The translations under genes were made by a program, and so were the position numbers. A stretch of 64,000 nucleotides of DNA from NCBI GenBank assembly GCA_015055655.1, contig SVHW01000007.1:1-64000 (forward strand), read 5' to 3'. The notes under the pieces are model-generated. The model had not been told where the DNA came from. It searched no databases and was given only the letters and a program-made list of their open reading frames with translations. This document shows, one piece after another, positions 1 to 64,000 of the stretch. Numbering within the stretch: position 1 is the stretch's first letter; each line of letters starts with the position of its first letter. This stretch comes from Clostridiales bacterium. GTDB lineage: Bacteria; Bacillota; Clostridia; Christensenellales; Borkfalkiaceae.

Positions 1-219
1 AAATCCCTCCGCCTGCGCCAAAAAACGACGTACCCTTGGTGCGGCGTTTTTTTGGTTTAGAGGGCAGCACGGTTCCCCGAATTATCGGGGGTTCGCGCGA
101 CGAGCGAAAAGCGACTTGCCCTCTTTTTTCCGTTGCTTTGGTGAGCGAGGAAGCTTTGGCTTTGCCAAAATCCCTCCGCCTGCGCCAAAAAACGACGTAC
201 CCTTGGTGCGGCGTTTTTT
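1..219. repeat. 52-bp exact direct repeat (1-52 and 168-219); each copy contains a hairpin/terminator-like sequence AAAAAACGACGTACCCTTGGTGCGGCGTTTTTT
   Basis: Both copies read aaatccctccgcctgcgccaaaaaacgacgtacccttggtgcggcgtttttt; the 3' half folds as a stem with poly-A/poly-T ends. Confidence 0.85.
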
Positions 220-255
220 ATTGATTTTTGCAATGAGTTATGCTATAATATCGTT

Positions 256-945
256 ATGGAACAGTTACAAATACAAAAACTTCAACAAGAATTGAAAACG
301 ATTGCATACGATTTGGGCGCAGACGTCGTCGGTTTTTGCGCGCTTGACAATCAAACCGCGAAAATCGCCCCTCAATTAAACTATGCAATATCCATCGGTG
401 TGAAATTATCCGACGCGGTGCTTTCCACCATCGAAGACGCCCCCTCTTTCGTCTATTTTCAACATTACCGCACGGCAAACGCGTTGATTGACAATATCGC
501 CTTCCGCCTTGCCAGACAAATAGAAAAGTACGGGTTTTCTGCGTTACCTATCGCCGCCAGCCAAAGTCAGGGCAAAAACAACCCCTACCGCGGTGTAATT
601 CCGCATAAAACCGTCGCCGTCTTATCCGGGCTTGGTTACGTGGGAAAAAGCGGTTTGTTTTTGACGGAAAAATACGGCAGCAAGGTACGTCTTGGCACTA
701 TTTTGACCAATTTGCCTTTGCAACGCGAATTGCCTATCCTCGAAAACGGGTGCAAAGACTGTACGATTTGCGCAAAAGCCTGCCCTGCCGGGGCGATTTT
801 TGGACAACCCCCGACAAAGGACGGCGAACGCAATATCGACCCTGAAAAATGCTCTAAATACATGAAAGAGCATTTCCAAGACGTGGGACGTGGTAGCGTA
901 TGCGGCATCTGCATTAAGGTTTGTCCTAAAAATCAACTTTCTTAA
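256..945 (+). CDS. 4Fe-4S double-cluster binding protein, epoxyqueuosine reductase (QueG)-like
   Basis: CKDCTICAKACPAGAI and CGICIKVCPKNQ ferredoxin motifs; GLGYVGKSGLFLTEKYGSKVRLGTILT resembles QueG-like proteins. Confidence 0.75.
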   Translation: MEQLQIQKLQQELKTIAYDLGADVVGFCALDNQTAKIAPQLNYAISIGVKLSDAVLSTIEDAPSFVYFQHYRTANALIDNIAFRLARQIEKYGFSALPIAASQSQGKNNPYRGVIPHKTVAVLSGLGYVGKSGLFLTEKYGSKVRLGTILTNLPLQRELPILENGCKDCTICAKACPAGAIFGQPPTKDGERNIDPEKCSKYMKEHFQDVGRGSVCGICIKVCPKNQLS

Positions 946-961
946 TAATTTTTACAAAACG

Positions 962-987
962 GCTATTCAAATGAATAGCTTTTTTTA
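962..987 (+). terminator. Rho-independent terminator
   Basis: GCTATTCA-AA-TGAATAGC followed by a T run, just after the 256..945 stop. Confidence 0.75.
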
Positions 988-1036
988 TTTTCGAGTGCTA
1001 TAATATCTCTTGGATTTTCACAAAGGAGGAACGAAT

Positions 1037-2197
1037 ATGCACAGCGCAACGAAAAAACACGAATCGCACCGACATCATATTTTTTCTTCCGTGTGCCAAC
1101 ACGCGCTTGGGTTTGTAAAGAAAAACGCCGTTTTATGCATCGCAACCGTTGCCGCTATCGTCACCTGTTGTATCGTGCCGCCCGACAGCAAATACCTTGC
1201 GTATTTCGATTGGAAAACGTTGACTTGCCTGTTTTGCGTACTTGCCGTCGTGTGCGCTTTGCGCAATATACGCTTTTTTACCTTTTTAGCAAGAAAAATC
1301 GTGTCCGTATTCAAAAATACACGCGCAAGTATCCTCGCCCTTGTGTATATCACTTTCTTGGGTTCGATGCTTATCGCCAACGATATGGCGCTTTTGACCT
1401 TTTTACCCCTTGGGTATTTCGTCCTTTCTTCCACGGGCAAACAAAAATATATGGCGTTTACCTTTATTATGCAAAACGTCGCCGCCAACCTCGGCGGTAT
1501 GCTAACGCCCTTTGGAAATCCACAAAATTTGTACTTATACACCAAATTTAACATACCCACGGGCGCGTTCGTCGCAACCATGCTCCCCCCGTTTTGCATT
1601 TCTGTGGCGCTCATCACCCTTTGTTGTATGTTCGTAAAAAAAGAACCGCTTGCTTTAGAAGAAGAAAAAATCGTCTTGCCTAAGGTGAAAACGGTTATCT
1701 ATTTACTGCTCTTCGCGCTGTCGATTATTATCGTCTTTCGCGTAATCCCGTTTTGGATTGGCCTTATCGTCATCCCTATTTTCCTTTTATTTATGGATAG
1801 AAACGCCTTGCAAAAAGTAGATTACGGATTGCTGTTAACCTTCGTGATGTTTTTCATTTTTTCGGGGAACATGGCGCGCATCCCTGCCGTACAATCGCTG
1901 TTTGGCTCGCTTATGGCAAAAAATCCGTTGCTCGTTTCCGTGCTTTCTTGCCAAATCATCAGCAACGTTCCCTCCGCCATTTTATTGTCACAATTTACAA
2001 CCAATTGGCGCGCGCTGCTCGTTGGCGTCAATATCGGCGGCGTGGGCACGTTGATTTCTTCCCTTGCCTCTCTGATTACTTTTAGAGAGTACACCTCTAA
2101 AACGAACGGGAGCGCCGGAAAATATATCCTTCTGTTTTCCGCGTTTAATTTCGCGTTTTTGGGCGTTTTGACCGTCGTGGAATATTTCCTCGTTTAA
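1037..2197 (+). CDS. SLC13/ArsB-like anion permease family membrane protein
   Basis: Multi-TM protein with NDMALLTFLPLG and ANLGGMLTPFGNPQNLYLY motifs of the ion-transporter superfamily; RBS aaaggagga upstream of ATG 1037. Confidence 0.7.
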   Translation: MHSATKKHESHRHHIFSSVCQHALGFVKKNAVLCIATVAAIVTCCIVPPDSKYLAYFDWKTLTCLFCVLAVVCALRNIRFFTFLARKIVSVFKNTRASILALVYITFLGSMLIANDMALLTFLPLGYFVLSSTGKQKYMAFTFIMQNVAANLGGMLTPFGNPQNLYLYTKFNIPTGAFVATMLPPFCISVALITLCCMFVKKEPLALEEEKIVLPKVKTVIYLLLFALSIIIVFRVIPFWIGLIVIPIFLLFMDRNALQKVDYGLLLTFVMFFIFSGNMARIPAVQSLFGSLMAKNPLLVSVLSCQIISNVPSAILLSQFTTNWRALLVGVNIGGVGTLISSLASLITFREYTSKTNGSAGKYILLFSAFNFAFLGVLTVVEYFLV

Positions 2198-2214
2198 CGT
2201 ATCGATTCGATAAT

Positions 2215-2246
2215 AAAAGCCACTCTTGCGAGTGGCTTTTTATTTT
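2215..2246 (+). terminator. Rho-independent terminator
   Basis: AAAAGCCACTC-TTGC-GAGTGGCTTTT-TATTTT. Confidence 0.8.
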
Positions 2247-2248
2247 CC

Positions 2249-2461
2249 TTATTCTTCGATATACGTAAAACGCTGAAAGATTTTTCCGTCCCGTTCTATC
2301 TTTTCGTCCCACATACTTGCAGGGCGTACCCATACCTTATTATCTCCGTATAACGCCCGATACACCACCATTTCTTCCCCCGTTTCCGAGTGGTATGCCA
2401 GCGACAATACTTCGTATTCTCCGCCTTTAAAATGGCGATATTTGCCCAATTTTACACTCAT
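2249..2461 (-). CDS. DUF1653 family protein
   Basis: GKYRHFKGGEYEVL...HSETGEEMVVYRALYGD...WVRPASMW...F is the DUF1653 pattern. Confidence 0.8.
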   Translation of the reverse strand: MSVKLGKYRHFKGGEYEVLSLAYHSETGEEMVVYRALYGDNKVWVRPASMWDEKIERDGKIFQRFTYIEE

Positions 2462-3306
2462 AAATAGGTAATCGTCCTTACGAGTCTTTTATTGGAATTG
2501 CCTTCCACCTTGACAACGCCGTCTTTTTGGGAAAATTCCTTATCGGGAAGGGCTGCGTAATCGGGAAGATTCGTCCAAGGTTCGATACAAATATATTTCG
2601 CCTCGTCTTGACGCCAAAGCAAGAGATTGGAAAAACCGTCGAACGTAACGCGCGCAATCGGTTTACCCCCTTTACGTACCAACTTTACACCACGCGAACG
2701 CACGTCTTTGAAGATAAGCGTATCGCCGTTTTGTAAAAAATCGATAGGCAAAGGCAAGGGTTTGCCGTTGCCGTATTTTTGCGTTTTTCCCGTTAAATAG
2801 CCACCGTCGTCGTGGTAATAGTGCGTGAGGTCTTCTTCGTCGTCAAACTCGATTTCATACCCGTCCACGTCCGTATCAAGCGCGAACGATTCGTGTCCGC
2901 CGCACGCAAAATACAACGCTTTCTTGGCAGGATTTTGCACGTCGTATTCGATAAAAAGCGTCGTATCTGCAACGCGATAGGTGACGCTGAAAACGAAATC
3001 GTACGGGTATACCCGTTTCGTTTCTTCATTGGAAGAAATAGAAAAGGTGAAAAAGTCTTCGCCGCTATCAACAAGCGTAAACGGCATACGTTTTGCAAAG
3101 CCGTGCGCTTTGATGGGATACGTCTTCCCATCCACCGTCACGCCAAAATGCCCGCAAACGGGAAAGAGCAAGGGTGCGTGTCCAGCCCACTCCCCCGTAG
3201 GGTTCTGCCAAAGGCGTTCTTTGCCGTCTACGACGACGCTGATAACCTCTGCGCCAAAATCGGTGACGGTGACGGATATTTTTTCGTTTTTAATCGTATA
3301 ATCCAT
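2458..3306 (-). CDS. Aldose 1-epimerase family protein (LacX-like)
   Basis: GAEVISVV...LWQNPTGEWAGHAPLLFPVCG...KAHGFAKRMPF. Confidence 0.8.
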   Translation of the reverse strand: MDYTIKNEKISVTVTDFGAEVISVVVDGKERLWQNPTGEWAGHAPLLFPVCGHFGVTVDGKTYPIKAHGFAKRMPFTLVDSGEDFFTFSISSNEETKRVYPYDFVFSVTYRVADTTLFIEYDVQNPAKKALYFACGGHESFALDTDVDGYEIEFDDEEDLTHYYHDDGGYLTGKTQKYGNGKPLPLPIDFLQNGDTLIFKDVRSRGVKLVRKGGKPIARVTFDGFSNLLLWRQDEAKYICIEPWTNLPDYAALPDKEFSQKDGVVKVEGNSNKRLVRTITYL

Positions 3307-3321
3307 ACCTGCTACCCCGAT

Positions 3322-4227
3322 TTATTTCCCAAGGCACATTACGAGCACCGCTTTTTGCGCGTGCAATCTGTTTTCTGCCTCTTCGAAGATTTCGCTTGCG
3401 TGCGCCTCGAAAACTTCTGCCGTGATTTCTTCTTCTCTATGCGCGGGCAAGCAATGAAGCACCATTGCGTCTTTTTTCGCTACGCTCATCACGTCTGCAT
3501 TGATTTGATAGCCGGCAAAAATCTTCTTCCTTTCTTCCGCTTCGCTCTCTTGCCCCATCGACGCCCAAACGTCGGTGTACAAAACGTCTGCGTCTTTTGC
3601 CGCTTCTTTGACGTCCGTCGTGCAGGTGAATTTGCCGTTTTCTTTCGCCCAAGCCATAATTTCCGCGTCCGGTTCGTAACCCTTAGGACAAGCCACGGAC
3701 ACTTCCATACCCATCTTGATACCGCCTACGATAAGCGAGTTGGTCATATTATTGCCGTCGCCGATATAGCAAAGTTTGTTGCCAGAAAGCGCGCCTTTGC
3801 GTTCTCTAATCGTCATTAAATCGGCAAGCACTTGGCAAGGGTGACAATAATCGGTGAGTCCGTTGATGATGGGAATAGAGCCGTACGTTGCCAAATCCTC
3901 CACTTCCTTTTGCGCAAACGTACGTATCATAATACCGTCTAAATAACGGGAAAGTACGCGCGCCGTATCTTCTACCGGTTCTCCCCTGCCGATTTGTAAA
4001 TCGCGCGCGCTTAAAAAGAGCGCGCTGCCGCCCAAGTCGTACATACCCACCTCGAAAGAAACACGCGTGCGGGTGGACGATTTGGAGAAAATCATACCCA
4101 ACGTCTTGCCTTTCAAAAGGTGGTGCTGCATACCGTTTTTCTTTTCGAATTTTAATTGGTCGGCAAGATTGAGAATTTCGTTTATCTCCTTTGTCGACAA
4201 ATCCATCAATTTTAATAAATGCTTCAT
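3322..4227 (-). CDS. argF: Ornithine carbamoyltransferase
   Basis: SKSSTRTRVSFEVGM, LTDYCHPCQVLADL and HCLPAHREEEI signature motifs; in an arg operon. Confidence 0.95.
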   Translation of the reverse strand: MKHLLKLMDLSTKEINEILNLADQLKFEKKNGMQHHLLKGKTLGMIFSKSSTRTRVSFEVGMYDLGGSALFLSARDLQIGRGEPVEDTARVLSRYLDGIMIRTFAQKEVEDLATYGSIPIINGLTDYCHPCQVLADLMTIRERKGALSGNKLCYIGDGNNMTNSLIVGGIKMGMEVSVACPKGYEPDAEIMAWAKENGKFTCTTDVKEAAKDADVLYTDVWASMGQESEAEERKKIFAGYQINADVMSVAKKDAMVLHCLPAHREEEITAEVFEAHASEIFEEAENRLHAQKAVLVMCLGK

Positions 4228-5387
4228 TGTTCTATTACTTCCTTTAAGATTGCTATTGCTTTTTTCAACTGTTCAAAAGGGATATTCAGGGCAGGGAGCA
4301 AACGTACTTTGTGCTTTGCCTTGATAACGAGCACGCCCTTTTCCATACACTCGTTTACGATTTGCGTGGCGTCCTTTTCCGTTTCCACACCAATCATCAA
4401 ACCCATACCCGATACGCTTTTGACACCTTTTGTGTTTTGCAATTCGGTAAAAATATACTCGCTCTTTTCACGTACCGCTTGCAAAAGCGTTTCGTCCATA
4501 CGTTCGATGACGCTAAGCGCGCCTGCCGCGCATACGGGATTGCCGCCAAACGTCGTGCCGTTAAGCCCCGGCGTGAACAAATCCTGCACTTTCTCGCCCA
4601 GCATCGTCGCGCCAATGGGAAGCCCGCCGCCTAAGCCTTTTGCCGTCGTCACAACGTCGGGCTTGACGCCGTAGCGCATATACGCGTACAACGCGCCCGT
4701 TCTGCCGTTGCCCGTTTGCACTTCGTCTATCATCAGCAACATATTTTCTTCTTCACAAAGCTTGGCAACCGCCGTAACGTACTCTTTATCCAGCGCCGTG
4801 ACGCCGCCTTCGCCTTGTACGAGTTCCATAAACACGCCGCAACATTTATGCGTTTTGACAAGCGTTTGCAGTTCTTCAAAATCGTTTGGCGTGGCGTGCA
4901 CGAACCCGTCCGTCATCGGCGTAAAATGCTGGTGAAAAACGTCTTGTCCCGTTGCGGAAAGCGTCGTTATCGTACGGCCGTGGAAACTGTTTTTTAAGGT
5001 GATTATCGTGTAATACTCTGCTCCCTTATTGTCTGCGCCGTACTTTCTTGCCGTCTTAATTGCACACTCGTTAGCTTCCGCGCCTGAATTGGAGAAAAAT
5101 ACCTTTTTCATCCCCGTCTTTTCGCAAAGCTTTTGCGCAAGCAACGCGCAAGGTTCGCTGTAATATAAATTAGACGTATGCTGAATTTTATCCAGCTGAG
5201 AAATCACCGCTTCCTTCCAAATATCGTCGCCTATCCCGAACGAATTGACGGCGATACCCGTGCCTAAATCGATATATTCCTTGCCCGTATCGTCCGTGAT
5301 TACAGAGCCTTTACCGCCCGTTAAACACACGTTGAAACGCGCGTACGTGTTGGCGATATATTGTTTGTCAATTTGTTTAATATCCAT
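4224..5387 (-). CDS. argD: Acetylornithine aminotransferase
   Basis: Class III PLP aminotransferase: FFSNSGAEANE, KNSFHGRTITTLSATGQ, LLMIDEVQTGNGRTG, TTAKGLGGGLPIG. Confidence 0.95.
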   Translation of the reverse strand: MDIKQIDKQYIANTYARFNVCLTGGKGSVITDDTGKEYIDLGTGIAVNSFGIGDDIWKEAVISQLDKIQHTSNLYYSEPCALLAQKLCEKTGMKKVFFSNSGAEANECAIKTARKYGADNKGAEYYTIITLKNSFHGRTITTLSATGQDVFHQHFTPMTDGFVHATPNDFEELQTLVKTHKCCGVFMELVQGEGGVTALDKEYVTAVAKLCEEENMLLMIDEVQTGNGRTGALYAYMRYGVKPDVVTTAKGLGGGLPIGATMLGEKVQDLFTPGLNGTTFGGNPVCAAGALSVIERMDETLLQAVREKSEYIFTELQNTKGVKSVSGMGLMIGVETEKDATQIVNECMEKGVLVIKAKHKVRLLPALNIPFEQLKKAIAILKEVIEQ

Positions 5388-5450
5388 AATTCTTTCCTAA
5401 AATATTTGCCTAATATGAAAACCAAAACGGCAAGTTGCCGTTATCTTTTT

Positions 5451-5715
5451 ACCCTATATGAATATAGGGTAAACGGCGTAGATACGAGCAAGACAAGGCG
5501 TACGCGGATTGCCCGACGGGACGTTTACTTTCCGTAAACGAGCAAGAGCAAACGTAAGTATAACGCCGTATTACAAATAAAATATTGCCTTTGGGTAAAC
5601 GGCGTAGATACGAGCAAGACAAGGCGCGCGAGCATTTTTCAAAGGGACGCGTACAAGGCGTACGCGAGCGAGAAAAGCGGAGCGCAACGCAGTATTGCGA
5701 CGTATATACGTCGTT
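5451..5715. repeat. Intergenic modular repeats within the arg operon (34-bp exact repeat at 5467-5500 and 5593-5626, each followed by a hairpin)
   Basis: gggtaaacggcgtagatacgagcaagacaaggcg occurs twice; hairpins ACCCTATA-TGAA-TATAGGGT, GTTTAC-TTTCC-GTAAAC and CGCGTAC-AAGGC-GTACGCG. Confidence 0.8.
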
Positions 5716-6582
5716 TTAGATATGGTTACCTGAAACGAACATCGTCCCAATCCCCTCATCCGTCAACGTTTCGATAAGGATAGAGTGCGGAACGCGTCCG
5801 TCGATAATGAATACTTTTTTCACCCCACGGCGAATCGCTTCGATACAGCAATTTACTTTGGGAATCATACCGCCGCTGATAACGCCGTCACGGACGAGTT
5901 TCATTACGTCCGAAACGTAAACCTTGGGAATAAGCGTTGTCGGGTCGTCTTTGTCACGGAGCAAACCGACGATATCCGTCATGGAAATCAAGCTTTCCGC
6001 TTTCAGCTCACCTGCAAGACGCGCGGCAACCGTATCCGCGTTGATGTTGTACACGTTGCCCTCCTCGTCGTAACCGACGGTGGATACAACGGGGATATAC
6101 CCTTTATCGAGCACGTCTAAAACGGGCGCAACGTTGACGTCTGTTACTTCGCCTACGAACCCTAATCTTTCGTCCACTTTCTTGGCGCGTATCATATGCC
6201 CGTCGATGCCGCAAAGCCCTATCGCTTTGCCCCCTTTATTTTGCAACAAGTTGACCAAGTTTTTATTTACTTTACCCGCCAACACCATTTGCACGACGTC
6301 TACCGTTTCTTTGTCCGTTACCCTAAGTCCGTCAACAAATTCCGATTTTTTGCCGATTTTGGAAAGCGTTTCCGTGATTTCCGGACCGCCGCCGTGTACG
6401 AGCACTACTTTTACGCCAACCAACGACAAAAGCACGATATCTCCCATTACCGCTTCTTTCAGGTCATCGTTTATCATCGCGTTTCCGCCGTATTTTACCA
6501 CGACGATTTTATCGTTATATTTTTGAATATAGGGAAGCGCTTGAATAAGGATATGCGCTCTTTCTTCACTCGTTAAATTCAT
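5716..6582 (-). CDS. argB: Acetylglutamate kinase
   Basis: VVKYGGNAM, VLVHGGGPEI, GLCGIDG, GGMIPKV motifs. Confidence 0.95.
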   Translation of the reverse strand: MNLTSEERAHILIQALPYIQKYNDKIVVVKYGGNAMINDDLKEAVMGDIVLLSLVGVKVVLVHGGGPEITETLSKIGKKSEFVDGLRVTDKETVDVVQMVLAGKVNKNLVNLLQNKGGKAIGLCGIDGHMIRAKKVDERLGFVGEVTDVNVAPVLDVLDKGYIPVVSTVGYDEEGNVYNINADTVAARLAGELKAESLISMTDIVGLLRDKDDPTTLIPKVYVSDVMKLVRDGVISGGMIPKVNCCIEAIRRGVKKVFIIDGRVPHSILIETLTDEGIGTMFVSGNHI

Positions 6583-6644
6583 AATTATCTCCTTATAAAA
6601 GGTATGTTTACTTCGTTATTCTATCGACGATACCATTACCGTTT

Positions 6645-6690
6645 AGCGATACCGAAAGATAGAAAGATTAGGGGCGGCGATTCACCGTTT
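6645..6690. repeat. Dispersed repeat copy A (second copy at 39571-39616)
   Basis: agcgatacCGAAAGATAGAAAGATTaggggcgg shared with 39571-39616. Confidence 0.7.
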
Positions 6691-7903
6691 AGGTGCGGTA
6701 GTCGCCGTTAATCTTAACGTAATCGTACGTCAAATCGCAACCCCAAGCCGTCGCTTCGCCCACGCCGTCGTTTAAGGAAACGAGAATTTCAATCTCCGCT
6801 TCTAACAAAATTTCTTTGGCGATTTCTTCCGAGAAGGGCACGCCCGCGCCGTCCTTACAAACGAGGATTGTCCCCTTTGCCGAACGGAAGGATACGTCTA
6901 CTTTATTGACGTCTACGTCCGCGCCGCTATATCCAATCGCGCAAAGCACGCGCCCCCAGTTGGCGTCCGAGCCAAACATTGCAGCCTTAACAAGCGAAGA
7001 ACAAATCACCGATTTTGCCACTACTTTGGCAAGCGTTTCGTCTTTTGCCCCGTCTACCTTGCACTCTAAAAGTTTCGTTGCGCCCTCGCCGTCGCCTGCT
7101 ATTTTACGGCACAAGTTTTGCGTAACTGCCGCAAGCGCCTTGGTAAAGGCGAAATAATCTTCGTTTTCGCAAACGATTTCGTTATTTTCAGCCAAGCCGT
7201 TCGCCATAATCGATAACATATCGTTGGTGGACGTGTCGCCGTCTACGCTGACCATATTAAACGAGTCCTTCACGTCGTCGGAAAGTGCTTTTTGTAACAT
7301 TTTCGGCGAAATTTTGCAATCCGTCGTGACGAATACGAGCATCGTTGCCATATTGGGGTGAATCATACCGCTGCCCTTGGCAATACCGCCGATACGGCAG
7401 GTTTTTCCGCCCACCTCAAATTCGAAAGCGATTTCCTTAGCTTTCGTATCCGTCGTCATAATGCCTTCGCAAGCGTACGCGCTGTAATCGCCAAGCCCTT
7501 TTACAAGCGAGGGAATCCCATTGGCAATGGGCGTAATATCCAACGGTTGTCCAATAACGCCCGTCGACGCAATGATGACGTCGTCTGCCGCAATACCCAT
7601 TTCTTTAGCCAAAAGCTGACACGTCTTTTCCGCAATCTCTACGCCGTTGGCGTTGCAAGTATTTGCGTTGCCGCTATTGCAAATCATCGCTTGCGCTTTG
7701 CCGTTTTCAATATTCTTTTTCGTGACGTAAATGGGCGCGCCTTTTACTAAATTGGTGGTGTATACCGCCGCCGCGCTTGCGATAACCTCGCTGTAAATAA
7801 GCGATAAATCACGTTTCGTTTTATTCTTACGGATACCGCAATGAACGCCGTTTGCCGTAAAGCCTTTTGCGGCGCATACGCCGCCTTGTATTTCTTTTAT
7901 CAT
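6689..7903 (-). CDS. argJ: Bifunctional glutamate N-acetyltransferase/amino-acid acetyltransferase
   Basis: GSGMIHPNMATML autocleavage motif, SVDGDTSTND, GDGEGATK. Confidence 0.95.
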   Translation of the reverse strand: MIKEIQGGVCAAKGFTANGVHCGIRKNKTKRDLSLIYSEVIASAAAVYTTNLVKGAPIYVTKKNIENGKAQAMICNSGNANTCNANGVEIAEKTCQLLAKEMGIAADDVIIASTGVIGQPLDITPIANGIPSLVKGLGDYSAYACEGIMTTDTKAKEIAFEFEVGGKTCRIGGIAKGSGMIHPNMATMLVFVTTDCKISPKMLQKALSDDVKDSFNMVSVDGDTSTNDMLSIMANGLAENNEIVCENEDYFAFTKALAAVTQNLCRKIAGDGEGATKLLECKVDGAKDETLAKVVAKSVICSSLVKAAMFGSDANWGRVLCAIGYSGADVDVNKVDVSFRSAKGTILVCKDGAGVPFSEEIAKEILLEAEIEILVSLNDGVGEATAWGCDLTYDYVKINGDYRT

Positions 7904-7916
7904 AACTTTTTCCTAC

Positions 7917-8846
7917 TTATAATACCAATCCTTTCGTTCTTTCTGCGCCAAGCGCGATATTCATACACTCGATTGCCGCGCCGCTTGCGCCTTTGCCCAA
8001 ATTATCATACGAGGCGAGAAGGAGAATTCTCTCTTCGTTGCCCGCCACGGCAATTTTCATACTGTCCTTTTGCGCGTTGGCAAGCCCTGAAAGCAAGCCG
8101 CCTTCGTCTACGCCGTCTACGTACTGTACGAAATTGCCCGCGTATTTTGCCTTATACAACGCCTTAATCTCTTCGATACCGCCTTTCTTAAGCTGACTGG
8201 CAAACAAAGGCACGGTAACCGTCATACCGCTGTAAAAATCTGACACTATCGGGCAGAAAATAGGCGCGTTTTCCAAGCCGCAAACCGCTTTCATTTCCTT
8301 TAAGTGTTTATGTTGCTGGCCAAGCGCGTATTGTCTTGGCGCATCCAAAAGCGGATTTCTATTTTCGTCTTCATATTCGGCAATCATCTTCTTGCCGCCG
8401 CCCGAATACCCCGTAATCGAGTGACAGGTTAACAAAGCGTCTTTATCCAAATATCCCGCTTCTATTAACGGATACACGAGCGCGATAAAGCCGCTGGCGT
8501 GACAACCGGGCACGGCGATACGTTTGGACTGCGTAATTTTTTCCTCGTGTCCTTTCGACAGCTCGGGAAAGCCATACGCCCAGTTTGGAAGCGTTCTATG
8601 CGCCGTGGACGCGTCGATAACCGTTACTTTATCGCTTTCCACAAAGGAAACCGCTTCCCTTGCCGCGTCGTCGGGCAAACATAAAAATACTACGTCGGCG
8701 GAATTGATTGCCGCTTTGCGCGCCGCCGCGTCTTTGCGCAATTCGTCGGGCAAGACAATCAACTCTACGTCTTCTCTATCCGCTATTCTCTCATATATCC
8801 GCAAACCCGTCGTGCCTGCGCTGCCGTCAATAAATACTTTTTTCAT
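7917..8846 (-). CDS. argC: N-acetyl-gamma-glutamyl-phosphate reductase, short (about 310 aa) type
   Basis: FIDGSAGTTGLRI, AYGFPEL, VPGCHASGFIALVYPL; position in arg operon. Confidence 0.9.
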   Translation of the reverse strand: MKKVFIDGSAGTTGLRIYERIADREDVELIVLPDELRKDAAARKAAINSADVVFLCLPDDAAREAVSFVESDKVTVIDASTAHRTLPNWAYGFPELSKGHEEKITQSKRIAVPGCHASGFIALVYPLIEAGYLDKDALLTCHSITGYSGGGKKMIAEYEDENRNPLLDAPRQYALGQQHKHLKEMKAVCGLENAPIFCPIVSDFYSGMTVTVPLFASQLKKGGIEEIKALYKAKYAGNFVQYVDGVDEGGLLSGLANAQKDSMKIAVAGNEERILLLASYDNLGKGASGAAIECMNIALGAERTKGLVL

Positions 8847-8864
8847 CTCTACTCCTAACGCAAA

Positions 8865-10235
8865 TCAAAGCTGCGTTTTCACCCAAGCGATTTGCTTGCG
8901 AACCGATTTGGGCGAAGCGCCGCCCAAGCTGTTGCGCTTTTCTACGCACGTTTCCAAAGAAATTTCTTGATACAAATCTTCCGCAAACAATTCGCTATGC
9001 TTTTTATAATCGTCCAAGGGCAAATCGTCAAGCACCGTGTTCTTTGCGATACACTCGGCAACCAGCTGCCCTACGATTTTATACGCCGTTCTAAAAGGCA
9101 TACCTTTCTTTGCTAAATAATCGGCAAGGTCGGTGGCGTTGATAAAGCCTTTTTGCGCCGCGCAATAGGTGTTTTCCTTCAATACCTTCATCGTCGCAAT
9201 CATCGGCGTGAACACTTCTAAACATACCTTCACCGTGTCCAGCGCGTCGAATACCGTCTCCTTGTCCTCTTGCATATCCTTGTTGTACGCCAGCGGCAAG
9301 CCTTTGAGTATCGTCAGCATCGCCATTAAATCGCCGTACACTCTACCCGTCTTACCACGTACGAGTTCTGCCATATCAGGATTCTTCTTTTGCGGCATTA
9401 TCGACGAGCCCGTCGTGTACGAATCGTCCAATTCGATAAACTTAAATTCCCAGCTCGACCATAAAATCACTTCCTCGGAGAAACGAGAAAGGTGCGTCAT
9501 CACAAGCGCAAACGCCGACAAAAGTTCTACGCAGAAATCTCTATCCGATACGCCGTCGATGCTGTTTTGCATTACGCCGTCAAAACCCAGCTTCGCCGCC
9601 GCAAACGCCCTATCCGTGGGATACGTCGTACCAGCCAGCGCGCAAGAACCAAGCGGAGAATAATTCATATTCTTCACCGCGTTTTCGATGCGTTGAATAT
9701 CCCGCAAAAACATCATTGCGTACGCCATCAATTGATGGCCAAAGGAAATGGGCTGCGCGCGTTGCAAATGCGTATACGCAGGCGCGATAACGTCCGCCGT
9801 TTCTTCCGCTTTTGCCAACACCGCTTTGATAAGGTCTTTTATCAGCGACACCACGATTTCCGCTTCGTCACGAAGGTACAAACGGATATCCACCGCCACT
9901 TGGTCGTTACGGCTTCTTGCCGTATGCAAACGTTTGCCTGCGTCCCCGATGCGTTTGGTGAGTTCCGCCTCGATAAACATATGGATATCTTCCGCATCCG
10001 TATCAAACGTGAGTTTGCCCTCGTTGATATCCTGCAAAATCCCCTCTAACCCGTCGATGATTTTATCCACTTCCGCTTGCGGCAAAATGCCTTGCTTTGC
10101 CAACATCGACGCGTGCGCCATCGAGCCTTTTATATCCTGCGCGTACATCCTACAATCTACGCGAAGGGACGAATTGAAATCGTCTGCCTTTTTATCGAGC
10201 GCTTTTTGAAAGCGTCCTGCCCACATTTTTTCCAT
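8865..10235 (-). CDS. argH: Argininosuccinate lyase
   Basis: MWAGRF, ARSRNDQVA, GSSIMPQKKNPDMAE signatures. Confidence 0.95.
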   Translation of the reverse strand: MEKMWAGRFQKALDKKADDFNSSLRVDCRMYAQDIKGSMAHASMLAKQGILPQAEVDKIIDGLEGILQDINEGKLTFDTDAEDIHMFIEAELTKRIGDAGKRLHTARSRNDQVAVDIRLYLRDEAEIVVSLIKDLIKAVLAKAEETADVIAPAYTHLQRAQPISFGHQLMAYAMMFLRDIQRIENAVKNMNYSPLGSCALAGTTYPTDRAFAAAKLGFDGVMQNSIDGVSDRDFCVELLSAFALVMTHLSRFSEEVILWSSWEFKFIELDDSYTTGSSIMPQKKNPDMAELVRGKTGRVYGDLMAMLTILKGLPLAYNKDMQEDKETVFDALDTVKVCLEVFTPMIATMKVLKENTYCAAQKGFINATDLADYLAKKGMPFRTAYKIVGQLVAECIAKNTVLDDLPLDDYKKHSELFAEDLYQEISLETCVEKRNSLGGASPKSVRKQIAWVKTQL

Positions 10236-10332
10236 ACTCTTTAACACAGTTTGCCCACCGCGTACGCGGTAGGCAACTTTTCCTCGTTTATTTTACTTGA
10301 TACGCGCCTTGGTCTATGCGCGCAAATCCTGC

Positions 10333-11559
10333 TTATTTCTTGTTCTTTTGGTTTACTTCCGCTTGCACCTTGATAGGCAAACCGAAGAGGTTGATAAAGC
10401 CCGTTGCGTCCGCTTGGTTATACACGTGGTCTTCCCCGAACGTTGCGATTTCTTCCGAATACAAGGAATAATCACTCCAAGCGCCGGCCTTGATAATGTT
10501 GCCTTTATACAACTTCAAACGCACTTTACCCGTAACGTTTTCTTGCGTTTTATCCACGAACGCGGAAAGCGCTTCACGAAGCGGCGTAAACCATTGTCCG
10601 TTATACACGAGCTCTGCAAAGCATACGGAAAGTTCTTGCTTTTTGTGCATCGTGTATTTATCCAAGCAAAGCGTTTCCAAATAGCTGTGCGCTGCGTATA
10701 AAATATCGCCGCCCGGCGTTTCGTATACGCCACGACACTTCATACCCACCAAACGGTTTTCTACGATATCCAAAAGCCCGATGCCGTTTTCGCCGCCTAC
10801 TTTGTTGAGCGCAAGGATAATTTCCTTCGCACTCATCTTCTTGCCGTCGAGTGCAACCGGTTTGCCCTTTTCAAAATCGAGCGTGATATACGTGGGTTTG
10901 TCGGGCGCTTGCAAAGGCGATACGCCCATTTCCAAGAAACCTTCCTTTTCATACAAAGGTTCGTTGCCGGCGTCTTCCAAATCCAAACCTTCGTGGCTTA
11001 AATGCCAAAGGTTTTTGTCCTTGGAATAGTTCGTTTCACGGTTAATCTTCAAAGGTACGTTGTGCGCTTCCGCATAATCGATTTCCTCTTCACGCGATTT
11101 AATCGACCATTCTCTCCAAGGAGCGATAATCGTCATATCGGGCGCAAACGCCTTTATCGTGAGTTCGAAACGAACTTGGTCGTTCCCCTTACCCGTACAG
11201 CCGTGGCAAATCGCGTCCGCGCCTTCTTTCTTCGCAATTTCTACAATTCTCTTTGCGATGACGGGACGGGCAAACGACGTACCAAGCAAATATTCTTCGT
11301 ATTTCGCGCCAGCCATCATCGTGGGGATAACGTATTCGTCAACGAATTCGTCCGTCAAATCTTCTACGTACAATTTCGACGCGCCCGTCTTTAACGCTTT
11401 TTCTTCCAAGCCGTCCAATTCGTCCGCTTGACCAACGTTGCCGCTTACTGCGATAACTTCGCAGTTATTGTAGTTTTCCTTCAACCAAGGAATAATAATC
11501 GACGTGTCCAAACCGCCCGAATAGGCAAGCACTACTTTTTTGATGTCTTTTTTATCCAT
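10333..11559 (-). CDS. argG: Argininosuccinate synthase
   Basis: [33 protein letters not shown]. Confidence 0.97.
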
Positions 11560-11632
11560 TTTTCTCTTTCTCCTTGAAAAGTTTGTTTTCTTTTATCGTT
11601 ACAACCGCCTTCCGTTGCATATTTATACGTTT

Positions 11633-11661
11633 ATTTTACAACTTATGCATACACTTGTCAA
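11633..11661 (-). promoter_or_regulatory. Predicted arg operon promoter TTGACA-N17-TAAAAT
   Basis: Minus strand reads TTGACAAGTGTATGCATAAGTTGTAAAAT upstream of argG; flanked by AT-rich ARG-box-like sequences. Confidence 0.65.
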
Positions 11662-11743
11662 ATCATTTTATACATTTATTTTAATAAAATTTTGAATATT
11701 TTGCTTATAAATTGCATAATTGTATAAAATTGTGAATAAAACG

Positions 11744-14158
11744 TTATTTTTGCATAATTGCGAAAACCCGTTCGGCAAAGCGGACCGTTTCCATACCGTC
11801 TTTGGCGTAATAATCGGCGGAAATTTTATCGGCGTAATCTTGGTTAAGCACTGCGCCGCCCACGACGATTTTGCACCAAGGCGCTTTTTCTTTTAACAGC
11901 CGCACCGTTTCTTCCATAGACGGAAGCGTCGTCGTCATCAACGCCGACAAACCGACGAGTGGCGCGTGGTGTTTTACTACTTCGTCCACCACCGTTTGCG
12001 GCGGCACGTCCCGCCCTAAATCTATCGTATCAAAGCCGTAGTTTTCAAGTAGCGTTTTGACGATGTTTTTGCCGATGTCGTGAATATCGCCGCGCACCGT
12101 CGCAATGACGAACTTGCATTTCTTTTCCTGACGTTCCCCTTTTTCCAAAAGGTGCAAACGGATTTTTTCAAAGGCTGATTTTGCCGCTTCCGCGCTCATT
12201 AACAGTTGAGGCAAATACGCGCGTTTTTCCTCGTACGCTTTCCCTATGCAATCGAGGGCAGGCACGATTTCTTCATTGACAATCGACAGCGGAGATTTTT
12301 GCAAGAGCATTTCTCCACAAGCGGATTGCGCCGCTTCTTTTCTGCCGTCCGTTATCGCCGCGTACAACGCCGAACTGTCCGCGCTTTCCTGCGTTGCAAC
12401 CGTTACGTTCGACGGGGAAAGCGTCGCCGTTACCGCCGCAGGCAAACGCTCGGTGGCGAAACGGATATATTCCGCACAACCCGTATCGTGACCGTTTAAC
12501 GCGCAAAAGGCGGTGTATATCTTTTGCATTTCTATCGACGAAGGATTGATAATCGCGCCCGATAAGCCGTTTTGCAACGCGCAGGCAAAGAACGTAGCGT
12601 TTATCGTTTCCCTTGACGGCAACCCAAACGATACGTTGGATACGCCAAGCGTAGTGTTTACGCCAAGCGTTTGCTTACAATACCGCAACGCCTTCAGCGT
12701 CGTTTCCGCCGCCGTTTTATCCGTCGCTATCGACGTCGTCAACGTGTCGATGAAAATATCCTTTTTCGCAATGCCGTATTTTGCCGCTTCCGTTATAATT
12801 TTCTCGGCAATCGCCACTCTTCCTTCCCACGTTTCGGGAATCCCGTTTTCGTCTAACGTGAGCGCCACCACCGCGCCGCCGTATTTTTTGACCAACGGAA
12901 GGACGGCGTCCATACTCTCTTGTTTACCGTTTACGGAATTGATAAGCGGTTTACCGTTATACACGCGCAGCGCGCTTTCGAGCGCTTCTACGGAAGAAGT
13001 GTCGATTTGTAAAGGCAAATCCACTACCGCTTGAATACTCTCTACGTAACTCGTTAACGTCGCTTTTTCGTCAATCCCCGGCAAGCCGACGTTGACGTCG
13101 AGAATATGCGCGCCGTTATCACGCTGCGTTATCGCTTCGTTTAACGCGTACTCTTTATCCCCGTCCAAAAGGGCTTGTTTGAAACGCTTTTTCCCCGTGG
13201 GGTTAATTCTTTCCCCGATAATCAAGGGCTTATCAAACGTTACCGCGTGCGTATACGACGATACCCACGAAATCTTTTTTTCCGTGATAGAACGAGGCGC
13301 TATCGACATCGCTCCACTTACCGTCTTTTGAATATACTGCGGCGTCGTACCGCAACAGCCGCCAAGCACTCTTGCGCCCATACGCGCAAACTCTGCCATA
13401 TGCGTTGCAAATTCTTCTGCGCTGCAATCGTACACGGTGTTGCCCTTTTCCACCCGCGGCAAGCCTGCGTTGGGCTTCACTATTACGGGCAGGGACGACA
13501 CTTTTAACAAACGCTCTACCACGCCTTGTAATTGCTTAGGGCCAAGCGAACAATTCGCGCCAAGCGCGTCCACGCCCAAGCCTTCCAGCATAGCCACCAT
13601 CGCTTCGGGACTTGCGCCCGTCATCAGCTTTTCGTCGTTGCCGTACGCGCACGAAACGAATATGGGCAAATCGCTGTTTTCCTTCGCGGCAAGCACCGCC
13701 GCCTTCGTTTCGTAAGCGTCGCCCATCGTTTCGATAAAAATCAAATCCGCGCCGTATTTGACGCCTAATTTTACCGTCGTTGCAAACGTTGCCACCGCTT
13801 CTTCAAAAGCAAAATCACCGTACGGTTTTAACAGCTTTCCCAAAGGCCCGATATCGAGCGCTACCCATTGTTTTTCGTCGTCCGTTTTCGCCGCGCGCGC
13901 GTTCGCAAGCGCCGCGCGAATAATTTCTTCCAGCTCCGTATTCGAAAATTTTAAGACGTTTGCGCCGAAGGTGTTGGCGCAGACGATATTACTGCCTGCT
14001 TCAAAATACGCGCGGTGAATTTTTATCAACTCTTCTGCGTGCGTTACGTTCCAACGCTCCGGCAACTCGCCAAGAGGTAAGCCAGCTGATTGCAAAAGCG
14101 TGCCCGTTCCACCGTCCATATACACGGTATTTTGTTGTAAATACTCTTTAACGTTCAT
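11744..14158 (-). CDS. metH: Cobalamin-dependent methionine synthase (homocysteine, pterin and B12-binding domains; no activation domain)
   Basis: YMDGGTGTLLQ; GGCCGTTPQYI; GERINPTGKKR; GDIHDIGKNIV B12-binding motif; ends after the B12 domain. Confidence 0.93.
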   Translation of the reverse strand: MNVKEYLQQNTVYMDGGTGTLLQSAGLPLGELPERWNVTHAEELIKIHRAYFEAGSNIVCANTFGANVLKFSNTELEEIIRAALANARAAKTDDEKQWVALDIGPLGKLLKPYGDFAFEEAVATFATTVKLGVKYGADLIFIETMGDAYETKAAVLAAKENSDLPIFVSCAYGNDEKLMTGASPEAMVAMLEGLGVDALGANCSLGPKQLQGVVERLLKVSSLPVIVKPNAGLPRVEKGNTVYDCSAEEFATHMAEFARMGARVLGGCCGTTPQYIQKTVSGAMSIAPRSITEKKISWVSSYTHAVTFDKPLIIGERINPTGKKRFKQALLDGDKEYALNEAITQRDNGAHILDVNVGLPGIDEKATLTSYVESIQAVVDLPLQIDTSSVEALESALRVYNGKPLINSVNGKQESMDAVLPLVKKYGGAVVALTLDENGIPETWEGRVAIAEKIITEAAKYGIAKKDIFIDTLTTSIATDKTAAETTLKALRYCKQTLGVNTTLGVSNVSFGLPSRETINATFFACALQNGLSGAIINPSSIEMQKIYTAFCALNGHDTGCAEYIRFATERLPAAVTATLSPSNVTVATQESADSSALYAAITDGRKEAAQSACGEMLLQKSPLSIVNEEIVPALDCIGKAYEEKRAYLPQLLMSAEAAKSAFEKIRLHLLEKGERQEKKCKFVIATVRGDIHDIGKNIVKTLLENYGFDTIDLGRDVPPQTVVDEVVKHHAPLVGLSALMTTTLPSMEETVRLLKEKAPWCKIVVGGAVLNQDYADKISADYYAKDGMETVRFAERVFAIMQK

Positions 14159-14161
14159 TTT

Positions 14162-14815
14162 TTACCTTTTGAACTGACAATTTTCTTTCGTACAATCGGC
14201 GCAAAAATGCGCGGCGTTTTTTTCGTTTTTACCTATCGGGAGTATCGCCGTCACCGATTTCGTCGGCGACATCAATAACCCGTCGTTTAACGTTAGCCCT
14301 ATATGCGTTTCGGGACGCAACCAAGCAAATATGTCCCTTTGCTTTTCTAACGGGAAATCGCCGTAGCCTGCGCTAAACCGCGCACCCGCGCAATAGCCCG
14401 CCCGTTTCGCCCCGTTTTGCATTTCTTCGCAAAATACGTCGCAAAGACGTTCGATACGTTCTGCGCCCAGCGCCTGCATAAACAGGGCGCGCGTGGGAGA
14501 AACGCTTTCCTCCGCCAAAATCAGCCTATCGATATCCAAGCCCACCGTTGCCGCAAAAACGACGGCGTACTCTGCGCCTTGCAAACGAGTTTTTATCAAA
14601 TTTCCACTATCCTGCCAACGGCAAAGCAAAGTTTCCACAGGAAAAACGGCGTAACACACCCGATAAGAAAATGCGTTTTCGCTGCGTTGTATACAAGCAG
14701 CCAACACGTCGTCTATCGCCGACGACGTTTCGCCACGATAGCCTGCGTAACGCAAGACTTCTTTTTTATCCACGCCCGTAAGCGCGTACGTTTTCGTGAA
14801 AATTTTATTCAGCAT
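14162..14815 (-). CDS. Stand-alone methionine synthase activation (SAM-binding)-domain-like protein
   Basis: ARFSAGYGDFPLEKQRDIFAWL...LMSPTKSVTAILPIG resembles the MetH activation domain; lies between metF and metH. Confidence 0.85.
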   Translation of the reverse strand: MLNKIFTKTYALTGVDKKEVLRYAGYRGETSSAIDDVLAACIQRSENAFSYRVCYAVFPVETLLCRWQDSGNLIKTRLQGAEYAVVFAATVGLDIDRLILAEESVSPTRALFMQALGAERIERLCDVFCEEMQNGAKRAGYCAGARFSAGYGDFPLEKQRDIFAWLRPETHIGLTLNDGLLMSPTKSVTAILPIGKNEKNAAHFCADCTKENCQFKR

Positions 14816-15692
14816 TTTTTCCTAAAATGTTTGAAAGATTGCTTTGGATTTTTTCCGCTATTTCCGGTTTGTTCATAGAATATACGTGCACGTTGTAAAT
14901 GCCATTTGCGTATAAATCGATAATTTGGTCGGTTGCGTACGCAATCCCTGCCTGTTTCATTGCGTCGGGGTCGTCGCCGAATTTATCCACGAGCGATTTA
15001 AAACGTTGGGGCATAAACGAACCGGAAAGTTTCATCGCCCTCTCCACTTGCTTGGCGTTGGTTATCGGCATAATACCGGCAACTATCGGCACGGTGATGC
15101 CTACTTGACGGATTTTATATAAGAAATTATACAACAAATTATTGTCAAAGAACATTTGCGTCGTTAAAAAATCGCAACCAGCGTCCACCTTCGCTTTTAA
15201 ATACGCAATGTCTTCTCTTTGCGTATTGCTTTCGGGATGAACTTCGGGATAACAAGCCCCGCCAATGCAAAAATCGCCGCCGCTTTGCTTGATGTCTGCA
15301 ATTAAGTCTACGGCGTGCTGATACGCCCAACCGCTGCGGTCTGCATTTTGCAATTCCTGCGGAATATCGCCGCGGAGTGCCATTACGTTTTGTACGCCTG
15401 CCGCCTTGAAATCTTCAATGCGCTGCTTGACCGTTTCGCGCGTAGACGAAACGCACGTGAGGTGCGCAAGCGAAGGCACGCCGAATTCCGCCTTGATGTT
15501 TTTGGCGATTTCCAACGTGTATTTACTGGTGCCGCCACCTGCGCCGTAAGTGACGCTCATAAACGCAGGCTTTAAGCGCGCAATTTCCTCCGTCGCCGTT
15601 TTTACGCTGTCGTAAACGTCGTCCGTTTTGGGCGGAAAAACCTCGAAAGAGAGCGAATATTTCTTTTCTTGAAACAGCTGGGTGAGTTTCAT
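14805..15692 (-). CDS. metF: 5,10-methylenetetrahydrofolate reductase
   Basis: FEVFPPKTD, SVTYGAGG, HLTCV, QMFFDNNLLYNF. Confidence 0.95.
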   Translation of the reverse strand: MKLTQLFQEKKYSLSFEVFPPKTDDVYDSVKTATEEIARLKPAFMSVTYGAGGGTSKYTLEIAKNIKAEFGVPSLAHLTCVSSTRETVKQRIEDFKAAGVQNVMALRGDIPQELQNADRSGWAYQHAVDLIADIKQSGGDFCIGGACYPEVHPESNTQREDIAYLKAKVDAGCDFLTTQMFFDNNLLYNFLYKIRQVGITVPIVAGIMPITNAKQVERAMKLSGSFMPQRFKSLVDKFGDDPDAMKQAGIAYATDQIIDLYANGIYNVHVYSMNKPEIAEKIQSNLSNILGKNAE

Positions 15693-15843
15693 ACGTTTCC
15701 CCTTGCCTTAAAGTTTATTATAATTTCATTATAATACCGATTATATTATACTACTTGAAAAATATTTTTTCAACGTTTTTACAGGGCTTTTTCAGCTTTT
15801 TTATTCGCTTGACAAAGAAAAGAGAAAGTTTTATAATAAAATT

Positions 15844-16533
15844 ATGAAAAACGAAACGTTTACCATCACACCCGTTGCGTATATTCACAACGATTTTAAA
15901 GAAAAATTCGGGATTCCCCGTCAAAGCGGAAGAGCGCCTTCCGCGCTTTCCCGTATCGTGTTTGCAGAAGGCTATCGCGACGAGAGCGCCGTGCGCGGCA
16001 TTGAAGGGTTTTCCCATTTATGGCTGTTATTCTCCTTTTCACAAACTCCTGAAAAAAACTTTTCCCCTACCGTACGGCCACCGCGGCTGGGCGGCAACGA
16101 ACGGGTGGGCGTATTTGCCAGCCGTTCCCCTTTCCGTCCTAACCGTATCGGCCTTTCGTGCGTGGAATTGATTGCCGTGGAAAAGACGGAACGCGAGGGC
16201 TGCGTTTTGGTGGTGGCAGGCGCAGATTTATTGGACGGCACACCGATTGTCGATATTAAGCCGTATCTGCCTTTTGCCGATTGCAAAAAGGACGCCGTCG
16301 GCGGCTATGCCCAGCGACACGAAAACGACCGATTGCAGGTATCCTTCCCTACGTCGCTGTTGGAAAAAATCCCCACAGCGAAACGCGAAGGATTGAAAGA
16401 GTGCCTCGCCGACGACCCACGCCCTTCCTATCAAGAAGACGGGCGTATTTACGGAATGCGCTATGGCGAATTTGAAATACGCTTCACCGTCGACAACGGT
16501 ATCTTGACGGTGCTAAACGTGGATAACGCATAA
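15844..16533 (+). CDS. trmO: tRNA (N6-threonylcarbamoyladenosine(37)-N6)-methyltransferase TrmO/TsaA family
   Basis: HNDFKEKFGIPRQSG, LWLLFSF, RSPFRPNRIGLSCVEL, DGTPIVDIKPYLPFAD. Confidence 0.9.
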   Translation: MKNETFTITPVAYIHNDFKEKFGIPRQSGRAPSALSRIVFAEGYRDESAVRGIEGFSHLWLLFSFSQTPEKNFSPTVRPPRLGGNERVGVFASRSPFRPNRIGLSCVELIAVEKTEREGCVLVVAGADLLDGTPIVDIKPYLPFADCKKDAVGGYAQRHENDRLQVSFPTSLLEKIPTAKREGLKECLADDPRPSYQEDGRIYGMRYGEFEIRFTVDNGILTVLNVDNA

Positions 16534-16534
16534 T

Positions 16535-16577
16535 AAAACGCCGCCCGCGGCAAACAGCCACGGGCGGCGTTTTTCTA
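16535..16577. terminator. Bidirectional terminator
   Basis: AAAACGCCGCCCGCGG-loop-CCACGGGCGGCGTTTTT between convergent genes. Confidence 0.8.
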
Positions 16578-16817
16578 TTTTAATACGTTGAATTTTTTGA
16601 TGCGTTCCGCCTCAAAAGATAGGGATACGTGATACGTGCCGTTTTTACAGGACAGTTCCATCCTCGGCAAGCCTATTACGTCGAAATACTCGTTAAATTT
16701 CTCCGCAAAATCCTGTAAAACCAACGATTTACAAGCGTCGCTCATCAACGACTTATCCCCTTGTATGACGTCGTTTACACGTTTAAATTCTTCCAACGCT
16801 TTCGTGTTTCGTCGCAT
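16575..16817 (-). CDS. 80-aa hypothetical protein directly downstream of minD; candidate divergent MinE
   Basis: Size and position of minE; pattern ALEEFKRV...DACKSLVLQDFAEKFNEYFDVIGLPRMELSCKNGTYHVSLSF parallels MinE A+ERL...L..DI.EVI.KYVQID...V.L.... Confidence 0.45.
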   Translation of the reverse strand: MRRNTKALEEFKRVNDVIQGDKSLMSDACKSLVLQDFAEKFNEYFDVIGLPRMELSCKNGTYHVSLSFEAERIKKFNVLK

Positions 16818-16826
16818 ACCTGCCCC

Positions 16827-17597
16827 CTATAAATTATTTTTTAACAGACGGCGTATTCCGCCTAAAAATCCCGTATATCGCCTCGTCACGTCGTACAGTT
16901 TTTTTCTGCCGTATAAGAGGTTATTGCCCAGCATTTTTATCGCAGGATGCATAAACGGATACGGAGAAAGCGCCACGTCGTTATCTTCCGGAATTATCCC
17001 GACAAGCGGCGTTTTTAACAGCTTTTCTATCGCCTGCGGAGATACGCTTGCCCCAGATAACAGCCAATCCCCTCGCACGCGATTGACCGTTAACGTTATC
17101 GTGGAAAAATCGTAACTTTTTAACAGCGTAATCACTTTATCTGCGTCACGCAACGCCGATACTTGCGGCGTGGTGACTATCATCGCTTCGTTTGCCGAAG
17201 CCACCGCGCGGTGAAATCCGTCTTCTATCCCCGACGGACAATCGATAAGGATAAAATCGAATTTAGGCGAAAGGGTATCTAACACCAATTTATACGCCTG
17301 CGGAGAAACGTAACGTTCGGGCGAGGCGTGACAACCCGTCAACACGAAAAGATTGGGATAATCAGGGTGCTGTACCAGCGCCTGCGTCGCGCGACAACGC
17401 CCTTCTATAACGTCCACGATATCGTACGTGACGAGATTTTCTACCCCCGTCGCAACGTCGATATTGTTCAAACTTAAATCAGCGTCGCAAAGCGCCACAC
17501 GTTGCCCTTTCCTTGCCAAATACGCCGCAAGCGACGCGGCAACCGTCGTTTTTCCTACGCCGCCTTTCCCACTTGTAATTACCATTTTTCTCGCCAT
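16827..17597 (-). CDS. minD: MinD-family septum site-determining ATPase
   Basis: MVITSGKGGVGKTTVAASLA deviant Walker A; LCDADLSLNNIDV; ILIDCPSGIEDGFHRAV; C-terminal helix. Confidence 0.9.
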   Translation of the reverse strand: MARKMVITSGKGGVGKTTVAASLAAYLARKGQRVALCDADLSLNNIDVATGVENLVTYDIVDVIEGRCRATQALVQHPDYPNLFVLTGCHASPERYVSPQAYKLVLDTLSPKFDFILIDCPSGIEDGFHRAVASANEAMIVTTPQVSALRDADKVITLLKSYDFSTITLTVNRVRGDWLLSGASVSPQAIEKLLKTPLVGIIPEDNDVALSPYPFMHPAIKMLGNNLLYGRKKLYDVTRRYTGFLGGIRRLLKNNL

Positions 17598-17730
17598 AAA
17601 AACAACCCTCTCGCTAGCTTTTGTGAACGTAGCGACTATTTTATCATAACGCATTTGTCACGCTTAATTTCGTCGTTTTTTGGCGGTTTCACGGTTGTTT
17701 TGCCAAGTTTATTTTAAAAAGTATAGAATA

Positions 17731-17760
17731 GAAAGCGGAGCGTTAAACGCTCCGCTTTCG
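17731..17760. terminator. Hairpin terminator
   Basis: GAAAGCGGAGCG-TTAAA-CGCTCCGCTTTC. Confidence 0.65.
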
Positions 17761-17798
17761 CTACCCAAACGAGTGAACTACACTCGCTTTATTGTTGT

Positions 17799-28000: not shown

Positions 28001-28351
28001 TCAAAGCTTTACGTCGATAACGTTGACGTTTACCGTATCGACAATCATGCCCGTAAAAGCTTCCACTTTGTATTTTATCGCCTCTTTCAGCGAATCGGCA
28101 ACGGCCGCAATCGACACGCCGTATTTGATAACGACGTACACGTCGATAAAAATTCTGTTGCCAAACGTGGTCACTTTAATACCGCGCCCCGCCCCGTCTT
28201 TTTTCAAAAGCAGCGCAAGCGTATCCGTAAAACGGCGCGAAACCATTTCCACTATCCCGTACGACTCGATAGCGGTATGAGAAGCGACCTTAGCAATAGC
28301 TAAGTCTGAAATGGAAATTTTGCCGTATGCGTTGTTGGTATTAACTGACAT
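28001..28351 (-). CDS. Asp23/Gls24 family envelope stress response protein
   Basis: YGKISISDLAIAKVASHTAIESYGIVEM...VDVYVVIKYGVSIAAVADSLKEAIKYKVEAFTGMIVDTVNVNV. Confidence 0.92.
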   Translation of the reverse strand: MSVNTNNAYGKISISDLAIAKVASHTAIESYGIVEMVSRRFTDTLALLLKKDGAGRGIKVTTFGNRIFIDVYVVIKYGVSIAAVADSLKEAIKYKVEAFTGMIVDTVNVNVIDVKL

Positions 28352-28589
28352 AAACTTTCTCCAAATATCTATTTCATTTTACACTATTTACTCTCTTTTG
28401 GCAAGCACTTTTCCAAAAATTTCGTAATATTTTTTATTTTTTGTTTTTTAGGGCGTATTTTTGATTGATTTTTCTTATTAAAAATGATATATTATTTATG
28501 CTTGTTTGTTCGCCCGCCCTTTTTTGTGGGCTGCAATAAGATATTTTATGCACAAAAAACGGAAAAATTATCCCAACGGAGGTGTTCAT

Positions 28590-28775
28590 ATGTCGAGAGT
28601 ATGCAATATTTGCGGTAAAGGTCAAGCTTCGGGCAACAACGTCAGCCACTCCAACCGTAAGACCAGAAGAACGTTCAAGGTAAACGTACAAAAAATTTCC
28701 TACGTGGAAGACGGTAAGGAAACGAACGGTTACGTTTGCGCTAGATGCATCAGAACGCTTAAAAAAGCTGACTAA
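28590..28775 (+). CDS. rpmB: 50S ribosomal protein L28
   Basis: [34 protein letters not shown]...[21 protein letters not shown] before ATG 28590. Confidence 0.96.
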
Positions 28776-28796
28776 TCATCCTACATTACGTATCTT

Positions 28797-28827
28797 AAAA
28801 GCCGACTGTTTTTCAGTCGGCTTTTTG
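28797..28827 (+). terminator. rpmB terminator
   Basis: AAAAGCCGACTG-TTTTT-CAGTCGGCTTTTT. Confidence 0.85.
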
Positions 28828-28868
28828 CGTTATTGAAAAACCGAGCGATTATTTTCGCTCGGTTTTAT

Positions 28869-29522
28869 TTATGCTTTTAACTTGGCTATGCACGCCGCCC
28901 TATCGCTCGCTTTAAATACCGTGCTGCCCGCGACGATGACGTTTGCGCCCGCCGCCTTGATTTCTTCCACGTTCTCCTCCGTAACGCCCCCGTCGATTTC
29001 TATATCGATATCTTTGCCACTCTTTTCTACAATCGCCTTCACTTGACGGAGTTTGTCAAGCGCCTCGGGGATAAATTTCTGCCCGCCAAAACCGGGAAAA
29101 ACGCTCATTATCAGCACCATATCGCACATCGGGATAACGTCTGCTATTTTCTCCACGGGCGTATCGGGATTGATAACCGCGCCGCATTTTACCCCCGTTG
29201 ATTTGATAAGGCTTAATACTTCTTTTAAATTGTCTTGGCACGCCTCGTAATGCACGGTGATAATATCCGCGCCGGCTTTTGCAAAACGTTCTACGTATTT
29301 TTCGGGGTGCACAATCATCAAATGGCAATCGAGGGGCAATTTCGTGATTTTTCGCAAATCCTCCACCATTTTGATACCGAACGTAATATTGTTGACGAAC
29401 ACGCCGTCCATTACGTCGCAATGCACGACGTCTGCACCGCATTTTTCAAGCGATATTACCTCTTCTCCCATTTTGGAAAAATTCGCCGATAAAATTGACG
29501 GCGCTATTTGAATCCTTTTCAT
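28869..29522 (-). CDS. rpe: Ribulose-phosphate 3-epimerase
   Basis: IAPSILSANFSKMGEE, HCDVMDGVFVNNITFG, SVFPGFGGQKFI, EIDGGVTEENV. Confidence 0.96.
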   Translation of the reverse strand: MKRIQIAPSILSANFSKMGEEVISLEKCGADVVHCDVMDGVFVNNITFGIKMVEDLRKITKLPLDCHLMIVHPEKYVERFAKAGADIITVHYEACQDNLKEVLSLIKSTGVKCGAVINPDTPVEKIADVIPMCDMVLIMSVFPGFGGQKFIPEALDKLRQVKAIVEKSGKDIDIEIDGGVTEENVEEIKAAGANVIVAGSTVFKASDRAACIAKLKA

Positions 29523-29630
29523 AGCTTTTCTCCTATGCGTTTATAATTATTTCCCCTTTTTGGGGAATTTATTTTTCTCTATCGTGAAACGAGCAAGGGC
29601 AAGTTCCGTTTTTGCGAATAAGACGGCGCG

Positions 29631-30692
29631 CTATACGCGTTTCTCTTCTAAATAACGAACACGCAACTGGCCGCAAGCGCCACCTATATCCATCCCTATC
29701 TGTCGGCGTAGCGTTGCTGACAAACCGCCTTTTTCCAATCTGCCTAAAAAGCGATAGGCACTTTTATCGTCTAACGCCTTTAAATCGCGCTCTTTCACTT
29801 CGTTTAAGCGTATCAAATTCACGTGGCAGGGCTTGCCTTTCAGCAATTTTACCAACGCATCGGCGTGCGCCTCGTCGCAGTTTTCCCCAGCAATCAGCGT
29901 GTATTCAAAATAATATCTTCTGCCTGTTTTTTTAAAATACTCGTCACAAGCCTTTAAGATTTCAGCTATTTTATACGCTTTGGCGACGGGCATCGTTCTT
30001 GCCCGCGTTTCGTCGTCCGTAGCGTGCAACGAAACCGTTAAATTTAACGGGATACCTTCTTGGGCAAGCTGATACATTTTCGGCACGATACCGCACGTGG
30101 AAAGAGAAATATTTCTCGCGCTGATACACAGCCCGTCTTCGCTTGTTACGTTGCGTAAAAATTTTACCGTTTCGTCGTAATTATCCAACGGTTCGCCGCT
30201 GCCCATAAGCACCACGTTGGTGACTGCTCTACTCTCGCCGCCTTGTCCTTGCGCGTCTGCTTTATGCAACGCGTTTACCACAAGGATTTGAGATAATATC
30301 TCCCCCGACGTTAAATTGCGCACAAGTCCACCCAAAGTGGACGCGCAAAATTTACAACCCATACGGCAACCTACCTGCGTGGAAACGCATTGCGTATAAC
30401 CGTATTTGTATTTCATTAACACGCCTTCAATCAAATTTCCGTCGGCGAGTTCGAAAAGGTATTTCTCCGTGCCATCGACAGAAGTAAATATCTCTTTCAC
30501 CCGCACGGGTTTGTCCTCGTATTCTTCGCAAAGCTTTGCCTTAAAATCCTTGGAAAGCGAAGAAATTTCCGTAATCGCCTTGCCTTGCGTCAGCCCTTCA
30601 AACAGCTGTTTTGCGCGGAATTTTTTCTCGCCCAAGGAAAGCACCAACGCTTCCGTTTCGGCAAAATTCAAATCTTGTAAAATCTTTTTCAT
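29631..30692 (-). CDS. rlmN: 23S rRNA/tRNA adenine-C2 methyltransferase RlmN (radical SAM)
   Basis: VSTQVGCRMGCKFCASTLGGLVRNLT; MGSGEPLDNYD. Confidence 0.95.
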   Translation of the reverse strand: MKKILQDLNFAETEALVLSLGEKKFRAKQLFEGLTQGKAITEISSLSKDFKAKLCEEYEDKPVRVKEIFTSVDGTEKYLFELADGNLIEGVLMKYKYGYTQCVSTQVGCRMGCKFCASTLGGLVRNLTSGEILSQILVVNALHKADAQGQGGESRAVTNVVLMGSGEPLDNYDETVKFLRNVTSEDGLCISARNISLSTCGIVPKMYQLAQEGIPLNLTVSLHATDDETRARTMPVAKAYKIAEILKACDEYFKKTGRRYYFEYTLIAGENCDEAHADALVKLLKGKPCHVNLIRLNEVKERDLKALDDKSAYRFLGRLEKGGLSATLRRQIGMDIGGACGQLRVRYLEEKRV

Positions 30693-30697
30693 CGCGC

Positions 30698-31939
30698 TTA
30701 TTTCCTAACCATTTTACATACGTAAAAGCCTGCACCAAACGCCCTGTCGGGCAAAAATTGCAAGCCGTATTTTTTCTTATCGTGACAGAGTGGACTGTCG
30801 ATTTTCTCCACCGCATAATCGGGATTTGCTTTCAAAAAATCCGCCACGATTTTATCGTTTTCCCCTTCGAAAAGCGAACAGGTGGAATAGTACAACGCGC
30901 CGCCTTTTTTCACGTATTTGCTACACGTGGAAAGTATTCTTTTTTGCGCCTTCTCTAACGCTGCGAAATCCTCTTTCTTGCGGAATATCTTGATGTCGGG
31001 GTTTTCGCTTACCGTGCCAAATCCCGAACAGGGAACGTCGCATAATACGCCGTCGAAACGTTCTTCGTACGCCCCATCAAATTCGCCGCTGTCCTTTTGA
31101 AATTCGGTGACGTTTTCTACGCCCATACGCGATTTGTATTGCGAAATCAATTCTACCCTATGCCCGTGCAATTCGAAAGAGGTTACCTTGCTGCATTTTT
31201 TGGCAAGCAACACCGATTTCCCACCCGGCGCGGCGCAAGCGTCCAGCAAGTTTTCACAAGGGGAAACGCAATCGCAAATGGCGATGCTGCCTATCGATTG
31301 AAAGGTGTAATCCCCTTTATCAAACCCTTCGTCACGCACGAAATTTTCAAAGATGTAATTGCCGTATTTTTGCGAAAAGGGCGTTTGCAAATGCGCTCTT
31401 TCCAAATACGCCTCCGCGTCGCGTTCAAAACGCACGCTTACCCCAGCCGAAGCAGCAGCGGCTATCCCTTTCGCCCTGTCGCCGTATTCCTTTTTCAACC
31501 ACTCGTACGCGTACAAGGGATAAGAACAAGCCAACGCCTCGCCCTCGTTTCCCTTGGGCAATTTTTTATCCGTTTCTTCTTTATTGAAACGGCGTAAAAA
31601 AGCGTTGACAAAACCGCTGACGCCGCTTTTGCCCAGCTTTTTGCAAAGACTGACGGCAAGGTCGGTTACCATATACCGCTTTTTATCCATAAAAAGCAGC
31701 ATATACAGCGATATTTTTAATAAAATTCTCACAACGGGTTTCGGCGTTTTATCCGCATTGCTCTTGATACAAAACTCTAAATACCCGTCGTTTTCCAAAA
31801 CGCCGTACACGATTTTGACCGTGCGAGAACGGTACTGCTCCTCAATATACGTATCCGCAATCGCTTGCTTGACGTGCGCGCCACCTTGATAAATTTTCGT
31901 TAGAATTTGAAAGGGGTCGTAAATGGGATTACTCAGCAT
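30698..31939 (-). CDS. rsmB: 16S rRNA (cytosine(967)-C5)-methyltransferase
   Basis: LLDACAAPGGKSVLLA; CDVPCSGFGTVSENPDIK; YYSTCSLFEGEN. Confidence 0.9.
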   Translation of the reverse strand: MLSNPIYDPFQILTKIYQGGAHVKQAIADTYIEEQYRSRTVKIVYGVLENDGYLEFCIKSNADKTPKPVVRILLKISLYMLLFMDKKRYMVTDLAVSLCKKLGKSGVSGFVNAFLRRFNKEETDKKLPKGNEGEALACSYPLYAYEWLKKEYGDRAKGIAAAASAGVSVRFERDAEAYLERAHLQTPFSQKYGNYIFENFVRDEGFDKGDYTFQSIGSIAICDCVSPCENLLDACAAPGGKSVLLAKKCSKVTSFELHGHRVELISQYKSRMGVENVTEFQKDSGEFDGAYEERFDGVLCDVPCSGFGTVSENPDIKIFRKKEDFAALEKAQKRILSTCSKYVKKGGALYYSTCSLFEGENDKIVADFLKANPDYAVEKIDSPLCHDKKKYGLQFLPDRAFGAGFYVCKMVRK

Positions 31940-32882
31940 AGAATACCTGCCCTTTTTGCGCCTTTCTGCCGTTGAGAAAATCGCCGCCGCCCATCACTTT
32001 GCCGCCTGCCGCTTGCACTTGCAACAGTTTCACCGCGCCGTCGCCGCATTTGACAAGCAAACCACGTTTTACTTTATCGGTAAGCACTTCGCCACATTTT
32101 GCGTTTTCCGCAAGCGCCTTTTCCTCCTCGGTAAGCACGGCTTTTTCCGCCAAATACACGTTGATTTTTACGTCGCCAAGCTGCGTATACGCCAAAGGCG
32201 CAGGGTTCATACCGCGCACCAAATCGACGATTTCTTTCGCACTTTTCGTGAAATCGATTTTCCCCTGTTCTTTGTTGATTTTCCGTACGATACGGACGCC
32301 CTCTTCCGCTTGTTTTTCCAGCGTATAGCCGCCCTTTTCTATTATTTCCAAGCTTTTTACAATCAAATCCGCGCCAATGGCGGAAAGACGGGCGGAAAGC
32401 TCCCCATACGTTTCCGTGGGCGTAATCTCCGTCTTATCTACACATAAAATATCACCGCAATCGAGCCCAAGCTGCGTTTGCATAATCGATACGCCCGTTT
32501 CTTTTTCCCCGTTTACGATACAGCTTTGAATGGGCGAAGCGCCGCGATAAAAGGGCAACAACCCCGCGTGAATATTCCATACCCCTTTGGGAAAACAATC
32601 GAGCACCGCTTGCGTTAAAATTTGTCCGTATGCGCAAGTGACCATAACGTCTGCGTTGAACGATTGCAACGTGGAAATTTCTTCTTTGATTTTTGCAGGT
32701 TGAAAGACGGGTATCCCTTTTTCGAGCGCGAAAACTTTGACGGGGGGCGGCGTAAGCGTACCCTTCCGTCCTTGCGGTTTGTCCGCTTGCGTTACTACGC
32801 CGACAACGTCAAAACCACGCTCGATAATTTTTTGTAAAGGCAATACCGCAAAATCGGGTGTGCCTGCAAATAGAATTTTCAT
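31929..32882 (-). CDS. fmt: Methionyl-tRNA formyltransferase
   Basis: ILFAGTPDFAV; VVTQADKPQGRK; NIHAGLLPFYRGASPIQ. Confidence 0.96.
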   Translation of the reverse strand: MKILFAGTPDFAVLPLQKIIERGFDVVGVVTQADKPQGRKGTLTPPPVKVFALEKGIPVFQPAKIKEEISTLQSFNADVMVTCAYGQILTQAVLDCFPKGVWNIHAGLLPFYRGASPIQSCIVNGEKETGVSIMQTQLGLDCGDILCVDKTEITPTETYGELSARLSAIGADLIVKSLEIIEKGGYTLEKQAEEGVRIVRKINKEQGKIDFTKSAKEIVDLVRGMNPAPLAYTQLGDVKINVYLAEKAVLTEEEKALAENAKCGEVLTDKVKRGLLVKCGDGAVKLLQVQAAGGKVMGGGDFLNGRKAQKGQVFYAE

Positions 32883-32885
32883 ATG

Positions 32886-33338
32886 TTATGCTCTCTCAAT
32901 TTCCGTTGCTTTATCGATGTATAAAATACCGTCTAAATGGTCGGTTTCGTGACAAATCGCGCGTGCGAAAAAGCCTTTGGCTTTTAAGACGTGTTTTTCG
33001 CCGTATCTATCTTGATAAGCAAGCGTTAAGCGCATAGGACGATTGACGACGCCTTGTTTTCCGCGTACGGAAAGACAGCCTTCCCAGCCCGCTTGTTCCC
33101 CTTTTTGGGAAAGGATTACGGGATTGATAAACTCAAAATACCCCTCGTCCACGTCCACCACGCAAACACGGCGCAAAACGCCCACCTGCGGCGCGGCAAG
33201 CCCAGCGCCTTGTTCCTTTTTCACCGTGTCTTTCATATCGTCTAACAACTTCCAAAGCGACGCGTCAAACGTATCCACAGGAAAACATTTTTGTCTTAAT
33301 ACGTCGTCGCCGACTTGTACTACGTTTCTAATCGCCAT
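32886..33338 (-). CDS. def: Peptide deformylase
   Basis: GAGLAAPQVG; EGCLSVRG; CHETDHLDGILYID. Confidence 0.95.
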   Translation of the reverse strand: MAIRNVVQVGDDVLRQKCFPVDTFDASLWKLLDDMKDTVKKEQGAGLAAPQVGVLRRVCVVDVDEGYFEFINPVILSQKGEQAGWEGCLSVRGKQGVVNRPMRLTLAYQDRYGEKHVLKAKGFFARAICHETDHLDGILYIDKATEIERA

Positions 33339-33365
33339 AATGTTTCTCCTTATTATCGCCAACCG

Positions 33366-35540
33366 TCAACTTAAATTGACGGGATTTTCTTCCACGCTCA
33401 CCAGCACGTCTTTCGTCCGCGCTTGCGCGCAAGCATCGTAAATTTCGGGCAGCACGCCCGTATCGCAAAGCCGCATCAAAACTTGATAACGGTGCTTATT
33501 TTGTATCCGTTTTATCGGCGAGCGCATCTTATTGAAAAACAGGAATTTTTCAGGGTTATCCGTATATAATTTCTCCAACGCGAAATATACGTCTTTGAGC
33601 GCTTCCAACGTCTTTTTATCGTCTTCCCCCGTAACGAGGACACGAACGATTTTGGAAAACGGCGGAAACATCATCGCCGCGCGCAGGGAAATCTCGTTGT
33701 TGTAAAACCCAGCGTAATCGTACGCCGTTGCAAAGCGCAATACCTCGTTTTCAGGGTCGAACGTCTGCAAAACGACCTTGCCCTTTTCTTCTGCCCTGCC
33801 GCTTCTTCCTGCCACCTGCGTAATCAACTGAAATGTCCGCTCCCCACTTCTGTAATCGGAAAAATGCAAACTCATATCCGCGTCCAAAATCCCCACCAGC
33901 GTTACGGACGGGAAATCGTGCCCCTTGGCAATCATCTGCGTTCCCACCAAAATATCCGCTTTCTTCTCCGCGAACGTTTTAAGGATTTTGTAATGCCCTT
34001 CTTTACCACTCGTCGTGTCGTTGTCCATACGCAAAATCCGCGCCGTCGGGTATAACTTTTGCAACTCGGCAACGATGCGTTGCGTCCCCGTGCCAGCGTA
34101 CGACAGTTTCTTGCCGCCGCAATCGGGACACGAAGAAAGCATCGAATAACGCATACCGCAATAGTGACATTTTAACGCGTCTTCGTCTTTATGATAGGTG
34201 AGCGATACGTCGCAATGTTCGCATTTGGCTACGTAACCGCACTCCTTACAAATCACCGTTTGGGAATACCCTCTACGGTTTAAAAATAATATTGCTTGTT
34301 TATCCGTCGATAAACATTTTTCTATCTCTTCTTTTAGCGGCGTGGAGAAAGAAGAGTTGTTGCCCCTTCGCACTTCTCGTCGCATATCCGCAATAATTAC
34401 TTCGGGAAGAGGACGACGATTGATACGCTTTTCCAAACGGATTAACGAAAACTCCCCGTCGTTCGCTTTTTTATAGGTATCTACCGACGGCGTTGCGCTG
34501 CCAAGCACCAATTTACAACCGTTCTTCTTCGCGCGAAGCAACGCCACGTCGAACGTATTGTATCTGGGCGCGGATTCGCTGGAATAACTGGAATCGTGTT
34601 CCTCGTCGATGATGATAACGCCGATATTTTCCATCGGCGCAAATATCGCGCTTCTTGCACCTATCGCAATTTTCGCCTCGCCCGTGCGAAGACGCCACCA
34701 CTCGTCAAACCTTTCGCCTGCGGACAGCCCGCTGTGCAGTATCGCCGCGTTTTTGCCAAACCTCGCCCGAAGCTGGGAAAGCATTTGCGGCGTCAGGGAA
34801 ATTTCAGGCACCAAGAATATCGAGCTTTGTCCTTTTTGCAAACACTCTGCAATCAACGTTAAATAAATTTCCGTTTTACCGCTGCCCGTGACGCCGTGCA
34901 AAAGCTGTACCGTACGGCTGTCCGTGCGTATCGTATGCACCGCCCTTTCTTGGTCTTCGGTGAGCACCCGTTTTATCTTTTCCCCTTCGACGCTCTTATA
35001 CGGGTCGCGCAAAATTTGTTCCTTCGTGATTTTCACGTAGCCTTTTTTCGCCAAACCGCTGACGCCGCCGGGGAAAAGGCTGTTTAACTGCGCGCAATCG
35101 CTTTTGCCGTTTTGCGATAAATACTCCGCCGCGCCCAGTTGGTTTTTCGCCGTTTTGGAAAGTTTCATCTCCGCAATATCTACCGCAAGTTCGGCGTAGT
35201 TGCGCGTCAGTTCCCGCACCTTGCCCGTACGCATTTCCGTCGGCAAAAACAAACGGAGCGTCAACGCTTTTGGCACGCGATAACGCGCCGTCAGCTTTTC
35301 CGCAAGGGAAAGGCACTCTTTGTTTAAGGCAGGCAGTTCGTCGCTGGTGGGCAAGATTTTTTTCAGTTTTTCAATCGGGTAAGCAGAGGTTTCCTTCAAG
35401 CGCATTACAAAACCCGTCACGATTTTGCCGCCAAAGGGCGCGCGGACACGGCTGCCGACGACGGTGTTCTCGTCGCAGAGATAATCGAATATTCTGTCCG
35501 TTTCACTCGCCGCGATGTCGACGATGACTTCCGCTATCAT
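33366..35540 (-). CDS. priA: Primosomal protein N' (replication restart helicase)
   Basis: LLHGVTGSGKTEIYL; DEEHDSSY; zinc-binding CKECGYVAKCEHCDVSLTYH...CHYCGM; QVAGRSGR. Confidence 0.96.
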   Translation of the reverse strand: MIAEVIVDIAASETDRIFDYLCDENTVVGSRVRAPFGGKIVTGFVMRLKETSAYPIEKLKKILPTSDELPALNKECLSLAEKLTARYRVPKALTLRLFLPTEMRTGKVRELTRNYAELAVDIAEMKLSKTAKNQLGAAEYLSQNGKSDCAQLNSLFPGGVSGLAKKGYVKITKEQILRDPYKSVEGEKIKRVLTEDQERAVHTIRTDSRTVQLLHGVTGSGKTEIYLTLIAECLQKGQSSIFLVPEISLTPQMLSQLRARFGKNAAILHSGLSAGERFDEWWRLRTGEAKIAIGARSAIFAPMENIGVIIIDEEHDSSYSSESAPRYNTFDVALLRAKKNGCKLVLGSATPSVDTYKKANDGEFSLIRLEKRINRRPLPEVIIADMRREVRRGNNSSFSTPLKEEIEKCLSTDKQAILFLNRRGYSQTVICKECGYVAKCEHCDVSLTYHKDEDALKCHYCGMRYSMLSSCPDCGGKKLSYAGTGTQRIVAELQKLYPTARILRMDNDTTSGKEGHYKILKTFAEKKADILVGTQMIAKGHDFPSVTLVGILDADMSLHFSDYRSGERTFQLITQVAGRSGRAEEKGKVVLQTFDPENEVLRFATAYDYAGFYNNEISLRAAMMFPPFSKIVRVLVTGEDDKKTLEALKDVYFALEKLYTDNPEKFLFFNKMRSPIKRIQNKHRYQVLMRLCDTGVLPEIYDACAQARTKDVLVSVEENPVNLS

Positions 35541-35594
35541 ACGCTTGCCCTCTCTTAGACAAAAATTGCCCCGTCTTTCGCGAGGCAATTTTTA

Positions 35595-35816
35595 TTAGTC
35601 TTTCGCAATCACCACTTTGCCGTCTGCAATATCTTTGCAAGCGGAAAGCAGTTCTTTATCCTTCCCCATCGAATCGGTGATACCTGCGTTCTTTTCCGTT
35701 TCAATGATTTGGCGCGCGCGTTTCGCCGCAACCGTGCAAAGCGCGTAACGGCTGATAGGTTCTTCTTCCGTGCCAAGTTTTCTAATCATTACGTCTACAG
35801 AAGGTTCGTTAATCAT
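35595..35816 (-). CDS. rpoZ: DNA-directed RNA polymerase omega subunit
   Basis: MINEPSVDVMIRKLGTEEEPISRYALCTVAAKRARQI; adjacent to gmk. Confidence 0.9.
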   Translation of the reverse strand: MINEPSVDVMIRKLGTEEEPISRYALCTVAAKRARQIIETEKNAGITDSMGKDKELLSACKDIADGKVVIAKD

Positions 35817-35846
35817 ATCTTTTTACTCTCCTTTATTTGTCTTTAT

Positions 35847-36404
35847 TCATTTCGATTCGTCTTCGTCTATCACGTTGGAAAGGGCGGTTATCGCCGTTTC
35901 CAAATCGTCGTTGATGATAACGTAATCGTATTTGTCTTGTTGAGATAATTCGTACGAAATGCGTTGCATACGGTTTGCAATCTCTTCGTCCGTTTCCGTG
36001 CCCCTGCCTTTCAAGCGACGCTCTAATTCTTCCATACTCGGCGGAGCTATCATCACCAGCACGCTTTCGGGAAAAGCTTTTTTTGCGTTGAGCGCGCCTA
36101 CTACGTCAATTTCCAAAATTACGTGCTTTTGTTTTAACTGTTCTCTTACGAACGATTTCGGCGTGCCGTAGAAATTGCCAAAATGCTCGTCGTGTTCTAA
36201 AAAATCGTCCTCTTCGATACGGCGAAGGAATTCTTCCTTGCTTAAAAAGTAATACTCTCTGCCGTGGATTTCGCCCTCTCTCGGCGCGCGCGTCGTGCAG
36301 GAAACGGATTCCACGACGTCCTCTCTACGCTTTGTGAGCGTTTTGACAATCGTCCCTTTTCCTACCCCCGACGGGCCGCTGACTACGATAAGTTTTCCTT
36401 TCAT
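35847..36404 (-). CDS. gmk: Guanylate kinase
   Basis: MKGKLIVVSGPSGVGKGTIV; SCTTRAPREGEIHGREYYFLS. Confidence 0.96.
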   Translation of the reverse strand: MKGKLIVVSGPSGVGKGTIVKTLTKRREDVVESVSCTTRAPREGEIHGREYYFLSKEEFLRRIEEDDFLEHDEHFGNFYGTPKSFVREQLKQKHVILEIDVVGALNAKKAFPESVLVMIAPPSMEELERRLKGRGTETDEEIANRMQRISYELSQQDKYDYVIINDDLETAITALSNVIDEDESK

Positions 36405-36417
36405 TGTTCTTCCCGTC

Positions 36418-37293
36418 TTATTCGATATTTTGTACTTGTTCGCGGATTTTCTCAATCTCGTTTTTGAGCGCCAAACCAAGTTTCGTGATGGCTACGTCGT
36501 TGCTCTTGGAACAAGTGGTGTTCGCCTCGCGGTTGAACTCTTGCACCAAGAAATCGAGCTTTCTACCCACAACGCCTTCTTTGCAAATATCTCTAAACTG
36601 CGCTATGTGCGAACGCAAACGGGTGAGCTCTTCGTCGATATTGCTCTTGTCGGCAAATACGGCGACTTCGGTGAGGATTCTCCCCTCGTCAATGTTTGCG
36701 CCGTCTAAATATTCTTGTACCCGAGCAAAAATTTTATCCTTATGCTCTTTGGCAATCATCGGCGCACGCTCTTCAATTTGCCCCACGAGCGTTTCTATCG
36801 TGCTTACGCGCGAAAGCATATCCGCCTGCAACTTTTCCCCTTCGATAAGACGCATTGCGTTGAGATTTTCAAGCGCTTGTTCCAAAGCGACGTATAACGC
36901 GTTGATAAGCGTTTCGTCTAACGTTTGCACGTCGTCCTGTTTCAAAACGTCGGGATAACGGAGCACGGAAGAAAGCGTGATATCGTCCGTCAAATCGGGG
37001 AAAGCAGCTTTCATTTGTTTTGCCGCCGCCACGTAAGAGCTTGCCACCGCCATATCGATAGAAAGCGCGGTGTCCTTTTCCCGTTTGTCCTTAAAGGAAA
37101 TGAATAAATCTACGTGACCGCGCGTCATCCTTTCACGCACTTTGCCACGGATAATTTCCTCGTACGCAGCAAACAGCCTCGGCGCTTTTACGGTGACGTC
37201 CAAATAACGGTTGTTCACCGTCTTCATTTCACAAGTCAGTTCTACACCGTTCTCTTCATACGTTCCTTTGCCGTAGCCGGTCATACTCCACAT
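36418..37293 (-). CDS. yicC: YicC family endoribonuclease/stress protein
   Basis: MWSMTGYGKG N-terminus; C-terminal KLDFLVQEFNREANTTCSKSNDVAIT. Confidence 0.93.
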   Translation of the reverse strand: MWSMTGYGKGTYEENGVELTCEMKTVNNRYLDVTVKAPRLFAAYEEIIRGKVRERMTRGHVDLFISFKDKREKDTALSIDMAVASSYVAAAKQMKAAFPDLTDDITLSSVLRYPDVLKQDDVQTLDETLINALYVALEQALENLNAMRLIEGEKLQADMLSRVSTIETLVGQIEERAPMIAKEHKDKIFARVQEYLDGANIDEGRILTEVAVFADKSNIDEELTRLRSHIAQFRDICKEGVVGRKLDFLVQEFNREANTTCSKSNDVAITKLGLALKNEIEKIREQVQNIE

Positions 37294-37424
37294 ACGTTTT
37301 ATCCTCTTACGCACATACTAACCCATTTTCATAGGTTATACCATTATAGCAAATAAAAAGGAAAATTTCAAGTGGTATTGCCCTTTCTTTTTCCCCTTTT
37401 TCTATTTTTTTAATAAAAAAATAT

Positions 37425-37453
37425 CTCGCACGCGTGTAATTCACGCGTGCGAG
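37425..37453 (-). terminator. Terminator hairpin
   Basis: CTCGCACGCGTG-TAATT-CACGCGTGCGAG with a T run on the minus-strand side. Confidence 0.75.
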
Positions 37454-37480
37454 GGTGTGCGTTTTGGTCTTTAAGGCGTT

Positions 37481-38542
37481 TTATTTTCCCCAATCTTTAT
37501 CTTCGTAAGGGGTATTTTCTACGCCTTTATCTTGCAATTTTTTAACCATCCTATCAAGCTTACCTTTCCACATTTTCTTAAACCATTTGGTCTTCCCAAA
37601 CCATTTTACAAGTGTGGGGCTAATAGCGTAATAGACACGAATAAAAGCGCGCCCGTACCAAGTAGCGCCAAGCGTATCGTCACGATAACGACGGAGCGTC
37701 CAAACCTGCGGACAATCGTACGACCCGTAAACACAAGTTGCTACGTAGCAACCCTTTGACTTGTTAACTTCAGGTGCTTGATAATCAGGGTCATATTCTT
37801 TTATCTTATCGCCATAACTTTCAACAATATTTTTATCGATTTCTTTTTTCGCAAAAACATTTGCACGCATTAAACGTATTAATTGCTCATACTCTTCTAT
37901 TCCGACTTTCCAACAAGGAACAGCTATCTCTTTTCCATACAAGTCACCAAAATATTTAATTAAACAGTCCCCATAATTATATAACACGTCGCTTGCCGCA
38001 CAGCAATGATAAATACATTCATATGCACTTGCATTGGTGAATCTCAGATAGTGATTTCTTGCTGCATTAAATAGCATTTGAGAAATACTTATCAATCTAT
38101 CTTTTATTTCATCAACAGCTTTTCTTCTTTCTTCCTCATCAGACACGTTATCTTTGATTAATTGTACAACCGAATCTTCGCAATTACGCAGCTTAATAGC
38201 AGCATCACGAATACCCCCAATTTTACAACACATCGTTTGAAAATACACCGTATAGAAGTTTGCCTCCCAACTTGCAGGGTCCTTTATGATAATTTGACTG
38301 TAATATTTTTCCGCGTTTTCGCTATTGTTATCGTCCCTTGCGCGTCTTGCTATTTGGTATAAATTTGCCAATTCGTTTGAATCGTCAACCGTTACCGTCC
38401 CTTGTACGTCAACGGTTCCCTCAATCGTCATTTTCTTTGCTTCTTCAAGAGAATATTTTATCCCGCACGCTTGACAAACAAAAAAGCCGTCTATTTTCAC
38501 CAAATCCGTGCCACCACACATTTCACAAACCAACTGTTTCAT
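37481..38542 (-). CDS. TFIIB-type zinc-ribbon protein with C-terminal CFI-box-like region
   Basis: CEMCGGTDLVKIDGFFVCQACG; C-terminal GCYVATCVYGSYDCPQVWTLRRYRDDTLGATWYGRAFIRVYYAISPTLVKWFG. Confidence 0.75.
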   Translation of the reverse strand: MKQLVCEMCGGTDLVKIDGFFVCQACGIKYSLEEAKKMTIEGTVDVQGTVTVDDSNELANLYQIARRARDDNNSENAEKYYSQIIIKDPASWEANFYTVYFQTMCCKIGGIRDAAIKLRNCEDSVVQLIKDNVSDEEERRKAVDEIKDRLISISQMLFNAARNHYLRFTNASAYECIYHCCAASDVLYNYGDCLIKYFGDLYGKEIAVPCWKVGIEEYEQLIRLMRANVFAKKEIDKNIVESYGDKIKEYDPDYQAPEVNKSKGCYVATCVYGSYDCPQVWTLRRYRDDTLGATWYGRAFIRVYYAISPTLVKWFGKTKWFKKMWKGKLDRMVKKLQDKGVENTPYEDKDWGK

Positions 38543-38607
38543 CGTTTTCTCCTTTGTTTTCCTTGACAACTGTGTCCCTCATATTTCCTACTGCAATCGT
38601 CAAATAT

Positions 38608-38659
38608 ATTATATAGACATTTTTTGTCTATGTCAACTATTTTAGACTGTTTTTGTCTA
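38608..38659 (-). promoter_or_regulatory. Promoter TTGACA-N17-TATAAT whose 17-nt spacer is a perfect dyad TAGACA-AAAAA-TGTCTA, plus a second dyad (38643-38659) upstream
   Basis: Minus strand TTGACATAGACAAAAAATGTCTATATAAT; second dyad TAGACAAAAACAGTCTA. Confidence 0.8.
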
Positions 38660-38700
38660 TATTTGAGGTAAGAAAGTTTGAAAGAATCATCTTATCGACG

Positions 38701-39060
38701 TAGAAAAGATTTTGTAAAAACAACAAGTTTCACGAGTGAGAAAAAGATTTCACAAAAACAAAAAGTTTTACGTGTGAGAAAAAGATTTTGCAAAAACAAA
38801 AAGTTTCACGAGTGAGAAAATTTTGCAAAAACAAAAAGTTTTACGTGTGAGAAAATGTTTTTGTAAAAACAAAAAGTTTTACGTGTGGGAAAAAGATTTT
38901 GTAAAAACAACAAGTTTCACGAGTGAAAAAATTTTGCAAAAACAAAAAGTTTTACGTGTGAGAAAAAGATTTTGCAAAAACAAAAAGTTTTACGTGAGAG
39001 AAAAAGATTTTGCAAAAACAAAAAGTTTCACGAATTAAAAAATTTTACAAAAACAAAAAG
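38701..39060. repeat. Degenerate tandem array, about 9-10 units of 35-38 bp
   Basis: Units of form aaaaagattttgcaaaaacaaaaagtttYacgWgtgag. Confidence 0.9.
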
Positions 39061-39150
39061 TTTTTAGAAATAGAAAGTTTTTTGAAAAACAGGTTATAAA
39101 AACAAATGGTTTTACAAAAAAGTTTGTTTTTGGGATAAGGATAAGGAACT

Positions 39151-39363
39151 ATGATAAAAATTGAATTTGGGGAAAGATTAAAAAATCTACGGCAAGAAAT
39201 TTGCGCCACACAAGAACAACTCGCCAAAGCATTTAACACCACGCAAAGACGAATTTCTTATTTAGAGCAAGGAAAGGTTGAACCTGATTTGAATTTGCTG
39301 TGGAGAATAGCCGATTATTTCGACGTGTCCGTCGATTTTTTAATCGGCAGAAAAGAAATATAA
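39151..39363 (+). CDS. XRE-family HTH transcriptional regulator (70 aa)
   Basis: GERLKNLRQEICATQEQLAKAFNTTQRRISYLEQGKVEPDLNLLWRIADYFDVSVDFLIGR. Confidence 0.93.
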   Translation: MIKIEFGERLKNLRQEICATQEQLAKAFNTTQRRISYLEQGKVEPDLNLLWRIADYFDVSVDFLIGRKEI

Positions 39364-39394
39364 AAACGCCTACGAAACCGTAGGCGTTTTTATA
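39362..39394. terminator. Terminator
   Basis: AAAAACGCCTACG-AAA-CCGTAGGCGTTTTTAT. Confidence 0.8.
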
Positions 39395-39570
39395 TTGAAA
39401 TCTTCGTTAAACAACGCCTATCGGCGTTATAACGCAACCTATCGGTTGCTTTTTTTGAGGCTTGTTTCCACCTTGCGGTGGCTCTTGACAGAGCGTCGTA
39501 AGGGCGTTACCCCTACACCCCATAAGCGACCACGTCCCTTAACCCTATACCGTCGCCATCGTTACATACA

Positions 39571-41609
<2,039 letters not shown>

Positions 41610-44042
41610 TTATATCACCGTCAACGGCGCTAAATTTGCGGAAAGCTGTTTTATCCCCAAGCCCTCAAACGCAATATCTAAAATGGTGTTTACCCCTGCG
41701 CCACGCACGTTGACAACCGTGCCTGCGCCGAATTTCGGGTGCTTTACCTTTACCCCCACTTTGAATACGGAAATATCTTTCCCCATACCCGTCGGCTTCG
41801 CCGTCGGTTTTCCTACGCCGCCAAACACGAACGAACTGCTCTTTTGCGTATTCGCGCTCTGCGTTTTATTGCCGTAGCCACCGTACGCGTTCCCGTAAGA
41901 ATTCCCTTTCCACGCGCTACGCGTAATCGTGGAATTTTGTCTATCGCTGTCCCGTCCGTAATTGCCGCCGTACGACGAACTGCCACCAAACGACGAACTG
42001 CCGCCAAACGACGTTTTTCTACCGCTATAATCGTCGCTGTATTCGTACCTGCCCCTACCGTATGCGTAGTTTTCGTAATCGTCAACGTCACCGTAGTTCT
42101 CGTATCCATACGGCGAGCGACGCGTTTCTTTCGGCATATCCAATTCCGCGGAAAGCTCTTTTAAAAATCTCGAACGGCTGGACGGTTCTCTTCTCCCGTA
42201 AAGATAACGGCTTTTTGAACGCGTGAGCCATATCCTTTCCTTGGCGCGCGTAATCGCCACGTACATAAGACGGCGTTCTTCTTCCATATCGTCGTCGTTG
42301 CCTACGGCGCGCGATACGGGCATTATGTTTTCTTCCATACCGCAAAGGAATACGCACTTGAATTCTAACCCCTTAACCGAGTGTATCGTCGCAAGCGTAA
42401 CGTAATTGCCGTCGTCCATTTCGTCCGTGTCCGAAGAAAGCGTTACTTGGTTGAGATAATCGGTGAGGCTTGCGCCTTCGTTGAGTTTGCAATATTCGTC
42501 TACCGATTGGATAAATTCTTCAATATTTGCGCGTTTGTTGATGCTCTCGTCCGAATCGTCTGCGTACGCCTCGCGCATATGCGTTTCTTCTACTATCTTT
42601 TTAACCAGCTCGTTGACAGGCATTTCTTGGCTGTCGATAATCCAGCCTTTTATCAAATCGCGGAAATCAATCAGCTTTTGTTTCGTGCTGCCGGAAAAAC
42701 CGAGCATATCCAAATCGAGCAACGCGTCGTACACGGAAAGTTCCGTTTCGAACGCGTAATTTTGCAGCGTTTCCACCGTCTTCGCACCGATACCGCGCTT
42801 GGGGAAATTGATAATCCGCGTCGCCGCTTCGCTGTCAAACGGGTTGTTTATTAAACGCAAATAGGCAAGCAAGTCCTTGATTTCCTTTCTCTCAAAGAAC
42901 TTGAACCCGCCAAATACTTTGTAAGGGATTCCGTCACCCGTGAACTCTTGTTCAAACGAACGCGTCAGGGCGTTGAGCCGCATAAGCACTGCAAAATCGC
43001 TGTATTGATACCCTTGACGAAGCAGCCCTGCAATGGTGTGCGCAATGTAACGCGCCTCGCCGCTTTCTTCTTCCGCCTCGTATAATTTCGCCTCTTCCCC
43101 TTCACCGTTTTCCGTCCAAAGCGTTTTGTCCTTTCTTTGTCCGTTGTTTTTGATGACGGTGTTGGCAAGCGTTAATATCCGTTTCGTCGAACGGTAATTC
43201 CGTTCCAACTTGAATACCTTCGCTCCCTTAAAATCCTTTTCAAAATGCAATATGTTTTCTATCTTCGCGCCGCGCCACCCGTAAATGGATTGGTCGTCGT
43301 CGCCCACGGCAAAAAGATTGCCGTGAATAGAAGCAAGCAATTTTATTATCTCGTACTGTACGGCGTTGGTATCCTGAAACTCATCCACCAAAATATAACG
43401 GAATTTGCCGCCAAGATATTCCCTCGCGTCTTCGTTATCACGCAAAAGTTTGCGTGTTTCGTTAAGCAAATCGTCGAAATCGAGCGCGTTATTCTCTCTT
43501 AAATGCTTTTGATAACGAGCGTAAACCCTCGTCACCGCCTCAATGTCGTGTTCGCCTGCGTATTCTTCAGCGTAGCGTTCGGGCTCGAAACCCAACATTT
43601 TCGCGTTGGCGATATGGAATTTTACCGATTTTAATAATTTTTCATCGTCAAAATCGCATTCTTGGAAGGATTTTTTAATGATATTATTTCTTTCCACTTC
43701 GCTGTAAATAGAGAAGTTAGGGCTTATCCCCACCTCTTTGGCAAACATACGTAAAATACGCACGCACATACTATGAATCGTGCATACCCAAGAAGCGCTA
43801 ACGTCCGTGATTTTGAAAAGCCGTTCTTGCATTTCCTTCGCCGCTTTATTGGTGAACGTGATGGCAAGTATCGCCGACGCAGGCACGCCTTTTGCCTCGA
43901 TAAGATACGCAATACGCGAGGTTAAAACACGCGTTTTGCCGCTACCTGCCCCTGCCAAAACGAGCACGGCGCCTTCCGTTTCTAAGACGGGTTTTATCTG
44001 TTCATCGTTCAATTGTTCTAAAATTTCGTCTAACTGTTGCAT
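41610..44042 (-). CDS. pcrA: UvrD/PcrA-type ATP-dependent DNA helicase
   Basis: LNDEQIKPVLETEGAVLVLAGAGSGKTRVLTSRI; VDEFQDTN; VGDDDQSIYGWRGA; TIHSVKGLEFKCVF. Confidence 0.95.
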   Translation of the reverse strand: MQQLDEILEQLNDEQIKPVLETEGAVLVLAGAGSGKTRVLTSRIAYLIEAKGVPASAILAITFTNKAAKEMQERLFKITDVSASWVCTIHSMCVRILRMFAKEVGISPNFSIYSEVERNNIIKKSFQECDFDDEKLLKSVKFHIANAKMLGFEPERYAEEYAGEHDIEAVTRVYARYQKHLRENNALDFDDLLNETRKLLRDNEDAREYLGGKFRYILVDEFQDTNAVQYEIIKLLASIHGNLFAVGDDDQSIYGWRGAKIENILHFEKDFKGAKVFKLERNYRSTKRILTLANTVIKNNGQRKDKTLWTENGEGEEAKLYEAEEESGEARYIAHTIAGLLRQGYQYSDFAVLMRLNALTRSFEQEFTGDGIPYKVFGGFKFFERKEIKDLLAYLRLINNPFDSEAATRIINFPKRGIGAKTVETLQNYAFETELSVYDALLDLDMLGFSGSTKQKLIDFRDLIKGWIIDSQEMPVNELVKKIVEETHMREAYADDSDESINKRANIEEFIQSVDEYCKLNEGASLTDYLNQVTLSSDTDEMDDGNYVTLATIHSVKGLEFKCVFLCGMEENIMPVSRAVGNDDDMEEERRLMYVAITRAKERIWLTRSKSRYLYGRREPSSRSRFLKELSAELDMPKETRRSPYGYENYGDVDDYENYAYGRGRYEYSDDYSGRKTSFGGSSSFGGSSSYGGNYGRDSDRQNSTITRSAWKGNSYGNAYGGYGNKTQSANTQKSSSFVFGGVGKPTAKPTGMGKDISVFKVGVKVKHPKFGAGTVVNVRGAGVNTILDIAFEGLGIKQLSANLAPLTVI

Positions 44043-44143
44043 AACGTATTTATTATACCATATTCCCCGTTTTTTTGCAAGTATATTCGTAAAATCCGCA
44101 CCCTTTTCTAAAAGAAAAAGCAAGCCTTTCGCTTGCTGTTTCC

Positions 44144-44557
44144 TTACGCCTTTTTGTCGATATTTTCAAACTCGCACTCTCTTCTAAAACGTTCTAAAGC
44201 GCGAAGGTAGCGTTCGCTTAAAGAAAGGGTGTAACGTTGCTTTTCCTCGTAGGAAAGCGTGTCGAAATACGGCTTGTCCGTCAATCTGCCTATCGCGTCG
44301 CTTACCTCTCCGTCGGCAAGCAACATCTCTTTTACCCGAAGATAAAAATCGTCTTCCTTTACCCCTGCAATTTCCTTGGATACTTGTTCGGCAAAATACC
44401 TACCTGCTTTGCTTTCGTTGACGCCTTGCTTTCGCGCGCTTTCCAAACGGCCTTCCATATTCTCCTTACAGTCTGCCCAAAATCCCTTTTTTAAACGCGT
44501 TTTCGCTTTCCTTGCCTCTTCTTTAAGCGTCTTGGCATCTTTCGACATCCTTTTCAC
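44144..44557 (-). CDS. Conserved hypothetical helical protein
   Basis: ORF of 137 aa with charged helical composition (FYLRVKEMLLADGEVSDAIGRLTDK); next to rpsU. Confidence 0.6.
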   Translation of the reverse strand: MKRMSKDAKTLKEEARKAKTRLKKGFWADCKENMEGRLESARKQGVNESKAGRYFAEQVSKEIAGVKEDDFYLRVKEMLLADGEVSDAIGRLTDKPYFDTLSYEEKQRYTLSLSERYLRALERFRRECEFENIDKKA

Positions 44558-44631
44558 CTCCCCGACTTTTCTTGCTTTTTTACGGTTTTTTCCCCGTTAT
44601 TTTGCCCCGTTTCGACATTTTGATAAATGAA

Positions 44632-44660
44632 AAGAGCCCACGATTTCGTGAGCTCTTTCG
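44632..44660 (-). terminator. Terminator downstream of rpsU
   Basis: AAAGAGCTCACGAAATCGTGGGCTCTTTT on minus strand. Confidence 0.65.
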
Positions 44661-44664
44661 TTTG

Positions 44665-44841
44665 TTAATTTCTGCTTCTTTTACGTGCGGCTTCCGATTT
44701 CTTCTTTCTCTTTACGGAAGGTTTTTCATAGAATTCCTTCTTACGAAGGTCGCCAATGATACCGTCGCGGGAGCATTTTCTCTTAAAACGTCTCAATGCG
44801 CTTTCAACGTTTTCGTTTTCTCCTACTTTTACCGTGGACAT
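44665..44841 (-). CDS. rpsU: 30S ribosomal protein S21 (58 aa; below the ORF-track length cutoff)
   Basis: Translated by hand: [58 protein letters not shown]. Confidence 0.95.
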
Positions 44842-45005
44842 TACTTTTTCACCATCCTTTGCCGATGCGTTTAATCATTACCACGTAATTATAGCAATTT
44901 CAAAAAATGATGTCAAGTCTTTTTTCGGCGTTTTTGCCGCTTTTTAGAGAATTTTTTTCCTTATCCTTCCAATCGTCTAAAAAATACCTCGAACGCCGTC
45001 GCTTT

Positions 45006-45617
45006 TTAGCTTACTTTCTCGAAATCGCTGGCAGGATGCTTGCACCAAGGGCAAACGAAATCGGCGGGGAGTTCCCCTTCGTGCGTATAACCGCATATCT
45101 TACATACCCATTTCTCTTTCGCGCCCTCTTCCACCTTTGCTTGGGGTTTGGGCTTGATATGGTTTTGATAATATTCGTACGTCGTCGAATTTTCGTCGGA
45201 AAGTGTTTTCGCTTCCGTCACTTCCGCAACGAACAACGTATGCGTGCCGTAATCGTAACTATCCACCACCTTCGCGCTGATAACCGCATTGGCTTGCGAT
45301 AAATATTTCAGCCCGTTTTCCGTCGTAGGATACGCCTTATCCGCAAATTTATCGACGTCTTTCCCCGATTGAAAACCAAATTGTTTGAATACCTCAAACG
45401 ACGTCTTTTCCGTCAGCACCGATACGTTGAAAATACCCGTCTTTTTTAAAAGCTCGTTAGAGTAATTCGCTTTATTCACAAACACGACGACGCGTTTGGG
45501 ATTGTCCGTAATCATAGATACCGTGTTGACGATACAGCCGTTTTGCTTTTCTCCGTCCGTCGTCGTCAGCATAAACAGCCCGTAACTGATTTTATACATC
45601 GCTTGATTTTCAATCAT
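45006..45617 (-). CDS. Flavin reductase domain-rubredoxin fusion (high-molecular-weight rubredoxin-like)
   Basis: N-terminal flavin reductase-like domain (ISYGLFMLTTTDGEKQNGCIVNTVSMIT); C-terminal WVCKICGYTHEGELPADFVCPWCKHPASDF. Confidence 0.88.
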   Translation of the reverse strand: MIENQAMYKISYGLFMLTTTDGEKQNGCIVNTVSMITDNPKRVVVFVNKANYSNELLKKTGIFNVSVLTEKTSFEVFKQFGFQSGKDVDKFADKAYPTTENGLKYLSQANAVISAKVVDSYDYGTHTLFVAEVTEAKTLSDENSTTYEYYQNHIKPKPQAKVEEGAKEKWVCKICGYTHEGELPADFVCPWCKHPASDFEKVS

Positions 45618-45699
45618 TATTCTTTCTCCATATTTTTATTTTCCACGAAATCGTTACGCTTATGCCTTAACGAAACACAGAAAGCTTTGCGCGCACCTC

Positions 45700-46053
45700 T
45701 TACGCTGTCCAAAGTCCGTGCAAATTGCAATATGCGTACACGCGTACCGCTTTGTCGCCGTCCGTCAACGAGAAACTGCATACGGGCGCTTCCTCTGCCG
45801 TAAGGTATTTCACTTGATACCCTTTCTCCGTTTCCAAAACAACCCACTCGATAAGATGCTCCTTGGTCATCGGGTGCGCCACGCTGCCTACGTCCACCTT
45901 CACTTGTTTGCATTTCTTCGTCACTACCGGCACGTGTTTTTCTTGCGCCGCATCCGTAGAACCAGGCACTAACTCTACCCAGCCTTCACACGTCATCTCC
46001 TCTTTCGTTATCAATACCTTCTTGCATTTTTCACATTGATAAAATTTTAACAT
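45700..46053 (-). CDS. Desulfoferrodoxin/superoxide reductase family protein
   Basis: N-terminal CEKC; EKHVPVV; VGSVAHPMTKEHLIEWV; CNLHGLW superoxide reductase iron-site residues. Confidence 0.92.
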   Translation of the reverse strand: MLKFYQCEKCKKVLITKEEMTCEGWVELVPGSTDAAQEKHVPVVTKKCKQVKVDVGSVAHPMTKEHLIEWVVLETEKGYQVKYLTAEEAPVCSFSLTDGDKAVRVYAYCNLHGLWTA

Positions 46054-46152
46054 CTTTTTACTCCTGTTTTATTATTAGGATTAAATCCTATTTATAGAAT
46101 ACCATATTCCAAATGGCTTGTCAACAGTTTTCCGCAAAAAAGGCGAAAAAAT

Positions 46153-46962
46153 TTATCGCAAGCAATTATGTTTATACAATTTTTCGTCCAAATATTCCAC
46201 GGCGGTTTTCAGTTCCGTTTCCGTTTCGTAATTATCTTTATATACTTCGATAAGGAGCGCGCCGTCAAAGCCCACGTCTTGCAGGCGTTTTATCAGCGTG
46301 TCGTAATCGAAAACGCCTTTCCCCGGAAGGCACATTTTTCCCCACTCGTCCGTGTCGGATACGTGTACGTACGCAAGGCTTTGCCCCATTTCCGCAAGAT
46401 ATTCTTGATAGGGATAATTGGAAATTCTCGCCTGCTTAATATCCAACACACCGCGCAGCGTAGGCAACGCTTTATGCAAACGTTCGAATACGCCTACGCG
46501 ATTATACGTAGCCCACTCTACGTTTTCAAGGCATAATTGTACACCGTATTTTTCGCACGCGGCAATCACGTTTTGAAAGCCGTCTATCATCGCGGGGAAA
46601 TTGTCACTCTCTCCCGAGCGCGACCAACGTTTTATCCTTGCCGTACCGTGAAAGGTATAGTAGGGCGCGCCTAAAATTTGCGCGCTTTGCAATACCTTTT
46701 CTAACCAATAATACGCGTCGCCGCGCACGCGAGGATGCGCGTTGAACAGCTGCGGTTCGAACTGCGTATTGAGAATATGCACGGAATTGACGTTTACACT
46801 CCCTTTATTTTGCAAAAGCGTATCGGCAAACGGTCTGCCGTATTCGATAAAGGAAGTGAGAAAGACTTCGGCGGTTTTTACCCCGAGTTCTTCCAATAAT
46901 GGCAACGCTTCTTCGTTATTTTTTCGTAAAAACAGCGACGCTGTCGATACCCCCGTTTTCAT
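46153..46962 (-). CDS. Sugar phosphate isomerase/epimerase family (xylose isomerase-like TIM barrel)
   Basis: LCLENVEWATYNRVGVFERL; YVHVSDTDEWGKMCLPGKGVFDYDTLIKRL; LLIEVY. Confidence 0.82.
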   Translation of the reverse strand: MKTGVSTASLFLRKNNEEALPLLEELGVKTAEVFLTSFIEYGRPFADTLLQNKGSVNVNSVHILNTQFEPQLFNAHPRVRGDAYYWLEKVLQSAQILGAPYYTFHGTARIKRWSRSGESDNFPAMIDGFQNVIAACEKYGVQLCLENVEWATYNRVGVFERLHKALPTLRGVLDIKQARISNYPYQEYLAEMGQSLAYVHVSDTDEWGKMCLPGKGVFDYDTLIKRLQDVGFDGALLIEVYKDNYETETELKTAVEYLDEKLYKHNCLR

Positions 46963-46963
46963 A

Positions 46964-47485
46964 TCAATCTACGTAATACACCCAATTTTCTTTTCTGGCT
47001 TTCGGTTGCGGTTGCATATCCGCGTAACCGACGACGCAGTTGCCAATGCCTTCGTAATCGCCCTCAATCCCCAGCTTTTGCAACAACGCTTTCCCCTCGG
47101 GACGTTCGAACGTCTGCTTGGCGCGGTGAATCCAACAACTGCCCAAACCCAACGCGTGCGCCGCAAGCATCATATTGCCCATCACCAACGAGCCGTCGTA
47201 AAGATACGTCGACGCCGTCTTATCCGCCAATACCACGAGCACGCAAGGCGCGCCGTAAAAAGGGTCGCCTTCTTCCACGCCCATAATCTCGGCGTTGATT
47301 TTGGAAAGCTGCGCTATCGTTTCCTTATCGGTAATCGCCAAAATAATCGGCGATTGACGGTTTCTACCCGTCGCCGCCCACGTGCCGGCTTCTACGATTT
47401 TTTCAATCAGCGCTTTATCCACGGGCGTATCTTTGTACTTTTTTACGCTTCTTCTCGATTTGATAAGCTCTAACGTTTCGTTCAT
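46964..47485 (-). CDS. Nitroreductase family protein
   Basis: LIKSRRSVKKYKDTPVDKALIEKIVEAGTWAATGRNRQSP; GLGSCWIHRAK. Confidence 0.93.
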   Translation of the reverse strand: MNETLELIKSRRSVKKYKDTPVDKALIEKIVEAGTWAATGRNRQSPIILAITDKETIAQLSKINAEIMGVEEGDPFYGAPCVLVVLADKTASTYLYDGSLVMGNMMLAAHALGLGSCWIHRAKQTFERPEGKALLQKLGIEGDYEGIGNCVVGYADMQPQPKARKENWVYYVD

Positions 47486-47490
47486 TTTCC

Positions 47491-47952
47491 TTACTCCTTA
47501 TATTGCAAATCTTCCACCGTCCAAGCGGCAAGCGTTGCCGACATATCCGCCGCAATCTCTTTTGCCCCCTGCAAATCGTGGTACAAATAGTTTCCGCACT
47601 CTTTGCGCGTATTTCCGGGGATTTCCCCTTCGTACGCCGCAATGAACGCCATACTTTCTTGCACGAGCGCAATCGCTTGCGCGGGAGAAACAGCCTCTCG
47701 AACAAGCAGATAAAAACCCGTTTTACAGCCCATAGGCCCTACGTATATAATTTTATCGCCATACCGACTGTTGCGCGCGTACGTGGCGAATAAATGCTCT
47801 ATCGTGTGCGCCGCTTTCATAGAAAGATATTCCCCGCCGTTGGGGATTTTCATACGGATATCGTACGTCACCACGTCGCCGTCTATGCGCGAGATATACA
47901 TCCCTTTTTGCAATACGTCGTGATTGACGGTGAAACTGGCTATTTTTTTCAT
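47491..47952 (-). CDS. luxS: S-ribosylhomocysteine lyase
   Basis: FTVNHDVLQKGMYISR; AAHTIEHLFATYARN; VGPMGCKTGFYL. Confidence 0.95.
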   Translation of the reverse strand: MKKIASFTVNHDVLQKGMYISRIDGDVVTYDIRMKIPNGGEYLSMKAAHTIEHLFATYARNSRYGDKIIYVGPMGCKTGFYLLVREAVSPAQAIALVQESMAFIAAYEGEIPGNTRKECGNYLYHDLQGAKEIAADMSATLAAWTVEDLQYKE

Positions 47953-48542
47953 ACCGTGTCGCCTCCTTTCGTGAGGGGTAGGTATTCGATAACGCACGCG
48001 GAAAGCGCTAAATACCGCCAAGATTTTATCCGCAGCGACGTGTATTCGAAACACAGCAAATCTACCGTTTCCCATAAAAATACCCACGCAAAAATATCGA
48101 TGATTTCCGAAAGCACTTCCGTACGTCTGCCCGTCACTTCCAACCCTATCATCACCGTTAACGCAAATATCCCGATAAGCGCCATCAACGCCGCAATGAC
48201 GAGCAACCTGCGTTTCTCTCGGCGTAACGATTCGAAACGGTCTTCATAATACCCGTGTATTGCCGTTTCGTACGATTTTTGTTCTTCTTCCGTGATGACG
48301 TTGCTGTGCACGCGCAAACGAACTTGCTCTTTCACGGGAACGGTATCTAAACTCCGTTCGATAAAATCCGCCACGTCCGTAGAAAGTTCCGCGTTAGAGC
48401 GCAAGCTGTACGGCGACAAAAAATCGTCGTCGCTATGTACGCAAAAATCAACGATAACTCTACCCTCGTCGTCACGCTCTCTTTCTTGCCCCACACGGCG
48501 ATTCTTTAATTCTTTACGGATTTCTTTTAAGGAACGTATCAT
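47949..48542 (-). CDS. Hypothetical membrane protein
   Basis: Two predicted TM segments (LLVIAALMALIGIFALTVMIGLEV; IIDIFAWVFLWETVDLL). Confidence 0.6.
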   Translation of the reverse strand: MIRSLKEIRKELKNRRVGQERERDDEGRVIVDFCVHSDDDFLSPYSLRSNAELSTDVADFIERSLDTVPVKEQVRLRVHSNVITEEEQKSYETAIHGYYEDRFESLRREKRRLLVIAALMALIGIFALTVMIGLEVTGRRTEVLSEIIDIFAWVFLWETVDLLCFEYTSLRIKSWRYLALSACVIEYLPLTKGGDTV

Positions 48543-48543
48543 T

Positions 48544-49443
48544 TTATACCCCGTATACGTTTTCGTAAATATATTCTGCGTACGCTTTGGCAACGTTTAC
48601 CCCTGTCACTCTCTCGATACCGGCAAAAAACGCATTGGAATTGACTTCGCAAATAATCGGTTTGCCACCTACGCCAAACAATACGTCGACACCGCAATAA
48701 TCAAGCGCCAATTCTTCCGCGACTTGCTGACAAAGCATTTGCGTATGGAAAGACGGAGCGTATTCTCTGCCCGTCCCCCCCAATTCGATATTGCTTCTAA
48801 AATCACCGTTCGATTCCCTGAGCATACTCGCCACGATTTTTCCACCGACGAGAATCACGCGGACGTCTCTGCCAATGCTCGTTTTTATCGTTTCTTGGAA
48901 AAGGTGCGGACGGCATTTTAATTTCTGCATAAGCGCAATCAGTTCCGTGCGGTTTTTTGCCATATACACGCCTTTCCCTTGCGAGCCAAAACACTCTTTG
49001 ACGATAATGGGATAGGAGAAGAGTTTTTCAACGTCTTCCACCGTCTTTTTGCGCAATTTCGCGTCCGAGTGATAACACAATAACCCCGACGCTGTTTTCG
49101 GCATAGGAATATTCTTCCCCGTAAGGGCGATATACGTCTGCATTTTATCGTCGCAAACGCGTATTGCCTCGTGGCTGTTAAACAACTTTAACCCTGCCTT
49201 TTCCAGCATTTCGGACATATACTTATCCTTGTCAAAATATACGCAAAAATCGTATTTTTCCAAAAGCGAAGTTTTGATTTTATTATCGCAAACGACGGCG
49301 TAAAAACCGTCGTTTCGTTGAATATCCGCTTGTACGCCCAATTTTTCAAGCTCTTCCTTCATACGTTCCGCTTGAGAATATTGCGCTTCCGATTGTAAAT
49401 ACGCGTTAATTAAAATAAGCGCGCGTTTTTCCTTTTTGTTCAT
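48544..49443 (-). CDS. RimK-like ATP-grasp ligase
   Basis: YPIIVKECFGSQGKGVYMAKN; SIGRDVRVILVGGKIVASMLR; CGVDVLFG...ICEVNSNAFF. Confidence 0.88.
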   Translation of the reverse strand: MNKKEKRALILINAYLQSEAQYSQAERMKEELEKLGVQADIQRNDGFYAVVCDNKIKTSLLEKYDFCVYFDKDKYMSEMLEKAGLKLFNSHEAIRVCDDKMQTYIALTGKNIPMPKTASGLLCYHSDAKLRKKTVEDVEKLFSYPIIVKECFGSQGKGVYMAKNRTELIALMQKLKCRPHLFQETIKTSIGRDVRVILVGGKIVASMLRESNGDFRSNIELGGTGREYAPSFHTQMLCQQVAEELALDYCGVDVLFGVGGKPIICEVNSNAFFAGIERVTGVNVAKAYAEYIYENVYGV

Positions 49444-49844
49444 TATAAAACCTTTGCCCCTGCCGCTTGCAACACCGCAATCGCCTTGTCGGGCGTCGTC
49501 GTTTTAAACCCGATATTCGCGTGGCCGTCTTTGCCTGCGTAAGAATACATATATTCGATATTTACCCCGCTTTCGCTAAGCGCAATCAATTCATCCGCCA
49601 ACGCGCCTGCCGTATTGGGAACTTCAATGGCAACCAGTTCTACCAACGTAGATAAAAAACCTGCTTTTTGCAACGCTGCAAGCGCTTTTTCGCTGTCGTC
49701 GGTAATCAAACGTACGATACCGAATTCCTTCGTGTCAGCTATCGATAACGAATTAAGATTGACGTCGGCTTGTTTTAATACTTTACAGCAATCGCTTAAT
49801 CTACCTTCTTGGTTTTCTAAAAATACCGCTATTTGTTTTACCAT
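49443..49844 (-). CDS. ACT domain-containing protein
   Basis: Two ACT-like halves: QIAVFLENQEGRLSDCCKVLKQADVNLNSLSIADTKEFGIVRLI. Confidence 0.85.
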   Translation of the reverse strand: MVKQIAVFLENQEGRLSDCCKVLKQADVNLNSLSIADTKEFGIVRLITDDSEKALAALQKAGFLSTLVELVAIEVPNTAGALADELIALSESGVNIEYMYSYAGKDGHANIGFKTTTPDKAIAVLQAAGAKVL

Positions 49845-49856
49845 ATCTTTTCCTCC

Positions 49857-51161
49857 TTACAATTTCCGTCTATCCGTAATTCTCTTCGCTTTGCCTTCGC
49901 TTCTTGCGACCGTACCAGGGGATACCAACGTGATTTTCGCGCTGACGGAAAGCGCCGACGCCATATCCGCCGCAAGACGTCTTCTTATCTCTTCTACGTG
50001 CGCCACTTCGTCTAACTGCACGGTGGGCGAAAGCTCTACCACGATTTCCATCGTGTCGAGATTGTTCACTCTGTCCACGTTGATGTGGTAATTGGGAGTG
50101 ATGTCGGTGTTCTTCAAAAGCACGCTTTCTATTTGCGAAGGGAACACGTTGACACCACGGATAATTAACATATCGTCGCTTCTACCCGTAATTTTATTCA
50201 GCTTCACCGACGTTCTTCCACAAGGGCAAGGGTCGTCGTTGAGGCTGGCGATATCCCTCGTTCTGTAACGGATAAGCGGCATACCTTCCTTCGTAAGCGT
50301 CGTAATAACCAATTCCCCCGATTCTCCGTACGGAAGGGGCTCTAACGTGTCCACGTCTACGATTTCGGGATAGAAATGGTCGTCTTGGAAATGCATACCC
50401 GTCTTAAACTGACAATCGCACGCAACGCCCGGGCCTGCAATTTCCGACAAGCCGTAAATATCGCACGCGCGAAGTCCTAAACGTTTTTCAATGTCCTCGC
50501 GCATACCTTCCGACCACGCTTCCGCGCCGAATACGCCCCCTTTGAGTTTGATATCTTCCCCGATTTTTAAGCCCATACGTTCGATTTCCTCAGCGAGGTA
50601 AATAATGTACGAGGGCGTGCAACAAATGATATCCGCGCCAAAATCGCAAAGGAGTTGAATTTGCTTTTGCGTATTGCCTGCGGAAGCAGGAACGACGCAC
50701 GCGCCTAATTTTTCACCGCCGTAATGCATACCCAAACCGCCGGTAAACAAGCCGTAACCGTAAGAAACGTGCACGATACTGTCCTCGCTTGCGCCTGCCA
50801 TCACGAGCGAACGCGCAGCGCACTCTCCCCAAACGTCGATATCCCCTTGGGTGTAACCAGCCACCGTCAATTTCCCCGTCGTCGCGCTGCTTGCGTGCAA
50901 ACGCACGAGGTCTTTTTTAGGACGCGCCATCATACCAAACGGGTACGCGTCGCGTAAATCTTGTTTTACCGTAAAAGGCAATTTGGAAATATCGTCAATC
51001 GATTTAATATCTTCGGGTTTTACCCCCATCGCGTCCATTTTCGCGCGATACGGCGCCTGATTTTCATACGCGTATTTGACGATTTTTACAAGTCTTTCCG
51101 ATTGTAAAGCTCTCTTTTCCTCTTTACTCATCGTTTCGATTTCTTTTTGGAAGTACTGCAT
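49857..51161 (-). CDS. paaK: Phenylacetate-CoA ligase family protein
   Basis: LPFTVKQDLRDAYPFGM; LHASSATTGKLTVAGYT; DIYGLSEIAGPGVA; GRSDDMLIIRGVNVFPSQIE. Confidence 0.92.
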   Translation of the reverse strand: MQYFQKEIETMSKEEKRALQSERLVKIVKYAYENQAPYRAKMDAMGVKPEDIKSIDDISKLPFTVKQDLRDAYPFGMMARPKKDLVRLHASSATTGKLTVAGYTQGDIDVWGECAARSLVMAGASEDSIVHVSYGYGLFTGGLGMHYGGEKLGACVVPASAGNTQKQIQLLCDFGADIICCTPSYIIYLAEEIERMGLKIGEDIKLKGGVFGAEAWSEGMREDIEKRLGLRACDIYGLSEIAGPGVACDCQFKTGMHFQDDHFYPEIVDVDTLEPLPYGESGELVITTLTKEGMPLIRYRTRDIASLNDDPCPCGRTSVKLNKITGRSDDMLIIRGVNVFPSQIESVLLKNTDITPNYHINVDRVNNLDTMEIVVELSPTVQLDEVAHVEEIRRRLAADMASALSVSAKITLVSPGTVARSEGKAKRITDRRKL

Positions 51162-51188
51162 TGATTTATCCTTCTTTACGTTAAAATT

Positions 51189-51755
51189 TTATACTTGTTC
51201 ATACCCCATACGGAACGCCGTAAGGTTAAGCTGTTTGAATTTTTCAGGTACGCACGCAGCCACCGCCGTTTCCATCACCGTTTTATCAAAACCGTACAAT
51301 TTGCAAATTCCGCCCAGCATAACGATATTCGTCGCCTTTTCGCTGCCCGCTTGTTTTGCGATGTCTTTTGCGTTGACGAATTTTGCGCCCTTGCACTCTG
51401 CAAGCAATTTTTCCTTGACGTCTTCGGGATATTTCGCCGCGCCCGTAATGCAAGGCATCGGTAAAATTTTCTCTTCGTTGACAAGCAAAATACCGTTCGG
51501 TTTTAAATAATGCTTCACCCGCGCCGCTTCCAACGTTTCAAACGCAATAATCATATCCGCGCTACCTTCCCAAACGACGGGCGAATAAATTTTTTCGCCC
51601 ATACGAAGATGCGTGGTAACGCTGCCGCCACGCTGGCTCATGCCGTGAATTTCGCTGATTTTACAATCCATATCACAAAGAAGTGCGTATTTGCCAAGCA
51701 CGCGGCTGGCAAGTATCGTGCCTTGTCCACCTACGCCGGAAATGAGAATATTCAT
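51189..51755 (-). CDS. iorB: Indolepyruvate oxidoreductase subunit beta
   Basis: MNILISGVGGQGTILASRVLG; EIHGMSQRGGSVTTHLRMG. Confidence 0.93.
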   Translation of the reverse strand: MNILISGVGGQGTILASRVLGKYALLCDMDCKISEIHGMSQRGGSVTTHLRMGEKIYSPVVWEGSADMIIAFETLEAARVKHYLKPNGILLVNEEKILPMPCITGAAKYPEDVKEKLLAECKGAKFVNAKDIAKQAGSEKATNIVMLGGICKLYGFDKTVMETAVAACVPEKFKQLNLTAFRMGYEQV

Positions 51756-51759
51756 CATC

Positions 51760-53475
51760 TTACACGCCCTCCTTTTCAATACACTTAAACGGACATACCT
51801 GTACGCAAACTTCGCAGCCTACGCATTGCGCCGTATCTATAACTATCCCGTTTTCCCCTCTGCTAATCGCAGGGCAACCGAGTTTCATACACTTTCCACA
51901 GTTTTTACAATCTTTCACCACGACTGCCGGTTTCTTCGATTTTTTATCGAGCAGCGCGCAAGGCTTTTGCGCGATAATTACGCTTACCTCGTCGCTGTTT
52001 ATCGCCGATTTTACCGCTTTTTCCACGGCAACGACGTCGTATGCGTCTACGATTTGCAAATCCTTCACGCCGCACGCCTTCACCAGTTCGTCCAAAAGCA
52101 CCACGGGGGCAGGCTCGCCTTTTAAGTTCTTGCCCGTTGCAGGGTGTTGTTGATGCCCCGTCATACCCGTCGTCGAGTTATCCAAAATCATCAGCGTTAC
52201 ACCGCTTTGATTGTACACGGCGTTGATAAGCCCCGTGACGCCGCTATGTAAAAACGTAGAATCGCCGATAACGGCAACGTTTTTGCTCTTTCCGTCCGTG
52301 GCTTTTTTGAACCCGTGCGCCGTGCCTACCGACGCACCCATACAAATGCAGGTATGCAACGCCGACAAGGGCGCAACTGCGCCAAGCGTATAACAACCGA
52401 TATCCCCGTTAACCGTCAGCCCCAACTTATTGAGTACGTAGAAAACGCCTCTATGTGGACAACCTGCGCACATCACGGGTGGACGGGCAGGTACGTTATC
52501 GGGCGTAGCAATTTCTCCGCCGAAAAACGCCTGCTTGATTTTTGCCACCGACAATTCGCCTTGAATAGAGAAGAGTTCTTTCCCTACGCAATCGATACCG
52601 TTCACTTTCAACGTTTCTTCTACGAACGGTTCTAATTCCTCGATGACGTAGAGCTTTTTCACTTTTTTAGCGAACTCGCCAATCGCTTTTACGGGCACGG
52701 GATAGGGCGTACCTACTTTAAATACGTTGGCGTTGGGCAACGCTTCTTTTACGTATTCGTACACCACGCCGCCGCATACGATACCGATTTCGTTTTCGCT
52801 GGTATATTCCGCGCGATTTATCGTCATACCGTTGACGAAATCGGCAAACGCCTTTTCGCGCTCTTCCACCGTCAAATGACGACGGATGGCGTTGGCTGGC
52901 ATCATCACGTATTTTTGCGGTTCGTTCGCATACGGACGAAGTTCTCTTTCCACCCTTTCGCAAAGCTCCACAACCCCGTGCGAGTGCGCCACGCGCGTCG
53001 TTTCACGCAAAATGACGGGCGTATCGAAATCTTCGCTGATATCGAACGCCAATTTGACAAAATCCTTCGCTTCTTGCGCGTTGGACGGTTCTAACACGGG
53101 CACGTGCGCGCTTTTACCGTACAAACGGGTATCCTGCTCGTTTTGCGAAGAGTGCATACCCGGGTCGTCGGCAACGACGATAACTAAACCGCCGTTGACG
53201 CCTGTGTACGCCGCCGTAAACAAGGGGTCTGCCGCCACGTTTAAGCCCACGTGTTTCATACACGCCATAGACCTTGCGCCTGCTATCGACGCACCAATCG
53301 CCACTTCCAGCGCCACCTTTTCGTTGGGCGCCCACTCCGCATAAACGCCGTCGTATTTCACAAAATTTTCCGCAATTTCCGTGCTGGGCGTGCCGGGGTA
53401 AGCGGATAATACCTTTACGCCTGCCTCGTACGCGCCGCGCGCAATCGCTTGGTTGGTTAAAATCAATTCTTTCAT
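51760..53475 (-). CDS. iorA: Indolepyruvate ferredoxin oxidoreductase subunit alpha
   Basis: GNQAIARGAYEAGV-type start; AYPGTPSTEI; CAGCPHRGVFYVL; 4Fe-4S CKNCGKCMKLGCPAIS...CVGCEVCVQVCPF. Confidence 0.95.
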   Translation of the reverse strand: MKELILTNQAIARGAYEAGVKVLSAYPGTPSTEIAENFVKYDGVYAEWAPNEKVALEVAIGASIAGARSMACMKHVGLNVAADPLFTAAYTGVNGGLVIVVADDPGMHSSQNEQDTRLYGKSAHVPVLEPSNAQEAKDFVKLAFDISEDFDTPVILRETTRVAHSHGVVELCERVERELRPYANEPQKYVMMPANAIRRHLTVEEREKAFADFVNGMTINRAEYTSENEIGIVCGGVVYEYVKEALPNANVFKVGTPYPVPVKAIGEFAKKVKKLYVIEELEPFVEETLKVNGIDCVGKELFSIQGELSVAKIKQAFFGGEIATPDNVPARPPVMCAGCPHRGVFYVLNKLGLTVNGDIGCYTLGAVAPLSALHTCICMGASVGTAHGFKKATDGKSKNVAVIGDSTFLHSGVTGLINAVYNQSGVTLMILDNSTTGMTGHQQHPATGKNLKGEPAPVVLLDELVKACGVKDLQIVDAYDVVAVEKAVKSAINSDEVSVIIAQKPCALLDKKSKKPAVVVKDCKNCGKCMKLGCPAISRGENGIVIDTAQCVGCEVCVQVCPFKCIEKEGV

Positions 53476-53494
53476 AATTTATCTCTCTTTTTTC

Positions 53495-53941
53495 TTATTT
53501 TTTCTCGCTGATTTTTCTTACGAATTCTTCTTTAGACACGTCTTTCACAAAGCCGTTGAAATGACAAACGCAAAGCGTTTCTCCCATTTCTCCGCGCACG
53601 ATTACTTCCGACACCGTACAATGTCCTACGCGTTGCGTTTCTATCGCCGTCGCCGTGAGCCTTTTCGTAAACGCCGGACGTAAATAGGTGATTTGACCGT
53701 TTTGTGTAACGGTATTTGGATGCAAATAGTTGCTAAGTACGGCAAAAGCGAAATCAGCAATCGTATATAACATACCGCCCTGAACGCATCCGTTTGCATT
53801 GAAATGCCTTTCGTGTACGTCCGCCGCCACCACCGCTTTTTCGTCGGTGATTTCGACAATCTCTATCCCCGACATTTCCACGTATTTGTCCGCCTTAAAA
53901 AACATTTTTAACGCTTCTATGAATTCCGTCATAACTCTCAT
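53495..53941 (-). CDS. PaaI-type hotdog-fold thioesterase
   Basis: RHFNANGCVQGGMLYTIADFAFAVLSN; ITYLRPAFTKRLTATA. Confidence 0.88.
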   Translation of the reverse strand: MRVMTEFIEALKMFFKADKYVEMSGIEIVEITDEKAVVAADVHERHFNANGCVQGGMLYTIADFAFAVLSNYLHPNTVTQNGQITYLRPAFTKRLTATAIETQRVGHCTVSEVIVRGEMGETLCVCHFNGFVKDVSKEEFVRKISEKK

Positions 53942-54056
53942 ACTGCCTAAAAACGAATATTTTTTTTATTATAGCACACGTGCGCGCGCAAAGTCAATAA
54001 CTTGGCAAAAAAATAAAATAAAAAACTGCCCTTAAAGGGCAGTTAAGATATTTTGT

Positions 54057-55085
54057 TTATACGAACAACGTCCTAAACGACGCAGGCACGGAAGCAGACA
54101 ACGCAATTTCCGTTTTGCTTACGGGGTGTATAAACGAAAGCTTGGACGCGTGCAACCCCAACCGCTTTAACGGGTTTTTCACGCTGCCGTATTTATCGTC
54201 GCCCACGACGGCGTGACCTAAGGCCTGCATATGCACACGGATTTGGTTTTTCTTCCCCGTTTCAATTTGCACTTTTAACAACGAGTACTGCTCCGTTTCC
54301 TTGATAACGGTATATTTCGTAATCGCCTTTTGTCCCGTGATATCCTGCGTAGAATACATCAAATTGTTTTTATTTTCTTTTAAGTAGGATACCACCGTAT
54401 CCTCCTTCTTTTCCATCACGCCCTCGACGACGGCGTAATATTCTCGCAAGGTTACGCACTCGCTCCAATGCATTTTCAACATCGAATACACTTTGGGGTT
54501 TTTGGCAAATACCAACACCCCCGACGTTTCCTTGTCGATACGGTGCAAAATATACGGACGAACGTTTTTACCGCTTTGCTGCAAGTATTCGAATACGTGA
54601 GAAAAAGCGCACTCCGTTTCGTTATCGCTCTCTACTGAAAGCAAGCCTACGGGTTTATCGATGGCAATAAAATCCTCGTCCTCGTAAATGATTTTTACCG
54701 TCGTTTGCTCCCTTTTTTCACGCAGACTTTTGCCGTCCTTTTTCGCAGAGCGACGAACGGGCGTTTCCGCAATATTTCCTTGCACGCTCTTTTTAGACAA
54801 TTTCACTTCGTCGTCTTTACCAAGCGGAAAATCAAACTGCGTTACTACGCTGCCGTTGACCAACACTTGTCTTCGGGCAAGCAACGATTTTACGTTGTTT
54901 CTCGACGTGTTGCATTTGCGAAGTAAAAACTCCATCAACGTATCGCTTCGATTTACTTTATATACGGCAGTATATTGATTGTCGCCACGTTTTTCGCCTC
55001 GTACCTGCCCGTCGCGTTTTGAAAACTTGGTTTTTTCGGCGCATACCTGCCCCGTTCTTTTTTCATTAGTCTTTGCGTCTTTCAT
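54057..55085 (-). CDS. RluA-family pseudouridine synthase with N-terminal S4-like domain
   Basis: PYILHRIDKETSGVLVFAKNP; GKKNQIRVHMQALGHAVVGDDKYG; IDKPVGLLSV. Confidence 0.9.
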   Translation of the reverse strand: MKDAKTNEKRTGQVCAEKTKFSKRDGQVRGEKRGDNQYTAVYKVNRSDTLMEFLLRKCNTSRNNVKSLLARRQVLVNGSVVTQFDFPLGKDDEVKLSKKSVQGNIAETPVRRSAKKDGKSLREKREQTTVKIIYEDEDFIAIDKPVGLLSVESDNETECAFSHVFEYLQQSGKNVRPYILHRIDKETSGVLVFAKNPKVYSMLKMHWSECVTLREYYAVVEGVMEKKEDTVVSYLKENKNNLMYSTQDITGQKAITKYTVIKETEQYSLLKVQIETGKKNQIRVHMQALGHAVVGDDKYGSVKNPLKRLGLHASKLSFIHPVSKTEIALSASVPASFRTLFV

Positions 55086-55094
55086 AGTAACACC

Positions 55095-55805
55095 TTATAA
55101 TTCGAAAGGGTCGTCGTTGGATTTACGGGTCTTTTTTACAGGCTTATCTTCCACTACGTATATGCCCTTTTTCCATTTCCGTCTTCTACGCCACGCAGCG
55201 ATTGCGCGGATAACGTTGCCCGTGCAAAACAGCACGACGTTGCCCAGCGCCACGAAGATGGCAATTCTGCCTTGCCACGTATTGAAAATAGCCAACAACA
55301 CCAAACACACAACGTCGAAAATAGCCAGCCATTTCATCTTTATCGGGATAAAGAAAAACAGCAAAACTTGGTGATTGGGATACAGGATAGCAAACGCCAA
55401 AAACAAGGAAAGGTTGAGATAGTACACCGTCGCGTAGCCCGTAATAAACCCCGAACCGATAGAACAAAGCACTCCGCAAAAATAGAATACGTTGAATTTG
55501 AACGCACCCCACGTCCTTTCCAGCGACGTGCCGATTATCCAATAAAAATACATAGAAATAAGCAATAAAAACGGATTAAATTCGGGCGATATAAACAAAA
55601 ACGTAACCAATCGCCAAACTTGACCGCGCAATATCGCTTCCTTATTAAAATCAATATAAACTTCTATCCATACGCCCGTCCGTAACAAGACGATGTAGTT
55701 GACAATCCAAACGAGTATCGTCCCGACGGCGAGTATCGTCATCAGGTTTTTCAGCGCGAACCGCCCGATTTTTCTATCCAATTTATCCAATAAAGGTTCT
55801 CTCAT
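55095..55805 (-). CDS. Rhomboid-fold membrane protein lacking catalytic Ser/His (pseudo-rhomboid/derlin-like)
   Basis: Six TM-like segments; GQVWRLVTFLFIS (WR motif); FYWIIGTSLERTWGAFKF; no GxSG. Confidence 0.65.
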   Translation of the reverse strand: MREPLLDKLDRKIGRFALKNLMTILAVGTILVWIVNYIVLLRTGVWIEVYIDFNKEAILRGQVWRLVTFLFISPEFNPFLLLISMYFYWIIGTSLERTWGAFKFNVFYFCGVLCSIGSGFITGYATVYYLNLSLFLAFAILYPNHQVLLFFFIPIKMKWLAIFDVVCLVLLAIFNTWQGRIAIFVALGNVVLFCTGNVIRAIAAWRRRRKWKKGIYVVEDKPVKKTRKSNDDPFEL

Positions 55806-55812
55806 ACTCTAT

Positions 55813-56100
55813 TTATACCCTGTTTTTGTCATACAAACACTGTTTATAGACGATTTTACATTTTTTTGGTTTTGTTTTTCGATAAACGAGATTTACCAAA
55901 CTCCCTATTGCAGGACACGCTTCGCCTGCTTTTATCCACCTTCTACGCGTATATTCCACGCCGTCCACCACGTATTTTACCTTGACGATATAAGGAAACG
56001 TCGCCCCGTCAAACGTGCCTTTACGCATGGGCTTGGTGTTCACTTTCAGCCACCATTGTCGCTTCACCGACACCACTTCCCCTATTGTTTCTGCGTACAT
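55813..56100 (-). CDS. Small conserved hypothetical protein (95 aa, QWWLKVNTK motif)
   Basis: ATIGEVVSVKRQWWLKVNTKPMRKGTFDGATFPYIVKVKYVVDGVEYTRRRWI. Confidence 0.7.
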   Translation of the reverse strand: MYAETIGEVVSVKRQWWLKVNTKPMRKGTFDGATFPYIVKVKYVVDGVEYTRRRWIKAGEACPAIGSLVNLVYRKTKPKKCKIVYKQCLYDKNRV

Positions 56101-56186
56101 AGCGTTTCTCCTTTTTGTTTATCAGCGTTTCAAAACCACCAGCGTTTCGACACCACCTTATCGTTCCCACAAATTTAATAAGATTT

Positions 56187-57095
56187 TTAATATTTTCTCG
56201 AAAGTAACTCTTTGTATTCTAAAAACTCATTCTTGTCGGGAATGGTTTGCAAAACAAATGCTATTTTTCCTTTAAGCGAAAGCAAATATCTTTGTTTATC
56301 GCTTTGCCCTATTTTTCTCAAATGATCTTCTAATCCAAATTTTTTAATATAGTACATTTCTTGTCGAATTTTCTTTTTATATTCTTTAGTTAGGTTGATT
56401 TTTTCGTTAACAACAATACCCGTTACTATTTGCCGTTTTTTATTAGGAACGACTGCCGTTTTACGATTTTTTAAAAATAAACCCAACTTTTTAAGCTCAC
56501 TCTTCACAAGCTCAATAATTTCTTTTTCGTTAAAATCACCCGAAAAAGTCATATCGTCACAATATCTTGTAAATGCAATCCCTTTCTCCGCACAATAACT
56601 ACCAATCTTTTCATCAAAGTCATACATGATGATATTGGTAATAGCGGGCGATGTAGGCGCACCTTGCGGAAGTGAATCAAGATAATAACACAACATAGAT
56701 AAAAGAATTCTAATGGGTTCAGAAAACTTTTCTTTGAAAAACACAGTTTCTTTTACTCTTGAATAAATGATATTATCAAAGAAGCCTTCAATATCCAACT
56801 TTAATATCTTTTTCTTCCCCACGTGCGGCATTGCGTTCTTTTGTACGCTAGCGCCATACGCATAAGCGCAAGCATATTTGGATGTTGGATAATAAGCCAA
56901 AATGTTATCAGCGATAGAACGCTGTACCTTTTTCAAAATCAAATCGGGGACGGAGAGTTTACGTTTTGTTCCGTCACTTTTCGGAATAAACGCATTATGA
57001 TAATGTTTATCAAGATTATTACTCAACCCATACAAGGTTTTCGCAGAAAAACCCAAATCGTGTTCGATAGATTTAAGTTCTCTATAAACTATCAT
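56187..57095 (-). CDS. Retron reverse transcriptase
   Basis: NAMPH (NAxxH) motif, LPQGAPTSPAITNIIMYDFDEKI, FTRYCDDMTFSG (YxDD), QIVTGIVVNEKINL (VTG motif); strong GGAGGAGAGG RBS; 302 aa bare RT. Confidence 0.93.
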   Translation of the reverse strand: MIVYRELKSIEHDLGFSAKTLYGLSNNLDKHYHNAFIPKSDGTKRKLSVPDLILKKVQRSIADNILAYYPTSKYACAYAYGASVQKNAMPHVGKKKILKLDIEGFFDNIIYSRVKETVFFKEKFSEPIRILLSMLCYYLDSLPQGAPTSPAITNIIMYDFDEKIGSYCAEKGIAFTRYCDDMTFSGDFNEKEIIELVKSELKKLGLFLKNRKTAVVPNKKRQIVTGIVVNEKINLTKEYKKKIRQEMYYIKKFGLEDHLRKIGQSDKQRYLLSLKGKIAFVLQTIPDKNEFLEYKELLSRKY

Positions 57096-57119
57096 AAGCC
57101 TCTCCTCCTCGATTTATTT

Positions 57120-57376
57120 TAGAACAACACCAATTTGTACACGAAACGCAGCAGGCGTAGTTAGGCAAGGTGTAGCCTGCGAAGCCTTGCGTGGCTACGT
57201 CGAGCATTGCAGTTGAGCGGAGCACAACCGTTACACAAAAGAATATTGACGTCAATGAAATGTCTCGGACGCAATATTTCTTTTGTAGGTTGCGCGCAGC
57301 GAATACGATACATATAAGTGACAAGATGACGACTCGCCATCCTTTTTGACAAAAGTCAAAATACACTGTTGTTCTA
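57120..57376 (-). ncRNA. Predicted retron msr-msd ncRNA
   Basis: Perfect 10-nt complementary ends TAGAACAACA (a1, 57367-57376) and TGTTGTTCTA (a2, 57120-57129); hairpins TTTTGAC-TTTT-GTCAAAA (57344-57361) and GATGGCG-AGT-CGTCATC (57325-57341); long imperfect hairpin 57222-57295; second hairpin 57156-57199; lies directly 5' of the RT. Confidence 0.85.
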
Positions 57377-57382
57377 TTGTTT

Positions 57383-57411
57383 ATTATAACATCTTAAGAA
57401 TATTAAGTCAA
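57383..57411 (-). promoter_or_regulatory. Predicted retron promoter TTGACT-N17-TATAAT
   Basis: Minus strand TTGACTTAATATTCTTAAGATGTTATAAT; predicted start falls at or next to a1. Confidence 0.8.
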
Positions 57412-57504
57412 CCCTTTAAAAAGTTGTGGTTTATTTTTAAAACAATTTTATCATATCACACAATGCATACCAAAAATGGTACATATAGTCAACTTAAAAA
57501 ATAA

Positions 57505-57541
57505 AAGACTTCAACACTAATTGGAGCCTTTTATTTTTTGT
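57505..57541. terminator. Bidirectional terminator-like hairpin
   Basis: AAAAGACTTCAA-CACTAA-TTGGAGCCTTTT flanked by A and T runs. Confidence 0.65.
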
Positions 57542-57710
57542 CTTGCTATTCATTATTTCTTCTTTTGCGCAGCTCTCACACGAGCTTCGACTTCTATGAC
57601 GGATTGCTGTTCTTTCTCTCCACTAAAGTCAAGCTCCACGTTTAAATTGGCATCTGTTGTTTTCGCGACAATTGAACCAGTGTCTCCACGTGCTTGGTTT
57701 GGGGGAACAT
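57535..57710 (-). pseudogene. Frameshifted fragment resembling an RlmD C-terminal tail (duplicate of the rlmD 3' end plus extra tail)
   Basis: Minus strand encodes MFPQTKHVETLVQLSRK, then in a shifted frame TTDANLNVELDFSGEKEQQSVIEVEARVRAAQKKK; the first 12 aa match the intact rlmD tail MFPQTKHVETLV. Confidence 0.6.
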
Positions 57711-57863
57711 GTATCCCCTTTATTCAAAGGAAATGTATGTTCGTCTCGCGCCGACGGCGAACACAAACACTTACAATCCCTCGTTTCCGTTGTTTCACAA
57801 CACATAAAAATTTTTGCGTACGCCTCGCCCGTGCAAGCACGGCGGTTCGTCTCAAAATTTTTC

Positions 57864-64000: not shown

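Follow-up and report, generated by a model that had tools for sequence, protein, structure and literature searches.

The minus strand of the window, by which we mean the whole 64,000-nt stretch of contig SVHW01000007.1 of a Clostridiales bacterium, carries a reverse transcriptase (RT) gene preceded by a structured non-coding RNA (ncRNA) and a promoter. An earlier note on this DNA had described the locus as a retron, a small bacterial element whose RT turns the element's own RNA into numerous short strands of DNA; the coordinates given there for the RT, the promoter and the a1 and a2 repeats were re-read in the sequence and matched, and the hairpins are present. The features, in the order of transcription and each with its basis, are as follows.

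57406-57411 (-): -35 box TTGACT; sequence, with promoter-like spacing ahead of a1 in most relatives
57383-57388 (-): -10 box TATAAT, 17 nt from the -35 box; sequence and recurrence in relatives
57367-57376 (-): a1 repeat TAGAACAACA, start of the ncRNA; pairs with a2
57366 (-): predicted branch (priming) guanosine, first base past a1; invariant A-G
57318-57366 (-): msr domain, with helix P0 closing H1 and H2; P0 covariation and Ec107 counterpart
57344-57361 (-): msr hairpin H1, TTTTGAC-TTTT-GTCAAAA; compensatory changes in all 4 counted pairs
57323-57343 (-): msr hairpin H2, GGATGGCG-AGT-CGTCATCTT, with the family hallmark GCGAGTCGC; covariation
57130-57316 (-): template (msd) predicted to be reverse-transcribed, 187 nt, lying between P0 and a2; analogy with Ec107
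57222-57295 (-): branch-specific extra stem-loop, 74 nt, between CGTATTCGCTGC and TCCGCTCA; covariation and clade distribution
57142-57212 (-): core msd stem-loop common to the family; covariation
57120-57129 (-): a2 repeat TGTTGTTCTA, end of the ncRNA; pairs with a1
57099-57110 (-): ribosome-binding site GAGGAGGAGAGG; read directly from the sequence
56187-57095 (-): retron RT, 302 aa, YCDD, without extra domain; PADLOC, identity to the Ec107 RT and structure model

The TTGACT-N17-TATAAT promoter reported upstream of the RT was confirmed at 57411-57383, and a -10-like box recurs in most of the relatives printed, where a TATAAT/TACAAT-like sequence lies 7-8 nt upstream of a1. Transcription is expected to start at, or shortly ahead of, a1. 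At the other end of the ncRNA, the distance between a2 and the ATG of the RT is 24 nt. A genome search found the retron in one copy in the host genome.

The reverse transcriptase

The RT contains the motifs NAMPH (residues 87-91), YCDD (178-181) and VTG (224-226), all of which had been noted before. Retron RTs are defined by NAxxH in region X and VTG in region Y (PMC6868368), and both were found at the expected places in the window RT. PADLOC, which the earlier note had proposed as a check, gave its best score with the retron model RT_Ec107-like (414.8 bits, E 5e-125), followed by RT_III-A (332.6 bits); with RT_Ec107-like, the authentic Ec107 RT of E. coli ECONIH1 reaches 438.6 bits. The window RT and the E. 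coli Ec107 RT are 42% identical over 298 aa and have YCDD in common. The predicted structure (pLDDT 93.4) contains no extra domain, and its best 18 PDB matches in Foldseek are all retron RTs.

General RT matches were also returned by NCBIfam and Pfam, as would be seen with an RT of another class (DRT/UG or group II-like) that happened to lie behind a structured leader. This explanation is already contradicted and can practically be discarded: the retron models far outscore the DRT and group II models, NAxxH and VTG are present, the structure matches retron RTs first, and the RNA, described below, covaries and resembles that of Ec107.

The YCDD core had been taken as a sign of a divergent clade, a suggestion that proved wrong. 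The catalytic core of RT-Eco5 (Ec107) is itself YCDD (PMC6868368), and the motif is therefore read as a signature of the family that unites Ec107 and its Clostridial relatives. All Clostridial relatives examined (those in genomes, with at least 41% identity) have YCDD, except for one YSDD sequence present in two records.

Close matches to the window RT are rare in the host's family (2 in 301 genomes). Searches of viral contigs, phages and plasmids revealed no RT above about 43% identity and so gave no hint that this branch has a phage home. One genome of the same family (L016, 1504-1554) contains, in otherwise unrelated surroundings, a 17-residue island (YCDDMTFSGDFGEKEII) that matches the window RT at 94% identity, which we read as a relic of a lost retron RT. 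Two related Ec107-type retrons were found at different sites of one Erysipelotrichaceae genome (JAFYHQ010000014.1 and JAFYHQ010000006.1; loci L097 and L106).

Structure and conservation of the ncRNA

In total, 80 Clostridial RT loci were collected, and the ncRNA alignment drew on 35 sequences. The same design was found upstream of most RTs, namely the promoter, a1, AG, H1, H2 with GCGAGTCGC, CGTATTCGCT, a large stem and a2. The a1-a2 segment of the window RNA has a folding energy of -88 kcal/mol (z = -5.2 versus dinucleotide shuffles). Over the 35 sequences 94.9% of cells are paired, as compared with 79.2% in shuffles, and compensatory changes occur in 20 of the 28 pairs; when the partners are slid by 1-3 columns, pairing falls to 36-50%. 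Judging by the fold z-score, the covariation and the recurrent -10 box, the structure of the ncRNA is more than chance.

The exact a1/a2 inverted repeats previously noticed directly 5' of the RT are present and covary in the 35 relatives, the helix being paired in 99% of cells with compensatory changes in five of nine pairs. The A-G following a1 is invariant in the 35-row alignment and is present in E. coli Ec107 too; by analogy with retron biology, its guanosine, G57366, would have the priming role. Both short hairpins that had been called msr-like, TTTTGAC-TTTT-GTCAAAA and GATGGCG-AGT-CGTCATC, are also real features of the alignment, with compensatory pairs over the 35 sequences. H2 has such changes in seven of nine pairs and is paired in 96% of cells, and E. 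coli Ec107 has the same hairpin.

Helix P0, absent from the earlier description, is formed by the stretch beginning with the putative branch G and by bases past H2. In the window it consists of GTG (57364-57366) paired with CAC (57318-57320), and across loci it co-varies (GTG/CAC, GCT/AGC, GCG/CGC, GCC/GGC). None of 2000 permutations of the partners among sequences gave pairing as good, a statistic that ignores kinship. In E. coli Ec107, which was outside the training set, the corresponding helix is GCGTT/AACGC.

A covariance model of orthologous loci, likewise proposed earlier, was built for the msr half only (R1, from 33 loci), the stems of which covary. In 391 Clostridia genomes R1 found five matches, the window and four loci outside training, and all five lie directly upstream of RTs located independently by protein search. 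The msr of E. coli Ec107 was recovered by R1 with E = 0.002 in 12 kb, a value that is weak alone and convincing only together with the position of the match. Rfam, searched at gathering and at E <= 1, gave no model or retron family match for the window RNA.

The ncRNA of one relative (L041) is interrupted between H2 and the msd, at about 5623-5866, by a 244-bp element whose terminal inverted repeats (TATAGCATAAAAGAGTCGAAC) are 21 bp long and perfect; a retron RNA gene has here received a MITE-like insertion.

Homology, covariation and the search with the held-out model all support the initial assignment of the locus to retrons, and it is a retron of the Ec107 (Retron-Eco5) family.

The predicted msd template and its extra stem-loop

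A long hairpin and a second hairpin near a2 had been regarded as msd-like. Both are present, but the long one is not the msd core: it is the branch-specific insertion, while the msd shared by the family is the stem-loop at 57142-57212. In this core stem compensatory changes were found in four of six upper-stem pairs over the 35 sequences and in six of 15 pairs over the 11 near relatives.

The extra stem-loop at 57222-57295 interrupts a conserved block between CGCTGC and CGCTCA. The window retron and its ten closest relatives, which together make up an 11-member clade (support 100/99), all possess it, and one change on the tree accounts for its distribution; neither Ec107 nor the aligned relatives outside this clade showed it. 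The extra stem-loop is thus shown to be a one-time gain. Within the clade its helices (4-5) contain nine pairs with changes on both sides, and since two helices covary in this way the element is selected as a structure.

How much of this region is copied can be estimated from Ec107, in which the 107 nt directly ahead of a2 start right after P0, in agreement with the retron naming rule and the 107-nt product behind its name (PMC6868368). By this ruler, which rests on a single length agreement (107 nt) in Ec107, the template of the window retron would occupy 57130-57316 and measure 187 nt, or 113 nt if the insertion is removed. If copying spans the region from P0 to a2, the extra stem would be copied into DNA, and the window retron should yield a two-hairpin msDNA of ~187 nt rather than one of ~110 nt. 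The msDNA length of Eco5 also depends on RNase H1.

It is also conceivable, although we do not consider it probable, that the extra hairpin stays RNA, serving as a stop signal or as a third stem of the msr, and that the msDNA comprises only the core hairpin of about 90-110 nt. Reverse transcription could finish at the extra hairpin, given its place immediately 5' of the core msd stem, and the core-only length is near 107 nt. However, the 107 nt ahead of a2 in Ec107 extend to P0, beyond the point that matches the insertion, and in Eco1 the stem structure was shown not to determine where reverse transcription stops (PMC8989520). The predicted template has no significant match elsewhere in the host genome and none in the phage collection.

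Genomic context and comparison with known retrons

The retron is flanked by rumA (57864-59282) on one side and a rhomboid-like gene (55095-55805) on the other. A terminator-like hairpin at 57496-57539 (AAAAAATAAAAGGCTCC...TCTTTTATTTTTT) ends the upstream transcript shortly before the retron promoter, and the 3' tail of rumA (MFPQTKHVETLV..., 57885-57920) has a second copy at 57675-57710, downstream of rumA. In the genus sisters the rumA-rhomboid gap contains different cargo together with one to three copies of the spacer or of the rumA-tail repeat; the cargo is a metallophosphoesterase in sister species G281 and an alpha/beta hydrolase in G192 and G177 (functions assigned by eye). The gap, a variable slot, resembles a site of recurrent integration. 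An empty-site comparison revealed no exact insertion ends, the gap of the genus sisters being occupied by other cargo and the relatives of two other hosts being too distant.

The flanking genes differ and are unrelated among RT loci. A scan of some 70-75 of these loci, with simple ORF calls (55 aa or more) over about 6 kb, which a tiny or distant partner gene would escape, revealed no protein family that recurs in a fixed position; the commonest neighbours, ABC transporters, lie at varying distances. The linked or fused effector that characterizes tripartite retrons was found neither as a recurring neighbour nor as an extra domain of the 302-aa RT. Because no neighbour family recurs, as in the solitary Ec107, we regard the cassette as consisting of the RT and the ncRNA only. 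The retron had been called complete, which is right for the RT and the ncRNA of an Ec107-type unit; unlike defence retrons, it has no effector gene.

Many validated retrons use an effector for phage defence (PMC12548924), and the gene that follows the RT on the same strand (55813-56100) encodes a 95-aa protein with a weak match to Pfam DUF3592. The locus could then be a tripartite defence retron like types I-XIII, in which RT-msDNA restrains a toxic effector encoded by this gene or acting in trans. We consider this unlikely: the Pfam match is sub-threshold, the 95-aa protein has no homologue in the loci of the other relatives, and the neighbours of the RT in about 75 loci include no recurrent gene family, Ec107 likewise having none.

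According to PMC6868368, Ec107 occupies an intergenic region where it has taken the place of a 34-bp palindrome, which suggested a preference for gene 3' ends or terminators. This idea was not supported: neighbour orientation is random, with the 3' end pointing toward the retron in 31 of 67 upstream and 30 of 68 downstream neighbours. The intergenic region of Ec107 lies between pyrE and ttk. A gap of 36 bp with such a palindrome separates the convergent genes slmA (= ttk) and pyrE of E. coli K-12, and the junction is interrupted or incomplete in about 378 of the 5394 E. coli genomes with a match; in two such genomes examined only an RT gene of 319 codons lies between slmA and pyrE. This junction (L247, L248, L249) is a handy natural presence/absence set for Ec107.

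The scattered, unrelated intergenic sites, the lack of a partner gene and the rarity in the host's family would also suit a purely selfish cassette of no benefit to the host. This seems rather doubtful, however, as strong selection has preserved the RT motifs and RNA pairs throughout the clade, and the analysis revealed neither a mobility enzyme nor a target-site pattern.

Very probably, then, the locus represents a self-contained retron belonging to the Ec107 (Retron-Eco5) family, with the transcript, priming and template proposed here and no dedicated effector gene. For the window retron we infer msDNA production, the branch point, the template limits and all function along the following lines. 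The promoter upstream of a1 would drive one transcript from 57376 or just ahead of it, comprising a1, msr, msd, a2 and the RT message. Pairing of a1 with a2 would present the 2'-OH of G57366 as a primer, and the YCDD RT would copy the msd from just inside a2, halting near P0. The branched RNA-DNA molecule (msDNA) would remain bound to the RT and, with the extra stem-loop in its template, would have a length of about 187 nt and two hairpins. Because there is no dedicated effector gene, the RT-msDNA complex may act alone, as a decoy or sensor, or with a partner encoded elsewhere. Tentatively, it can be hypothesized that this is an effectorless lineage whose working product is the RT-msDNA complex, and that one Clostridial branch gained a second msDNA hairpin, doubling the sensor or decoy part.

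As far as we can tell from the literature covered, Mestre et al. (2020) aside, the branch-specific second stem-loop and helix P0 are new. The literature found establishes no role for Ec107, which does not fit the toxin-antitoxin picture of retrons, and our search found no phage-defence test of it. A conserved RT-RNA unit without an effector points to a hidden partner or to action by the DNA alone, a question made testable by dozens of Clostridial relatives and a well-supported RNA model. The natural second stem-loop also marks a place in the template that tolerates about 75 extra bases in the Ec107 family, which may be useful for retrons that write longer DNA in Gram-positive anaerobes.

Of the known retrons, type III-A (PADLOC RT_III-A) provides the next best protein models for the window RT, at 332 bits. 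Type III retrons carry PRTase and DNA-binding proteins (PMC12548924), both of which the window retron lacks. The closest solved RT folds are those of Retron-Eco1 (Ec86) and Eco7/Ec78 (TM 0.74-0.76), with a similar layout of msr hairpins and msd; these retrons differ in their low identity (about 25-27%), in the presence of effector genes and, in Ec86, in a YADD-type core, and form a separate family. Retron-Eco5 (Ec107; read from ECONIH1, L248) shares with the window retron the YCDD core, the PADLOC model, an RT 42% identical, a1/a2, P0, H1, the GCGAGTCGC hairpin H2 and an msd ahead of a2. It also has no accessory gene, sitting directly between slmA and pyrE. On the tree its RT belongs to another division, and it is without the 74-nt extra stem-loop; its template measures 107 nt as against the 187 nt predicted for the window retron.
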